This document shows, in pieces, positions 1 through 64,000 of a stretch of 64,000 bases of DNA. Position 1 is the first letter of the stretch, and each line of letters starts with the position of its first letter. Both the position numbers and the translations under genes were made by a program. The stretch is from assembly GCA_017642895.1 (NCBI GenBank), contig JAEPON010000003.1, positions 1 to 64,000 of the forward strand, written 5' to 3'. The notes below the pieces were generated by a model. The model did no database searches. It was not told where the DNA came from and worked only from the letters and a program-made list of their open reading frames with translations. The stretch comes from Roseitalea sp. GTDB lineage: Bacteria; Pseudomonadota; Alphaproteobacteria; Rhizobiales; Rhizobiaceae.

Positions 1-173
1 AGATAGTCGTTCGAGCACCACACCGTCACATCATGGGTCGACCCGTCGCCGCGATGGCGCGTCGCACGCGGAAAACATCCCCGCTGGCGCTCAAGCTCGG
101 CAAAAACACGATAGTTCCCTCCATCGTGCAAACCGGTGAGCGCGGTCTCGAAATGCTGCTCGAATTGGTCCAT
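1..173 (-). CDS. hemA: 5-aminolevulinate synthase, N-terminal part (runs off the left edge)
   Basis: This is the N-terminal 57 residues of 5-aminolevulinate synthase, the PLP enzyme that condenses glycine and succinyl-CoA in the C4 pathway to give the first tetrapyrrole precursor. The translation from the ATG at 173 begins MDQFEQHFETALTGLHDGGN and ends in VTVWCSNDYL, which is the characteristic ALAS N-terminus (family knowledge). The rest lies outside the window. It is the last visible gene of the long leftward bch/puh unit, 13 bases after puhE. The puhE-hemA order is common in alphaproteobacterial photosynthesis clusters. Placing hemA here would co-express precursor supply with bacteriochlorophyll synthesis. 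An alternative PLP acyltransferase (for example KBL or BioF) is less likely because of the WCSNDYL-type start and the context. Confidence 0.9.
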   Translation of the reverse strand, partial: MDQFEQHFETALTGLHDGGNYRVFAELERQRGCFPRATRHRGDGSTHDVTVWCSNDY

Positions 174-186
174 GACGGTTCCCCTT

Positions 187-1041
187 TCAACCCGTGACCG
201 GCGCCGCGCGTTTGGCAACGCGGCCGTCTTCTTGTGATGATTGCAAATGTCCGGCAGCACCCGTTCCGCGGCGGATGAAGCCCGAGCCCGTGCGCCCTGT
301 CGCCCAGCCCCATAGCGCGGCATCGCGCACCGGAAGCACCAGGAAGAGATGTTCGACCAGCCCCAGAAAGGCGAAGGTCGCGATCAGAGACCAGCCGGTA
401 ATGGCGGCCGGATCCTCCGAAGCCACGGCCAGATAGACGCCCGCCGTCATCAGCGCGGTGACGATGACCACCGAGACGATGAAGAAGGCATGCACACGGT
501 CGGTGCGGAAATAGCTCGTCAGATACGCCATGCGGGCGGGCAGGATCTCGCTGACTGCGTTCGGCGCGCCCAGAAAGACGTTCAGCTTGGTCAGAAGGCG
601 CATGAGCCACATCAGTGCGAAGACCATCCAGCAGAACGGATTGGCCGCGCCCCACAACACAAAGACCAGCACGGCGCCGGTCAGAAACAGCGCCAGTTCA
701 TGGTCGCGCACCGTCGCCCAGGCGAGCCGGAAACGGTCACCGCCGCGCACCCCGGCGGGCAGCCCCTTTTTGCGCGGCCCCGTCAGATGGCCGGACAGAA
801 AGCTGATCTCGTGAAACGCCCAGATCATCAGCGCGGCAAAAAAGGCGCCATAGACCGACGCGACGGAAAGATCGGACGCGGTCGCAAGCGCGATGGCGAT
901 CCCGGCAACGCCAAGCGCCGATGCCGGGATGAGCAGGTAGAGCGGATCGGGCACCGGCCGGCGCGCCGCAATGATGACCGCGCCGGTGGCAAGCCACCAG
1001 GCGGTCACGGCAACGACGAATGCGGCAAGAGCCAGACCCAT
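187..1041 (-). CDS. puhE: photosynthetic complex assembly protein PuhE (DUF3623 type)
   Basis: This is a polytopic membrane protein of 284 residues with about seven hydrophobic segments, and it is nearly all apolar except for the C-terminal 40 residues. The family is found only next to acsF and puhABC in purple bacteria and is needed for normal reaction-centre/LH1 assembly in Rhodobacter. Visible features are the motif WAFHEISFLSGHL near residue 80 and a conserved TKLNVFLGAPN stretch near residue 155, both typical of PuhE. I chose the ATG at 1041 over an in-frame GTG at 1047. The GGAG upstream is seven bases from the ATG but too close to the GTG. It follows acsF by 10 bases and precedes hemA by 13, so it is co-transcribed with them. 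Confidence 0.9.
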   Translation of the reverse strand: MGLALAAFVVAVTAWWLATGAVIIAARRPVPDPLYLLIPASALGVAGIAIALATASDLSVASVYGAFFAALMIWAFHEISFLSGHLTGPRKKGLPAGVRGGDRFRLAWATVRDHELALFLTGAVLVFVLWGAANPFCWMVFALMWLMRLLTKLNVFLGAPNAVSEILPARMAYLTSYFRTDRVHAFFIVSVVIVTALMTAGVYLAVASEDPAAITGWSLIATFAFLGLVEHLFLVLPVRDAALWGWATGRTGSGFIRRGTGAAGHLQSSQEDGRVAKRAAPVTG

Positions 1042-1051
1042 GAGCACGCTC

Positions 1052-2152
1052 CTACCAGACCGGCTGCAGCCGGCTGGTCGCCGGGATATCGTTGGACAAT
1101 GTCGGGATCATGTAGAGCCGGGCGAAATTCACCCCGGCGCGCAGGCCGTGCCAGCCCTTCTTGATACCGCCGACAACACCGCCCTGTGCGTGGGCCTTCG
1201 CCATCGCGTCATTGATGGCGACCATGCGCTTGAACCCGGCGACAAGGGCGGGATTGTCGAGATCGAGCATGACCGGGAAGACCTGTTTGGAGATCTCGGT
1301 CGTCAGGCGGAACACCTTCCAGTCATAATCATCGATATCGACGCCAAGCGCCTCATGGAATGCGGGACGCTGATGGTCGCGCACATGCATGGTCACGAAG
1401 ACCGCCAGGAGGAAGAACTTGATCCACAGCTTGTTGCGGCCTTCCAGCAGCTTCGGATCGGCGCGCATCAAAAGCGAGAACGCCTCGCCATGGCGGAACT
1501 CGTCATTGCACCACTCCTCGAACCATTTGAAGATCGGGTGGAAGCGCTTGTCGGGGTGCTTTTCCAGATGCCGGAAGATGGTGATGTAACGCGCATAGCC
1601 GATCTTCTCGGACAGGTAGGTCGCGTAATAGATGAATTTCGGCCGAAAATAAGTGTACTTCTTGGCCTTGGCCAGAAAGCCCATGTTCACGCCGATGTTG
1701 AACTCCTTGAGCGCATCGTTGATGAAGCCGGCATGGCGGCTTTCATCGCGGCTCATATGGCCGAACAATTCGCAGATTTCCTTGTTGGTGCCGCGCCGCT
1801 TCATTTCCTTGTAGAGGACGCAACCCGAAAACTCGGCGGTCAGCGACGAGACGAGGAAGTCGATGAACTCCTTGCGCAACTCCTCGGGCAGCGCATCGAT
1901 ATCGATATCGTCCCAGTCCGCATTGCGCTTGAAATGGCCCTTGTTGGGGTCCGAGCGCAATTCGTCCATCAGCGCGTCCCATTCGCCGCGCACCGGGGTG
2001 ACGTCGATCCTGTCCATCTCGTCGAAATCGGTGGTGTAGAAACGCGGATTGAGCATGGTCGTCTCGTGCGCCATGCGGGTGGTCTCGTTCTGCGCCTCGA
2101 GCGGTGCGGCGGCCTTCTTGCCGGCAATCGGCGTATCGACATGCTTGTTCAT
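1052..2152 (-). CDS. acsF: Mg-protoporphyrin IX monomethyl ester oxidative cyclase (aerobic)
   Basis: AcsF forms the isocyclic E ring of (bacterio)chlorophyll from Mg-protoporphyrin IX monomethyl ester using O2. The protein has 366 residues, a usual length. The ferritin-like diiron ligands are visible as [10 protein letters not shown] (about 107-116), DESRH (about 136-140) and, later, [12 protein letters not shown]. The start overlaps the stop of the upstream 101-aa ORF as ATGA, so translation is coupled. No BchE-type anaerobic cyclase is seen in the window, so on this evidence E-ring closure depends on oxygen, as expected in an aerobic anoxygenic phototroph. The enzyme is probably membrane-associated. 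Assignment is secure from motifs and neighbours. Confidence 0.97.
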
Positions 2153-2454
2153 AGCGCAGCCTCCTCGGAGAAAGAGAACTCACACAGTTCCATGAATTCG
2201 AAATCGCCCGTCGCGCGGGTCCATGCCCGTTCGAGCACGCTGGCGCGGGTGATGGTGGCGGTGCGCTCGAAGGTGGCGGTCTCGCCATAGGGCACCGCGA
2301 CCGGCGCGCCATGCACCAGCACCTCGTCGCCCGGCTCGACGCCGACGCCATTGTCAAAGCGCAAATGCGCCCCCAACTGCTCGAACGTGTTGTTGATTTC
2401 GACCGTACACGGCACATCTTCCCGCGTCCGGGCGATCAGACCGATCAAACTCAT
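2149..2454 (-). CDS. conserved 101-aa photosynthesis-cluster protein between puhC and acsF
   Basis: This is a soluble-looking 101-residue protein with alternating short hydrophobic stretches, suggesting a small beta-rich fold. It has no membrane segment or signal peptide. A hypothetical protein of this size commonly sits between puhC and acsF in alphaproteobacterial clusters (context knowledge), but I know of no assigned function or accepted symbol. It overlaps puhC upstream and acsF downstream by ATGA junctions. That strict coupling implies stoichiometric synthesis with the cyclase or with the assembly factors. Residues of note are C16 and C91. Possible roles, all inferred, are a cyclase accessory or an assembly factor. 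It does not resemble the known cyclase subunit BciE/Ycf54 as far as I can see. Confidence 0.85.
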
Positions 2455-2936
2455 TTCTGTCCTCCATTGTGCGCGGCGACACGCTCGGCGAGCGCCATCG
2501 ATTCCGCGCGGTTGAACGCATTCAGACTGATGCGGTCACCGGTCTCGACGTCCTCCAGGAAGACCGAGCCGCTGCCGATGCGCAGCACCGCGAATGTGCG
2601 GGTGCTTTCCTCACTTGCCGGCGCGCGCATCCGCTCAAGGGAGCGCAGCGCGCCGGCAAGAAACTGATCGCGTGCCATCGGATAGGACGCGATGACCGTG
2701 TCCGTCGCCGGATCGACGACATGGATGGTGCCGGACGCATCGCGCCGGATCATGATGTGACCGGTATCGACGATCGCATTGGCACCGGTGCGCACCACGC
2801 CATGCCCGGTCATGTTGGCGAAGGTGACGGAGATCAGCGTGAAGGCAACGAGCCCCACAGCCATCAGCAAGGGCAGCCATCTGACGGCTGTTCCGTGCTG
2901 GTGCCGATGGTCGCTGGCCGGAATTCCGCTCATCAC
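2451..2936 (-). CDS. puhC: photosynthetic complex assembly protein PuhC
   Basis: PuhC is a single-span membrane protein of 161 residues. It has a short cytoplasmic N-terminus with histidines, one transmembrane helix at about residues 20-40 (LPLLMAVGLVAFTLISVTFA), and a periplasmic domain carrying a DTGHIMIRRD-type beta motif. In Rhodobacter it is needed for normal levels and organisation of the RC-LH1 core complex. It follows puhB by six bases and overlaps the next ORF by four. Two ATG codons occur at the start (2936 and 2933), and either would serve. Identification rests on the size, topology and position between puhB and acsF. Confidence 0.88.
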   Translation of the reverse strand: MMSGIPASDHRHQHGTAVRWLPLLMAVGLVAFTLISVTFANMTGHGVVRTGANAIVDTGHIMIRRDASGTIHVVDPATDTVIASYPMARDQFLAGALRSLERMRAPASEESTRTFAVLRIGSGSVFLEDVETGDRISLNAFNRAESMALAERVAAHNGGQK

Positions 2937-2942
2937 CGCCTC

Positions 2943-3614
2943 CTATTCCGCCGCCTGCGGGAAGGCCGAAAGACCGCCTTCAACGGTGGCAACGGGGCTT
3001 TGGGCAGCCGCGTGGGTTCGTCCCAGATGGGCATGAAGCTGCGTCGACAGCAGGCCGGCCACCGCAGACACATCGTCAAGACCGATCATCTGCGGCTCGG
3101 TGCGGCCCATGCGCAGGCCGCGCACATGCGGCCAGAAGACCAGCCACGCCAACTGCACATCGGGCTTGAAACGCAGCGCGATGTCGCCTGCCCCGTTCGC
3201 CCGCCTGCGCACATCGACCGCCTCGATCTCCGAGAACGGCAGGTTGAACGCGGTCGGCAGCGCCACGCCGAACTTCATGACGATACGCCGCGTGGTGATC
3301 GTATAGATCGTCGTCTTGTGGACGCCCCAGGCGTACCATTCGAAAAGGCCGACAACGATCGCACCGGCTGCGGCCATGATCAAAAGCGAGACGATCACGT
3401 CATCGGCGGCGCGGCCGAAATAAAAGCCGGTGATCACAAGCCACGCCAGCATGACGCCGAAATAGGCGGCGATCCAGCGCGTCTTCATCACGTGGCGGCC
3501 AACCGCGCGGGCGTTCGGACGGCCCTGCCAGATGATGCGCTCACCGGCGGGCAACGGTCCCGGAAGGCCGTTATTGGCGCCTTCGTCGAATTCGGGAGCG
3601 ATAAAGCCGGTCAC
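2943..3614 (-). CDS. puhB: reaction-centre assembly protein PuhB (PH-domain type)
   Basis: This is a 223-residue protein with an N-terminal GERIIWQGRP motif (about 24-33), two or three transmembrane helices at about 48-95, and a bacterial PH-like domain beginning TIYTITTRRIVMKFGVALP. That arrangement is typical of PuhB, a dedicated factor for assembling the photosynthetic reaction centre in the inner membrane. Its ATG overlaps the puhA stop as ATGA, so it is translationally coupled to the H subunit it helps to assemble. The C-terminus after about residue 195 is low-complexity. The domain is also shared by DUF-type PH proteins, but the context settles the assignment. Confidence 0.92.
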   Translation of the reverse strand: MTGFIAPEFDEGANNGLPGPLPAGERIIWQGRPNARAVGRHVMKTRWIAAYFGVMLAWLVITGFYFGRAADDVIVSLLIMAAAGAIVVGLFEWYAWGVHKTTIYTITTRRIVMKFGVALPTAFNLPFSEIEAVDVRRRANGAGDIALRFKPDVQLAWLVFWPHVRGLRMGRTEPQMIGLDDVSAVAGLLSTQLHAHLGRTHAAAQSPVATVEGGLSAFPQAAE

Positions 3615-4405
3615 AGATAGGCCTCCTGTCGCTGCGGCGTCGCATAGAGAAGCCCGGCACCGAAATAGGCCATGATCTTCTCTTCCTCGAGCAGCGTTAC
3701 CTCCGAGGCCTTTTGCGTGCCCGGCACCATGGCGAACTGTTCGCCGGTAATCGCATGCACGTAGAAGACCTTTTCGCGATCGCGCGGGGTTTTGACGACA
3801 ACGAAATTCATCGGCACGAGCACGCGGCGCGGCGCATCGCCCACCTCGGTTTCGATCTCCAGGAAGCGGATCATGTGCTCCATGCGATCGACCCAGACGT
3901 CGCTGACCCGGCCGGCGACGATGCTGTCGCAGCCGACCACCCGCAGGCCGCGCGGATCCATGTCGCCGTCAGCGATGGTGATCGTCGCGTCCTCGCGCAT
4001 CGGCACGATCTTGGGCTCACCATTGTGCAGCATGTCCGGCACATCGGCCCGCGCGGTCCAGGAGCCAGGGCCGATGCCGTCGAGCATCGGCATCTCATTG
4101 TCCGGCTGCCACGGCGCGCCGGAGAACTGGCTGACCTGCGCGCCCTTCAGATTGGCCGGATCGGCATTGGCATCGCCCTTGTCGCTGGGCGCATGCACGA
4201 CGCCGTGGCCATGGGCGAGATGAAAGGTCTTGGGTGCGGGCGTGAACAGCCAGGACGCGCCGTCCTTGTTGCCCGCATCATCCTCCAGCGGGAAACCCTC
4301 GCGGCGGCTTTCGCGCTGCAGGTAGAAGATCAGACCGGCAAAGAACACCCAGAACACGTAAAGCGTCACCTGCGCGACATCGATGTACCCTGTGATTTCA
4401 ACCAT
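3611..4405 (-). CDS. puhA: photosynthetic reaction centre H subunit
   Basis: PuhA is the H subunit, which caps the cytoplasmic face of the L/M reaction centre and controls proton delivery to QB. The 264-residue protein has one N-terminal transmembrane helix (about 10-29, ending FYLQRESRREGFPL) and then the cytoplasmic PRC-barrel-like domain. The hallmark GIGPGSWTARADVPD lies at about 111-125, followed by PKIVPMR. It lies 22 bases after lhaA and overlaps puhB. This shows the organism makes a type-II reaction centre. The L and M genes (puf operon) are not in the window. Confidence 0.97.
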   Translation of the reverse strand: MVEITGYIDVAQVTLYVFWVFFAGLIFYLQRESRREGFPLEDDAGNKDGASWLFTPAPKTFHLAHGHGVVHAPSDKGDANADPANLKGAQVSQFSGAPWQPDNEMPMLDGIGPGSWTARADVPDMLHNGEPKIVPMREDATITIADGDMDPRGLRVVGCDSIVAGRVSDVWVDRMEHMIRFLEIETEVGDAPRRVLVPMNFVVVKTPRDREKVFYVHAITGEQFAMVPGTQKASEVTLLEEEKIMAYFGAGLLYATPQRQEAYL

Positions 4406-4427
4406 GGCTGTTCTCCTGGTTCATGGT

Positions 4428-5888
4428 TCACCCGGGCAGTTCGGCGATGCCGAACCGGCGGATTGGTTGATGGTCCGCGCCGCGGCGGCGTGCCCGCCCG
4501 ACCAGAGGGCCAAGCGCGACAAGGCTGGCAAACAGAAGACCGATTTCGATATGATAGACGACGCCGTAGCCGGCCGCCGGGGCCGACAGCGCCGACCCGG
4601 CCATGCCGGCTTCAACGGCAAAATTGACCGCGTCGCGGATGAAGCCGCCAAGCGCCAGGCCGACGCCGATCGCCGTTGCCTGCACCGCGCCCCAGGCGCC
4701 GATGGCAATGCCGCTGTCGGTGGTGTCGGAAACCTCCATCGCCGCCAGCATGGTGCACACGGCGAAAAGACCGCCGCCCAGCCCGATCAGCGCAGTGCCG
4801 ACACGGAACAGCGCCGGCGATTGCAGCGGTTCGGCGAAGACGACGGCGGAAAAGGCGACGACACCGATCATCGCGCCCAGCCCGGCCAGACGATACATGT
4901 CGCGGCCCATGGCGAGCCAGCGTCCCGCCAGTGCAAAGCCCAAAAGCGTGCCCGCCGCCCAGATCGCCGTCAAAAGCGTGGTTGCCGACACCGAAAGGCC
5001 CAGCACCTCGCCGCCATAGGGCTCAAGCAGCACATCCTGCATGGCAAAGCCGGCGGCGCCGAGTGCCACCGCGACCAGAAGGCGCACCGTGCGGTCATCC
5101 TTGCAATAGCCGGTGAACGCTTCGCGGAAGGTGGGGACGGCACGGTCGGCGCGGGTGAGTTCGGCGTCGCGCGGCTCCTGTTTCCACAACGCGATGCCAT
5201 TGATGATGAGCGTTGCGACCGCCGCGCCCTGAACCACGCGGATCAGCGTGATCGCATCGAAATCGGCCAGCATCCAGCCGAACGCGACCGCGCTGACCAT
5301 CATGCCGATGAGCAGCATCACATAGGCCAGCGCGACGACACGCGGCCGGTTGTCGGGCGCGGCCAGATCGGTGGCGAGCGCAAGACCGGCGGTCTGCGTC
5401 ATGTGCATCCCGATGCCGGTCAGAAGGAAGGCGAGCGCGGCACCGGCGGGGCCGGCCCATTCGGGGCCAGTGGTCTGCGATTGCAGCAGGAGCAGCGCGA
5501 ACGGCATGATGGCAAGGCCGCCGAACTGCAGCATCGAACCGAGCCAGACATAGGGCACGCGGCGCCAGCCCAGGAAGGATTTATAGGTGTCCGACCGGTA
5601 GCCAATCAGGACACGGAACGGCGCGGCAAGGACCGGAATGGCGATCATCGCGGCGACAAGGCTGGTGGCAACGCCCAGTTCGACGATCATCACCCGGTTG
5701 AGCGTGCCGGTCAAAAGCACCGTGGCCATGCCGACCGACATCTGAAAGAGGCACAGGCGCAAAAGGCGGCCCAGCGGCAAATCCTCGGTCGCCGCATCGG
5801 CGAACGGCAGCCAGCGCGGGCCGACATTCTGCCACATCGACCAGGCCGACCGCTTCCTGCGCGGATAATGGATGCCGCCAAACGCCAT
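4428..5888 (-). CDS. lhaA: light-harvesting 1 assembly protein LhaA (PucC/BCD major facilitator family)
   Basis: This is a 486-residue, 12-helix membrane protein of the PucC/LhaA family. These proteins are thought to deliver bacteriochlorophyll to nascent light-harvesting polypeptides or to chaperone LH1 assembly. The family signature near the N-terminus is visible (LTGTLNRVMIVELGV, about 59-73), followed by the basic RVLIGYRSD loop. The start overlaps the bchM stop (ATG/TGA sharing one base), and puhA follows after 22 bases. The lhaA-puhA order is strongly conserved in purple bacteria and separates this copy from the PucC-like paralogue at 18417. Confidence 0.94.
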   Translation of the reverse strand: MAFGGIHYPRRKRSAWSMWQNVGPRWLPFADAATEDLPLGRLLRLCLFQMSVGMATVLLTGTLNRVMIVELGVATSLVAAMIAIPVLAAPFRVLIGYRSDTYKSFLGWRRVPYVWLGSMLQFGGLAIMPFALLLLQSQTTGPEWAGPAGAALAFLLTGIGMHMTQTAGLALATDLAAPDNRPRVVALAYVMLLIGMMVSAVAFGWMLADFDAITLIRVVQGAAVATLIINGIALWKQEPRDAELTRADRAVPTFREAFTGYCKDDRTVRLLVAVALGAAGFAMQDVLLEPYGGEVLGLSVSATTLLTAIWAAGTLLGFALAGRWLAMGRDMYRLAGLGAMIGVVAFSAVVFAEPLQSPALFRVGTALIGLGGGLFAVCTMLAAMEVSDTTDSGIAIGAWGAVQATAIGVGLALGGFIRDAVNFAVEAGMAGSALSAPAAGYGVVYHIEIGLLFASLVALGPLVGRARRRGADHQPIRRFGIAELPG

Positions 5889-6613
5889 CAGCGCCGCACC
5901 TCCATCGCCTGCGAAATGTAGAAGCCGCGCGAGACCCGCGCCGTGCGGCCGGCTTGCCAGCCGGCCATGTCATCGCGCGCCAGAAGCATGTTCGAGAGGC
6001 GCTCGGGCCGCACCGGCTCGATCCCCGGCGACCGGTCGCTGCGCGGGAACATCTGGCCGATTGCATGCATCGCGGCGAGCAGCGCCGTGCGCGGCGCGAT
6101 CGTGAACACCATGGCCCGTTCGGTGCGTTGACCGAGCGCGGCAATGGCCGCAACCGCATCCTCGGTCCGGTAATGGATCAGCGAATCCATGGCAAACACC
6201 GCATCGAAACGGCCATGTTCCGCCGACAGCATGTCGCCGGCGACGAATGTCGCGCTTCCGGCCATTGGCGCCGTGCGCGCGATCTCGGCCAGCCGGTCGC
6301 GCGCAAAACCCGTCATCTGTTCGGACAGGTCGATGCCGAGCACGTCGGCGCCGCGACGCGCCAGTTCGAACGAGGCGACGCCGGAGCCGCAGCCCGCATC
6401 GAGCACGCGCCAGCCGGTCAGATCGTCCGGCAGACAGGACAGGAGCGTCGCGCGCATCCGGTCCCTGCCCTCGCGCACGGTCTGGCGGATGCGGCTGACC
6501 TTTTCGTCGGTGACCAGCTTCTTCCAGCCGTCCACCGCCGTCCGGTCGAAATAGACCTCCAGCTCGCCACGCCGCTTGGCGTATGTGCCGCTATGGACGT
6601 CCGCCGTCGTCAT
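5888..6613 (-). CDS. bchM: Mg-protoporphyrin O-methyltransferase
   Basis: BchM transfers a methyl group from S-adenosylmethionine to the C13 propionate of Mg-protoporphyrin IX, making the AcsF substrate. The SAM-binding motif VLDAGCGSG lies at about 70-78 and is followed by an acidic GIDLS loop. I start at the ATG at 6613 (MTTADVHSG). The longer reading frame to 6637 would overlap bchL without reason, whereas this start leaves one base after the bchL stop. Length is 241 residues, slightly longer than the Rhodobacter enzyme. It overlaps lhaA by one base. The position after bchL is the standard bchFNBHLM order. Confidence 0.95.
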   Translation of the reverse strand: MTTADVHSGTYAKRRGELEVYFDRTAVDGWKKLVTDEKVSRIRQTVREGRDRMRATLLSCLPDDLTGWRVLDAGCGSGVASFELARRGADVLGIDLSEQMTGFARDRLAEIARTAPMAGSATFVAGDMLSAEHGRFDAVFAMDSLIHYRTEDAVAAIAALGQRTERAMVFTIAPRTALLAAMHAIGQMFPRSDRSPGIEPVRPERLSNMLLARDDMAGWQAGRTARVSRGFYISQAMEVRR

Positions 6614-6614
6614 C

Positions 6615-11288
<4,674 letters not shown>

Positions 11289-11317
<29 letters not shown>

Positions 11318-12887
11318 AGAGCGTCTCGATCGTGATCGGGTTCACGCCTTTTTCGGTCGCGAACAGTTCGGTGTTCCGGCGCGCCTTGCCACGCACGAAG
11401 AAGGGAATCTTCCTCAGCTCTTGTTCGGCATCGCTTGTCCAGGACAGGGACCCGAAGCTCGCCGCCATGCCTTCATTCGCCACAACATCCTGCGTTTTAT
11501 CATCAGGCGCGGTCCGGGCTTCGGGCGTTGCGATGGTCTCATGGTTCGCCCCGGCATGCAAGGCAGCCAGATGCGAGGCCTGCGCGCCATCATTGAACTC
11601 GAAGTCCTCGCGGAACATGCCGAGCAGATGCTCTTCGAGCCCCATGACGAGCGGGTGGACGAAACTGTCGAACATCACGTTTGCGCCCTCAAACCCCATG
11701 AAGGGCGAGTAGCGCGCCGGGAAATCCTGCACATGGACGGGGGCCGAAATCACCGCGCAGCCGATCCGCAGGCGTTTGGCGATGTGCCGCTCCATCTGCG
11801 TGCCCAGCACCAGTTCGGGCTGCGCGGCGACGATGGCGTCCTCGACCTCCAGATGGTCGTCGGTGATCAGCGCCTCGACGCCATAGTCCTTGGCAGCGGC
11901 GCGCACATCACGGGCGAACTCGCGGCTGTAGGTGCCAAGGCCGCAGACCTTGAAGCCCAGTTCGTGCTGCGCCACGCGGGCGGCGGCGATCGCATGGGTG
12001 GCGTCGCCAAAGATGAAAACCCGCTTGCCCGTCAGATAGTTGGAATCGATCGACCGCGAGTACCAGGAAAAGCGCTCGTCCGCCTCGGCGATCACCGGTT
12101 CGGGATCGGTGCCGGCGATGGCGGCCACTTCGCGGACGAATTCGCGCGTCGCGTTCACGCCCATCGGCACTGTCTCGACGACCGGCTGCCGATAGGTCCG
12201 CTTCAGCCATTGCGCGGCGGTGCCGGCAATTTCGGGATAGAGCACGACGTTGAAATCGGCATTGGGCAGTCGCGTCAGATCGTGCGGCGTTGCGCCCATC
12301 GGCGCCACCACATTGACCGCAACGCCCAGTGCACCGAGCAGGCGCGTGATCTCGGTGACATCGTCGCGGTGGCGGAAGCCGAGCGCCGTCGGGCCCAAAA
12401 TGTTGCAGCTTTTCGGCGCGCCCTCGGGTTTGGGCTCGGGCGTGCGCCCTCCGGCAAGGCCACGCACGAGCTGGAAGAAGGTCTCCGCGGCGCCCCAGTT
12501 TTCCTTCTTCTGGTAGGACGGCAGTTCCAGCGGGATCACCGGCACGCTCAGATCGAGCGTCTTGGCGAGCCCGCCCGGATCGTCCTGGATCAGTTCGGCG
12601 GTGCATGACGCGCCGACAATGATCGCCTGCGGATCGAACCGGTCGACCGCCTCCTTGCAGGCGGTCTTGAAGATTTCGGCGGTGTCGGCGCCCAGATCGC
12701 GCGCCTGGAATGTGGTGTAGGTGACCGGCGGGCGCTGTTTGCGCCGCTCGATCATTGTGAACAGAAGGTCCGCATAGGTGTCGCCCTGCGGTGCGTGCAG
12801 AACATAGTGCAGCCCCTTCATGCCGGTGGCGACGCGCATCGCGCCCACATGCGGCGGTCCCTCATAGGTCCAGACGGTGAGCTGCAT
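11289..12887 (-). CDS. bchB: dark protochlorophyllide reductase, subunit B
   Basis: BchB forms the catalytic alpha2beta2 core with BchN and reduces the D ring of protochlorophyllide. The 532-residue protein starts [20 protein letters not shown] at the ATG at 12887, preceded by a strong GGAGGT six bases upstream. Asp36, the unusual non-cysteine ligand of the NB [4Fe-4S] cluster, is present in [10 protein letters not shown]. The longer open frame to 13052 is not homologous and is rejected. The C-terminal conserved domain, ending YDAKAHFGR, is complete. It follows bchN by one base and overlaps bchH. Confidence 0.97.
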
Positions 12888-12888
12888 G

Positions 12889-14818
<1,930 letters not shown>

Positions 14819-14980
14819 TTTATTTTTGTTTACAATCATGCGGCACTGTTCCATCCTTGCTCGCGTTGGGGTTGGTCGCACGAGCGCAAAGCCGGGTGCC
14901 GGCCAATAACCGGTCGCCGTCCCTGGCAGAAAAATCGGGGCCCGCACTGCGTGGCCATATTCATGCGCGATCGGGAACGC

Positions 14981-15000
14981 GGCTTGCCGCGTAACAAGCC
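14981..15000 (+). promoter_or_regulatory. hairpin abutting the ppaA start codon
   Basis: GGCTTG (14981-14986) pairs with CAAGCC (14995-15000) around an eight-base loop, and the ATG follows immediately. No Shine-Dalgarno sequence is visible, and an in-frame TAA lies six bases upstream of the ATG, so no longer start is possible. In the 265-base gap 14736-15000 the only other sites noticed are the bchF operator and a possible rightward -10 (TACAAT, 14831-14836). A role in limiting ppaA translation is a guess. Confidence 0.4.
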
Positions 15001-15948
15001 ATGACAGAAGAACGAGACGACGCACCGGCATACGATGGGCAACCGACGCCCATCGACCTCAGCGCGATCGATTCCGGTCGACAAGCCGCATCGCGGCTTG
15101 ACTTGTACGGCCGAACCAGCCAATTGGATTTGGAAGAAATCGATTGGCATTTTTTCCATATCCTCATCAAGACCGTGGTCTTTGAGCGGACGAGCCAGCG
15201 GTTGGACCGTCCGGAGCCAACGGACCATATGAACGGGCGCACATATGATTCCGCCATCGCCAGGATCAAGGCGGCGCTGTATGGAAAGGCGATCATCGAC
15301 GATGATCCGGCCGTTCGGCAGTTTTTTCGCAACGATGGCACGCTCGAATCCAAGCTCCTTCTTCTGGAACGCATCGCCCGCTCGCTGGGCGACGACTGGA
15401 GCGACGATTCGCGCAGCTTTCTCGATGTCACCATCGCCATGGGCCGGCTGCAGCTGCTGCTGCGCAAAACCATGGCTTCGTATGCGCGCCAATACGGCGA
15501 TATCGAGAAGGGCAGCGTCCTGATGACGGGTCCATCCGGCGAAGCGCATCATTTCGGCACCTGCGTCCTTGAAGGGATGTTCAGATCGCGCGGCTGGCTG
15601 ACCGGCATGCTTCAGCACCGGTCCATCTCCGAATTGGTCGAACACCTGACCGCCCGGCGATATGATATTGTCTGCCTGTCATGGTCGACGGGCGTTCTGA
15701 GCGGCATCACGGCCCAAACCATCTCTGCCATCGACGCAATGCCACCGGCCAGCCGGCCGGCCATCATTGCGGGCGGCCAGGCCAGCGCAGGAAACCGGGG
15801 ATGGATGGTGCGTCTGGGCGTTGATCAAGTCTGTGACACGGCTTATGGCGCAATCCAGATGGCCGAATCGCTGCTGGCGAAGCGGCATGCCGTAACGGCC
15901 GGTTCTTCCCCGCCAACCCAAAAAGAGCCCGTCGAAAGGGCCGGCTGA
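15001..15948 (+). CDS. ppaA: PpaA/AerR cobalamin-binding antirepressor of PpsR
   Basis: This is a 315-residue regulator with a B12-binding (SCHIC-type) Rossmann domain from about 170 to 290. The AerR/PpaA-style motif GPSGEAHHFGTCVLEGMF contains H183/H184, one of which should be the cobalamin ligand, in place of the classical DxHxxG. The N-terminal helical part (45-165) matches the family. In Rhodobacter these proteins sense light through cobalamin and relieve repression by PpsR/CrtJ. The gene is six bases upstream of ppsR and divergent from bchF, the usual place. No DNA-binding motif is obvious. The symbol aerR would be equally valid. Confidence 0.9.
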   Translation: MTEERDDAPAYDGQPTPIDLSAIDSGRQAASRLDLYGRTSQLDLEEIDWHFFHILIKTVVFERTSQRLDRPEPTDHMNGRTYDSAIARIKAALYGKAIIDDDPAVRQFFRNDGTLESKLLLLERIARSLGDDWSDDSRSFLDVTIAMGRLQLLLRKTMASYARQYGDIEKGSVLMTGPSGEAHHFGTCVLEGMFRSRGWLTGMLQHRSISELVEHLTARRYDIVCLSWSTGVLSGITAQTISAIDAMPPASRPAIIAGGQASAGNRGWMVRLGVDQVCDTAYGAIQMAESLLAKRHAVTAGSSPPTQKEPVERAG

Positions 15949-15954
15949 GCACTG

Positions 15955-17391
15955 ATGGAAAAACAGGTCTCACGTCACAACCATCGCATCTTCAACCGGT
16001 CGACCCGGCTCTTCGAGCAAGCCGGGCCGCAGGCCAGTGCTTTCCTGGCGTCGGTCGGCGCCGATGTGACGCTGCTGTTGTCCGCCGATGGCGACATTGT
16101 TGATGTCGCCTATCGCGACCCCTCGCTTGAGCGCTATGGCATCGATGGCTGGGTCGGTCGTGCCTTTCGCGACACGGTGACCATCGAGTGCGTTGAAAAG
16201 ATCGATGCGCTGTTCGAGGAGAACGCCAAGACGGGCACGACCCGCCGCCGGCAGGTGAACCATCCGGTATCGGGTCAGGCGGATCTGCCGGTCGATTATA
16301 CGCTTTTGAGCGTCGATGGCATGCCGTGGCGGCTGGCGCTGGGCGAGGACATGCGCAAACTGTCCGAACTGCAGCAGCAATTGGTGCGCACCCAGGCCGA
16401 ACTGGAAGCCGAATACCGCAAGATCAGGGATGCGGAGGGGCGCTACCGGACGATCTTCCATAAGACCGCCCAGGCGATCATCATTGTCGATGGCGACAAC
16501 CATGCGGTGATCGACATCAATCTGACGGGCGCCAACCTGCTTCAACAGCCGGCGGCACGGATCATCGAAAAGCCGGTCCTGCAACTGGTCGAGCGTGAAG
16601 ACCGCGCCAAACTGGCCGACGCGCTCAGCGCCGCGCGTCATGGCGGTACGCGCAAGAGCGTTGCCTTGCACGCCGCCGGCCATCCCGATCCGCTGCTTGG
16701 CGTGATCGAACCCTACCGCGAAAGCGGCCGCGGCAATCTGATGCTGACGCTGGTCGCCGACGCGGCGTCCGCCGCGCAGAGTGCCAATGGCCACGCCGAC
16801 CCGGCCTTGCTCGACAGCTTCCCCGAAGCGCTCGTCGTGATCGACCGCAAGGGCATGATCAGCATCGCCAACGATCCGTTCCTGGACCTCATCCACGTGC
16901 TCAACAAGTCGATGGTCGTCGAGCGCAATCTCAACACCTGGCTGGGCGCCTCCTCGGTCGATCTGCAAGTGCTCCTGTCCCGTGTGCGGGAGGAAGGCCA
17001 GGTTCGCCAGTTTTCGACGGTCATCCGCGACGAACTGGGCACGACCCGCACGGTGGCCGTCTCCGCCGCGCGCATGTCCGGTGATGCCGACAATCAGCGC
17101 ATCGGCGTCTTTATAACCGAGGCAACCCGGCGCGACAGCCAGTTCGCCGTGCCGACGCCGGGCGCCGAGAGCGGTTCGTCGGACTTCGCCGAACTGGTCG
17201 GCCGTGTCCCGCTCAAGGACCTGATCCGCGAGGCGGTCGATGTGATCGAGAAAATGTGCATCGAGGCGGCGCTGCGACAGACCGACAACAACCGCGCCTC
17301 GGCCGCCGACATGCTCGGCCTGTCGCGCCAGAGCCTTTATATCAAGCTGCGCCGGCACGGGCTCGAGGATTTCGGCAACGCCTCGAACTGA
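15955..17391 (+). CDS. ppsR: transcriptional repressor PpsR/CrtJ
   Basis: This is a 478-residue repressor of photosynthesis genes under oxygen. It has an N-terminal PAS-like domain (about 30-115), a glutamine-rich coiled linker (about 133-168, LSELQQQLVRTQAELEAEY), two further PAS domains (about 165-270 and 285-395) and a Fis-type helix-turn-helix (about 437-472, ending LSRQSLYIKLRRHGL). Only two cysteines are present, C79 and C435. C435 (EKMCIEAAL) aligns with the redox cysteine in the HTH of Rhodobacter PpsR. No cysteine lies in the inter-PAS region where the Rhodobacter partner sits. It is co-transcribed with ppaA, and its likely operators precede bchF and bchG. Confidence 0.96.
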   Translation: MEKQVSRHNHRIFNRSTRLFEQAGPQASAFLASVGADVTLLLSADGDIVDVAYRDPSLERYGIDGWVGRAFRDTVTIECVEKIDALFEENAKTGTTRRRQVNHPVSGQADLPVDYTLLSVDGMPWRLALGEDMRKLSELQQQLVRTQAELEAEYRKIRDAEGRYRTIFHKTAQAIIIVDGDNHAVIDINLTGANLLQQPAARIIEKPVLQLVEREDRAKLADALSAARHGGTRKSVALHAAGHPDPLLGVIEPYRESGRGNLMLTLVADAASAAQSANGHADPALLDSFPEALVVIDRKGMISIANDPFLDLIHVLNKSMVVERNLNTWLGASSVDLQVLLSRVREEGQVRQFSTVIRDELGTTRTVAVSAARMSGDADNQRIGVFITEATRRDSQFAVPTPGAESGSSDFAELVGRVPLKDLIREAVDVIEKMCIEAALRQTDNNRASAADMLGLSRQSLYIKLRRHGLEDFGNASN

Positions 17392-17440
17392 GCGCAGGCG
17401 GCGGACGCCACGGCAGAATGAAGAATTTGACACTCCATAC

Positions 17441-17458
17441 TGTCAATTCTGATTGACA
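17441..17458 (+). promoter_or_regulatory. PpsR operator overlapping the bchG -35 element
   Basis: TGTCAATTCTGATTGACA is a perfect TGT-N12-ACA palindrome with CAAT/ATTG inner symmetry. Its right arm is TTGACA (17453-17458), which would be the -35 of bchG. A half-site TTTGACAC lies just upstream at about 17427. The -10 is not clear (a TTAGCG-like stretch about 17 bases on). The site is 30 bases before the bchG ATG, consistent with repression by the ppsR product encoded immediately upstream. Confidence 0.8.
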
Positions 17459-17487
17459 CTTTCGTCTGTCAGACTTAGCGTTCATCC

Positions 17488-18402
17488 ATGGACGCGACGA
17501 CCGCACACCAGACACGGCCCGCCTTTCCCGCGCCGAGCGCGGTGCTGGCCCTGCTCAAGCCCATCACATGGTTTCCGCCCATGTGGGCCTATGCCTGCGG
17601 CACGGTCTCGGTCGGGGCCGTCAGCGCCGAACGCTGGCCCTACATCATTGGCGGCATCCTCCTGGCCGGCCCGCTGATCTGCGGCGGCAGCCAGGCGATC
17701 AATGACTGGTTCGACCGCCATGTCGACGCGATCAACGAGCCCGACCGGGTGATTCCCTCGGGCCGCATGCCGGGCCGCTGGGGACTTTACATCGCGCTCA
17801 TCTGGACCGCCTTGTCCTTCGCCGTCGCCGCCTTGCTCGGCCCCTGGGTTCTTGTCGCGGCAACCATCGGCATCGCCTTCGCATGGGCCTATTCGATGCC
17901 GCCCTTCCGCCTGAAGCTGAACGGTTGGTGGGGCAATGGCGCGGTCGGTTTTTCCTATGAAAGCCTGCCCTGGATGACGGCGGCTGCCGCCGCGCTTGGC
18001 ACGCTGCCGCCCGGCCCGGTTCTGATCGTTGCCCTGCTCTATGGCCTGGGCGCGCACGGCATCATGACGATCAACGATTTCAAGGCGATCGAGGGCGACA
18101 CGCAGATGGGCGTGCGCACCCTGCCCGTGCAGCTTGGCGCAAAGCGCGCCGCGCTCGTCGCAAGCCTCGTGATGGCGCTGCCGCAAGCCGCCGTCATCGC
18201 CATCCTCTTGTGGCTGGCCATGCCCTGGCATGCCGCCGCCATCGCCGCTCTGCTGTTCGTTCAGGCCGGCGCCATGGTCCGCTTCGTCGGCAACCCGCTC
18301 AAACATGATGTCTGGTTCAGCGCCATCGGCGTCGGCCTTTACGTCACCGGCATGATGATCGCCGCCTTCGCCCTGCGGGCGGCAACAATCCCCACGGTCT
18401 GA
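17488..18402 (+). CDS. bchG: bacteriochlorophyll synthase (geranylgeranyl transferase)
   Basis: BchG attaches geranylgeranyl (or phytyl) diphosphate to bacteriochlorophyllide a in the membrane. The 304-residue UbiA-family prenyltransferase has about nine hydrophobic helices. The first Asp-rich motif NDWFDRHVDAINEPDR lies at about 72-87, and the second, NDFKAIEGDTQMGVRTLPV, at about 195-213. Both are characteristic of chlorophyll synthases. The start at 17488 is 30 bases after a PpsR site. The next gene follows at 14 bases, and bchP completes the same branch. Confidence 0.96.
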   Translation: MDATTAHQTRPAFPAPSAVLALLKPITWFPPMWAYACGTVSVGAVSAERWPYIIGGILLAGPLICGGSQAINDWFDRHVDAINEPDRVIPSGRMPGRWGLYIALIWTALSFAVAALLGPWVLVAATIGIAFAWAYSMPPFRLKLNGWWGNGAVGFSYESLPWMTAAAAALGTLPPGPVLIVALLYGLGAHGIMTINDFKAIEGDTQMGVRTLPVQLGAKRAALVASLVMALPQAAVIAILLWLAMPWHAAAIAALLFVQAGAMVRFVGNPLKHDVWFSAIGVGLYVTGMMIAAFALRAATIPTV

Positions 18403-18416
18403 GGAGGCACGAAAAG

Positions 18417-19778
18417 ATGTTCCAGACCCGCGCCCTCTGGTCTCACCGGCAGCCGGGCCTTTCCTGGCTGGCGATCATCCGGCTCGGCCTCGTCCAGGCG
18501 GCGCTCGGCTCGGTCGTCGTCCTGACCACCTCGACGCTGAACCGGGTGATGGTTGTCGAACTGTCGCTCGCCGCCGTCGTTCCCGGCCTGCTGGTCGGCC
18601 TGCATTATGCCGTGCAGCTCGGCCGGCCGCTCTGGGGTCACGCTTCCGACAAGGGCGGCAGCCGCACCCGCTGGATTCTCGGCGGCCTTGCCCTTTTGGC
18701 CATCTCGGGTACGGCCGCAGCGGCAACGACGCTGCTGTTTGAGCAAAATTTCTGGCTGGGCATGGTGGCTGCGCTTGTCGCCTTCACCTTCATCGGCTTC
18801 GGCATCGGCGCCTCCGGAACGTCGCTTCTGGCGCTTTTGGCAAGCCGCACGGCGCCGGAGCGGCGCCCGGCCGCTGCAACGCTCGTCTGGATGATGATGA
18901 TCGCCGGCATCGTCGTCACCGCGATCATCTCCTCGGTCTTCCTCGACCCTTATTCGCACCTGCGCCTCGTGACGATCACCGCCATGTCCGGCACGATCGC
19001 CTTTGTTGTCGCAGCGCTCGGTGTGTGGGGCGTTGAGCGCCGGTCCGCCGAAATCCGCGATCCCCGGGAAACGGTTGCGGCCACCGCGACGTTCCGGGAG
19101 GCGCTGGTCGAGATCTGGCATGACCCGGCCGCGCGCATCTTCACGGTGTTCGTCTTCGTCTCCATGCTGGCCTACCAGACGCAGGACCTCATCCTGGAAC
19201 CGTTCGCGGGACTGCTGTTCGGCCACACGCCCGGCGAATCGACGGCACTCGGCGGCATGCACCATGCGGGCGTGTTCCTTGGCATGGCTTTTGTCGGCAT
19301 CGCCGGCAGCCTGTTCGCCGCGCGCCGGCCGGGCCTTCTGAAAATGTTCACCGTTGCCGGCTGTCTGGGTTCGGGCATCGCCCTTGGCTTTCTCGCCGTG
19401 GCGGCCGGGAGAGCGCCGGCATGGCCGCTCGAAGCCAACGTCTTCGCGCTGGGCTTTGCCAACGGCGTCTTCGCCGTCGCCGCCATCGGCACGATGATGA
19501 CACTGGCCGGCAAGGGCACGAAATCGCGCGAGGGCGTTCGCATGGGCGTCTGGGGCGCGGCCCAGGCGATCGCATTCGGCCTGGGCGGTTTTGCCGGCAC
19601 CGTCGCCATAGACGTCACGCGATGGCTGACGGGCGACATCGCCCTGTCCTTTGCCGTCGTCTTCACCGGCGAAGCGCTGTTGTTCCTCGTCTCGGCGATG
19701 ATCGCCACATCCATCGGCGTCGCCACCGCCAGCCGGCGGCACCCCACACGTCACGCCCCGCTCGCGCCGGCCGAATAG
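18417..19778 (+). CDS. PucC/BCD-family membrane protein between bchG and bchP
   Basis: This is a 453-residue, 12-helix major-facilitator-like protein of the PucC/LhaA/Bch2 family. Its family signature TTSTLNRVMVVELSLAA lies at about 37-53. It is a paralogue of lhaA at 4428 but clearly diverged. The copy located between bchG and bchP in Rhodobacter is called orf428 or bch2. Its exact role is unsettled, but it is believed to handle pigments during antenna assembly or bacteriochlorophyll export from the synthase. A GAGGAG-type ribosome-binding site precedes the ATG. It is spaced 14-15 bases from both neighbours, so all three genes form one unit. Confidence 0.9.
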   Translation: MFQTRALWSHRQPGLSWLAIIRLGLVQAALGSVVVLTTSTLNRVMVVELSLAAVVPGLLVGLHYAVQLGRPLWGHASDKGGSRTRWILGGLALLAISGTAAAATTLLFEQNFWLGMVAALVAFTFIGFGIGASGTSLLALLASRTAPERRPAAATLVWMMMIAGIVVTAIISSVFLDPYSHLRLVTITAMSGTIAFVVAALGVWGVERRSAEIRDPRETVAATATFREALVEIWHDPAARIFTVFVFVSMLAYQTQDLILEPFAGLLFGHTPGESTALGGMHHAGVFLGMAFVGIAGSLFAARRPGLLKMFTVAGCLGSGIALGFLAVAAGRAPAWPLEANVFALGFANGVFAVAAIGTMMTLAGKGTKSREGVRMGVWGAAQAIAFGLGGFAGTVAIDVTRWLTGDIALSFAVVFTGEALLFLVSAMIATSIGVATASRRHPTRHAPLAPAE

Positions 19779-19793
19779 GGAGGAAACACAACA

Positions 19794-20993
19794 ATGTCCG
19801 ACCATATCCATGATGTCATCGTCATTGGCGGCGGCCCCGGCGGGGCGACCGCCGCGCATGACCTGGCGGTTCAGGGCCACGATGTGGTGCTGATCGACAA
19901 GGAAGGCCGCATCAAGCCGTGCGGCGGCGCGATCCCGACCAAGGCGATCACCGAGTTCGCCATCCCGCAGGAACAGCTCGTCTCCAAGGCCCATGCCGCC
20001 CGCATCATCGCGCCCTCGGGCAAGTCGGTCGACATGACGATCGGCAACATCGGCTATGTCGGCATGGTCGATCGCGACAGGTTCGATCCATGGCTGCGCG
20101 CGCGCGCCGAAAAGGCCGGCGCCGACTACATTGTCGGATCTTTCAAGGGCCTCGAGCAGAACGCCGACGGCACCGTGACCGCGCACATTGCCGACAAGCA
20201 GGACAAGTCAAAAACCCATCACATCACGGCGCGCATGCTGATCGGCGCCGACGGCGCCAATTCCGCCGTGCGCCGCACCGCTTTCGACAAGGCCAAACAA
20301 CCGCCTTACGTCTTTGCCTACCACGAGATCGTCAAATCGCCCGAAGCGCCCGATCCGACCAAGTTCCGCGCCGACCGGTGCGACGTCATTTATGATGGCC
20401 GCATCTCGCCGGATTTCTACGGCTGGGTGTTCCCCCATGGCGAGCACACCTCGGTCGGCACCGGCTCGGCGGTCAAGGGCCATTCGCTCAAGGAAGCCAC
20501 CCGCAAGCTGCGCGAGGATGCAGGGCTTGGCGAGTGCGAAACGGTGCGCGAGGAAGGCGCGCCGCTGCCACTCAAGCCGATGCGCCGCTGGGACAATGGC
20601 AAGAACATCGTCCTGGCGGGCGACGCCGCAGGTGTCGTTGCGCCCTCGTCGGGCGAAGGCATCTACTATGCCATGCTGACCGGGCGCCTGTGTGCCGAAG
20701 CCGCCGTCGAGGCGATCGCCACCCAACGCGCAAGCGCGCTCAAAACCGCCCGCAAGCGCTTCATGAAGGACCATGGCAAGGTCTTCTTCGTGCTCGGGAT
20801 GATGCAGTATTTCTGGTATTCGTCCGACAAGCGCCGCGAGAAGTTCGTCACCATGTGCGCCGACCCGGACGTGCAGCGCCTGACCTGGGAAGGCTATCTC
20901 AACAAGAAGCTGGTGCGCCGCGATCCGCTCGCGCATCTGAAGATCATGGTCAAGGATACCGCCCAGCTTCTCGGTCTCGCCCGCACGACCTGA
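19794..20993 (+). CDS. bchP: geranylgeranyl reductase
   Basis: BchP reduces three double bonds of the geranylgeranyl tail to phytyl. The 399-residue flavoprotein begins with the dinucleotide fold VIGGGPGGATAAHDLA (about 11-26) followed by LIDKEG and KPCGGAIPTK, the typical ChlP/BchP pattern. A second FAD contact, GDAAGVVAPSSGEGIYYAM, lies at about 280-298. A GGGAGGAAA ribosome-binding site is present. It ends seven bases before the small membrane ORF. The context bchG-pucC-like-bchP makes the assignment firm over other geranylgeranyl reductases. Confidence 0.96.
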   Translation: MSDHIHDVIVIGGGPGGATAAHDLAVQGHDVVLIDKEGRIKPCGGAIPTKAITEFAIPQEQLVSKAHAARIIAPSGKSVDMTIGNIGYVGMVDRDRFDPWLRARAEKAGADYIVGSFKGLEQNADGTVTAHIADKQDKSKTHHITARMLIGADGANSAVRRTAFDKAKQPPYVFAYHEIVKSPEAPDPTKFRADRCDVIYDGRISPDFYGWVFPHGEHTSVGTGSAVKGHSLKEATRKLREDAGLGECETVREEGAPLPLKPMRRWDNGKNIVLAGDAAGVVAPSSGEGIYYAMLTGRLCAEAAVEAIATQRASALKTARKRFMKDHGKVFFVLGMMQYFWYSSDKRREKFVTMCADPDVQRLTWEGYLNKKLVRRDPLAHLKIMVKDTAQLLGLARTT

Positions 20994-21000
20994 GCGCTCC

Positions 21001-21318
21001 GTGACCGCCATCACAGAATGGCTGAACGCCATCGCCGTCTCCGGACGGCTGGCCGAGATCGCCATGGCGGTCCTGGTGCTCGAACTGGCGGTGTTCCTGT
21101 TCGTCTACCGCTCGGCCGACATCCGCCGCACGCTGATCTTCAACACGCTGTCGGGCCTTGCGCTGATGGCGGCGCTCCGCTCGGCGCTGATCGGCCATCC
21201 CGCACTCGTGATCGCCGGTTTCCTGTCACTGGGTTTTGTGATGCATCTGGGCGAATTGCGGTTCCGCCACCGCGCCCTCAGGGCGACGCCCGCACCGCCG
21301 CCAACGCCTCGGGATTGA
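21001..21318 (+). CDS. small three-helix membrane protein downstream of bchP
   Basis: This 105-residue protein starts with GTG seven bases after bchP, so it is the last gene of the bchG unit. Three hydrophobic segments are visible (about 17-36, 44-62 and 66-83), with a basic, proline-rich C-terminus. I do not recognise a family. In some Rhodobacter-type clusters idi occupies this place, and this protein is unrelated to it. Its 3' end overlaps the convergent tspO gene by 41 bases. A role in pigment or complex handling is suggested only by position. An alternative reading as a chance ORF is less likely given the start spacing and the hydrophobic pattern. Confidence 0.7.
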   Translation: MTAITEWLNAIAVSGRLAEIAMAVLVLELAVFLFVYRSADIRRTLIFNTLSGLALMAALRSALIGHPALVIAGFLSLGFVMHLGELRFRHRALRATPAPPPTPRD

Positions 21319-21751
21319 GGTCCTTGACGCGCTTGTTGAGCGCAAACGCCACCGTCACCCAAATCAAGTACGGCACGAACAAAAGCGCCGCGGTGATCGA
21401 GATCGGCCAGGCCACGGCGATGAAGGCGGCGATCGTCAGCCACATGGCGGCCGAATCGACCAGCGCCCAGTCCATCCGCCGGATGCCGAAGAAGAGGTAT
21501 GACCAAAGCGCATTGAAGACCAGTTGTGCGAGCCACAGCACGGTCGCGATGCCGAACCCGTCAAGCCGCCAGACGATCCAGCCCGCCGCGCCCATCATCA
21601 GATAGAGGATCGTCCAGACCACGGGAAACGCCCAGTTGGGCGGCGTCCAGCCCGGCTTTTCAAGCTGCTCGTACCATTCGCCCGGCTTGAAGATGCCGCC
21701 CGAGGCCGCGGCGACGGTGACGAGGAAAGCATAGACGATGGCGCTGATCAT
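21278..21751 (-). CDS. tspO: tryptophan-rich sensory protein TspO/MBR family
   Basis: This is a 157-residue, five-helix membrane protein with the TspO hallmarks KPGWTPPNWAFPVVWTILY (about 32-50), WRLDG and, near the end, LLFVPYLIWVTVAFALN. TspO proteins bind tetrapyrroles. In Rhodobacter sphaeroides TspO negatively modulates photosynthesis genes in response to oxygen (established there). I start at the ATG at 21751. The frame extends to 21904, but that part lies over the regulator gene. It overlaps convergently with the small ORF after bchP. It is 67 bases downstream of the Lrp-type gene and might be read from the same transcript. Confidence 0.92.
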   Translation of the reverse strand: MISAIVYAFLVTVAAASGGIFKPGEWYEQLEKPGWTPPNWAFPVVWTILYLMMGAAGWIVWRLDGFGIATVLWLAQLVFNALWSYLFFGIRRMDWALVDSAAMWLTIAAFIAVAWPISITAALLFVPYLIWVTVAFALNKRVKDLNPEALAAVRASP

Positions 21752-21818
21752 AGCATTCTCCGGACGCGTGCTGCGCCGCACACAGTCTGCCACGGGCCAG
21801 CCAGAAGCGCGAGGCCGC

Positions 21819-22286
21819 TCACGCGCCCGCGTCCTTGACCGCCTCCATCGACACATAGGTCGAGGTGTTGGCGACATACGGCAGCGCCGAGATCTTCTCG
21901 CCAAGCACCCGGCGATAGGAGGCGATGTCGCGCGTGCGTACCTTTAAAAGATAATCGAACGGCCCGGCAATCATGTGACATTGCTCAATCTCGGTGAGCG
22001 CCGCCACAGCCTGGTTGAACGCAGACAGCGCCGCCTCGGTCGTGTCGTTCAGCTTGACCTCGACAAAGGCGACATGCTCGCGCCCGATGCGGCGCGGATC
22101 GACCACCGCACGGAAGCCGCGGATCACGCCGCTGTCGATGAGCCGCTTGAGCCGCGTCTGACACGGCGTCTTGGTCAATCCCACCCGGCCGGCCAGCGTC
22201 GTCACCGGCATGCGCCCGTCCCGGCTCAGTTCCTCGACGATCCGCCGATCAAAACGGTCCAGATCGGCTCCCATCAGCTCACTCAC
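21819..22286 (-). CDS. Lrp/AsnC-type regulator, probable proline-utilisation regulator
   Basis: This is a 155-residue protein with an N-terminal winged HTH (about 8-58, LDRFDRRIVEELSRDG then TLAGRVGLTKTPCQTRLKRL) and a C-terminal RAM ligand domain (about 68-145, including EQCHMIAGPFDYLLKVRT). It is divergent from putA with a 100-base gap containing a palindrome. In Agrobacterium and Rhodobacter, PutR is an Lrp-type activator of putA transcribed divergently. The same arrangement here supports PutR, although the symbol is not proven. PutA lacks its own DNA-binding domain, so a separate regulator is expected. Confidence 0.85.
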   Translation of the reverse strand: MSELMGADLDRFDRRIVEELSRDGRMPVTTLAGRVGLTKTPCQTRLKRLIDSGVIRGFRAVVDPRRIGREHVAFVEVKLNDTTEAALSAFNQAVAALTEIEQCHMIAGPFDYLLKVRTRDIASYRRVLGEKISALPYVANTSTYVSMEAVKDAGA

Positions 22287-22298
22287 CGGAAATCATCC

Positions 22299-22312
22299 TG
22301 AAAAATTCTTCA
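22299..22312. promoter_or_regulatory. candidate Lrp/PutR operator between the regulator gene and putA
   Basis: TGAAAAATTCTTCA is an inverted repeat (TGAAAAA/TTCTTCA, symmetric except near the centre) within an AT-rich patch of the 100-base divergent promoter region. AT-rich imperfect palindromes of about this size are typical Lrp-family sites. It lies close to the regulator start (13 bases before it on the minus strand), which also suits autoregulation. Confidence 0.4.
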
Positions 22313-22386
22313 AATTTCACTCATATTGCCTTTCTTAAGTGAATCAAGAGGCAACATGCCCTGGTGCGCTGCGCTAGACTGGTTCC

Positions 22387-25300
22387 ATGCAAGAAACACC
22401 GCCCCCATCATCCGAACCGCTCACCGAGCACCGCAAAAGCATCGCCCGGCTGCATCTGGCCGACGAGGCCGAAACACTGGCCGACATGGCAGCCGCCGCG
22501 CCGGTCGACCCATCCCTGCGTGACAAAGCCCACCGCCGGGCTTCGGCGCTGGTGCGCGACATCCGCCAGATGGATACGCCCGGCCTGATGGAGGTGTTTC
22601 TGGCCGAATACGGCCTGTCCACCGACGAAGGCATCGCCCTGATGTGCCTGGCCGAATCGCTGCTGCGCGTGCCCGACGCCGACACGATGGATGCGCTGAT
22701 CGAGGACAAGATCGCGCCGTCCGCCTGGGGCGAACATCTGGGCCGCTCGGCCTCCTCGCTGGTCAACGCCTCCACCTGGGCGCTGATGCTGACCGGCAAT
22801 GTGCTGCGCGAACCGCCGTCGGGCGGCTTCGCCTCGGTCATGCATGGCGCGGTCAAGCGGTTGGGCGAACCCGTAATCCGCACAGCGGTCAAGCAGGCGA
22901 TGCGTGAACTGGGCCGGCAATTCGTGCTCGGCCAGTCGATCGGCGACGCGATGGAGCGCGCGAGCGGCATGGAAGCAAAGGGCTTCACCTACTCCTACGA
23001 CATGCTGGGCGAAGCGGCGCTGACCATGCGCGACGCCGATACCTATTACACCGCCTACATGGCGGCGATAAACGCCATCGGTAAAGCCGCCACCCACGGC
23101 GCGGTCAAGGACAATCCGGGCATTTCGATCAAGCTGTCGGCACTGCATCCCCGCTATGAGGAGCCGCAGCGCGCCCGGGTGATGGAAGAACTGGTACCGC
23201 GCATTGCCGAACTGGCGCGCATGGCCGCAAGCGCCGGCATCGGGCTGAACATCGACGCCGAGGAAGCCGCGCGGCTCGACCTGTCGCTTGATGTCATGGA
23301 GCAAGTGATCGCCGATCCGGAGCTTGCCGGCTGGGACGGGTTCGGCGTGGTCGTTCAGGCCTATGGCAAGCGCGCGATGGCTGTCATCGACTGGCTGCAC
23401 GCGCTGGCCAAACAGCACGAACGGCGCATCATGGTGCGTCTGGTCAAGGGCGCCTATTGGGACAGCGAGATCAAATGGGCACAGGCCGCGGGACTTGCCG
23501 GCTTTCCCGTCTTCACCCGCAAGCCGGCGACCGATGTCGCCTGGCTGCACTGCGCCCGGCATTTGCTGAACCGGACGGACCGGATCTATCCGCAATTCGC
23601 CACCCACAACGCTCATTCGGTCGCGTCGGTCTTGGAGATGGGCGCGGACACGAGCATCTATGAATTCCAGCGCCTGCACGGGATGGGCGAAAGCCTGCAC
23701 ACGCGCGTGCTCCAAACCGAAGGCACGCGCTGCCGCATCTATGCACCCGTCGGCGCACACAAGGATCTGCTCGCCTATCTGGTCCGGCGCCTTTTGGAGA
23801 ACGGCGCCAATTCCTCGTTCGTCAACCAGATCGTCGACAAGGCGGTCGCGCCCGAGACCGTTGCCGCTGACCCGTTCGATGCGCTTGAAAACGCGCCGGC
23901 CCGGCAGGTGCGTCGCCCCGCCGAACTCTTCGCGCCCGAGCGCGCGAATTCCAAAGGCTTCGACCTCTATGACCCGGCCGACATCGCCCGCATCAAGGCT
24001 GCGCGCGTCCCATGGCGCGCGCACCGGTGGAATGGTGCGCCGCTGCTCGCAAAAGACCGCAGCGACCCCGACCGCAGACCCGTTGCCATCGTCAATCCGG
24101 CCAATGGCGGCGATGAAGTCGGCATGGTGCGTGAAGCATCCATCGCCGACATCGAGGCGGCGCTCGCCGGTGCCGCGCCATGGACCGCGCCGGTCGCCGA
24201 GCGCGCCGCCATCCTCAACACCGCCGCCGATCTCTATGAGAAGAATTTCGGCGAACTGTTCGCCATCCTGACACGCGAAGCGGGCAAGATCACCGAAGAC
24301 GCCCTCGCCGAATTGCGCGAGGCAGTGGACTTCCTGCGCTATTACGCGGCCGAGGCAACCAAGACGCCCGACGCCGAACCGGTCGGCACATTCGCCTGCA
24401 TCTCGCCGTGGAACTTTCCGCTCGCCATCTTCACCGGCCAGATTTCCGCCGCGCTCGCCGCCGGCAATGCCGTGATCGCCAAGCCGGCCGAAGCGACGCC
24501 GCTGATCGCCCATCGCGCCGTCGAACTCATGCACAAGGCCGGCGTGCCGCGCAACGCGCTGCAACTTCTGCCCGGCACCGGATCGACGGTCGGCGCGGCG
24601 ATCACATCGGATGCGCGCATCGGCGGTGTCTGCTTCACCGGCTCGACCGCCACCGCGCAGACCATCCACCGCGCGATGGCCGATAATCTCAACCCCTCGG
24701 CGCCGCTGATTGCCGAGACGGGCGGCATCAACGCGATGATCGTCGATTCGACCGCCCTGCCCGAACAGGCGGTGCGCGACATCATCGTCTCAAGCTTCCG
24801 CTCGGCCGGCCAGCGCTGCTCGGCTCTGCGTGTGCTCTATCTGCAAGAGGACATTGCCGAGCCGTTCCTTGCGATGCTGTTCGGCGCGATGGACGAACTG
24901 GCCGTCGCCGACCCATGGGCGCTTTCGACCGACATCGGGCCGGTGATCGACGCCAAAGCGCGCGACGACATTTCGGCCTACCTCAATGCCGCCGAAAAAG
25001 CGGGCAAGCTCCTGAAACGGATGGCCATTCCTGAAGCCGGCACCTTCGTGTCACCGGCGGTGATCAGGGTGTCGGGCATCGAAGACGTGCAGCGCGAAGT
25101 GTTCGGCCCGGTCCTGCATGTCGCCACTTTTGGGGCCAATGAGATCGACACAGTCGTCTCGGCGATCAACGCCACCGGCTATGGGCTGACCTTCGGCATG
25201 CACACGCGCATTGACGATCGTGTCGAGCAGATCGCCTCGGCCATCCATGCCGGCAACATCTATGTCAACCGCAACCAGATCGGCGCCATTGTCGGGTCCC

Positions 25301-25899
25301 AGCCCTTCGGCGGCGAGGGCCTGTCGGGCACCGGCCCCAAGGCCGGCGGCCCGCATTACCTGCCGCGATTCCAAATGCAGCCCTCGGTCAAAAACGACCC
25401 CGTCACGGGCCGGCCGGCAGAGCACCCGACCGTTCAGCAGCGGCTCGACCGCGTGCGCGGCGAAATCACCGACCGCGGGCGAGAGACGCGCGACCTGCCG
25501 GGCCCGACGGGCGAATCGAACCGTTGGTCGACCCATCCGCGCGGGCTCGTCCTGTGTCTCGGCCCCTCGCTCGATGACGCCCGTGAACAGGCCAGGCAGG
25601 CAATGGCGACAGGGTGCGCGACGTTGATGGTCGCACCCGGTGCCACCGGCGCAAACAGCGTGGACGGCGTGCTCGATCCGCACGATCTGACAGAACTCGA
25701 CGGTTTCGACGCGGTTGCCTTCTGGGGCGAGGAGGCGACAGCGCGTGCCATCCGCCGGGCACTTGTCGGCCGCGACGGGCCGATTGTTCCCCTGGCGACC
25801 GCGCGCGACATCACGCCATGGTGCCTGATCGAGCGGCATGTGTGCATCGATACCACCGCCGCCGGGGGCAATGCCACGCTGCTCGCCGAGATGAGTTGA
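22387..25899 (+). CDS. putA: bifunctional proline dehydrogenase / pyrroline-5-carboxylate dehydrogenase
   Basis: PutA oxidises proline to glutamate in two steps. The 1170-residue protein has a PRODH domain (about 130-480), with RLVKGAYWDSEIKWAQ and the RIYPQFATHNAHSV flavin/substrate region, and an aldehyde dehydrogenase domain (about 560-1010), with catalytic cysteine in SAGQRCSALRV and glutamate in ETGGINAMIVD. A C-terminal domain of about 130 residues follows. The N-terminus (MQETPPPSSEP) lacks the ribbon-helix-helix DNA-binding domain of enterobacterial PutA, so it does not autorepress. No strong ribosome-binding site precedes the ATG. Proline-derived electrons would enter the quinone pool. 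Confidence 0.96.
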   Translation: MQETPPPSSEPLTEHRKSIARLHLADEAETLADMAAAAPVDPSLRDKAHRRASALVRDIRQMDTPGLMEVFLAEYGLSTDEGIALMCLAESLLRVPDADTMDALIEDKIAPSAWGEHLGRSASSLVNASTWALMLTGNVLREPPSGGFASVMHGAVKRLGEPVIRTAVKQAMRELGRQFVLGQSIGDAMERASGMEAKGFTYSYDMLGEAALTMRDADTYYTAYMAAINAIGKAATHGAVKDNPGISIKLSALHPRYEEPQRARVMEELVPRIAELARMAASAGIGLNIDAEEAARLDLSLDVMEQVIADPELAGWDGFGVVVQAYGKRAMAVIDWLHALAKQHERRIMVRLVKGAYWDSEIKWAQAAGLAGFPVFTRKPATDVAWLHCARHLLNRTDRIYPQFATHNAHSVASVLEMGADTSIYEFQRLHGMGESLHTRVLQTEGTRCRIYAPVGAHKDLLAYLVRRLLENGANSSFVNQIVDKAVAPETVAADPFDALENAPARQVRRPAELFAPERANSKGFDLYDPADIARIKAARVPWRAHRWNGAPLLAKDRSDPDRRPVAIVNPANGGDEVGMVREASIADIEAALAGAAPWTAPVAERAAILNTAADLYEKNFGELFAILTREAGKITEDALAELREAVDFLRYYAAEATKTPDAEPVGTFACISPWNFPLAIFTGQISAALAAGNAVIAKPAEATPLIAHRAVELMHKAGVPRNALQLLPGTGSTVGAAITSDARIGGVCFTGSTATAQTIHRAMADNLNPSAPLIAETGGINAMIVDSTALPEQAVRDIIVSSFRSAGQRCSALRVLYLQEDIAEPFLAMLFGAMDELAVADPWALSTDIGPVIDAKARDDISAYLNAAEKAGKLLKRMAIPEAGTFVSPAVIRVSGIEDVQREVFGPVLHVATFGANEIDTVVSAINATGYGLTFGMHTRIDDRVEQIASAIHAGNIYVNRNQIGAIVGSQPFGGEGLSGTGPKAGGPHYLPRFQMQPSVKNDPVTGRPAEHPTVQQRLDRVRGEITDRGRETRDLPGPTGESNRWSTHPRGLVLCLGPSLDDAREQARQAMATGCATLMVAPGATGANSVDGVLDPHDLTELDGFDAVAFWGEEATARAIRRALVGRDGPIVPLATARDITPWCLIERHVCIDTTAAGGNATLLAEMS

Positions 25900-25915
25900 A
25901 GCGCCGCGCGCCGAA

Positions 25916-26683
25916 TCAGCCCGCCGTCCAGCCGCCATCGACCAGAAGCGACGTGCCGGTGATCAGCGCCGATGCGTCGGACGCCAGGAAGACCACCGCG
26001 CCCATAACGTCCTCCACCTCGCCGACCCGGCCCAGCTTGATCTTCTCGGTGATCCAGGCGACGCGGTCCGGATTGTCGAAGGTCGCCTGCGTCAGCGGCG
26101 TGCGGATGAAGGTCGGACAGATCGTGTTGACGCGAATCTTGTGCCGGCCCCATTCGATCGCCATCGCCTTGGTCATGCCTTCGACCGCGTGCTTGGAGGC
26201 GCAGTAGACGGTGCGGTCGATGCCGCCCACATGGCCCATCTGCGAGGAGACGGTGATGATCGAACCGCCCTTCCCGGCATCCACCAGGCCGCGCGCCACC
26301 TCGGTCGCCAGAAAGTAGGCGCCCTTGAGATTGGCATCCATCACCGCGTCATAATCGCCTTCGGCGGTGTCGAGCGCCGGTGCATGGCGCGCCAGCCCGG
26401 CCGAATTGACCATCACGTCGAACGGTCCCGCTTCGCGCACCGCCGCGCGCATTCCAGCCAGATCGGCAACATCGAGCGTCAGCGCCTCGGCTGAAAAGCC
26501 GGCTTGCCGGACTGCGCCAACCGCGGCGCTCAATTTCTCGCGTCCGCGCGCGGCCATCACCACATGGGCGCCCGCCTCGGCCATGGCGACGGCGCAGCCA
26601 AGCCCGATCCCGCTCGAAGCACCGGCGACCAGCGCGCGCCGACCGTCGAGCCGGAATGAGGGCGTCCTGGGAAGATCGGTCAT
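25916..26683 (-). CDS. SDR-family NAD(P)-dependent oxidoreductase
   Basis: This is a 255-residue classical short-chain dehydrogenase. The cofactor motif GASSGIGLG lies at about 20-28. The catalytic serine is in ITVSSQMG, and the YCASKHAVEG motif at about 164-173 supplies Tyr and Lys. It ends SLLVDGGWTAG, as in gluconate/3-oxoacyl-type SDRs. A good AGGAG precedes the ATG. It is convergent with putA (16 bases between stops) and stands alone, so the substrate cannot be inferred. 3-Oxoacyl-ACP reductase or sugar/polyol dehydrogenase are both possible. Confidence 0.85.
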   Translation of the reverse strand: MTDLPRTPSFRLDGRRALVAGASSGIGLGCAVAMAEAGAHVVMAARGREKLSAAVGAVRQAGFSAEALTLDVADLAGMRAAVREAGPFDVMVNSAGLARHAPALDTAEGDYDAVMDANLKGAYFLATEVARGLVDAGKGGSIITVSSQMGHVGGIDRTVYCASKHAVEGMTKAMAIEWGRHKIRVNTICPTFIRTPLTQATFDNPDRVAWITEKIKLGRVGEVEDVMGAVVFLASDASALITGTSLLVDGGWTAG

Positions 26684-27056
26684 GGTGGCTGCTCCTGTTG
26701 GGCGGCTCCGCGCTTAGCCCGATCCGGTTCGGCGATCAATTGCCCGGTGCGCATCGGCAGCCGCGCCGGGCAGCCCTTTTCGCGTCAATCGCGAGCGATG
26801 CCCGTGCGTTCAACTCATGGCCACAAAAGCGTTCATTCGTCCGGTTCGCCGGTGTCGGAAAGAGGTGGTGAAAATGCCGCACCATTCATTCCGTCAACGG
26901 GTGTTACAATCGTGGCAACACTGAATTTGCGCGGTTTGATCAACGCTCACGCGCAATATACAGCGGCAATTGCCAGGCGAGATTCGGCTTTGGGGAATTG
27001 CGAAATCGGAAGTGTCACGTTAGGTTGACACTTGACGGGTGATCGGGAGAGCGACG
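26684..27056. other. 373-base intergenic region upstream of fnrL
   Basis: This region between the divergent SDR and fnrL genes contains no credible ORF. Besides the PpsR-like palindrome listed separately it has GTGTT-N11-AACAC at 26901-26921 (a TGT-N13-ACA spacing, one base too long for PpsR) and TTGATCAA at 26936-26943, which is too short to be an FNR box. No terminator or RNA structure was recognised. Confidence 0.6.
27013..27030 (+). promoter_or_regulatory. PpsR-like palindrome directly upstream of fnrL
   Basis: TGTCACGTTAGGTTGACA is a perfect TGT-N12-ACA palindrome with TGTCA/TGACA arms, the same form as the operator of bchG. Its right arm again contains TTGACA (27025-27030). It ends 26 bases before the preferred fnrL start (27057), so a bound protein would sit over the promoter. 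Binding by PpsR is inferred. Confidence 0.6.
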
Positions 27057-27818
27057 GTGCAGAGCAGCAACAATGCCAAGCGCGGAGCGCCGCGCCTCGA
27101 CGTTCACAATTCCGACGTTCCGCTGGTCTGTCGCGCGTGCGAAGCGCGGCACAAGGGCGTGTGTGGATCGCTCACCCCCGAGCAGCTCGTGCAACTGTCA
27201 AAGCACACCACAAAACATGTCTATCGCAGCCAGTCCGAACTGATCACGGTCGGCGACGACGTGCACACCTACTCCAACATCCTGTCGGGCGTGGTCAAAC
27301 TCACCAAGCTGATGGCCGATGGCCGCCAGCAGATCGTAGGATTGCAGTTCGCGCCGGACTTTCTGGGCCGCATTTTCTCATCGCAAAGCACCTATTCGGC
27401 AGAGGCCGCGACCGATGTGCGCGTCTGCTCCTTCCCCAAATCGGTGATCGAGGATCTCGCCCGCTCAGCGCCGAACATGGAACACGCGCTGCACGAGCAG
27501 ACTCTTAAGGAACTGGACGAAGCGCGCGAATGGATGCTGACGCTCGGCCGCAAGACCGCGACCGAGAAGGTGGCGAGCTTTCTTTATCTGATCGCTTCCA
27601 ACATCGATCCCGAACTGGACGAGGACGAGCACACCATCCGGTTCGAGCTGCCGCTCAAGCGCCTCGAGATCGCCGACTTCCTCGGCCTGACGATCGAGAC
27701 GGTCAGCCGCCAGATCACCAAGCTGCGCAAGTCAGGCATCATCGAGCTGGAGAACAACCGCACGGTGATCGTGCCTTCGCTCGCCCGCCTTCAAGGCGCC
27801 TGCGAAAGCGAGCAGTAG
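27057..27818 (+). CDS. fnrL: Crp/Fnr-family oxygen-sensing regulator FnrL
   Basis: FnrL is an O2-labile [4Fe-4S] regulator that activates low-oxygen genes. Starting at the GTG at 27057 (GGGAG seven bases upstream, against an earlier GTG at 27039 without one), the protein has 253 residues. Cluster ligands are visible at C25, C28 and C36 (VCRACEARHKGVC) and C124 (VRVCSFP). A cyclic-nucleotide-like domain follows, then a HTH (about 205-231) with recognition residues ETVSRQ, which are those that read TTGAT half-sites. A matching TTGAT-N4-ATCAA site lies between hemerythrin and ccoN. It is convergent with hemN. Confidence 0.94.
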   Translation: MQSSNNAKRGAPRLDVHNSDVPLVCRACEARHKGVCGSLTPEQLVQLSKHTTKHVYRSQSELITVGDDVHTYSNILSGVVKLTKLMADGRQQIVGLQFAPDFLGRIFSSQSTYSAEAATDVRVCSFPKSVIEDLARSAPNMEHALHEQTLKELDEAREWMLTLGRKTATEKVASFLYLIASNIDPELDEDEHTIRFELPLKRLEIADFLGLTIETVSRQITKLRKSGIIELENNRTVIVPSLARLQGACESEQ

Positions 27819-27863
27819 AAGCGCCGGTCGCAAGCCCCTCACCCTTCGGATGCGTCCAGCCGC

Positions 27864-29234
27864 CTAAACCGCCTTTGAGTAGCGGAAGTCGGAGCCCTTG
27901 AGATGCGCGTCGAAACGCGCCGCGACCAACCGCGTGAACGGGCGGGCCGGTTCGGGCACGAAGAAGCCATCCACATCGGCGCCGCAGACGAAATCGGTGT
28001 CGTCCTCGGCGATGGCCATCGCCTCGTTGACGTAGGGTTCTGCGGCATCGCCGAACCGGGTTTCCAGATCATCGAACGATATCCGGAAATCGCACATCAG
28101 CCGCTCGATCATGTGCGCGCGGATACGGTCATCGGCCGACATGCGATAGCCCTTGGCGGCAACGCTCCGGCCCGACCGGACCGCGTCCTGATACTGGCCG
28201 GTGGCAACGATGTTCTGCACATAGCCGCCCTTGAACGCACCAATCGAAGACGCGCCGAACGGGACCAGCGCATGGCACCGGTCGGTCGTGTAGCCCTGGA
28301 AATTGCGCCGCAAATGCCCACTGCGCGCGGCCACGGCCAAGCCATCGCCCGCCTTGGCAAAATGGTCGATGCCGATCGCGTCGTAACCCGCTTCGACCAG
28401 CGCCGCGCCGGCGGCCAACGCCTGTTGGAAGCGCTCATGCATGTCCGGCAGATGCTCGTCCTTGATCATCTTCTGGTGCTTTTTCACCCATGGCACATGG
28501 GCATAGCCGAACAGCGCGATCCGGTCGGGATCGAGCGAAACCACCTGATCGATCGTGCGCATCAGCCGCGGCCGGGTCTGAAGCGGCAGGCCGTAAAGCG
28601 CATCGATGTTGACCGAGCCGACGCCGGCGGCGCGCATCGCCGCGATCACATCGAGCGTCTGCTCGAACGTCTGCGGCCGGTTGATGGCGCGCTGCACGAG
28701 CGGATCGAAATCCTGCACGCCGACGCTGGCGCGTGTCACGCCCAGATCGGCAAGCCCGGTGAGCGTCTCCTCGGTGACATCGGACGGGTCGATCTCGACG
28801 CTGATCTCGGTCTGCGGACCGACATCGAAGACCGCATGCAACGCAGCACCGATGCGTCCCATGTCGTCCGCCGACAGGATCGATGGCGAGCCTCCGCCGA
28901 AATGCACCTGCCCGGCACGTGGCCGAAACCCGAGCGTCTTGCCGAAGTCTCTGATCTCGGCGAGCAGCACGTCCACATAGGTGCGCACGGGCTCATATTT
29001 GAGCGTGTGCTTGGTGTTGCAGCCGCAAAACCAGCAAAGCCGGTCGCAGAACGGAATGTGCAGATAGACCGAGACCGGATCGGTCCCGTTGAGCGCGGCA
29101 CGAAGCTCGGTCTGCATCGCCGGGCCGAGCCCTGATTCGAAATGCGGCGCGGTGGGATAGCTGGTGTAGCGCGGCACCGCCCCGCCCCGCTGCGACAGGA
29201 GCGCGGCGACATCGTGCTTGACGATTTGGCTCAC
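27864..29234 (-). CDS. hemN: oxygen-independent coproporphyrinogen III dehydrogenase
   Basis: HemN is a radical-SAM enzyme that decarboxylates coproporphyrinogen III without oxygen on the common haem/bacteriochlorophyll path. The 456-residue protein has the extended cluster motif CDRLCWFCGC at about 63-72 and the N-terminal PRYTSYPTAPHF typical of true HemN (not the HemW subfamily). It overlaps the hemerythrin-like gene by four bases (ATGA), so both come from the promoter near the FNR box at 29889. FnrL control of hemN is established in Rhodobacter and likely here. Confidence 0.96.
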   Translation of the reverse strand: MSQIVKHDVAALLSQRGGAVPRYTSYPTAPHFESGLGPAMQTELRAALNGTDPVSVYLHIPFCDRLCWFCGCNTKHTLKYEPVRTYVDVLLAEIRDFGKTLGFRPRAGQVHFGGGSPSILSADDMGRIGAALHAVFDVGPQTEISVEIDPSDVTEETLTGLADLGVTRASVGVQDFDPLVQRAINRPQTFEQTLDVIAAMRAAGVGSVNIDALYGLPLQTRPRLMRTIDQVVSLDPDRIALFGYAHVPWVKKHQKMIKDEHLPDMHERFQQALAAGAALVEAGYDAIGIDHFAKAGDGLAVAARSGHLRRNFQGYTTDRCHALVPFGASSIGAFKGGYVQNIVATGQYQDAVRSGRSVAAKGYRMSADDRIRAHMIERLMCDFRISFDDLETRFGDAAEPYVNEAMAIAEDDTDFVCGADVDGFFVPEPARPFTRLVAARFDAHLKGSDFRYSKAV

Positions 29235-29821
29235 CGCCCGTCCTCCAGCGCTTCCACCATCGGCAGAAGATGGTCGCGTTCGAACGCCAGGTGACGGCGC
29301 AAGCCAACGAAGAAGCCGCGCAGCATGTAGCTGAGCTTTTCGACATTGACCGCTGAACGGTCGGCGGCGAACGCCACCAGCTCATGGTGAACCTCCTCGG
29401 CGAACGCCTCGTCCTCCCAGTGCTCGCCATGCAGCCGGTCAAGTGTTTCGCCAAGATCGGCCTCACCGGCGCAACGGGCCTTGAGGAACGGGAACAGCGT
29501 CTTTTCCTCGAACACATGGCTGCGATGAACGATCGGGTAGACGCTGCGGGCGAGAGCCAGGCAGTCATCGTTGCGCACATCGGCGGGCAGCTTGTCGGCG
29601 AGCCCTTCCAGCGCGCTGCAAAGATTGTGCTGCACGTTCATGTGATGCTTGAGCGTCCCGGCAATGGCGATGGCGGACACGCCATTGCCATTGGCGGCGC
29701 GATCCACGCCATTGCGTGGAAGACGCTCATCCGCGGCGGCACCATTGCCGACGATGTGCAGCGCGATGCGTTCATCGCCGGCGCCCCGTCCGCCGGTCCC
29801 GTTGTTGGTCGGCAAATTCAT
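29231..29821 (-). CDS. hemerythrin-like HHE cation-binding protein
   Basis: This is a 196-residue protein. After a variable 55-residue N-terminus rich in Gly and Asn comes a four-helix HHE domain with the expected His/Glu ligands: KHHMNVQHN, VHRSHVFEEKTLFPFL, LHGEHWEDEAFAEEVHHEL and RRHLAFERDHLLP. Such proteins bind a diiron centre and are linked to O2 or NO handling, or to Fe-S repair. I start at the ATG at 29821 (MNLPTNNG), because the longer frame to 30016 crosses the FNR box and promoter. It is the first gene of a hemerythrin-hemN pair. A role in protecting HemN or sensing O2/NO is inference. Confidence 0.85.
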   Translation of the reverse strand: MNLPTNNGTGGRGAGDERIALHIVGNGAAADERLPRNGVDRAANGNGVSAIAIAGTLKHHMNVQHNLCSALEGLADKLPADVRNDDCLALARSVYPIVHRSHVFEEKTLFPFLKARCAGEADLGETLDRLHGEHWEDEAFAEEVHHELVAFAADRSAVNVEKLSYMLRGFFVGLRRHLAFERDHLLPMVEALEDGR

Positions 29822-29888
29822 GCGCGATGTCCCGACGTTTGCGCTTCCCAATGCCACCGAAAGTAGACGTGCTACCTCCGTCTGGTCC

Positions 29889-29902
29889 TTGATCAAGATC
29901 AA
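29889..29902. promoter_or_regulatory. FNR/FnrL box shared by hemerythrin-hemN and ccoNOQP
   Basis: TTGATCAAGATCAA is an exact match to the FNR consensus TTGAT-N4-ATCAA. It lies between divergent units, 68 bases from the hemerythrin-like ATG and 117 from the ccoN ATG. With the class-II distance of about 41.5 bases, starts near 29854 (minus) and 29937 (plus) would both leave normal leaders, so one site could serve both directions. Confidence 0.85.
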
Positions 29903-30019
29903 AGCACCCTCACCGACCCTCGGGCACAGACGACCATGACCCGGCCTCGCCGGGCCGCAATTGCACGCCGACGTGCGGGGGCACGCCATCGTGTACATGC
30001 AAGTGCGAGAGGACATTCA

Positions 30020-31642
30020 ATGAAAAACGCAAGCTGGATCGTGCTGGTGGGAGCGGGCGCCTTTTTGGCGCTGCTCGGAGCGGCGCTCGGCCAGGACCAA
30101 CTGTTCAGGGTCCACATGGGAATCCTGACCGTCGTGCTGCTCGGCTCGACGGCCGTGCTGTTGCGCACCGCCAAATTCGCGCCCGCTGGCGGCGCTGCTG
30201 CCACCGAATCACAATATTTCGACAATGTCGTGCGCTACGGTGCAGTCGCCACGGTCGCTTGGGGCATCGTCGGCTTTCTGGTCGGCGTCGTCGTGGCCGC
30301 CCAGCTTGCCTGGCCGCAGCTCAACATCGAGCCGTGGTTCAATTTCGGCCGCATGCGTCCGCTGCACACATCGGCGGTGATCTTCGCCTTCGGCGGCAAC
30401 GCGCTGCTGGCCACATCGTTCTACGTGGTCCAGCGCACCTGTCGCGCCCGCCTGTTCGGCGGCGATTTGGCGTGGTTCGTCTTCTGGGGCTACCAGCTCT
30501 TCATCGTCATGGCGGCCACCGGCTATCTTCTGGGCGGCAGCGCCGGTCGCGAATATGCCGAGCCGGAATGGTATGTCGATCTGTGGCTGACGGTCGTCTG
30601 GGTCGCATACCTGCTTGTTTTCCTCGGCACGCTGATGAAGCGCAAGGAGCCGCACATCTATGTGGCCAACTGGTTCTATCTGGCCTTCATCGTCACCATC
30701 GCAATGCTGCACGTGGTCAACAACCTGGCCATGCCCGTCTCGTTCCTGGGCTCCAAGAGCTACTCGCTGTTCGCCGGGGTGCAGGACGCGCTGACGCAAT
30801 GGTGGTACGGCCACAACGCGGTCGGCTTCTTCCTGACCGCGGGCTTTCTGGGCATGATGTACTATTTCGTGCCCAAGCAGGCCGGTCGTCCGGTCTACTC
30901 CTACCGGCTGTCGATCATCCACTTCTGGGCGCTGATCTTCCTGTACATCTGGGCCGGTCCGCACCACCTGCACTACACCGCCCTGCCCGACTGGGCGCAA
31001 ACGCTGGGCATGGTGTTCTCGATCATGCTGTGGATGCCCTCCTGGGGCGGCATGATCAACGGCCTGATGACGCTCTCGGGCGCATGGGACAAGCTGCGCA
31101 CGGACCCGATCCTGCGCATGATGGTGATCGCGGTTGCCTTCTACGGCATGTCGACCTTCGAGGGGCCGATGATGTCGATCAAGGCGGTCAACTCGCTCAG
31201 CCACTACACCGACTGGACCATCGGCCACGTGCATTCGGGTGCGCTCGGCTGGGTCGGCATGATCTCGTTCGGCGCGGTCTACTTCCTGGTGCCCAAGCTT
31301 TGGGGCCGTCAGCGGCTTTATTCGCTGCGCATGGTCAACTGGCACTTCTGGCTCGCCACGCTTGGCATCGTCGTCTACGCCGCCGTCATGTGGGTGGCCG
31401 GCATCCAGCAGGGCCTGATGTGGCGCGAATACAACGATCAGGGCTTCCTGGTTTACTCGTTCGCCGAATCGGTGGCCGCCATGCATCCCTACTACGTGCT
31501 GCGCACGCTGGGCGGGCTGCTCTATCTGGTCGGCGGCCTGATCATGGCCTTCAACATCTACATGACGATCCGCGGAAAGCTGCGTGACGAAATCGCCATG
31601 GGTGAAGAAGCCCCGCAACCTGTCGCCGCTCCGGCCGAATAA
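30020..31642 (+). CDS. ccoN: cytochrome c oxidase cbb3-type, subunit I
   Basis: CcoN is the catalytic subunit of the high-affinity cbb3 oxidase, holding haem b and the haem b3-CuB centre in the inner membrane. The 540-residue protein has about 13 helices. Conserved histidine motifs are visible: [17 protein letters not shown] (about 113-129), [11 protein letters not shown] (CuB region), [15 protein letters not shown], and HVHSGALGW near residue 405. I chose the ATG at 30020 after GAGAGGA. The longer frame to 29936 is unlikely. It heads ccoN-O-Q-P, with ccoO 14 bases later. Expression is probably raised at low oxygen through the FNR box upstream. Confidence 0.97.
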
Positions 31643-31656
31643 GGAGGCCCTGGAAA

Positions 31657-32388
31657 ATGGCTCTTATCGACAAACACTCCATTCTGGAAAAGAACGCCAC
31701 GCTGCTGCTGGTCAGTTCGCTGGTGGTGGTCTCGATCGGCGGCATCGTCGAAATCGCGCCGCTGTTCTATCTGGAAAACACCATCGAGGAAGTGGAAGGG
31801 ATGCGTCCCTATTCGCCCCTCGAACTGGCCGGGCGCAACATCTACATCCGCGAGGGCTGCTATGTGTGCCATTCGCAGATGATCCGCCCGTTCCGCGACG
31901 AGGTCGAGCGCTATGGTCACTACTCGCTGGCCGCGGAAAGCATGTACGACCACCCGTTCCAGTGGGGATCGAAACGCACCGGACCGGATCTGGCCCGGGT
32001 CGGCGGACGCTACTCCAACGAGTGGCATGTCCAGCACATGATCGACCCCCAGTCGGTCGTGCCCGAATCGATCATGCCCTCCTATGCGTTCCTGGCAACG
32101 ACCGACCTGACCATGGAGAACGTGTCGGGCCATCTGATCGCCAACCGGCGCGTCGGAGTGCCCTACACCGACGAGATGATCGAGAACGCCGAGGCCGATC
32201 TTGCGGCCCAGGCTGACCCGGACGCGGACTGGTCGGGCATCGAGGAACGCTACCCGAAGGCCGTCACCGGCGACTTCGACGGCGACCCGACACGCCTGAC
32301 CGAAATGGACGCGCTCGTCGCCTATCTGCAAATGCTCGGAACGCTGGTCGATTTCTCGGTCTACCAGCCCGAAGAGAACTTCCGCTAG
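31657..32388 (+). CDS. ccoO: cytochrome c oxidase cbb3-type, subunit II (mono-haem)
   Basis: CcoO is a membrane-anchored mono-haem cytochrome c that passes electrons to CcoN. The 243-residue protein has one N-terminal helix (about 12-35), then the haem motif CYVCHSQ at about 68-74, followed by the family block [19 protein letters not shown] methionine for the sixth ligand is likely within SIMPSYAFL (about 146). An AAGGAGG ribosome-binding site precedes the ATG. ccoQ follows after 11 bases. Confidence 0.97.
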
Positions 32389-32399
32389 GAGCCGGCATC

Positions 32400-32555
32400 A
32401 TGGATTTCGACTATCAAGCCATGCGCACCTTCGCCGACAGTTGGGGGCTCGTCTACCTGATGGCGATCTTCCTGTTCGTCATCGTCTGGATCTTCCGGCC
32501 CGGCTCGCAGAAGCACGTCGACGACGCCGCACAAATCCCCTTCAAGGAGGACTGA
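32400..32555 (+). CDS. ccoQ: cbb3 oxidase small subunit IV
   Basis: This is a 51-residue protein beginning MDFDYQAMRTFADSWGLVYL with one transmembrane helix (about 15-32) ending WIFRPGSQ, the classical CcoQ shape. CcoQ stabilises the core complex and in Rhodobacter shields it from oxygen. It has a TAGGAG ribosome-binding site overlapping the ccoO stop and precedes ccoP by four bases. The position in ccoNOQP makes the assignment secure despite its small size. Confidence 0.93.
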   Translation: MDFDYQAMRTFADSWGLVYLMAIFLFVIVWIFRPGSQKHVDDAAQIPFKED

Positions 32556-32559
32556 AAAA

Positions 32560-33435
32560 ATGGCCGAGGACAAAAAAGACATCGATGCGGTTTCCGGCGT
32601 CGAAACCACCGGCCATGAGTGGGACGGCATCAAGGAGCTGAACAATCCGCTGCCGCGCTGGTGGCTTTGGACATTCTACGCAACCATCGTCTGGACGATC
32701 GGCTACACCATTGCCTACCCGGCCTGGCCGGGGATCACGGGTGCCACCGCCGGCGTACTGGGCTGGACGTCGCGCGGCCAGCACGCCCAGGAGATGGAAG
32801 CGGCCAGAGCGGAACAAGCCGTCTATCTGACGCGCATCGAGGACGCCGACGTCAACACGATCGCGGCCGACCCCGAACTGGTTCAATTCGCGGTCGCCGG
32901 TGGCTCGTCCGCATACAAGGTCTATTGCGTGCAATGCCATGGCTCGGGCGCGGCCGGCGGCGAGGGCTATCCCAACCTCAACGATGATGACTGGATCTGG
33001 GGCGGCACGCTCGATGACATTCAGTACACGCTGATGCACGGCATCCGGCACGAAGCCGATTTCGACACGCGCTTCAACGACATGCCGGCCTATGGCCGCG
33101 ACCAGATCCTCGATCGGGACCAGGTCTCGGATGTTGCCTGGTATGTCCGCCAGATTTCGGGTCAGGAGCATGACGAGGCGGCTGCCGAGCGCGGCGCCGA
33201 GACGTTCGAGATCGAATGTTCGGCCTGCCACGGCGTCGATGGTGAAGGCGTGCCGGAACTGGGCGGTCCGCGCCTCAACGATGCAATCTGGCTCTATGGC
33301 GGCAGCCATGCCCAGATCGTTGCACAGATCAACAATCCGCAGCAGGGCGTCATGCCCGCTTGGGGCGAACGCCTTGGCGAGACGACCGTCAAGCAGCTTG
33401 CGGTTTATGTGCACCAGCTTGGCGGTGGCCAATAG
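32560..33435 (+). CDS. ccoP: cytochrome c oxidase cbb3-type, subunit III (di-haem)
   Basis: CcoP is the di-haem cytochrome c that receives electrons from soluble cytochromes. The 291-residue protein has an N-terminal helix after HEWDGIKELNNPLPRWW (about 17-33) and two c-type haem motifs, CVQCHG at about 125-130 and CSACHG at about 221-226. An AAGGAGG precedes the ATG. The operon ends 31 bases later with a clear rho-independent terminator. Confidence 0.97.
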   Translation: MAEDKKDIDAVSGVETTGHEWDGIKELNNPLPRWWLWTFYATIVWTIGYTIAYPAWPGITGATAGVLGWTSRGQHAQEMEAARAEQAVYLTRIEDADVNTIAADPELVQFAVAGGSSAYKVYCVQCHGSGAAGGEGYPNLNDDDWIWGGTLDDIQYTLMHGIRHEADFDTRFNDMPAYGRDQILDRDQVSDVAWYVRQISGQEHDEAAAERGAETFEIECSACHGVDGEGVPELGGPRLNDAIWLYGGSHAQIVAQINNPQQGVMPAWGERLGETTVKQLAVYVHQLGGGQ

Positions 33436-33466
33436 GCGATCCTCTCTCCAGCGAACTGTTCTATGA

Positions 33467-33490
33467 ACGGCGCCTCCGGGCGCCGTTTTT
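33467..33490 (+). terminator. rho-independent terminator after ccoP
   Basis: ACGGCGCC (33467-33474) pairs perfectly with GGCGCCGT (33479-33486) around the tetraloop TCCG, followed by a T run to 33490. It separates ccoNOQP from ccoGHIS. The rest of the gap to 33675 shows only a lone TTGAT half-site near 33612. Confidence 0.9.
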
Positions 33491-33674
33491 CGTTTCAGCG
33501 CCAGGCAGTTCCGGAAATGATCGACCACCACTCTTGCCACAATGTCGCAGCGGCCGCCCGGGCCCGGTTGACCCAAATCAACGACCGGTGGGGCCCGTCC
33601 ATTTACAGCGTTTGATATTGTCGGGGGATGCACGCGTCCCCCGGCGCCATAAAGGCCCGTCAAAGAGGCACAGT

Positions 33675-35234
33675 GTGTTGGATCAGACCGCCGTCGAAAA
33701 ACTTGACGTTGAAGCCGTCAACAAGGGCGCCAAACAAAAAGCGCAGCCGCTTTATGCCGCCCGCAAGAGAATCCACCCCAAACGTGCCCAGGGCACCTAT
33801 CGCCGCCTCAAATGGATCATCATGGCGGTCACGCTGGGCATCTATTACATCACGCCGTGGCTGCGCTGGGATCGCGGGCCGCATGCGCCCGACCAGGCCG
33901 TTCTGATCGACATGGCCAACCGGCGCTTCTACTTCTTCTTCGTCGAGATCTGGCCGCAGGAATTCATCTTCATTGCCGGCCTTCTAGTCATGGCCGGGGT
34001 CGGCCTGTTCCTGATCACCTCGGTCGTCGGCCGCGCCTGGTGTGGCTACACCTGCCCGCAGACCGTCTGGACCGATCTGTTTCTGGTCGTCGAGCGCTTC
34101 TTCGAGGGCGACCGCAATGCGCGCATCAAGCTCGACAAGGAGCCCTGGACCGGCTCGAAGATCACCAAGAAGGCGGTCAAACACGCCACCTGGCTCGTCA
34201 TCGCGGTGGCCACCGGCGGCGCCTGGATTTTCTATTTCGCCGACGCGCCGACGCTCGCCTATGATTTCGCCACCGGACAGGCACCGTTCGTCGCCTATGC
34301 GACGGTCGCCGTCCTGACGGCAACCACCTACATTTTTGGCGGCATCATGCGCGAACAGGTCTGCATCTATATGTGCCCCTGGCCGCGCATCCAGGCCGCC
34401 ATGCTCGATGAGAACTCACTCGTCGTCACCTACAATGACTGGCGCGGCGAACCGCGCATGCGCGGCCAGAAGAAGGCAAAGGCGCAGGGGCTGGTGCCGG
34501 GCGACTGCGTCGACTGCAATGCCTGTGTCGCCGTCTGCCCCACCGGCATCGACATTCGCGACGGCCAGCAGCTTGAGTGCATCACCTGCGCGCTGTGCAT
34601 CGATGCGTGCGACGCGGTGATGGACAAGGTCGGCCATGAACGCGGCCTGATTTCCTACGCAACGCTCGCCGACTACAATCACAATATGCGCATCGCGATG
34701 GGCGGCGAAAACACCGGCACGATCGATCCGTCCAACGTCCGTGACGGCAATGGCGGTTTCGTCGATGCGATCCGGGGCTTCAAATGGCGCGAGATGCTGC
34801 GCCCGCGCACGATCATCTACACCGCCGCCTGGGCGGCGATCGGTTTGGCCCTTCTTGTGGCGCTGGGCACCCGCGACCGGCTGGAAGTCAATGTGCTGCA
34901 CGACCGCAACCCGGTCTTCACCACCCTTTCGGACGGCTCGATCCGCAACGGCTACACGGTCAAGATCCTCAACATGGTCGCCGAACCGCGCACCATCACG
35001 CTGACGCTTGACGGTCTGCCCGGCGCCCTGATGGCGATCAACGGCATCGACGCCGAACCCGCCACGACCTTCGACATCCCGGTCGATCCGGACAGGCTGC
35101 GTGCGCTGCGCGTGTTCGTGTCCCAGCCCCGCGACATGGTCCAATCCGGCTCGACGCCCTTTACCTTCATCGTCGAGGAAGGCGAAGCCGGCGAGACCGA
35201 CATCTACAACGCCAATTTCGAAGCGCCGGAGTGA
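33675..35234 (+). CDS. ccoG: cbb3 oxidase accessory protein CcoG (Fe-S membrane protein)
   Basis: CcoG/FixG/RdxA is a polytopic membrane ferredoxin with cupric reductase activity that supplies Cu(I) during cbb3 assembly. From the GTG at 33675 (AGAGG six bases upstream) the protein has 519 residues. N-terminal helices carry WCGYTCPQTVW near residue 120 and CIYMCPWPRIQ near residue 232. A double 4Fe-4S ferredoxin domain follows: CVDCNACVAVCPTGI (about 278-292) and CITCALCIDACDAVM. An IgG-like C-terminal domain ends the protein. The open frame extends upstream over the terminator and is rejected. Confidence 0.94.
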   Translation: MLDQTAVEKLDVEAVNKGAKQKAQPLYAARKRIHPKRAQGTYRRLKWIIMAVTLGIYYITPWLRWDRGPHAPDQAVLIDMANRRFYFFFVEIWPQEFIFIAGLLVMAGVGLFLITSVVGRAWCGYTCPQTVWTDLFLVVERFFEGDRNARIKLDKEPWTGSKITKKAVKHATWLVIAVATGGAWIFYFADAPTLAYDFATGQAPFVAYATVAVLTATTYIFGGIMREQVCIYMCPWPRIQAAMLDENSLVVTYNDWRGEPRMRGQKKAKAQGLVPGDCVDCNACVAVCPTGIDIRDGQQLECITCALCIDACDAVMDKVGHERGLISYATLADYNHNMRIAMGGENTGTIDPSNVRDGNGGFVDAIRGFKWREMLRPRTIIYTAAWAAIGLALLVALGTRDRLEVNVLHDRNPVFTTLSDGSIRNGYTVKILNMVAEPRTITLTLDGLPGALMAINGIDAEPATTFDIPVDPDRLRALRVFVSQPRDMVQSGSTPFTFIVEEGEAGETDIYNANFEAPE

Positions 35235-35239
35235 CTGCC

Positions 35240-35722
35240 ATGCTGCAACGCATCTTTGCACCCAACCCGTTCACCGGCTGGCATTTTCTGGCCATCATAC
35301 TCGCCTTCTTCGGCGTCATCATCTCGGTCAATCTGTTCATGGCTTGGAACGCGACCTCGAGCTGGACGGGCCTTGTGGTCAAGAACTCCTATGTCGCCAG
35401 CCAGCACTTCAACGAGGTGACCGCTGAAAAGCGCCGGCAACTGGCGATGGGCTGGAAGGCGGTTCCCGAATTCAGTGACGGCGTTCTGACGCTCACCATG
35501 CACGATGCGGCGCGAGCGCCGATCGAGGGCGCCATCGTCACCGCCAGGCTTGGCCGGCCCTCCTTTGAGGCCCAGGACCACACGGTGCAGTTCGCAGAAG
35601 GCGAGGCCGGCATCTATGCGGGATCGACGGATCTGGCCAGCGGGGTCTGGAACGCCGATGTCACGGTGACTGGCGCTGCGGGCGGTGTGTGGACCCGCAC
35701 ATTGCGGTTCACGGTCCAATGA
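35240..35722 (+). CDS. ccoH: cbb3 oxidase assembly protein CcoH/FixH
   Basis: CcoH is a 160-residue single-span protein (helix about 13-35, FLAIILAFFGVIISVNLFMAW) with a periplasmic beta domain containing NSYVASQHFN. It is needed for cbb3 assembly, probably with CcoI in copper delivery. The ATG at 35240 is preferred over the GTG at 35231 because GGAG lies eight bases before it. Its stop overlaps the ccoI start as ATGA. Confidence 0.92.
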   Translation: MLQRIFAPNPFTGWHFLAIILAFFGVIISVNLFMAWNATSSWTGLVVKNSYVASQHFNEVTAEKRRQLAMGWKAVPEFSDGVLTLTMHDAARAPIEGAIVTARLGRPSFEAQDHTVQFAEGEAGIYAGSTDLASGVWNADVTVTGAAGGVWTRTLRFTVQ

Positions 35723-38037
35723 CCTGCTGCGGCGGCAACATTGCCGCCGATGGCGCAGCCGGCGTCAGCGCCGCTGCCGATTTCGCGCGCGCCGAGGAAC
35801 TGCTCCATGCCGGCCGCGAGCGCGATGACGGCACGGTGGAATATGTGTTTTCGGCACCCGACATTCACTGCGGTGCCTGCATCTCCTCGATCGAGCGCGC
35901 CATCCGTCCGATGCACGGCATCGCCTATGTGCGGGTCAATCTCTCGCTGCGCCGTGTGACGGTCCATCTCGATCCGGCCGCAACCGGCCCGGTGGAAGTG
36001 GCCGGCGCTCTGGCCGCGCTCGGCTTTCCCGCCCGGCCGGTCGACCTGGGCGATCTGGACGAACTCGAACGCAAACGCCGCGACTCCGAACTGCTCAAAT
36101 CGCTGGCCGTCGCCGGTTTTGCCTCGGCCAACATCATGCTCCTGTCGGTGTCGGTCTGGTCGGGCGCCGAAGGCGCGACGCGCGACCTGTTCCACCTGAT
36201 CTCGGCGCTGATCGCCATTCCCGCCGTCTTCTATGCCGGCCGGGTCTTCTTCCGATCCGCCTGGGGTGCTCTGAGGAACGGCCGCGTCAACATGGACGTG
36301 CCGATCTCGCTGGCGATCTCGCTGGCCACCGGCATGAGCCTGTTCGAAGCACTGACCGGCGGCGACAAGACCTATTTCGAAGCGGCGACCATGCTGCTCT
36401 TCTTCCTTCTGATCGGCCGCTACCTGGATCAGCGGATGCGCGAACGCGTGCGCACCGCGGTCGTGCAGTTGAGCCGCCTGTCGGCCAAAGGCGCCAATGT
36501 GCTCACCGACCAGGGCGAGATGCGCTATCTGCCGCTCGACGAGATCGAGCCGGGCATGACGGTTCGGGTCTTTGCCGGTGACCGGCTTCCCGTCGACGGC
36601 ACGGTCCGGAGCGGGTTGTCGGATGTCGATCGCTCGCTGGTGACCGGCGAGAGCCTGCCCGTGACAGCCGAAAAGGGCACGGCGCTCGAAGCGGGCGCGA
36701 TGAATTTGACCGGCGTCCTCGACATCGATGTCACCAACGCCGCCGACAAATCCTTCCTCGCCGAGGTGCAGGCGATGATGGAAGCGGCCGAGAACGGCCG
36801 CGGCGCCTATGTGCGCGCCGCCGACCGCGCCGCGCGGCTCTATGCGCCCTTCGTCCATTCGCTGGCCGCCATCGCCTTTGTCGCCTGGATGGTGATCACC
36901 GGCGGCGACTGGCACACATCGCTCTACATCGCCATCGCGCTTTTGATCATCACCTGCCCCTGCGCGCTGGGTCTTGCCGTTCCGGTCGTCCATGTCATCG
37001 GCGCGACCCGGCTTTTCGAGAGCGGCATCCTGATGAAGGACGGCGCGGCGCTCGAACGCCTTGCCGAAGCCAACGAAGCGGTGTTCGACAAGACCGGCAC
37101 GCTGACCACGGGGACACCGACCGTCACCGAATGCGCCATCGAGCGTCCCGGCGACATCAGCGTCGCGCGCGCACTGGCCGCCTCGTCCGGCCACCCGGCC
37201 TCGCGGGCGCTGCTGACCCATCTGGGCAACGGCGCCATGGCGCGCGGTTCCGGCATTGCCGAACATCCCGGCCTTGGCGTCGAGGGCAGCTTCTCGGGCG
37301 GTCGGGCACGGCTCGGGCGCATGGCCTGGGTCGCCGGGATTGCAGAAAAAAATGGCGCGCGCGACGCGTCCGGTGGACTGACCTTCGCCGTCGAGGGCGG
37401 CCCGCTTCTGACGATCACACTGGGGGAACATGTCCGCGACGGCGGGGCGGCGGCCATTGGAGCCCTTCAGAACGCGGAAATCGGCACACGGATCGTCTCG
37501 GGGGATGCCGCCGCGCAGGTCGCCCGCCTCGCCGACCGGCTGGGCGTGACCGAATGGCACGCCGACCAGTCACCCGCCGACAAGATCGCCCGTATCGAGG
37601 CGCTACGCGCCCAGGGACGGAAGGTCCTTTTCGTCGGCGATGGCATCAATGACGCGCCGGCGCTCGCCGCGGGCCATGTCTCGATGGCCCCGGCCTCGGG
37701 CTCCGATGTCGGCCGCACCGCCGCCGACTTCGTCTTCACCCGCGACAGCCTCGAAGCCGTCACCGCCGCGCGCGGCATCGCCCTGCGCGCGCAATCGCTG
37801 GTCAGGCAGAACTTCGCGCTGGCCTTTGCCTACAATGTCATCGCCGTGCCGATCGCCATGGCCGGGATGGTCACGCCGCTGGTCGCGGCAATCGCCATGT
37901 CCGCCTCCTCGATCGTTGTCGTGCTCAACTCGATGCGCCTGACGCGGGGCAGCCCCGCACCCGCCGCCAACCGCCCGGCGCGACGCGACCGTGACGGACT
38001 TGCAGTCGGCACCGGCTCGATGGAGGCGGCCGAATAA
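35719..38037 (+). CDS. ccoI: copper-transporting P1B-ATPase CcoI
   Basis: CcoI exports copper for the cbb3 CuB centre. The 772-residue protein starts MTCCGGN, followed by a heavy-metal domain whose site reads DIHCGACISSIE at about 48-59. P-type motifs are visible: TGES, the membrane site CPCALG (about 414-419), the phosphorylation site DKTGTLT (about 457-463) and the hinge GDGINDAPAL (about 642-651). The ATG at 35719 overlaps the ccoH stop. The longer frame starting at 35689 is not needed. It is followed directly by ccoS (TAATG overlap). Confidence 0.96.
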   Translation: MTCCGGNIAADGAAGVSAAADFARAEELLHAGRERDDGTVEYVFSAPDIHCGACISSIERAIRPMHGIAYVRVNLSLRRVTVHLDPAATGPVEVAGALAALGFPARPVDLGDLDELERKRRDSELLKSLAVAGFASANIMLLSVSVWSGAEGATRDLFHLISALIAIPAVFYAGRVFFRSAWGALRNGRVNMDVPISLAISLATGMSLFEALTGGDKTYFEAATMLLFFLLIGRYLDQRMRERVRTAVVQLSRLSAKGANVLTDQGEMRYLPLDEIEPGMTVRVFAGDRLPVDGTVRSGLSDVDRSLVTGESLPVTAEKGTALEAGAMNLTGVLDIDVTNAADKSFLAEVQAMMEAAENGRGAYVRAADRAARLYAPFVHSLAAIAFVAWMVITGGDWHTSLYIAIALLIITCPCALGLAVPVVHVIGATRLFESGILMKDGAALERLAEANEAVFDKTGTLTTGTPTVTECAIERPGDISVARALAASSGHPASRALLTHLGNGAMARGSGIAEHPGLGVEGSFSGGRARLGRMAWVAGIAEKNGARDASGGLTFAVEGGPLLTITLGEHVRDGGAAAIGALQNAEIGTRIVSGDAAAQVARLADRLGVTEWHADQSPADKIARIEALRAQGRKVLFVGDGINDAPALAAGHVSMAPASGSDVGRTAADFVFTRDSLEAVTAARGIALRAQSLVRQNFALAFAYNVIAVPIAMAGMVTPLVAAIAMSASSIVVVLNSMRLTRGSPAPAANRPARRDRDGLAVGTGSMEAAE

Positions 38038-38180
38038 TGACGCTTCTGACCGTTCTCATTCCGATCGCACTGTTTCTCGGCCTTCTGGGCCTTGGCGCCT
38101 TCATCTGGAGCCTGAATTCGGGCCAGTATGAGGATCTGGACGGCGCCGCGGCCCGCATCCTCGAAGACGATGAGGACTGA
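38037..38180 (+). CDS. ccoS: cbb3 oxidase maturation protein CcoS
   Basis: This is a 47-residue protein with one transmembrane helix (about 3-25, LTVLIPIALFLGLLGLGAFI) and the family signature WSLNSGQYEDLDGAAARIL, followed by an acidic tail. CcoS is needed to insert the redox cofactors of CcoN. Its ATG shares a base with the ccoI stop (TAATG). The gap of 127 bases that follows holds a small hairpin (CCGGT-AAA-ACCGG, 38202-38214) and a possible promoter (TTGACC at about 38215). Confidence 0.93.
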   Translation: MTLLTVLIPIALFLGLLGLGAFIWSLNSGQYEDLDGAAARILEDDED

Positions 38181-38307
38181 GGTCCGGTAAATTTTGACCA
38201 TCCGGTAAAACCGGGTTGACCGCGCAATGGCACGGGCATAGCGTCATAGCCCATGGATCGGGCGGCATATGTCAGCGCCGTCTTACCTCTTTTCAGGAGT
38301 GCCGGCC

Positions 38308-39639
38308 ATGCTCGACAAACCCGTTTCGCGCCCCAACGACCTTTCCGCCTACTGGATGCCGTTCACGGCCAATCGCCAGTTCAAGCGCGCCCCGCGCATG
38401 ATCACCGGCGCCGACGGCATGCATTACGTCACAGATGACGGTCGCAACGTTTTGGACGGCATTGCCGGCCTTTGGTGCGTCAATGCGGGCCACAACCGGC
38501 CGAAGATCGTCGAAGCCATCCAGACCCAGGCGGCGACGCTCGACTATGCGCCCTCCTTCCAGATGGCCCATCCGCGCGCGTTCGAACTCGCTTCGCGCCT
38601 TGCCGATCTGTCGCCGGACGGGCTCGACCATGTCTTCTTCACCAATTCGGGCTCGGAGTCGGTGGAAACCGCGCTCAAGATGGCGCTCGCCTATCACCGC
38701 GCCAGGGGCGATGGCGGCCGGTTCCGCCTGATCGGCCGCGAGCGCGGCTATCATGGCGTCAATTTCGGCGGCATCTCGGTCGGCGGCATCGTTGCCAACC
38801 GCAAAATGTTCGGCACGCTTTTGACCGGCGTCGACCATATGCGCCACACGCATGACCTGACACGCAACGCCTTTACCCGCGGCGAGCCGGAGCATGGCAT
38901 CGAACTGGCCGACGATCTTCTGCGCATCGCCCAGTTGCACGATCCGTCGACGATCGCCGCCGTCATCGTCGAGCCCGTCGCCGGCTCCGCCGGCGTGCTG
39001 CTGCCGCCCAAGGGCTATCTCAAGCGCCTGCGCGAGATCTGCGACGAACACGGCATCCTTTTGATCTTCGACGAGGTGATCACCGGCTACGGTCGCCTTG
39101 GCACCAATTTCGGCGCCGACTATTTCGGCGTCAAACCGGATCTGATGACCACCGCCAAGGGCCTGACCAACGGCACCGTGCCGATGGGCGCGGTGTTCGC
39201 CTCCAACGACATCCACGACGCCTTCATGTCCGGCCCCGACCACATGATCGAGTTCTTCCATGGCTACACCTATTCGGCCCATCCGCTCGCCTGCGCAGCG
39301 GCGCTCGGAACACTCGACACCTATGCCGAAGAGGGCCTTCTGACCCGTGGCGCGGAGATGGCCGACTATTGGGCCGACGCGATCCACTCGCTCAAAGGGC
39401 TGCCGCATGTCATCGACACGCGCAACCTGGGTCTGATCGGCGCCGTCGAACTCGAACCGATTGCCGGCGAACCGACCAAGCGCGCCTTCGCCGCCTTCCT
39501 CGATGCCTACCACAATCATGACCTCCTGATCCGCACGACCGGCGACATCATCGCCTTCTCGCCGCCGCTGATCATCGAAAAGGAACATGTCGACCAGATC
39601 GTCGACCGGATGACCAAGGTGCTCAACGCGCTCGACTGA
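38308..39639 (+). CDS. omega-amino acid:pyruvate aminotransferase (class III)
   Basis: This is a 443-residue PLP transaminase. The N-terminal WMPFTANRQFKRAPRM block (about 17-32) is typical of beta-alanine/omega-amino acid:pyruvate aminotransferases. Later come FDEVITGYGRLG (about 253-264) and the PLP lysine in MTTAKGLTNG (about 280-289). I chose the ATG at 38308, seven bases after CAGGAG. The reaction is probably transfer from beta-alanine or similar omega-amines to pyruvate. It stands between two units with its own putative promoter and terminator. A link to the peptide transporter downstream, or to pyrimidine/polyamine catabolism, is only suggested. Confidence 0.88.
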   Translation: MLDKPVSRPNDLSAYWMPFTANRQFKRAPRMITGADGMHYVTDDGRNVLDGIAGLWCVNAGHNRPKIVEAIQTQAATLDYAPSFQMAHPRAFELASRLADLSPDGLDHVFFTNSGSESVETALKMALAYHRARGDGGRFRLIGRERGYHGVNFGGISVGGIVANRKMFGTLLTGVDHMRHTHDLTRNAFTRGEPEHGIELADDLLRIAQLHDPSTIAAVIVEPVAGSAGVLLPPKGYLKRLREICDEHGILLIFDEVITGYGRLGTNFGADYFGVKPDLMTTAKGLTNGTVPMGAVFASNDIHDAFMSGPDHMIEFFHGYTYSAHPLACAAALGTLDTYAEEGLLTRGAEMADYWADAIHSLKGLPHVIDTRNLGLIGAVELEPIAGEPTKRAFAAFLDAYHNHDLLIRTTGDIIAFSPPLIIEKEHVDQIVDRMTKVLNALD

Positions 39640-39672
39640 AACGCGCCTGCCAACAGCACCGCCCATCCTGCC

Positions 39673-39707
39673 GCCGCCTCCACCATCAAAGGGGCGGCCG
39701 CTTTTTT
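39673..39707 (+). terminator. probable rho-independent terminator after the aminotransferase gene
   Basis: GCCGCCTC (39673-39680) can pair with GGGGCGGC (39691-39698) with one G-U pair. A short CGC and six Ts follow. A second stem (TTTGACC-GAAA-GGTCAAA) lies immediately downstream at 39705-39722. Confidence 0.6.
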
Positions 39708-39819
39708 GACCGAAAGGTCAAATCAGTTTGATTTTTCGCTGGATTTGCAGGATCGGCTCTGTCTAGACTTTGGGCTCATGTCCGCGCGTTTTGCGGACAC
39801 TCACATCAGGGAGAAATTC

Positions 39820-41412
39820 ATGCACGTCAAAACAAAGATGATCGGCGCCGCGCTGACGGCCGCACTGCTTGCGGGAACCAGCGTCATGGCCAGCGCCGAG
39901 ACGCTGCGCTGGGCGCGCGCCGGCGATTCACTGACGCTCGATCCGCATTCGCAGAACGAGGGTCCGACCCACGCACTCGCCCAGCAGATCTATGAGCCGC
40001 TGATCTCGCCCGACATGGAGGCGCAGCCGATCCCGGCGCTCGCCACCGAATGGTCGGTCAAGGAAGGCGAGCCCAATGTGTGGGTGTTCAAGCTGCGCGA
40101 GGGCGTCAAGTTCCATGAAGGCCAGGACTTCACCGCCGAGGATGTCGTCTTCTCCTTCAACCGGGCGAAGATGGAAAGCTCGGACATGAAGGAGCTTCTG
40201 GTCACCATCACCGAAGTCCGCGCGGTCGATGACTTCACCGTTGAAATGGAGACCGAGGGCCCCAACCCGATCCTGCCCAACAATCTGACCAACCTGTTCA
40301 TCATGGACAAGGGCTGGGCCGAGGAGAACAATGTCACCGAGCCCGCCGAGTTCGATGATGGCGAGGAAACCTATGCGGTGCGCAACGCCAACGGCACCGG
40401 CGCCTTCAAGCTGGAAAGCCGCGAGCCCGACACACGGACCGTCCTCAGCCGCAATGACGATTATTGGGGCATGGACGAGTTCCCGATGGAGATCACCGAG
40501 ATCGTCTATACGCCGATCCAGAATGCCGCGACCCGCGTCGCCGCGCTGCTGTCGGGCGAGGTCGATCTGATCCAGGACGTGCCCGTGCAGGATCTGGACC
40601 GCGTGGCGGGTACCGACGGTTTGAAGGTCGAGAACGCACCCCAGAACCGCACGATCTTCTTCGGCATCAACTCCGGTGACGACGATCTTGAAAACGACAA
40701 TGTCGACGGCGCCAACCCGTTCGCCGACGTGCGGGTGCGCCAGGCCATGAACATGGCGATCAACCGCGAGGCGATCCAGCAGGTCGTCATGCGCGGCCAG
40801 TCGGCACCGACCGGCGTCATCATTCCGCCCTTCGTCAATGGCTGGAACGAAGAACTGGACCAGTATCCGGCAGCCGACGTGGAAGGCGCCAAGGCGCTGA
40901 TGGCCGAGGCCGGATACGAGGACGGTTTCGAGGTCACCATGCACTGCCCGAACGACCGCTACATCAATGATGAAGCGATCTGTCAGGCGGCTGTCGGCAT
41001 GATGGGCCAGATCGGCATCACCGCCAACCTGGTCGCCCAGACAAAGGCGAACCACTTCCCGCTGATCTCGGGCAAGCAGACCGACTTCTATCTGCTTGGC
41101 TGGGGCGTTCCGACGTTTGACAGCGAGTATGTGTTCAACTTCCTGGTCCATTCGACCACTGAAGACCGCGGCTCGTGGAACGGTTCGCGTTTCTCCGATC
41201 CGGACGTGGATGCGATGATCCAGTCGCTGGGTTCGGAGGTCGATCTGGAGGTTCGCAACCAGACGATCGCGGACATCTGGCAGAAGGTGCAGGACGAGGT
41301 CATCTACCTGCCCATCCACAATCAGGTGCTGAACTGGGGCATGACGGAGACTATCGACTTCGCGGTGCAGCCCGAGGACCAGCCGCACTTCAAGTTCCTG
41401 AAGTTCAACTAA
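39820..41412 (+). CDS. peptide-type ABC transporter substrate-binding protein (first copy)
   Basis: This is a 531-residue periplasmic binding protein of the DppA/OppA family (SBP_bac_5). It has a signal peptide cleaved after MASA (about 27) and then ETLRWARAGDSLTLDPHS. The family block KLREGVKFHEGQDFTAEDVVFS lies at about 89-110. I chose the ATG at 39820 because AGGGAG lies six bases upstream. The leader contains a hairpin (TGTCCGC/GCGGACA, 39779-39799). A paralogue follows directly, and both probably feed the permease-ATPase set downstream. Ligand is unknown: di/oligopeptides, or a small peptide such as glutathione, are possible. Confidence 0.92.
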   Translation: MHVKTKMIGAALTAALLAGTSVMASAETLRWARAGDSLTLDPHSQNEGPTHALAQQIYEPLISPDMEAQPIPALATEWSVKEGEPNVWVFKLREGVKFHEGQDFTAEDVVFSFNRAKMESSDMKELLVTITEVRAVDDFTVEMETEGPNPILPNNLTNLFIMDKGWAEENNVTEPAEFDDGEETYAVRNANGTGAFKLESREPDTRTVLSRNDDYWGMDEFPMEITEIVYTPIQNAATRVAALLSGEVDLIQDVPVQDLDRVAGTDGLKVENAPQNRTIFFGINSGDDDLENDNVDGANPFADVRVRQAMNMAINREAIQQVVMRGQSAPTGVIIPPFVNGWNEELDQYPAADVEGAKALMAEAGYEDGFEVTMHCPNDRYINDEAICQAAVGMMGQIGITANLVAQTKANHFPLISGKQTDFYLLGWGVPTFDSEYVFNFLVHSTTEDRGSWNGSRFSDPDVDAMIQSLGSEVDLEVRNQTIADIWQKVQDEVIYLPIHNQVLNWGMTETIDFAVQPEDQPHFKFLKFN

Positions 41413-41442
41413 GCGTGACAGCGCTTTGACGCCAAAGGGGTT

Positions 41443-41485
41443 GGGGGCATTGCGCCCCCGCCCTAACCTGCCCGTCCGGCGGGCA
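41443..41485 (+). repeat. two intercistronic hairpins between the tandem binding-protein genes
   Basis: GGGGGC-ATTGC-GCCCCC (41443-41459) and TGCCCG-TCCGG-CGGGCA (41469-41485) lie in the 106-base gap after the first binding-protein gene. Neither is followed by a T run, so they are more likely to slow 3' exonuclease or to attenuate partially than to terminate. Confidence 0.6.
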
Positions 41486-41518
41486 TCGTCATCACCCCGC
41501 CGCACAGGGGAAGACACC

Positions 41519-43087
41519 ATGAACAAGCTCACCATCGCACTTGCTTCGGCGATCGCGCTCGGCGCAACGACGGCCCAGGCCGAAACCTTCAAATGGGCGG
41601 CGCAGACCGACCCACAGACGATGGACCCGCACGCGGTCAACTCGGCGCCGGTTCTTGGCTTTCTGAACAATGTCTATGAAGGCCTTGTCCGCCGCGGCAA
41701 GGACATGAGCGTCGAGCCGGCGCTGGCCGAAAGCTGGGAGCCGCTGGGCGGCGATGGCTGGCGCTTCAATTTGCGCCGGGGTGTGACCTTCCATGATGGC
41801 GCGGCCTTTACGGCCGAGGACGTGATGTTCTCCTATGAACGCGCATCGTCGGAAGCCGCCGACACCGCCTCCTGGTTCGCGCCGGTCTCCGAGGTGACGG
41901 TCGTCGATGATTTCACCATCGACTTCATGACCAACGCGCCCAACCCGATCTTCCCCGGTTCGATCGCCAACTTCATGATCATGGACAAGGGTTGGGCCGA
42001 GGCGAACGGCGTCGAACTGCCGGCCAAGGACGCCGAGAATTTCGCCACGCTGAACGCCAACGGCACGGCAGCCTTCCGTCTCGCCGAACGCCAGCCGGGC
42101 CTGATGACGGTTCTCGAACCGTTCGAGGGCTGGTGGGGCGAAGTCGAGCACAACATCACCCGCGCCGAGTTCACGCCGGTGCAAAATTCGGCTACCGCCG
42201 TCGCCGCGCTCCTGTCCGGCGAAGTCGACATGATCAATCCCGTGCCGGTGCAGGATGCGGGCCGCGTTGCCGAGCGCGACGGGGTCGACGTGATCACCGG
42301 CATCGAGGCGCGCGTCATCATGTTCGGCTTCGCCCACCAGGCCGAAACCATCAAATATGCCGATGATGCGGGGCAACCGAACCCGTTCCGCGACGTGCGT
42401 GTGCGCCAGGCGGTCGCCCATGCGATCAACGTGGACGCCATCCTGCAGACCATCATGCGCGGCGCCGCAGAGCCCGCGTCGCAACTGGTCAGCCCGGCCA
42501 TGCGCGGCTACACGCCTGCCCTTGCCGAACGGCCCGCCCATGATCCCGACGCCGCCCGCGCGCTTCTCGCCGAAGCGGGCTATCCGGACGGCTTCTCGTT
42601 CGGTCTCAAATGCACCAACGACCGTTATCTGAACGATGAATCGGTCTGCCAGGCCGCCGTCTCCATGCTGGCGCAGATCGGCCTGCGCGCCGAACTGGAC
42701 GCCATGCCCGTGCGCACCTATTGGCCCGAACTGCGCGAAGACAATTTCGACATGTATTTGCTTGGCTGGTCGCCGGGCACATTTGACGCCGAACATCCGA
42801 TCCGCTTCCTCGCCGCCACGCCGAACGAGGAACAGCGTCTGGGCAGTTGGAATTTCGGGGATTTTTCCAATCCGCGCGTTGACGAATTGCTGCCGATGAT
42901 TCAATCGGAGATCGACGATGCCGCGCGCCAGGCGATGCTCGACGAGGTGGCGCAGATCTTGCAGGGCGAACAGGCCTATGTACCGCTTTACGTTCAGCCA
43001 CTGATCTGGGGCGTGCGCGACGGCGTCGAACTGACCCAAAGGCCCGACAATTTCTTCATCCTGCGCTGGGTGACCATCAACGAATAG
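41519..43087 (+). CDS. peptide-type ABC transporter substrate-binding protein (second copy)
   Basis: This is a 522-residue periplasmic protein with signal peptide MNKLTIALASAIALGATTAQA and mature start ETFKWAAQTDPQTMDPHAVN. It is paralogous to the preceding protein. Shared features include NPIFPGSIANFMIMDKGWAE and the LNANGTAAFRL region. Divergence is considerable, so the pair is an old duplication and probably has different ligand preferences. AGGGGAAG precedes the ATG at 41519. The permease gene begins 11 bases after its stop, so it is certainly part of the transporter operon. Confidence 0.92.
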   Translation: MNKLTIALASAIALGATTAQAETFKWAAQTDPQTMDPHAVNSAPVLGFLNNVYEGLVRRGKDMSVEPALAESWEPLGGDGWRFNLRRGVTFHDGAAFTAEDVMFSYERASSEAADTASWFAPVSEVTVVDDFTIDFMTNAPNPIFPGSIANFMIMDKGWAEANGVELPAKDAENFATLNANGTAAFRLAERQPGLMTVLEPFEGWWGEVEHNITRAEFTPVQNSATAVAALLSGEVDMINPVPVQDAGRVAERDGVDVITGIEARVIMFGFAHQAETIKYADDAGQPNPFRDVRVRQAVAHAINVDAILQTIMRGAAEPASQLVSPAMRGYTPALAERPAHDPDAARALLAEAGYPDGFSFGLKCTNDRYLNDESVCQAAVSMLAQIGLRAELDAMPVRTYWPELREDNFDMYLLGWSPGTFDAEHPIRFLAATPNEEQRLGSWNFGDFSNPRVDELLPMIQSEIDDAARQAMLDEVAQILQGEQAYVPLYVQPLIWGVRDGVELTQRPDNFFILRWVTINE

Positions 43088-43098
43088 AAAGCATCTGA

Positions 43099-44079
43099 AT
43101 GCTCGCATTCATCATCAGACGTGTCCTGCAATCGGTGGTCGTTCTGCTGGTTGTCGGGCTCGTCGCCTTTTCGCTGTTCCGCTTTGTCGGCGATCCGGTC
43201 GACAATCTGCTCGGCCAGGAACGCACGATCGAGGATATTGACCGGGTCCGCTCGGAACTGGGGCTCGATCAACCCTTCCCCGTCCAGTATTTCCGGTTCC
43301 TGCAGGGCGTCGCGCAAGGCAATTTCGGCGTCTCGTTCCGTCAGGGCCGCCCCGTCGCCGACATTCTGGCCGAGCGGGCGCCCGCCACGCTGGAACTGGC
43401 CGCTGTCTCGGCGCTGTTCGCGATCGTTCTGGGCATCACACTCGGCGTTTATACCGCGATCCGGCGCGATGGCTGGCTGTCCAACTTCATCATGACCTCG
43501 TCGCTGATCGGCGTCTCGCTGCCCACCTTCCTGATCGGCATCTTGCTGATCTATGTGTTCGCGGTGGAACTGGGCTGGCTGCCCAGTTTCGGGCGCGGCG
43601 AAACCGTGCGGATCGGCTGGTGGTCGACAGGGCTTTTGACCGAGTCCGGCCTGAAAGCGATCATCCTACCGGCGATCACACTGGGGCTCTACCAGATGAC
43701 GCTGATCATGCGGCTGGTGCGCGCCGAAATGCTGGAAGTGCTGCGCTCGGACTATGTCAAGTTCGCCCGCGCGCGCGGCCTGTCGCAACGCGCGGTCTAT
43801 TTCCGCCATGCGCTGAAGAACACGCTTGTCCCGGTGATCACGATCACGGGTCTGCAACTGGGCTCGATAATTGCCTTTGCCATCATCACCGAGACGGTCT
43901 TCCAGTGGCCTGGCGTCGGCCTTTTGTTCATCAACTCGATCCAGTTCGTCGACATCCCGGTCATGGCGTCCTACCTGATGCTGATCTCTGTCATGTTCGT
44001 CGTCATCAATCTGATCGTCGATCTTCTTTATTTCGCGATCGATCCGCGCCTGTCGGCCTCGCGCGGCGGAGGGCACTGA
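43099..44079 (+). CDS. peptide-type ABC transporter permease, DppB-like
   Basis: This is a 326-residue membrane protein of the DppB/OppB family. It has a first helix at about 9-30, the conserved RQGRPVADILAERAPATLELA loop at about 94-114, and the ATPase-coupling EAA-type stretch FARARGLSQRAVYFRHALKN at about 220-239. Six helices are expected. It lies 11 bases after the binding protein and one base before the second permease, in the canonical B-C-D-F order. Confidence 0.93.
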   Translation: MLAFIIRRVLQSVVVLLVVGLVAFSLFRFVGDPVDNLLGQERTIEDIDRVRSELGLDQPFPVQYFRFLQGVAQGNFGVSFRQGRPVADILAERAPATLELAAVSALFAIVLGITLGVYTAIRRDGWLSNFIMTSSLIGVSLPTFLIGILLIYVFAVELGWLPSFGRGETVRIGWWSTGLLTESGLKAIILPAITLGLYQMTLIMRLVRAEMLEVLRSDYVKFARARGLSQRAVYFRHALKNTLVPVITITGLQLGSIIAFAIITETVFQWPGVGLLFINSIQFVDIPVMASYLMLISVMFVVINLIVDLLYFAIDPRLSASRGGGH

Positions 44080-44080
44080 G

Positions 44081-44995
44081 ATGGAAGCGATTGCCCGCGC
44101 CCTTGACTCCGACCTCGCTTACCGGTTCCGGCGTTCGCCCGTTGCCATGGTCGCAGCGCTCGTCGTCGTGCTGTTGATCGGCAGTTCGGTCTTTGCGCCC
44201 TTCATCACATCGCAGAACCCGTTCGATCCCGGTTCGCTCAACCTGATGAACGGCTTCTCCAAGCCCATGGAGCCGAACCAGTTCACGGGCGAAACCTTTG
44301 TCCTTGGCACCGACGACCAGGGCCGCGACGTGTTCGCGACCATTCTCTACGGCATGCGCATCTCGCTGTTTGTTGGCTTTTCCGCAGTGATCTTCGCCAT
44401 GGTTCTGGGCGTCACGCTCGGCCTTATCTCCGGCTATGTGGGCGGGCGCACCGACACGCTCATCATGCGTATCGCCGACATCCAGCTCACCTTCCCCGCC
44501 ATTCTCGTCGCACTCCTGATCTTTGGCGTCGCCAAGGGCATCACCCCGCCCGATCGGCGCGACGAGGTGGCCATCTGGGTGCTGATCATCGCCATCGGCC
44601 TGTCCGAATGGGTGCAGTTCGCGCGCGTCGTGCGCGGCGCAACGCTGGTCGAAAAGGGCAAGGAATATGTGCAGGCCGCCCGGCTGATCGGCCGCTCGCC
44701 GGTCGCCATCATGGTGCGCCACATCCTGCCCAACACGCTGTCGCCGGTGCTCGTCATCGCCACCATCTCGCTGGCACTGGCGATCATCGCCGAAGCGACG
44801 CTGTCATTCCTGGGCGTCGGCGCGCCGCCCACCCAGCCCTCGCTGGGCACACTGATCCGCATCGGCCAGGAATTCCTGTTTTCGGGCGAATGGTGGATCC
44901 TGTTCTTCCCCGCCATGACGCTTCTCGCGCTCGCCCTGTCGGTCAACCTTCTGGGCGACTGGCTGCGCGATGCGCTCAATCCGAAACTGAGGTGA
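44081..44995 (+). CDS. peptide-type ABC transporter permease, DppC-like
   Basis: This is a 304-residue inner-membrane permease of the DppC/OppC family. The N-terminal SDLAYRFRRSPVAMVAAL leads to the first helix. LGTDDQGRDVFATILYGMRISL, a family hallmark, lies at about 71-92, and the EAA loop is YVQAARLIGRSPVAIMVRHILPN at about 196-218. It partners the DppB-like protein upstream. Six bases separate its stop from the ATPase start. Confidence 0.94.
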   Translation: MEAIARALDSDLAYRFRRSPVAMVAALVVVLLIGSSVFAPFITSQNPFDPGSLNLMNGFSKPMEPNQFTGETFVLGTDDQGRDVFATILYGMRISLFVGFSAVIFAMVLGVTLGLISGYVGGRTDTLIMRIADIQLTFPAILVALLIFGVAKGITPPDRRDEVAIWVLIIAIGLSEWVQFARVVRGATLVEKGKEYVQAARLIGRSPVAIMVRHILPNTLSPVLVIATISLALAIIAEATLSFLGVGAPPTQPSLGTLIRIGQEFLFSGEWWILFFPAMTLLALALSVNLLGDWLRDALNPKLR

Positions 44996-45000
44996 CCGAC

Positions 45001-45983
45001 ATGGATGACGTACTTTTGTCTGTGCGCGATCTGGTGGTGCAGTTTCCCACGCGCGGGGGCATCCTGACCGCGCTCGACGGCATCTCGTTCGACATCAAAC
45101 GTGGCGAGGTGCTGGGCGTCGTTGGCGAATCGGGCGCCGGCAAATCGATGACGGGCGCGGCCATTATCGGGCTGATCGAGCCGCCCGGCCGCATTGGCGG
45201 CGGCCAGATCCATCTGGGTGGCGAGCGCATCGACAATCTGTCCATGGACGACATGCGTGCCATTCGCGGCAAGCGCATCGCCATGGTCTTCCAGGACCCG
45301 TTGACCTCGCTCAACCCGCTCTTCACCATCGCCGAACAGCTCGTCGAGACCATCCAGACCCATCTGAACGTGTCCGCCAGGGAGGCGCGCGACCGGGCGA
45401 TTGCATTGCTCGACGATGTCGGCATCCCCGCCGCCAGCCGCCGGATCGACGATTACCCGCACCAGTTCTCCGGCGGCATGCGCCAGCGCGTGGTCATCGC
45501 CCTTGCCCTTGCGGCCGAGCCCGATCTCGTGATCGCCGACGAACCGACGACCGCGCTCGATGTCTCGGTGCAGGCGCAGATCATCGATGTGCTCAAGCGC
45601 CTGTGCTCGGAGCGCGGCGCTTCGGTCATGCTGATCACCCACGACATGGGTGTCATCGCCGAAACCGCCGATCGCGTCGCGGTGCTCTATGCCGGCCGGC
45701 TCGCCGAGATCGGCCCGGTGCGCGACGTGATCAAGGACGCGCTGCATCCCTATACGCACGGACTGATGGGCTCGATTCCGACGCTGGCGCAGGAGGATGA
45801 CCGGCTGGTCCAGATCCCCGGTGCGATGCCGCGCCTGACCGACATCCCGGATGGATGCGCCTTTAATCCGCGCTGCGATCGCGTCTTCGACCGCTGCCGC
45901 GTCGAGCGGCCCGACCCGATGCCCCACGGCACGCGCCAGGTCGCCTGCTGGCTTTATGACGAACAACAGATCAAGGCGGCCGA

Positions 45984-45987
<4 letters not shown>
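45001..45987 (+). CDS. peptide-type ABC transporter ATP-binding protein, DppD-like
   Basis: This is a 328-residue ATPase. Walker A GESGAGKS lies at about 43-50, the signature FSGGMRQR at about 158-165, Walker B LVIADEPT at about 178-185, and an H-loop THD at about 215. The C-terminal oligopeptide-transporter extension has cysteines ([15 protein letters not shown]) as expected for DppD/OppD. The long open frame upstream to 44608 reads through the permease gene and is discarded. The start is the ATG at 45001. It overlaps the next ATPase as ATGA. Confidence 0.94.
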
Positions 45988-46976
<989 letters not shown>

Positions 46977-47160
46977 CCCCCTCGCCCCGCCTGCGGGGAG
47001 AGGGATACGAGGCTCCATGCGCGTCAGCGCATGTTAACCGCAGTTGGGTGAGGCGCGGCAGGGCGTCGACAACCCGATCAACAATCCAACTGAGCCGCAA
47101 CCCCTCATCCGCCCTCGCGGAACTCGGGCACCTTCTCCCCGCACACGGGGAGAAGGGACT
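46977..47160. repeat. Rhizobiales-type intergenic palindromic repeat (BIME/REP-like)
   Basis: The gap between two convergent genes is filled by two facing palindromic units. The left unit is CCCTCGCCCCGC-CT-GCGGGGAGAGGG at 46979-47004. The right unit is CCTTCTCCCCG-CACA-CGGGGAGAAGG at 47131-47156, preceded by CCCCTCATCCGCC. The CTTCTCCCCG...CGGGGAGAAG core with CTCATCCG flanks is widespread between genes in Rhizobiales. It may also act as a bidirectional terminator. Confidence 0.75.
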
Positions 47161-47166
47161 GGCGCC

Positions 47167-48165
47167 CTACGCCTTTCCCAGATCCACCAGTCCCGCAACG
47201 CCGCGTTCGCGGGTGAAGCCGAGCCAGCGCCCGTCCGCCGAAAATCCGAGCGCGTTGACCTGCCCGGCCTCATGCTCGTCGGCGACCGGCTGGAACTGCT
47301 GGCTCTTGCGGTCAAACAGCGCCACCGACCCGTCGACATAGCCAACGGCGATCTGCTGCGAGTTGGGGCGCGAGGCAACGGTGCGCGACAAGAGCTCTTG
47401 TTCGGCCGCGAACACGCCTGCCTGCTGGCCAATCGGCCCGTCGGCGCCGAAGAACGGCCACAATACCAGAACCTCGGCGCCCGCCGTCGCCAGATAGCGG
47501 CCATCGGCGGTCCAGTCGTAAGAGACCGGCTTGGCCGGATAGCCGCCCATCTTGCCATGCTTTTCCTCGGGCTTGTCAATGCGCCAGACATGCAGCGCGT
47601 TTTCAAGCATCGAGGTCACGCAAAAGCGCCCGTCCGGTGAAAAGCCGATCGCATTGTGCGCGCCCTGCCAGGACAGCATCGCGGTTTCGGCCGGCTTGGC
47701 AAGGCGGATCAGGAACGCTCCGCCATAGACCGCCGCGCCCAGCCATTTGCCGTCCAGCGAAAAGCGCAGCGCGCTGATCGAGGAGGGCGCGGTCGCCTCA
47801 ACCGGTTGATCGGCGCCTTTCGGCAGAAGGAAAACCGTCTTGCCCGCTGACCAGGCGACATGGCCGCGCGGCGAAGCAGCCACCGTATCCACCCATTTGC
47901 GCCCGTCATGAAGCACCTCGGGCTCGCCATCGGGCCGCACACGGATCGCCTTGCCGTCGTCGCCCCCCGTGACGATGGCGCCGGACTTCTCGTCGGTTGC
48001 AACGGCAAGGATGGCGCCGCCATGCAGCTTGCGCGCCGCAACCGAGCCGTCGAAACCGCACACATGCACATGGCCGTCGCCGTCGGCCACCGCGTAGGCG
48101 CGACCGGCAAACCCGCCGCCGGTCAGCGGCGCGTCTGCCTCCAGCACCTTCTGCGTCATGGTCAT
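47167..48165 (-). CDS. WD40-repeat-like protein coupled to a CobW GTPase
   Basis: This is a 332-residue protein made of about six or seven WD40-like blades. Repeated patterns include [54 protein letters not shown] and [15 protein letters not shown]. No signal peptide is seen, so it is probably cytoplasmic. The start ATG at 48165 overlaps the GTPase stop (ATGA), giving tight coupling. WD40 proteins next to COG0523 GTPases recur in proteobacteria, often in zinc-related loci (family context), but the function is unknown. A scaffold for the metallochaperone or its client is one inference. The open frame upstream to 48279 is not supported. Confidence 0.8.
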
Positions 48166-49211
48166 GCGGGAACGGGCCGCGCCGCCCGGCACTTCACAAA
48201 GCCGTCCTCGATGACGTCGCGCGGCAGGTTGCGGCCGATAAACACCATGCGGCTGATGCGCGGCTCGTCCGCGCGCCACTCGCGGCTGTGATCGCCTTCG
48301 AGCATCATGTGCACCGCCTGCGCCACATAGCGCTTGGGATCGTCGGGAAAGGCCAGGATGCCTTTCATGCGCAAGAGGTCGATGCCGAACTCCTGGCTGA
48401 TCGTCTGCACCCAGGGAAAGAACTTTTCAGGATCGAGCGGCGCTTCGCTGACCAGCGAGAAGGAGGAGACATGCGCGTCGTGCCGGTTCACATCCTCATG
48501 GTGATGATGATGGTCGTGGTCATGATGGTGATCGTGATGATCGTGTCCATGATCGTCCTGACCGAGAAAATCGGGCTCGTTTTCCAGGATGCGGTCCAGA
48601 TCGAAGGCGTGCCGTCCAAGGATCGTCTCCAGCGGCACATCGGCACGCGTCGTGCGCACGATCTGGGCGGTCGGATTGATCTGCCGGATCCGCGCTTCGA
48701 CGCCGGTCAGATCGTCCTCGGTCACCAGATCGGTCTTGTTCAGCAGCACAATGTCACCAAAGGCGATCTGCTCCTGCGCCTCGGGTGCCCGGTCCAGTTC
48801 GCCGGTCAGATGCATTGCATCGGCCACCGTGACGATCGCGTCGAGCCGGGTGCGCGCGGCAATGTCCTCGTCGACGAAGAAGGTCTGCGCCACAGGCGCC
48901 GGATCGGCCAGCCCGGTCGTCTCCACCAAAATGCCGTCAAACTGCCCCGCCCGCTTCATCAGACCCGACAGGATACGGATCAGGTCACCGCGCACGGTGC
49001 AGCAGATGCAGCCATTGTTCATCTCGAACACTTCCTCGTCGGCATCGACCACCAGATCATTGTCGATGCCCACCTCGCCGAACTCGTTGACGATGACGGC
49101 ATACTTCTTGCCGTGATCCTCGGTGAGGATGCGGTTCAAAAGCGTCGTCTTGCCGGCGCCCAGATAGCCTGTCAGCACGGTGACGGGGGTCTTGTCGGTG
49201 GCCATGTCCAT
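48162..49211 (-). CDS. CobW/COG0523-family GTPase metallochaperone
   Basis: This is a 349-residue G3E GTPase. Walker [10 protein letters not shown] lies at about 15-23, the metal motif GCICCTVR at about 67-74 and the NKTD base-recognition motif near residue 155. A strongly His/Asp-rich insert lies at about 203-228. These are features of zinc metallochaperones such as ZNG1/YjiA-type proteins. CobW for cobalamin or a nitrile-hydratase activator are alternatives, but no such partners lie nearby. I start at MDMATDK (49211). The amidohydrolase and urease nearby are metalloenzymes that could be clients. No Zur-type palindrome was recognised in the 63-base gap upstream. Confidence 0.85.
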
Positions 49212-49274
49212 GGAGGGTCCTCGCGATCGTTCGAGCGCAGATGTGCGCCCAAAGCGACGCCGATTCAAGGTCCC

Positions 49275-49859
49275 TCAAAAGGCCAGCATCTTCTGGCGCA
49301 CACGGGACAAAAATGCGGCGCGGCTTTCGGGCGTCGACACGTCCATCAGATAGTGCGCCATGAAGACCGTGCGACAGCGCTTGGCGAACAGCGCCCGCAT
49401 GCCCCGGCTCAACGTCCGCTTGCCCGGATGTCCGACCATATAGGACCACCATTTGGGCGCGCCGCACGTCGTCACGATGCCGAGCTTGCGGATGTGCGTC
49501 ATTTTCGGGCTGATCCGACCGGTGTCCCTGGCGATCTCGAAGGTGATCTCCGGTGTCCAGACCCTGTCCAGCCAGCCCTTGAGCATCGCCGGCAGCCCGT
49601 ACCACCAGGTCGGATAGACGAAAACCATCGCCTCGGCCCATTTCAGATGCTCGGCATGGCCGGGCAGCGGATGCGGATTGCCGTCATCATTGTAAGTCCG
49701 CCGCTCGGCGCACCCCATGATCGGGTCGAAGCCCATCGCATAAAGATCGAGCAGCCGCGTTTCATGGCCCGCCGCGCCCAGCGCTTCCATCACGGTGTCG
49801 CGCAGCGCGGCGCAAAAGCTTTCCGGCACGGGATGACTGTAGATAACGAGCACGCGCAT
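49275..49859 (-). CDS. flavodoxin-fold NAD(P)H:quinone reductase family protein (second of a pair)
   Basis: This is a 194-residue protein of the NQO1/MdaB/KefF family. The FMN/FAD phosphate-binding start is VLVIYSHPVPESF (about 3-15), then the active-region WWYGLPAMLKGWLDRVW at about 86-102. It is a close paralogue of its upstream neighbour, and the two overlap by one base (TGATG). Likely activity is two-electron reduction of quinones, nitro- or azo-compounds with NAD(P)H in the cytoplasm. The tandem arrangement behind an FAD oxidase suggests electron transfer or detoxification related to the same substrate. Confidence 0.85.
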   Translation of the reverse strand: MRVLVIYSHPVPESFCAALRDTVMEALGAAGHETRLLDLYAMGFDPIMGCAERRTYNDDGNPHPLPGHAEHLKWAEAMVFVYPTWWYGLPAMLKGWLDRVWTPEITFEIARDTGRISPKMTHIRKLGIVTTCGAPKWWSYMVGHPGKRTLSRGMRALFAKRCRTVFMAHYLMDVSTPESRAAFLSRVRQKMLAF

Positions 49860-50440
49860 CAGAACCGGTCCATCGTCTGGCCGACCCGGTCCATGAAACG
49901 CCGGCGCGTTTCGTCGGTCGAGCGGTTCATGTCGTAGTGGGCGAGATAGGCAAACGGCGCGCCGGGCTTGACGATCACCCGCAGCACACGATTGACCAGC
50001 TTGCGCGGCGGATCTCCGACCAGAATGGCGCGGGTGCGCGAGCCGCCATAGGTGGTGATGACCGCGACTTTGCCGATATTGTGCAGGCAGGGTTGCACCG
50101 TCCCGTCGACCATCTGGAACGACACGCCCGGCAGGAACACGCGGTCAAAATAGCCCTTGAGCATCGCCGGATAGCCGAAATTCCAGACCGGATAGCACAG
50201 GATCAGCGCGTCGGCGGCGCGCAACCGGTCGACATGGGCTTGGACTGGCGCGGTGTTGGTGTCCGTGTCATGATAGCCAAGCCGTTCCTCGCGCGTCAGG
50301 CGCGGATCGAATTCCTCGGCATAAAGATCGCAATCATCGACGTCGTGACCGGCTGCCTCCAGCCGCTCGACCGCAAGCCGGTGCAGCGTGCCGTTGAAGC
50401 TTTCGGCGACCGGATGCGCATGCAGCACCAAAACGCGCAT
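49859..50440 (-). CDS. flavodoxin-fold NAD(P)H:quinone reductase family protein (first of a pair)
   Basis: This is a 193-residue protein. Its start, VLVLHAHPVAESFNGTLH, and YPVWNFGYPAMLKGYFDRVF (about 81-100) show the same family as its neighbour. It begins directly after the FAD oxidase stop (adjacent bases), so it belongs to the same transcript. Here the tryptophan pair of the neighbour's active region is replaced by WNF, so the two probably have different substrate pockets. Specific substrate is unknown. Confidence 0.85.
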   Translation of the reverse strand: MRVLVLHAHPVAESFNGTLHRLAVERLEAAGHDVDDCDLYAEEFDPRLTREERLGYHDTDTNTAPVQAHVDRLRAADALILCYPVWNFGYPAMLKGYFDRVFLPGVSFQMVDGTVQPCLHNIGKVAVITTYGGSRTRAILVGDPPRKLVNRVLRVIVKPGAPFAYLAHYDMNRSTDETRRRFMDRVGQTMDRF

Positions 50441-51847
50441 TCAGCCGGCCTTCTGCAATCCCTTGAACAGCCAGACGCCGCCGGTGTCATAATCATAATC
50501 CGGATCGTCCCAAGCGATCATCTTGCCCGGATTGAGCAGGCCCTTGGGATCCGCCTCGCGCTTGAAAGCAAGCTGCACCGCATCGGTCTGCTTCATGCCG
50601 CCCTCTTCCAGCGTATAGCGATGCGGGTTGAAGATCGGTGCGCCGGTGGCGTTGAAGATGTCCATGATCTCTTCGAGCCGCTCTTCTGTCGAATAGCGCA
50701 CCATGGGCAGGCCGAAACAGGTGACATCGCCGTCAAAGCGCACGAATTCGAGATGGTCGATCACCTCGCCCTCGAAGCGCTTGTGCAATTCCTCGACAAG
50801 CGCAAGCTGGTTCGGGAACGGATAAAGCACCTGCAGATAGGTGATCGCCGGATCGACCCTGAGGCCGCGCAGCGTGGTGTGGTTCCATGCCAGCTCATAA
50901 GCGGGCGGCAGGCCCTTCAGATCGTCCGTGCCCGTCTCCGCCTCATTGAACGCGATCCGGCCGCCATGATCGCCGGCAAAGGCGAGGAACGCGTCGAGCG
51001 ACTGCGGCGCCACCATGACGAGCACCGTGCTTTCGCCTTCATTGAGAAACTTCCGATGCCGCTTGAAATAGTCGAACGGCGCCGGCGCCGCGACAACCGC
51101 ATTGAGCTTGAGCAGGATACCGTCCTGACGGCCCAACTCATTGGCGAAACGCGCCGCCGCCATGAAGTCGTCGAAGGCGACGATCACATCGGTCCAGTCA
51201 TACGCGGTCGTCAGCGGCATTTCGATTTCGGTGATGATGCCGTTGGTCCCATACGCATGCGTGACCTTGTGCAGGTCCACCCCGGTCAGTTCGAGAATGC
51301 GCGGCTCGGCCTCCATCGTCACCACACGCAGCCGGATGACATTGCCCCAATCGCGCAGGCCGCCCCAGCGGATCGAGCCGACCCCGCCCGACCCGCCGGC
51401 GATGAAGCCGCCCACCGTTGCCGTATGGGCGGTTGAAGGATGCATCCGAAGTTCTTGGCCAGACTCCGCTTTTGCCTGTTTGTCGAGCTCCGAGCAGATG
51501 ACGCCCGGCCCGCAGACCACCCGGCCGGGCGCGATCTCCCTGATCTCGTTCATGTCGGCGAGCGACAGCACCACGCCGCCCGAAAGCGGCATGGCCTGGC
51601 CGTAATTGCCGGTGCCCGTGCCGCGCGGGGTCACCGGCACGTCATGGGCATAGCAGGCCTTCAGAACGCGGATCAGTTCGTCCTCGTCCTTCGGCGAGAC
51701 GATCAGGTCTCCCGTCACATGGTCGAGCCGCTCCTTGAGCACCGGCGAATACCAGTAGAAATCGCGGCTCTTCTGCTGGACGATCTTTTCATTGTCCTCG
51801 ATCCTGATCCCCTCGATCGCGGCGCGCAATGCGTCCAGATTGCCCAT
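50441..51847 (-). CDS. FAD-binding oxidoreductase, GlcD/VAO family
   Basis: This is a 468-residue flavoprotein with an FAD_binding_4 domain. PRGTGTGNYGQAMPLSGGVVLSL lies at about 74-96, and the adenine/phosphate-binding STAHTATVGGFIAGGSGGVGSIRWG at about 138-162. A C-terminal FAD oxidase domain ends NPGKMIAWDDPDYDYD. It resembles the glycolate/D-lactate oxidase family (GlcD, D-2-hydroxyacid dehydrogenases). It lies three bases after the amidohydrolase and abuts the quinone reductase gene. The substrate is probably a hydroxy acid derived from the imported compound, but this is inference. Confidence 0.85.
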   Translation of the reverse strand: MGNLDALRAAIEGIRIEDNEKIVQQKSRDFYWYSPVLKERLDHVTGDLIVSPKDEDELIRVLKACYAHDVPVTPRGTGTGNYGQAMPLSGGVVLSLADMNEIREIAPGRVVCGPGVICSELDKQAKAESGQELRMHPSTAHTATVGGFIAGGSGGVGSIRWGGLRDWGNVIRLRVVTMEAEPRILELTGVDLHKVTHAYGTNGIITEIEMPLTTAYDWTDVIVAFDDFMAAARFANELGRQDGILLKLNAVVAAPAPFDYFKRHRKFLNEGESTVLVMVAPQSLDAFLAFAGDHGGRIAFNEAETGTDDLKGLPPAYELAWNHTTLRGLRVDPAITYLQVLYPFPNQLALVEELHKRFEGEVIDHLEFVRFDGDVTCFGLPMVRYSTEERLEEIMDIFNATGAPIFNPHRYTLEEGGMKQTDAVQLAFKREADPKGLLNPGKMIAWDDPDYDYDTGGVWLFKGLQKAG

Positions 51848-51850
51848 TTT

Positions 51851-53161
51851 CTACTCCATCAGATGGTCGAGTTCGTGGTAGGCCGGAATGGTGCTGTCGA
51901 TCAACGCGCCATTGCGAATGACGATGCGATCGGCCTCGGGGCGGGACAGAAGCTCGGTCCATGACCGCCCTTCGAAAAGGATCAGATCGGCGGGCTCGCC
52001 GACCGCGATCCGGCCATGCACCGCATCGAGCCCCATCGCGGCCACGGGATTGGCGAAGACGGTCTTCGGCCAGCCGCCGACCGGATGGTCGAAATGGCAA
52101 ATGCGCGTCGCCATGCGGTAGACCTCCAGCATGTCGAGATCGCCATAGGCGTAGAACGGATCGCGCGTGTTGTCGGAGGCGACAGCGACATTGATGCCGC
52201 GCCCCGCCATCTCGTGCACAAGGGTCACGCCGCGCCAGCGCGGCGTCGTGCCGTCCGTCCGGCGATCCTGCAGATAAAGATTGCACAGCGGCAGCGAGAC
52301 GACAGAGATGTTGTGCGCCGCCACCGCATCGAGCGTGGCCAGCACCTCGTCGTCGGGCTGGCGTGCCAGAGAACAGCAATGGCCGACAAGGATGCGACCC
52401 TCAAATCCGTGCCGCGCCGCCGCATCGGCAATATGCCTGAGCCCGCGCGCACCGGGATCGTCGGTCTCGTCGGCATGGAAGTCGAGATCGAGCCCATGGT
52501 CGATGGCCGCGCGGAACACACGGTCGAGCAATGCGTCAAGATCCGGCACCATATACGTGACTGCACCGAGCACGCCGCCGGCAGCCGCCACCCGGCGGAC
52601 AAGCGTTTCGAACCAGTCCGCCTCGCGCACACCCTCGATCCCCAGAAGGCATGCCGCCTGCAACGCGATCCGTCCTTCCCAGCGCTCGCGCATCGTCTCG
52701 AACACCGGCCATGAAACCGTCTCCTGCGGCGCAACCGAATCCAGATGCGTGCGGATGGCGCGCGTCCCGTGTGCGTAAGCGCATTTGAGGGCAAATTCCA
52801 TGCGGGCGGCAACGTCCTCGGCCGACCAGTTGGCGGCACGATCGGCGCCAACACTGTCGAGCGCGCCCATGAAGGTGCCATCGGGATTGGCCTTGCGCGG
52901 CCAGATGTGGCCCTTGTCGAGATGGGTGTGGCAATCGGTGAAGCACGGCGAAACGATCCGCCCGCGCATGTCGTTTTCGGCCCGGCGCACATCGGCGGCC
53001 GCCGGTCTGACAGAGGCGATCCGCCGATCGACGACATCGATGTCATAAAGGCCGAACCCGTCGACGTCATGGATGGCAGAGGGGCCGTCGAGCCATGACC
53101 CATGCAGGCGCACGCGGCTCAGCGAAAAGCCGAAATTCCGGGTGATCAGATGGGTGGGCAC
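51851..53161 (-). CDS. cytosine-deaminase-family amidohydrolase
   Basis: This is a 436-residue metal-dependent hydrolase. The metal motif is DCHTHLDKGHIW (about 76-87), the catalytic glutamate and His come in DFHADETDD (about 227-235), another His in LVGHCCSLAR (about 255-264), and the metal aspartate in VASDNTRDPFYAYGDLDMLE (about 330-349). The block order matches CodA rather than the adenosine deaminase or dihydroorotase families. CodA relatives also act on isoguanine, creatinine-like rings and s-triazines, so cytosine itself is only one candidate. It is immediately downstream of the ABC permease, which suggests it acts on the imported ligand. Confidence 0.85.
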   Translation of the reverse strand: MPTHLITRNFGFSLSRVRLHGSWLDGPSAIHDVDGFGLYDIDVVDRRIASVRPAAADVRRAENDMRGRIVSPCFTDCHTHLDKGHIWPRKANPDGTFMGALDSVGADRAANWSAEDVAARMEFALKCAYAHGTRAIRTHLDSVAPQETVSWPVFETMRERWEGRIALQAACLLGIEGVREADWFETLVRRVAAAGGVLGAVTYMVPDLDALLDRVFRAAIDHGLDLDFHADETDDPGARGLRHIADAAARHGFEGRILVGHCCSLARQPDDEVLATLDAVAAHNISVVSLPLCNLYLQDRRTDGTTPRWRGVTLVHEMAGRGINVAVASDNTRDPFYAYGDLDMLEVYRMATRICHFDHPVGGWPKTVFANPVAAMGLDAVHGRIAVGEPADLILFEGRSWTELLSRPEADRIVIRNGALIDSTIPAYHELDHLME

Positions 53162-54034
53162 CTAATGCTCCCGGCTCAGCGCGCTCTCATGCCAGCGCCG
53201 CAGGATGCGGTTGGACAGCCAGCTCAGCGCCAGGAAGATCAGGATGCCGGTGAACGAGATCAGGATGAGCGCGGCGAACAGGCGCGGCGCGTTCAGCCGG
53301 TAGCCCGCTTCGATGATCCGGCTGGCAAGGCCGGATGACTGGCCGGCGGAACCGGCGACGAACTCGGCGACCACCGCGCCGATCAGCGCCAGCCCTCCGG
53401 CTATCTTCAGCCCGCCCAGGAAATAGGGCATCGCCGCCGGCAGCCGCAAGTGCCACAGCGTTTGCCAGCGCGTCGCGCCGTTGAGCTTGAAGAGATCAAT
53501 GAGGTTTCGGTCGACCGAGTTGAGACCCAGCGTCGTGTTCGACAGGATCGGGAAGAAAGCGACGATCCAGGCGCAAAGCAGGAGCTTGGCCGTCTGGTTC
53601 TCCACATAGATGTTGATCAACGGGAAGATCGCGACGATCGGCGTCACCTGGAGGATGACCGCGAACGGAAAAAAACTCATCTCCACCCATTTGGACTGGG
53701 TGAACAGGACCGACAGGCCGACGCCGCCGGCAACCGCCAGGAGCAGCGACAGGAAGGTGATCTTCAGCGTCACCCAGAGCGAAGAGAACAAAAGCCCGGC
53801 ATCGTCGGCCAGCGTTTGAAGAACGACACCCGGCCGCGGCAGGATGAAATGCGGGATCTCGTTCCACACGCAGATGCGGTCCCAAAGCCAGATCGCGGTC
53901 ACCATGATCAGGAGCGGCAGCGCCCACCGGCCGATCTTCTCAAACCGGCGCTGGCGGCGGCGGGCCAGTTCCTCGGCGTCGGCTTCGGTCAACGCGTCGG
54001 CTTGGATCGGCGCGGGCGCTTCAATCGACGACAT
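53162..54034 (-). CDS. ABC transporter permease, SsuC/ThiX type
   Basis: This is a 290-residue BPD-type permease with six helices after a 35-residue charged N-terminus. The EAA loop reads IDLFKLNGATRWQTLWHLRLPAAMPYF at about 187-213. It belongs with the SsuC/TauC/ThiX permeases for sulfonates, pyrimidine precursors or nitrate. It overlaps the ATPase gene by 14 bases and abuts the amidohydrolase gene, so uptake and hydrolysis appear coupled. Confidence 0.9.
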   Translation of the reverse strand: MSSIEAPAPIQADALTEADAEELARRRQRRFEKIGRWALPLLIMVTAIWLWDRICVWNEIPHFILPRPGVVLQTLADDAGLLFSSLWVTLKITFLSLLLAVAGGVGLSVLFTQSKWVEMSFFPFAVILQVTPIVAIFPLINIYVENQTAKLLLCAWIVAFFPILSNTTLGLNSVDRNLIDLFKLNGATRWQTLWHLRLPAAMPYFLGGLKIAGGLALIGAVVAEFVAGSAGQSSGLASRIIEAGYRLNAPRLFAALILISFTGILIFLALSWLSNRILRRWHESALSREH

Positions 54035-54833
54035 GGCCGTCCTCCACCGGGTCGAGCCCCATCGCAGCGCGCAGCATGGTCGATGCGCTGCGCGTCACAT
54101 GGGCATAGCCTTCCGATGTTCGGAACGCCTCGTCACGCGGATAGGGCGCATCGACCGTCATCTGGTCGAACACCCGGCCCGGCTTGGCCGCCATCACGAC
54201 GATCCGGCTCGCCAGATAGACGCTCTCGAACACCGAATGGGTGACGAAGATCACCGTGAAGCGCTCCTTCTCCCACAACGCCAGAAGGTCATTGTTGAGC
54301 TGGTTCCGGGTGATCTCGTCAAGGGCTGCGAACGGCTCGTCCATCAAAAGGACGCGCGGCCGGGTGACCAGCGCGCGGGCGATCGAGGTGCGCATCTTCA
54401 TGCCGCCCGACAGTTCGCGCGGCACCGCGTCCTCAAAGCCGGTCAGATTGACCTGTGCGAGCACCGCCGCGATCCGGTCGCGGGCCGCCTCGCGGCCGAC
54501 ACCCTGAAGCCGGAGCGGCAGCCACACATTGTCGAACACCGTCGCCCAGGGCATCAGCGTCGGCTCCTGGAAGACAAAGCCCACATCGGTCTTGCCCATG
54601 GGCGGGCCGAACCATTCGAGCCGTCCGGCGCTCGGCGCCGAAAGCCCGGCAATGAGCCGCAGCGCCGTCGACTTGCCGCATCCGGACGGCCCCAGAAGCG
54701 ACAGGAAATCGCCTTGGTTGATCGTCAGGTCCACATCGCGCAGCGCGACGACATCGCCAAACGCCTTGCCGACGCCGCGCAACACCAGTTGCGTGTCGCC
54801 GGTGTCGGCTTCGATGGATGGCGCAGCGCTCAC
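54021..54833 (-). CDS. ABC transporter ATP-binding protein, SsuB/TauB type
   Basis: This is a 270-residue ATPase. Walker A GPSGCGKST lies at about 48-56, the signature LSGGMKMR at about 143-150, and Walker B VLLMDEPFAALD follows. The short single-domain architecture is that of SsuB/TauB/ThiZ importers. It is placed between the binding protein (15 bases upstream) and the permease (overlap). Confidence 0.92.
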   Translation of the reverse strand: MSAAPSIEADTGDTQLVLRGVGKAFGDVVALRDVDLTINQGDFLSLLGPSGCGKSTALRLIAGLSAPSAGRLEWFGPPMGKTDVGFVFQEPTLMPWATVFDNVWLPLRLQGVGREAARDRIAAVLAQVNLTGFEDAVPRELSGGMKMRTSIARALVTRPRVLLMDEPFAALDEITRNQLNNDLLALWEKERFTVIFVTHSVFESVYLASRIVVMAAKPGRVFDQMTVDAPYPRDEAFRTSEGYAHVTRSASTMLRAAMGLDPVEDGHVVD

Positions 54834-54848
54834 CGCCCGCCCGTCCGG

Positions 54849-55841
54849 TCAGGGTTTGAGGTCAAGCCCGAGCCCCTGATTGACATAGTCGAGCGTATAG
54901 GATGCCGAGATGTCGATGCCCTCGGCCGCAACGCCCGCCGAAACCATCTTCTCATAGAAACTCTGCATGCGTTCGTCGGTCATCGCGCCGATCCCGAGCG
55001 TTTCGGTATCACCCGAATCGACGATGCCGTATTCTTTCAGCTTGTTGATCGAAAAGGCGATCTGCTCATCGCTCATGTCCGGATTGTCAGCCTGGATGAG
55101 TTCATTGGCGGCGGCATTGTCGCCATACAGATAATTGTACCAGCCCTTGATCGAGCCTTCGACGAAACAGGTCACCGCGTCGGGCTTTTCGTCGATGGTC
55201 GCCTGCATCACCTCGATCGTCGTCGAATAGGTGTCGAAACCGAAATCGGCGACCAGGAACAGGTTCGGCACGAACCCGCCTTCTCGCTCGACGGCAAAGG
55301 GCTCCGATGTGATGTAGCCCTGCTGCACCGAGCGCGGATTGGCGATGAAGGGCGCGGGGTTGAACGTATAGGGCACGCGCTTGGACGCATCGAAGCCGAA
55401 CTCGGTGATCATCCACTGATAATAGCTCTGAAAGCCCTGGTCGCCGAGGATGAACTCGTCGGCTTCCTTCAGCGCTTCGAAGCTGTCAAAGCCCTGGTCC
55501 GGATGGGTCATCAGCACTTGCGGTTCCTTCTGGAACGATGCCGCGACGACGACAACGGGAATGTCCTGTTCCACCGCCGAGAAGGCTTCCAGCATGTTGC
55601 CGCCCATATGCGCGTCGATTCGGCCCGCAAGCAGCAGCGCGCGGTTGTTGACCTGCGGGCCGCCCTGCTGGATTTCCACATCGAGGCCGCAGGCCTCATA
55701 GGTGCCGTCGGCCACCGACTGGTAGAAGCCGCCATGCTCGGGCTGGGCGAGCCAGTTGGTGCCGAACACGAATGTGTCCGCAGCGTGTGCGCCGGTTGCG
55801 GCGAAGGCCAGTGCGGTCGTGGCAAGAAGGATGCGTTTCAT
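54849..55841 (-). CDS. ABC transporter substrate-binding protein, NMT1/THI5-like
   Basis: This is a 330-residue periplasmic protein with signal peptide MKRILLATTALAFAATGAHA and mature start ADTFVFGTNWLAQPEHGGFYQS. The NWLAQPEHGGFYQ stretch is the NMT1/THI5-like fold seen in importers of pyrimidines, riboflavin-type or sulfonate ligands. I start at the ATG at 55841; the frame to 56099 is intergenic. It heads the leftward operon. Ligand is unknown: the adjacent deaminase suggests a pyrimidine- or creatinine-like heterocycle, while a thiamin precursor is possible. No TPP riboswitch was recognised upstream. Confidence 0.88.
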   Translation of the reverse strand: MKRILLATTALAFAATGAHAADTFVFGTNWLAQPEHGGFYQSVADGTYEACGLDVEIQQGGPQVNNRALLLAGRIDAHMGGNMLEAFSAVEQDIPVVVVAASFQKEPQVLMTHPDQGFDSFEALKEADEFILGDQGFQSYYQWMITEFGFDASKRVPYTFNPAPFIANPRSVQQGYITSEPFAVEREGGFVPNLFLVADFGFDTYSTTIEVMQATIDEKPDAVTCFVEGSIKGWYNYLYGDNAAANELIQADNPDMSDEQIAFSINKLKEYGIVDSGDTETLGIGAMTDERMQSFYEKMVSAGVAAEGIDISASYTLDYVNQGLGLDLKP

Positions 55842-56097
55842 CGATGACACCTTTTCTGTTGGCGTGGCCGTCCCCTGAAAGCCGGCGCGGCCATGCTTGT
55901 CCGATGCCGGCAAGGATGCAAGCCCCATGCCAGTGCGGCCGCGTTGAAGACCGCCATGTTTTTGCAGCGCTGTCGAGTGCAACGCGGCAGTCATCACAAT
56001 CAATTGGCCATGACGCAGGCTTGATATCGGCACGTCACGCCTTGTCATCGCCTCGCGCATTTGCATGATCGCCGGCAACGCAAGCCGGATCATTGTC
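55842..56097. other. 256-base divergent intergenic region
   Basis: This lies between the leftward binding-protein gene and the rightward RidA gene, so it should carry two promoters. The GC-rich left half has inverted GGCCGCGC/GCGCGGCC-like patches near 55888. The right half has AT-rich CAATCAATTG near 56000. I found no recognisable riboswitch (CUGAGA of TPP absent), NtrC -24/-12 promoter or small ORF. Confidence 0.5.
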
Positions 56098-56499
56098 ATG
56101 CTCGTTCACCGCATCCCGGACGCCATCCGCGCGCCCTTCGCCAAATACAGCCATGCGGTCGAGGTGCCGCCGGGCACGCGGCTTCTGTTCTGCTCGGGCC
56201 AGCTCGGCATTGCGCCCGATGACGAAGTGCCCGCCGGCACCGAGCCGCAGACGCGGCTCTGCTTTTCCAACATTGACGCGATCCTGCGCGACGCCGGCAT
56301 GAGCCTTGGCAACATCGTGCGCATCAACGCGTTCGTCACCGGACGCGAGCATCTGGCGCCCTACATGAAAGTGCGCGACGAACTGTTCGGCGACCCCGCC
56401 CCGGCATCGACCCTGATGATCGTGTCGGGCTTTGCACGGCCCGAATTCACCGTCGAGATCGAGGCGATCGCCGCCGCGCCCGCAGGAGATGATGCATGA
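56098..56499 (+). CDS. RidA/YjgF-family protein (imine/enamine deaminase)
   Basis: This is a 133-residue protein of the RidA superfamily. SHAVEVPPGTRLLFCSGQLGI and NIDAILRDAGMSLGNIVRINAFVT are typical strand and helix blocks. PASTLMIVSGFARPEFTVEIEAIA at the end contains the substrate-binding arginine (R of ARPEF). These proteins hydrolyse reactive imines or act on pathway-specific N-compounds (e.g. the Rut and aminomuconate pathways). I chose the ATG at 56098 over 56065. It overlaps the creatininase gene as ATGA, tying it to amide-ring chemistry. Confidence 0.85.
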   Translation: MLVHRIPDAIRAPFAKYSHAVEVPPGTRLLFCSGQLGIAPDDEVPAGTEPQTRLCFSNIDAILRDAGMSLGNIVRINAFVTGREHLAPYMKVRDELFGDPAPASTLMIVSGFARPEFTVEIEAIAAAPAGDDA

Positions 56500-57293
56500 C
56501 CCGCAAGCTCTGGTGGGGCGACTTCACGGCCCGGCAGTTCGAGGGCCTCGACCCCGAACGGACCATCGCCGTCCTGCCCGTCGCGGCAACCGAACAGCAT
56601 GGCCCGCATCTGCCGGTCGCCACCGACTACGCGATCATGGACGGCATGCTGGAGACCGTTTTCCCGCTCGTGCCCGACGATCTCGATGTCCGCTTCCTGC
56701 CGGTCCAGTGCGTCGGCAAGTCCAACGAGCACATCCGCGTGCCGGGCACGCTGACGATTCGCGCGACGACCCTGATCGACCAATGGAGCGATCTGGGCGA
56801 TTCGATCGCCCGTACCGGCATCAGGAAGCTGGTGATCGTCAATTCGCATGGCGGCAATGAGGAGATCATGGGCATTGTCGCCCGCGAGATGCGCGTCCGA
56901 CACGCCATGCTGGCGGTCAAGACGAGCTGGATGCGTTTCGGCCTTCCCGATGGCTTGTACTCGGAGACCGAGCGCCAGTTCGGCATCCATGGCGGCGATG
57001 TGGAAACATCGCTGATGCTGCATTTCCGGCCCGAGACCGTCGATATGGAGAAGGCGCAGGACTTCGCCTCGCGCACCGTCGGAGCACGCGGCGCCTTCGA
57101 CCATGTCGCGCCGCAGGGCACCCATGCCTGGGCATGGATTGCATCGGACCTGCATGCCGAGGGCGTCGTCGGCGAAGCGGCCCGCGCCACCGCCGAAAAG
57201 GGCGCCGCCACCGCACGGCACCAGGCAGAAGGTTTTGTCCAGTTGCTGGCCGAGGTGCGCAAGGCGAAGCTGCACGACTGGCTGCACGGCTGA
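56496..57293 (+). CDS. creatininase-family amidohydrolase
   Basis: This is a 265-residue protein of the creatininase family. Metal-binding motifs are [18 protein letters not shown] (about 28-45) with Glu and His, the NSHGGNEE block at about 116-123, and a metal glutamate in [14 protein letters not shown] (about 164-177). Members open cyclic amides (creatinine to creatine) or trim cofactor precursors (MftE, FAPy deformylase). ATGA coupling to RidA and the urease genes 115 bases downstream favour a nitrogen-salvage role. The substrate is not determined by sequence. Confidence 0.87.
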
Positions 57294-57408
57294 CCGGATA
57301 ACAGGCAAAAGCCGCCCAAAATTTCAGCAGCCCGCACCGGCCTTGCAGCCTTCCCCGTCGCTCTTTGCCGGTCTAGCATCGGTCCAAAGACGACGCTGGG
57401 GACATGGC

Positions 57409-57711
57409 ATGCAACTGACACCGCGCGAAAAGGACAAGCTTCTGGTCGCCATGGCCGCCGAGGTGGCGCGCAAGCGGCTGGCGCGCGGCGTCAAGTTGAA
57501 CCATCCCGAGGCCATCGCGCTGATCACCGATTTCGTTGTTGAGGGCGCCCGCGACGGCCGTTCCGTCGCCGATTTGATGGCGGCCGGCGCCCATGTCATC
57601 ACCCGCGACCAGTGCATGGAGGGCGTGCCCGAAATGATCCACGACATCCAGGTCGAGGCGACCTTTCCCGACGGCACCAAGCTGGTGACCGTCCACGAGC
57701 CGATCAGATGA
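57409..57711 (+). CDS. ureA: urease gamma subunit
   Basis: UreA is the small structural subunit of the nickel urease. The 100-residue protein starts [20 protein letters not shown] and ends with the conserved [24 protein letters not shown] upstream serves as ribosome-binding site. The frame extends to 57103, but the start at 57409 is standard. Separate gamma, beta and alpha genes are present, the usual three-subunit layout. The stop overlaps a small membrane ORF (ATGA). No ureD lies upstream, where it is often found. Confidence 0.97.
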
Positions 57712-57890
57712 ACAGCCAGCCCTTCGTCATCGTCACGCAGACACCGTTCTCGACGTTCGATCATCTGGTGATCGGCATCGCCTTGGTGGCCGCCATGTCG
57801 ATCATGGGCATGCGGTGGCTGCTGCGGCGCCTGCGCGTCGTCCGCAATGCCGACACTCCGCAGCGAGGAACCAACCATGATCCCCGGTGA
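57708..57890 (+). CDS. 60-aa membrane peptide between ureA and ureB
   Basis: This 60-residue peptide ([20 protein letters not shown]) starts at an ATG overlapping the ureA stop. One transmembrane helix at about 18-36 ([20 protein letters not shown]) is followed by a basic stretch RRLRVVRNA. Its end overlaps the ureB start by 14 bases. It has the tight spacing of a real operon gene, but no family is recognised. Possible roles are membrane tethering of urease subunits or urea/ammonia handling (inference). It could also be only a translational coupling leader for ureB. Confidence 0.6.
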
Positions 57891-58182
57891 AGTGATCACA
57901 CCCGATGCCGATATTGAACTCAATGCCGGCGTGGACACCATCACGCTGACCGTCGCCAACACCGGCGACCGGCCGGTGCAGGTCGGCTCGCACTATCATT
58001 TCTTCGAGACCAATCCGGCGCTGGAATTCGACCGCGAGGCCGCGCGCGGCTGTCGGCTCGACATCGCCGCCGGCACGGCGGTGCGCTTTGAGCCCGGCCA
58101 GACCCGCGATGTCACGCTGATCCATGTTGGCGGCAATCACGAGGTCTACGGCTTCCGCAAGATGATCATGGGGAGCCTGTGA
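57877..58182 (+). CDS. ureB: urease beta subunit
   Basis: UreB is a 101-residue structural subunit beginning [18 protein letters not shown]. The conserved [19 protein letters not shown] lies at about 28-46, with the family end [27 protein letters not shown] precedes the ATG at 57877. The frame extends to 57847 but lacks homology there. It overlaps the preceding peptide by 14 bases and the following exported protein by one (TGATG). Confidence 0.97.
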
Positions 58183-58589
58183 TGCGACTGCCCGTGGCCT
58201 TCGTGCTGTGCCTTGCTGCCCTGCCCGCTGCCGCTCAGGACTGGAATTGCGACGATCCGGGCAACCTGCCGCAGCAGGGCATGAACCATTGCGCTTATCA
58301 AGACTGGCAGCGCGCCGACCGGGCGCTGAACGTCGCATGGCCGCTGGTTGTCGATAAGGCCAAGGCGCTGGATGAATCCAACCGCGACTATCACCCCGAA
58401 CAGGCCAATTTTCACGAAAACCTGCTCAAGGCCCAACGCGCCTGGATCGACTATCGCGACGGCCATTGCGGCGCCGAAGGTGCGCAATATGCCGGCGGGT
58501 CGATCCGACCGCTGATCGAAAACTCCTGCAAGGCGCACATGACGCGCCAGCGCACGCAAGAACTGTTGCTGTTGCTCGAAGACGGCTGA
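58182..58589 (+). CDS. exported LprI/DUF1311-like protein within the urease operon
   Basis: This is a 135-residue secreted protein with a signal peptide ([19 protein letters not shown], cleavage about 19). The mature domain has cysteine-paired motifs [20 protein letters not shown] and [22 protein letters not shown], which define the LprI/DUF1311 family (lysozyme-inhibitor-like). Members are periplasmic, four-cysteine helical proteins of mostly unknown function. The gene lies between ureB and ureC with one-base and 14-base junctions. Such genes are seen between urease genes in some Rhizobiales (context knowledge), and a direct urease role is unproven. Confidence 0.82.
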
Positions 58590-58603
58590 CCGAAGGACCG
58601 CCC

Positions 58604-60316
58604 ATGCCCGCCCGCATATCCCGCGCCGCCTATGCCGACATGTTCGGCCCCACCACCGGCGACAAGGTGCGCCTGGCCGACACTGACCTTTTCATCGAGG
58701 TGGAAAACGACTTCACCACCTATGGCGAGGAGGTGAAGTTTGGTGGCGGCAAGGTCATCCGCGACGGCATGGGCCAGAGCCAGGTGACCCGCCATGACGG
58801 CGCCGTCGACACGGTGATTACCAACGCGCTGATCGTCGACGTCACCGGCATCTACAAGGCCGATGTGGGTTTGAAGGAAGGGCGCATCGCCGCCATCGGC
58901 AAGGCCGGCAATCCGGACACGCAATCGGGCATCGACATCATCATTGGTCCGGGCACCGAGGCCATCGCCGGCGAAGGCAAGATCCTGACCGCCGGCGGCT
59001 TCGACAGCCACATTCATTTCATCTGCCCTCAGCAAATCGACGACGCGCTGATGTCGGGCGTCACGACCATGCTCGGCGGAGGCACCGGCCCGGCGCATGG
59101 CTCGCTCGCAACGACCTGCACGCCCGGCCCCTGGCATATCGGCCGGATGATCCAGTCCGCTGATGCCTTCCCGATGAACTTGGCCTTTGCCGGCAAGGGC
59201 AATGCATCCCTGCCCGCCGCGCTAGAGGAACAGGTGCTCGGCGGCGCCTGCGCGCTCAAGCTGCACGAGGATTGGGGCACGACGCCCGCCGCCATCGATT
59301 GCTGCCTGAAGGTGGCCGATGCGTTCGATGTGCAGGTGATGATCCACACCGACACGCTCAACGAGAGCGGCTTTGTGGAATCGACCATCGAGGCGATCCA
59401 TGGCCGCACCATCCACGCCTTCCACACCGAGGGCGCCGGCGGCGGCCATGCGCCGGACATCATCAGGATCTGCGGTCTCGACAACGTGCTGCCGTCCTCG
59501 ACCAACCCGACCCGGCCCTACACGGTCAACACGATCGACGAGCATCTCGACATGTTGATGGTCTGCCATCACCTCGATTCCAACATTCCCGAGGATGTGG
59601 CGTTTGCCGAATCGCGCATCCGCAAGGAGACCATCGCCGCCGAAGACATTCTGCACGATATGGGCGCTTTCTCGATCATCGCGTCCGACAGCCAGGCGAT
59701 GGGCCGCGTCGGCGAGGTGATCATCCGCACCTGGCAGACCGCCGACAAGATGAAGCGCCAGCGCGGCGCGCTGCCCGAGGAACAAGGCGACAATGACAAT
59801 CACCGCGTGCGCCGCTACATCGCCAAATACACGATCAACCCGGCCATCGCGCACGGCATATCGAACGAGATCGGCTCGGTCGAAGTCGGCAAGCGTGCCG
59901 ATCTGGTGCTGTGGGACACCGCCTTCTTCGGCGTCAAACCGGCGATGATTTTGCTGGGCGGCTCGATCGTCGCCGCGCCCATGGGCGACCCGAACGCCTC
60001 GATCCCGACGCCGCAGCCGGTGCATTACAGGCCCATGTTCGGCGCCTTCGGCAAGGCGCTGACCAATTCGGCGGTGACCTTCGTTTCCAAGGCGGCGATC
60101 GAGGACGGTCTTGCCCACAAGCTGGAAACACAGAAAGAGCTGGTCGCCGTCGACAATGTGCGCGGCGGCATCTCCAAGGCCGATCTGAAGCTGAATGACG
60201 CAACGCCCACCGTCGAGGTGGACCCCGAAACCTACGAGGTCCGCGCCGACGGCGAACTGCTCACCTGTGCGCCGGCGGACGTGGTGCCGATGGCGCAGCG
60301 TTACTTTCTGTTCTAA
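58604..60316 (+). CDS. ureC: urease alpha subunit (catalytic)
   Basis: UreC hydrolyses urea at a dinickel centre. The 570-residue length is standard. Visible nickel ligands are H136/H138 (GGFDSHIHF), the carbamylated lysine K219 ([12 protein letters not shown]), and later histidines in [12 protein letters not shown] and [15 protein letters not shown]. The catalytic flap cysteine and histidine occur in [20 protein letters not shown]. The start at 58604 ([20 protein letters not shown]) matches the family; the longer frame is rejected. About 105 bases separate it from the next gene, and a hairpin (GCCACG-CCG-CGTGGC, 60333-60347) lies there. Confidence 0.98.
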
Positions 60317-60421
60317 ACCCGACGCAGCGCATGCCACGCCGCGTGGCGGCTTGCGCGCGATCAAGTCACACGCATCCGCGCTATGCCAGACTAGGCTTCC
60401 CGAACCGCGGAGGACGTCGAC

Positions 60422-60880
60422 ATGACCGACAAGATTGCACTCAGTCACGATGGCTGGCTGGTGGTCGCCGATGGCGAAAAGGCGCTGTTCCTGCGCAATG
60501 AAGGCGATGCCAAATACCCAAATCTCGAGGTCTTTCGCGAGGAAGAGCAGGATAATCCGCCCAATCGCGAACAGGCCGCCAACCGGCGTGGGCGGTTCAA
60601 TGACGGACCCAGTGTTCACCGCAGCGCAGTCGATGACACGGACTGGCATCAGCTCGGCAAGGACCGGTTCGCAGCCGAACTGGCCGACATTCTTTACAAG
60701 CAGGCCCACAAGGGCCGGTTCCAGCAGCTTGTCCTCGTCGCCGCTCCCGGCGTTTTGGGTCAGATGCGCAAGGAACTGCATCAGGCGGTCACCGGCCGCA
60801 TCGTCGGCGAAGTGGACAAGGACTTGACCAACCATCCTGTCGACGAGATCGAAAAGCTCGTGCTTCACTCGGAAGGCTAG
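60422..60880 (+). CDS. host-attachment / baeRF-family protein
   Basis: This is a 152-residue soluble protein of the host-attachment family (now grouped with bacterial eRF1-like baeRF domains). The start KIALSHDGWLVVADGEKALFLRNEGD, a central block with RSAVDDTDWHQLGKDRFAAELADILY, and the end QAVTGRIVGEVDKDLTNHPVDEIEKLV are characteristic. The family was named from plant-attachment work in Agrobacterium, but biochemical function is uncertain and a ribosome-related role has been proposed. It lies between ureC and the rest of the urease accessory genes, probably with its own promoter. Unrelated to urease as far as known. Confidence 0.82.
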   Translation: MTDKIALSHDGWLVVADGEKALFLRNEGDAKYPNLEVFREEEQDNPPNREQAANRRGRFNDGPSVHRSAVDDTDWHQLGKDRFAAELADILYKQAHKGRFQQLVLVAAPGVLGQMRKELHQAVTGRIVGEVDKDLTNHPVDEIEKLVLHSEG

Positions 60881-60911
60881 GCAAGGCTCGCGCAGGCGCC
60901 TATGCAAGGCG

Positions 60912-61682
60912 ATGACCCTGCGCTTCATCTCCCGCGACGATGCCTTTTCTGGCTATCCCTGGCTGGCGCGCCAGGTCTTGGATTGGCAGAGCGACGCCCT
61001 CGATCCCGCGGCCGACCGGTACGAGCCGGGCGACGAAGTCTTCATGGAACTCGACGACGAAGAGGCGACGGTCCTGACCGCCGCCTTTGCCGAGCAACTC
61101 AACCGGGAGCATGACGCCCAATTGGCAGCCTTGCGCGACGATTTTCACGGCCCCCTGCCCGACGGCCAAAGCATCGCTTTCACCATTGCAGAACCGCCCG
61201 GCGCGACACCCGAGCAAAGCGCTGAGATGGCAGGGCCGGCGTTCAACGAGCTGTGCCAGGCGCTCGGTTGCGATGAAATCGCGATCATGCCGATGACCCG
61301 CACGCCGATCCTGGTCCAGCAAAACGAACACAGCGCCGCTGCCCACCAAACGCTGGAAGGCTTGGGCTTGAAACCGGACTTCGACGGCGCGGTCGCCGGA
61401 GCACCCGACGCCATCGCACCTTTTGTCGCCGCCTTGTTCCGGATTGCGCGATGCGACGCCAGCGCACCCTATATCGTCTTTGGCATGAAGGGTTTGGCAA
61501 TTGCCGGCGCGTTCTGCAAATATGTCAACTTCCACTTCGAAAGTTATGAAAAGGGCACCAGCGAGGATTTGATGAACGCTCTTCCCGCATGCGGTTTCAC
61601 GGTGCCCGAGGACGCAATGTGCCGCGAACGCTTTTCGGAAACCGGTGCCATGGATGGCAGACGGCTGGATCTGGGCATCTGA
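60912..61682 (+). CDS. 256-aa protein of unknown function upstream of ureE
   Basis: I do not recognise this protein. It is 256 residues, acidic, and has no signal peptide or clear membrane segment apart from a mildly hydrophobic region at about 178-205. Six cysteines are present, four of them between residues 181 and 237 (RCDAS, FCKY, PACGF, AMCRE). It starts 31 bases after the host-attachment gene and ends eight bases before ureE, so it is probably co-transcribed. Codon use looks like that of its neighbours, giving no sign of recent transfer. A role in nickel or nitrogen metabolism would be a guess from position alone. Confidence 0.7.
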   Translation: MTLRFISRDDAFSGYPWLARQVLDWQSDALDPAADRYEPGDEVFMELDDEEATVLTAAFAEQLNREHDAQLAALRDDFHGPLPDGQSIAFTIAEPPGATPEQSAEMAGPAFNELCQALGCDEIAIMPMTRTPILVQQNEHSAAAHQTLEGLGLKPDFDGAVAGAPDAIAPFVAALFRIARCDASAPYIVFGMKGLAIAGAFCKYVNFHFESYEKGTSEDLMNALPACGFTVPEDAMCRERFSETGAMDGRRLDLGI

Positions 61683-61690
61683 ACGAGCCC

Positions 61691-62149
61691 ATGACCCTGC
61701 CCACTGCCACCACCATCACCCGCACTTTCTCCGCCCCCGCCGGCACGATCACGCTTGACGAGACCGCGCGCCACCGGCGCCGTGTGAAGATGGTGGCCGA
61801 CAATGGCATCGCGTTCCTGCTCGATCTGCCTGAAGCGCGGCTTTTGCGCCATGGCGACGGGCTGGTACTGGACGATGGCCGGGTGATCGAAGTGCACGCC
61901 GAACCCGAACCGCTGATCGAGGTGCGCGGCCGCGACCCCCGCCATCTTCTGGCCCTTGCCTGGCAGATCGGCAACCGGCATCTGGCCGCGCAGATCGGCC
62001 CGGACCACATCCTGGTCCGCCGGGACCATGTGATCGCCGACATGCTGACGGGCCTTGGCGCCACCATCACCGAAATCGAGGCGCCCTTCGACCCCGAAGG
62101 CGGCGCCTATGGCGATGCCCATCACAGCCACCATCACCATGACCACTGA
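61691..62149 (+). CDS. ureE: urease accessory protein, nickel metallochaperone UreE
   Basis: UreE delivers nickel to the urease apoprotein with UreDFG. The 152-residue protein has the N-terminal peptide-binding domain (about 1-70, with LLDLPEARLLRHGDGLVLDDG) and the metal domain with LAWQIGNRHLAAQIG and GPDHILVRRDHVIADML. A histidine-rich tail, DAHHSHHHHDH, could bind extra nickel. Start is the ATG at 61691. Its last 11 bases overlap the next gene, whose ATG lies within the His-tail codons. Confidence 0.94.
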   Translation: MTLPTATTITRTFSAPAGTITLDETARHRRRVKMVADNGIAFLLDLPEARLLRHGDGLVLDDGRVIEVHAEPEPLIEVRGRDPRHLLALAWQIGNRHLAAQIGPDHILVRRDHVIADMLTGLGATITEIEAPFDPEGGAYGDAHHSHHHHDH

Positions 62150-62759
62150 AACGCCCAAACGCCCGCGGATCGAGACGATCACCACCGGCGCCGCACTCAA
62201 GGACTGGTATTGGCTCAAGCAGGAGATCGTCGATCATGCGCGCAATCTCGGTGTGAGCCCCTATGGCGGCAAATTCGCGATCATCGACCGGGTCGCGCAT
62301 TTCCTCGATACGGGTGAGCGGCGCAAACCGTCCTACGAGCAAGGGCCGGCGCGTCGTCAGACGTCACCGGCGTCGATGTTCGACTGGGCGCATGGCGCGA
62401 TCACACGCGACACGATCATCGATGCCGGCTATCGCAACAATCACAATGTGCGGGCTTTCCTCGCGCGCGAGACAGGCCGGAAAATCACCTTCAACATCGC
62501 TTTCATGGACTGGATGAAGGCCAATGCCGGCAAAACGATGGGCGATGCGGCCCATGAATGGCTGCGGCTTGACGCCGAACGCAAGGCGGGCGTGAAGGCC
62601 ACGATCCCGTACCACAACCAGTTCAACGCCTATGTGCGCGCCTTTTTCGACGACAATCCCGGGCGCTCGATGGACGATGCGCGCCATTTCTGGAAACTCA
62701 AGCGTGGTCTGCCCGGTCACAACCGCTACGAGCGTTCCGATCTGGACCTGACGGAATGA
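62139..62759 (+). CDS. DUF6434 / SAP-like domain protein between ureE and ureF
   Basis: This is a 206-residue soluble basic protein. The N-terminal part (about 12-60) reads ETITTGAALKDWYWLKQEIVDHARNLG...GKFAIIDRVAHFL, resembling a SAP-like DNA/RNA-binding helix-extension-helix. The C-terminal part (YRNNHNVRAFLARETGRKITFNIAFMDWMKANAGKTMGDA then FDDNPGRSMDDARHFWKLKRGLPG) fits DUF6434. Start is the ATG at 62139 inside the ureE tail, and its stop overlaps ureF as ATGA, so it is strictly coupled. A nucleic-acid role in a urease operon is unexpected, and function is unknown. Confidence 0.75.
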   Translation: MTTETPKRPRIETITTGAALKDWYWLKQEIVDHARNLGVSPYGGKFAIIDRVAHFLDTGERRKPSYEQGPARRQTSPASMFDWAHGAITRDTIIDAGYRNNHNVRAFLARETGRKITFNIAFMDWMKANAGKTMGDAAHEWLRLDAERKAGVKATIPYHNQFNAYVRAFFDDNPGRSMDDARHFWKLKRGLPGHNRYERSDLDLTE

Positions 62760-63415
62760 GCCAGACCACCGCTCTTCTGAGACTCATGTCATGGCTGTCG
62801 CCGGTCTTTCCCACGGGCGGCTTTGCCTATTCGGCCGGGCTCGAACAGGCCGTCGCCGACGGCGCCGTGACCGATGCGGTTTCGCTGCAGCACTGGATTG
62901 CCGCAACGCTGCGCCACGGCGCGCCTTGGAACGATGCGGTTCTTGTCACCGAAGCCCGTCGCGCGGCGACGGACGCGCACCACATCGCCACGCTTGCCGA
63001 GCTGGGCCGCGCGCTGTGCATGTCCGCCGAACGCCGCAAGGAAACCATCGACCAAGGCGCTGCCTTCATCGACGCGGCGGCGCATTGGTTCGAACCCGGT
63101 GCGCTGCCGCCGCGCGAGACACCGTTGCCCGTCGCGGTCGGCACCGCGGCCGGTCTTGCCGGGATCGACGGGGAAGCGGCCCTTGCCGCCTTTCTCAACA
63201 CCTATGCCACCAATCAGTTGCAATGTGCCATCCGCCTTTCCGTCACCGGGCAGACCGGCGCGGCGCGCATCCTTGCAGCACTGGAAGAGCCAATCGCCGG
63301 CACCGCCCGCCGCGCTACCGCTGCGACACTGGATGATCTTGGCGGCAGCGCGTTTGGCGCCGATATTGCATCGATGACCCACGAAACCCTCGAACCACGG
63401 CTGTTCCTGTCATGA
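62756..63415 (+). CDS. ureF: urease accessory protein UreF
   Basis: UreF works with UreD/UreH and UreG as a GTPase-activating part of the nickel-insertion complex. The 219-residue all-helical protein begins with the family block [27 protein letters not shown] (about 7-33) and ends TRLFLS-like ([13 protein letters not shown]). Its ATG overlaps the DUF6434 gene stop, and its stop overlaps the CMD gene, so all are coupled. Confidence 0.96.
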
Positions 63416-63792
63416 GCATCGACACATATGAGCGCGGCAAGGCGCTCTCCGAAGAGTTGAACCCCGGAATGGAAGCGGCCCTTCGCGAGCGATATGGGCA
63501 CATCGTTCCCGGCATGGCGGAGTCGGTTGTCGATTTTGCCTACGGCCAGCACTATGCGCGCGACGGGCTTGATCTGAAGACGCGTTACCTCGCCACCATC
63601 GCGGCACTCACCGCACTTGGCGGACAGACCAAGCCGCAGTTGAAGGTCAACATCGGCGGCGCGCTCAAGGCCGGAGCGAGCGAACGGGAAATCGGCGAGG
63701 TCATCTGGCAGATGGCGCTCTATGGCGGGTTTCCGGCGGCCATCAACGGCCTCAACGCCGCGCTGGAAGTCTTCGCAGGGGAAGAACAATGA
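63412..63792 (+). CDS. carboxymuconolactone decarboxylase (CMD/AhpD-like) family protein
   Basis: This is a 126-residue protein of the CMD fold. [55 protein letters not shown] (about 58-112) is the conserved helical core. The AhpD CxxC redox motif is absent (no cysteine at all), so it is not an AhpD peroxidase partner but nearer to gamma-carboxymuconolactone decarboxylase-like proteins. It sits between ureF and ureG with ATGA overlaps on both sides. A direct urease role is unknown. Confidence 0.82.
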
Positions 63793-64000
63793 CGCAGTTG
63801 AACGGTCCCTTGCGCGTCGGCATTGGCGGACCGGTCGGCACCGGCAAGACCACACTCACCGCGCGCCTGTGCGAAGCGATGCGCGACACCCATTCGGTCG
63901 CCGTCATCACCAACGACATCTATACACGCGAGGACGCCGAAGCCCTGACGCGCATGCAGGCGCTGCCGTCGGACCGGGTGCTGGGCGTTGAGACCGGCGG
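63789..64000 (+). CDS. ureG: urease accessory GTPase UreG, N-terminal part (runs off the right edge)
   Basis: This is the N-terminal 70 residues of UreG, the SIMIBI GTPase that drives nickel insertion into urease. The P-loop GGPVGTGKT lies at about 13-21, and [17 protein letters not shown] follows, with the start of the ETGG metal-proximal region at the edge. The ATG overlaps the CMD gene stop. The rest, and possibly ureD, should follow outside the window. Confidence 0.95.

Follow-up and report, generated by a model that had tools for sequence, protein, structure and literature searches.

A predicted PpsR operator on the fnrL promoter in the marine, light-harvesting genus Oceaniradius/Roseitalea

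Results

A PpsR-type palindrome, TGTCACGTTAGGTTGACA, lies on the predicted promoter of the oxygen-regulator gene fnrL (27013-27030, plus strand) in a Roseitalea genome and recurs in all five genomes examined from the genus. We consider it likely that this palindrome is a PpsR operator controlling fnrL, and that PpsR represses by covering the -10 element, which would give a feed-forward loop onto bchE and indirect control of the cbb3 oxidase and hemN. Control of fnrL by a PpsR-type repressor had been proposed in an initial annotation of the window (the whole 64,000-nucleotide stretch of DNA analysed here), and the proposal gains support from the motif match and from the conservation in the genus; from these features we infer that PpsR would bind at fnrL, that it would repress rather than activate, and the signals to which it would respond.

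The gene downstream of the palindrome (27057-27818, plus strand) encodes an FNR-family oxygen regulator, recognised by Cys25, 28, 36 and 124 (with a further Cys249) and by the Pfam Crp helix-turn-helix (HTH_Crp_2) and cNMP-binding domains; the four cysteines would bind a 4Fe-4S cluster. Because its score of 218 bits against the NCBIfam FnrL equivalog, a Rhodobacter model (NF045989), falls under the 300-bit cut-off, we treat it as an FnrL-type FNR regulator of Rhizobiaceae and not as the NF045989 equivalog. Its start is most likely GTG 27057, which is kept, together with the upstream ribosome-binding site ATCGGGAGA/ATCGGGAGAA, in all five genomes of the genus; 26 bp separate this codon from the end of TGTCACGTTAGGTTGACA. 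The proposed binder is encoded on the same strand at 15955-17391, where the product scores 346 bits against the PpsR-CrtJ model TIGR02040 (cut-off 275), contains PAS domains and HTH_8 (Pfam), and matches the PpsR structure 4hh2 (7.6e-26); each of the five genomes has a single such match. This PpsR has two cysteines only, Cys79 and Cys435, the second immediately before the DNA-binding helices, where it presumably resembles the redox cysteine of CrtJ. Adjoining ppsR on its upstream side is a gene (15001-15948, plus strand) with a weak Pfam B12-binding match below cut-off, which we take to be PpaA/AerR-like and a possible antirepressor. Products over curated cut-offs in the window are those of ppsR, bchF, bchN, bchG, hemN, ccoN, ccoO, ccoP, and ccoG.

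The sequence quoted in the initial annotation is indeed present at 27013-27030, with an exact TGT-N12-ACA palindrome. This bare form is the weaker evidence, too weak alone: it occurs 14 times in the window against 5.4 expected, a count reached in 0 of 100 shuffles. Across the 4.33 Mb of the organism's own genome, the full form TGTCA-N8-TGACA is found nine times (0 for the reversed control), the looser TGTNAN8TNACA at 22 places (12 for the reversed pattern, from a complete list), and the one-mismatch form 68 times (20 for the control). We then scored the window with a symmetric, 18-bp weight matrix, for which 13 sites bound by PpsR in R. sphaeroides ChIP-seq (PMC4344238) served as the training set. 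Three positions stood apart—the bchG operator TGTCAATTCTGATTGACA (17441-17458, plus strand; 24.0, the best in the window), the operator TGTCAACTTTAATTGACG between bchF, on the minus strand, and the ppaA/aerR-like gene (14801-14818, plus strand; 22.25), and the fnrL site (21.1)—with the fourth reaching only 12.2. BchG and BchF both exceed their cut-offs (NCBIfam for bchG), the TGTCAACTTTAATTGACG operator is accompanied by a weak second site at 14817, and a site of 22.2 was found in the corresponding bchF/ppaA-like region of three genomes (G099, G173, and G199). The score at fnrL falls inside the range of the training sites (13.5-25.6, n = 13) and corresponds to P = 6.7e-8 per position, or 0.0043 expected per 64 kb, under a first-order background, and to about 7e-5 per 330-bp upstream region when the background is the relatives' fnrL upstream DNA. 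The palindrome is thus real, a chance origin being unlikely, and its fit to an independent PpsR motif obtained by experiment is close to that of the organism's own photosynthesis operators; the matrix built from bound sites, placing it beside the bchG and bchF operators, upholds its earlier description as PpsR-type. Several photosynthesis promoters have a second PpsR-type site nearby, and the fnrL operator stands alone, with none near 27013 among the 22 best-scoring positions of the window. A second site is common but not defining, as the R. sphaeroides ChIP table gives one motif for most targets (PMC4344238).

The wider genome places the fnrL site in similar company. Twenty-four candidates were scored there, comprising the 22 TGTNAN8TNACA places and two one-mismatch sites from among the matches listed, and 11 of them reached 21 or more, which makes at least 11 such sites in the genome. 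These strong sites lie at bchE, crtE-like/crtD, bchG, bchI/cytochrome c, dxs (two), bchC, bchF/ppaA-like, an antenna gene recognised by its LHC domain, a contig 32 locus, and fnrL; the crtE-like label stands for a prenyl synthase gene whose matches fall short of their cut-offs. By this measure the fnrL site looks like part of the photosynthesis regulon. The palindrome could instead serve a regulator that has nothing to do with PpsR and whose motif resembles TGTCA-N8-TGACA, given that the simple motif is short and that three perfect copies of the core, not tied to photosynthesis genes, score low (C30:156513, C34:70738, and C38:258708; 11.5-13.8). We regard this as quite improbable: the matrix separates these copies from the fnrL site, at 21.1, and groups the latter with the bch, crt, and antenna operators, and among the fnrL-type loci examined the site occurs only where fnrL is near ppsR. 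Two members of the strong set are of separate interest. The gene dxs, for the first enzyme of isoprenoid synthesis, has its two PpsR-type sites 34 bp apart upstream (contig 26, L189:3019-3070), and the contig 32 site (L187:3423-3440; 24.0) has lnt and a helix-turn-helix regulator gene for neighbours; none of the nearby ORFs tested was recognised as a photosynthesis gene.

Conservation of the site was assessed in the genus Oceaniradius/Roseitalea (Rhizobiaceae), marine light-harvesting bacteria for which five genomes were examined, every one with ppsR. In all five, fnrL and ppsR matches lie 5-10 kb apart and the palindrome is found 43-44 bp upstream of the gene start in the alignment, scoring 21.0-22.9. 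Pairwise identity is 83-100% in the operator and 35-55% in the DNA further upstream, and ungapped invariant columns number 23 of 39 in the promoter-operator block versus 5 of 120 upstream. In one genome (G099) PpsR may be shortened, because the match, in a 432-residue frame, spans only model positions 47-442.

The same block contains a conserved promoter-like pair, TTGCG[AC]-17 nt-TA[GAT]GTT. In the window its predicted -35 element is TTGCGA (26998-27003, plus strand), of which TTGCG is invariant in all five genomes at a fixed distance from the operator, and its predicted -10 element is TAGGTT (27021-27026, plus strand), 17 nt after the -35 and inside the palindrome, again in all five. This promoter is far from consensus—a consensus scan of 26700-27100 returned nothing above threshold and missed the -35 element—so that the call rests on conservation. 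The earlier claim that the operator overlaps the promoter therefore holds for the predicted -10 element, and fails for TTGACA as the promoter element: this hexamer, inside the palindrome, is unlikely to be a -35 because the ribosome-binding region sits 17 bp downstream, and we rejected it on that spacing and on the conserved TTGCG/TA[GAT]GTT pair. We also rejected assignment of the operator to the divergent SDR gene, as at one locus (L039) the site is still present with no SDR match in the flanks searched.

A site covering the -10 element in all five genomes has a geometry that fits repression. PpsR might nonetheless bind with an activating or silent effect, for example at a buffer site or through an AerR-like partner, and published systems offer instances of both: aerobic activation of ccoNOQP by CrtJ is reported, 101 of 108 aerobic CrtJ ChIP peaks are described as being without change in nearby expression (PMC5362033), and two R. 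sphaeroides PpsR targets are given as bound yet not differentially expressed (PMC4344238). Against the conserved geometry, we hold an activating or silent PpsR site to be unlikely, and favour repression.

We next compared 116 distinct fnrL-type loci (138 before duplicate removal), including the five of the genus and four below 50% identity; this set is a subset of all matches, one search having matched 120 of 199 genomes, from which 30 loci were taken. None of the 111 other distinct loci had a site scoring above 13.2, so that equal conservation of the palindrome in relatives lacking ppsR, the result named beforehand as refuting the link, was not found. The top value belongs to two Rhizobium strains (L097 and L108), in which a weak PpsR-like palindrome, TGTCAAATCTTTGCGACA, lies about 125 bp before fnrL and begins 22 bp downstream of where an FNR box starts. 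FNR-type boxes (TTGAN6TCAA) are in fact frequent here, with one within 300 bp upstream in 66 of the 116 loci, and TGTCACGTTAGGTTGACA itself contains TTGAC, which might suggest that the palindrome is a variant FNR box through which FnrL regulates its own gene. Its half-sites, however, are oppositely oriented (GTCA...TTGAC instead of TTGA...TCAA), and the 400 bp upstream of fnrL proved free of TTGAN6TCAA boxes in each of the five genus genomes; autoregulation through TGTCACGTTAGGTTGACA was rejected on the half-site orientation, and we give it almost no weight.

Possession of ppsR extends beyond the genus. A ppsR match was found in 54 of 394 family genomes, five of them belonging to the genus, and 26 of the other 49 also have an fnrL-type match (two at only 33% identity). 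At the fnrL-type loci taken from these ppsR-bearing relatives, no operator was found: a core with fewer than two mismatches was absent from all 30, the bare TGT-N12-ACA form occurred within 90 bp upstream in two (L017 and L134), and the best score among the 23 loci matrix-scored after duplicate removal was 11.9. This absence is not a failure of the matrix, because in every one of the 24 ppsR-bearing family members whose fnrL match is good, the matrix finds one or more sites scoring at least 17 in the region around ppsR. Photosynthesis genes were recognised in the fnrL flank at 3 of 80 named loci (flanks of up to 10 kb, some shorter), and these three correspond to the genus. From the relatives' loci and these flank counts, therefore, the operator seems to belong to the lineage in which fnrL lies beside the photosynthesis cluster. 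The conservation expected of a PpsR-fnrL link is accordingly seen in the ppsR-bearing genomes of the genus and not in the ppsR-bearing relatives examined outside it, and for this reason we describe the link as genus-specific rather than general.

In other families the picture was mixed. There, 26 ppsR-bearing genomes were considered, 19 with an FNR-family match, and in three of the 19 the 400 bp upstream of the FNR-family gene contain a site scoring 17 or higher, against 0.009-0.015 expected. Orthology of these three genes is uncertain, as they are 36-50% identical to the FnrL of the window. The strongest site, a perfect PpsR-type palindrome scoring 24.7 (L171:1227-1244), is in a distant phototroph (G640) and was not seen at the other 11 of the 12 matched loci of its family. 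The weaker two are at L157:1320-1337 (17.3) in G489, between hemN and the FNR gene and in a family represented by one genome, and at L163:1388-1405 (17.5) in G421. As a positive control outside the family, sites near ppsR were sought in three genomes, and G421 was the one without a site of 17.

Candidate indirect targets lie downstream of fnrL in the window. These are hemN (27864-29234, minus strand; TIGR00538, 390 bits, over cut-off) and the cbb3 oxidase gene set, beginning with ccoN (30020-31642, plus strand; TIGR00780, 788 bits) and continuing with ccoO and ccoP, both over cut-off. Between ccoN and the divergent hemerythrin-hemN genes is an exact FNR box, TTGATCAAGATCAA (29889-29902, plus strand), also found in the other four genus genomes; a second exact box, TTGACCCAAATCAA (33568-33581, plus strand), lies upstream of ccoG, whose product is over cut-off, and is found in three of the other four (thus four of five in all, the contig of the fifth ending before that position). 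These boxes lend support to the earlier suggestion that FnrL drives cco and hemN, and we expect, from their sequence, that FnrL would use them. At the bchE promoter (contig 7 of the organism's own genome, L188:4117-4142), all five genomes carry a PpsR site and an FNR box that overlap, with TGTCAA as the shared bases and with scores of 24.1-27.8 for the PpsR site. Among the other strong PpsR-type sites of the organism's own genome whose surroundings were examined, none had an FNR box nearby. In a ppsR-bearing relative (G303, L233:862-912), the start of a PpsR-type site (21.5) is 37 bp from that of an FNR box. A 2009 conference paper reportedly dealt with PpsR and FnrL elements computed for four purple bacteria.

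Discussion

We propose that PpsR, encoded 10 kb away, would bind TGTCACGTTAGGTTGACA and cover the -10 element, and that the bound protein would deny RNA polymerase access to the fnrL promoter. Relief of PpsR would raise fnrL transcription, and FnrL, which would assemble its iron-sulfur cluster only at low oxygen, would activate cco together with the hemerythrin-hemN pair by way of their FNR boxes. At bchE, PpsR would repress directly through the site overlapping the FNR box, competing there with FnrL; by also lowering FnrL itself, it would gain an indirect hold on the cbb3 oxidase and hemN. With two routes from PpsR to bchE, one direct and one by way of fnrL, the circuit would form a coherent feed-forward loop.

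The individual parts of this scheme resemble known systems. As at bchC of R. capsulatus and bchF of D. shibae, where PpsR/CrtJ sites are described over the -10 and -35 elements (PMC5362033, PMC10890935), a TGT-N12-ACA palindrome here overlaps the predicted -10 and a PpsR-CrtJ equivalog is encoded nearby; unlike at these Rhodobacter and Dinoroseobacter promoters, the target would be an oxygen-regulator gene, fnrL, and there is one site instead of a pair. A PpsR operator (predicted here) at the gene of a global redox regulator also recalls R. sphaeroides, in which PpsR is reported bound upstream of prrA, although prrA is a two-component response regulator gene and its site starts with CGT (PMC4344238), whereas the target here would be of the FNR family and the site is conserved across the genus. 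The FnrL and CrtJ/PpsR arms are also wired together transcriptionally in R. capsulatus, where FnrL is said to activate aerR (PMC4634722), but in the opposite direction: there FnrL acts on the CrtJ antirepressor, and here PpsR would act on fnrL.

For the PpsR-fnrL edge itself, the model species give no precedent, because the 19 PpsR ChIP-seq sites tabulated for R. sphaeroides include prrA and not fnrL (PMC4344238) and R. capsulatus fnrL is termed constitutively transcribed in the text of PMC5643017; expression of PpsR and FnrL in R. sphaeroides is likewise called almost invariant (PMC4344238). In line with the initial annotation, which knew of no description of such a link, we found no report of PpsR control of fnrL in the open-access article text covered by the search, though CrtJ may conceivably bind at R. 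capsulatus fnrL.

The published view, as far as these sources present it, draws FnrL and PpsR as parallel inputs to photosynthesis genes, with fnrL expression nearly constant. A direct wire from PpsR to fnrL would mean that, in this genus, the repressor of photosynthesis also governs respiration and haem synthesis. It would offer a clean case of regulatory rewiring, in that the genus has an operator at fnrL, a position left vacant in the ppsR-bearing relatives examined, whose PpsR sites are near ppsR. With such wiring, the level of the oxygen regulator may also be set by light and redox signals. On balance we lean towards the view that fnrL, a neighbour of the photosynthesis cluster in this genus, has come under PpsR, with the oxygen regulator thereby ranked below a light/redox repressor, and that through the feed-forward loop with bchE the light or redox state would jointly gate bacteriochlorophyll, the cbb3 oxidase, and haem synthesis of the oxygen-independent kind.
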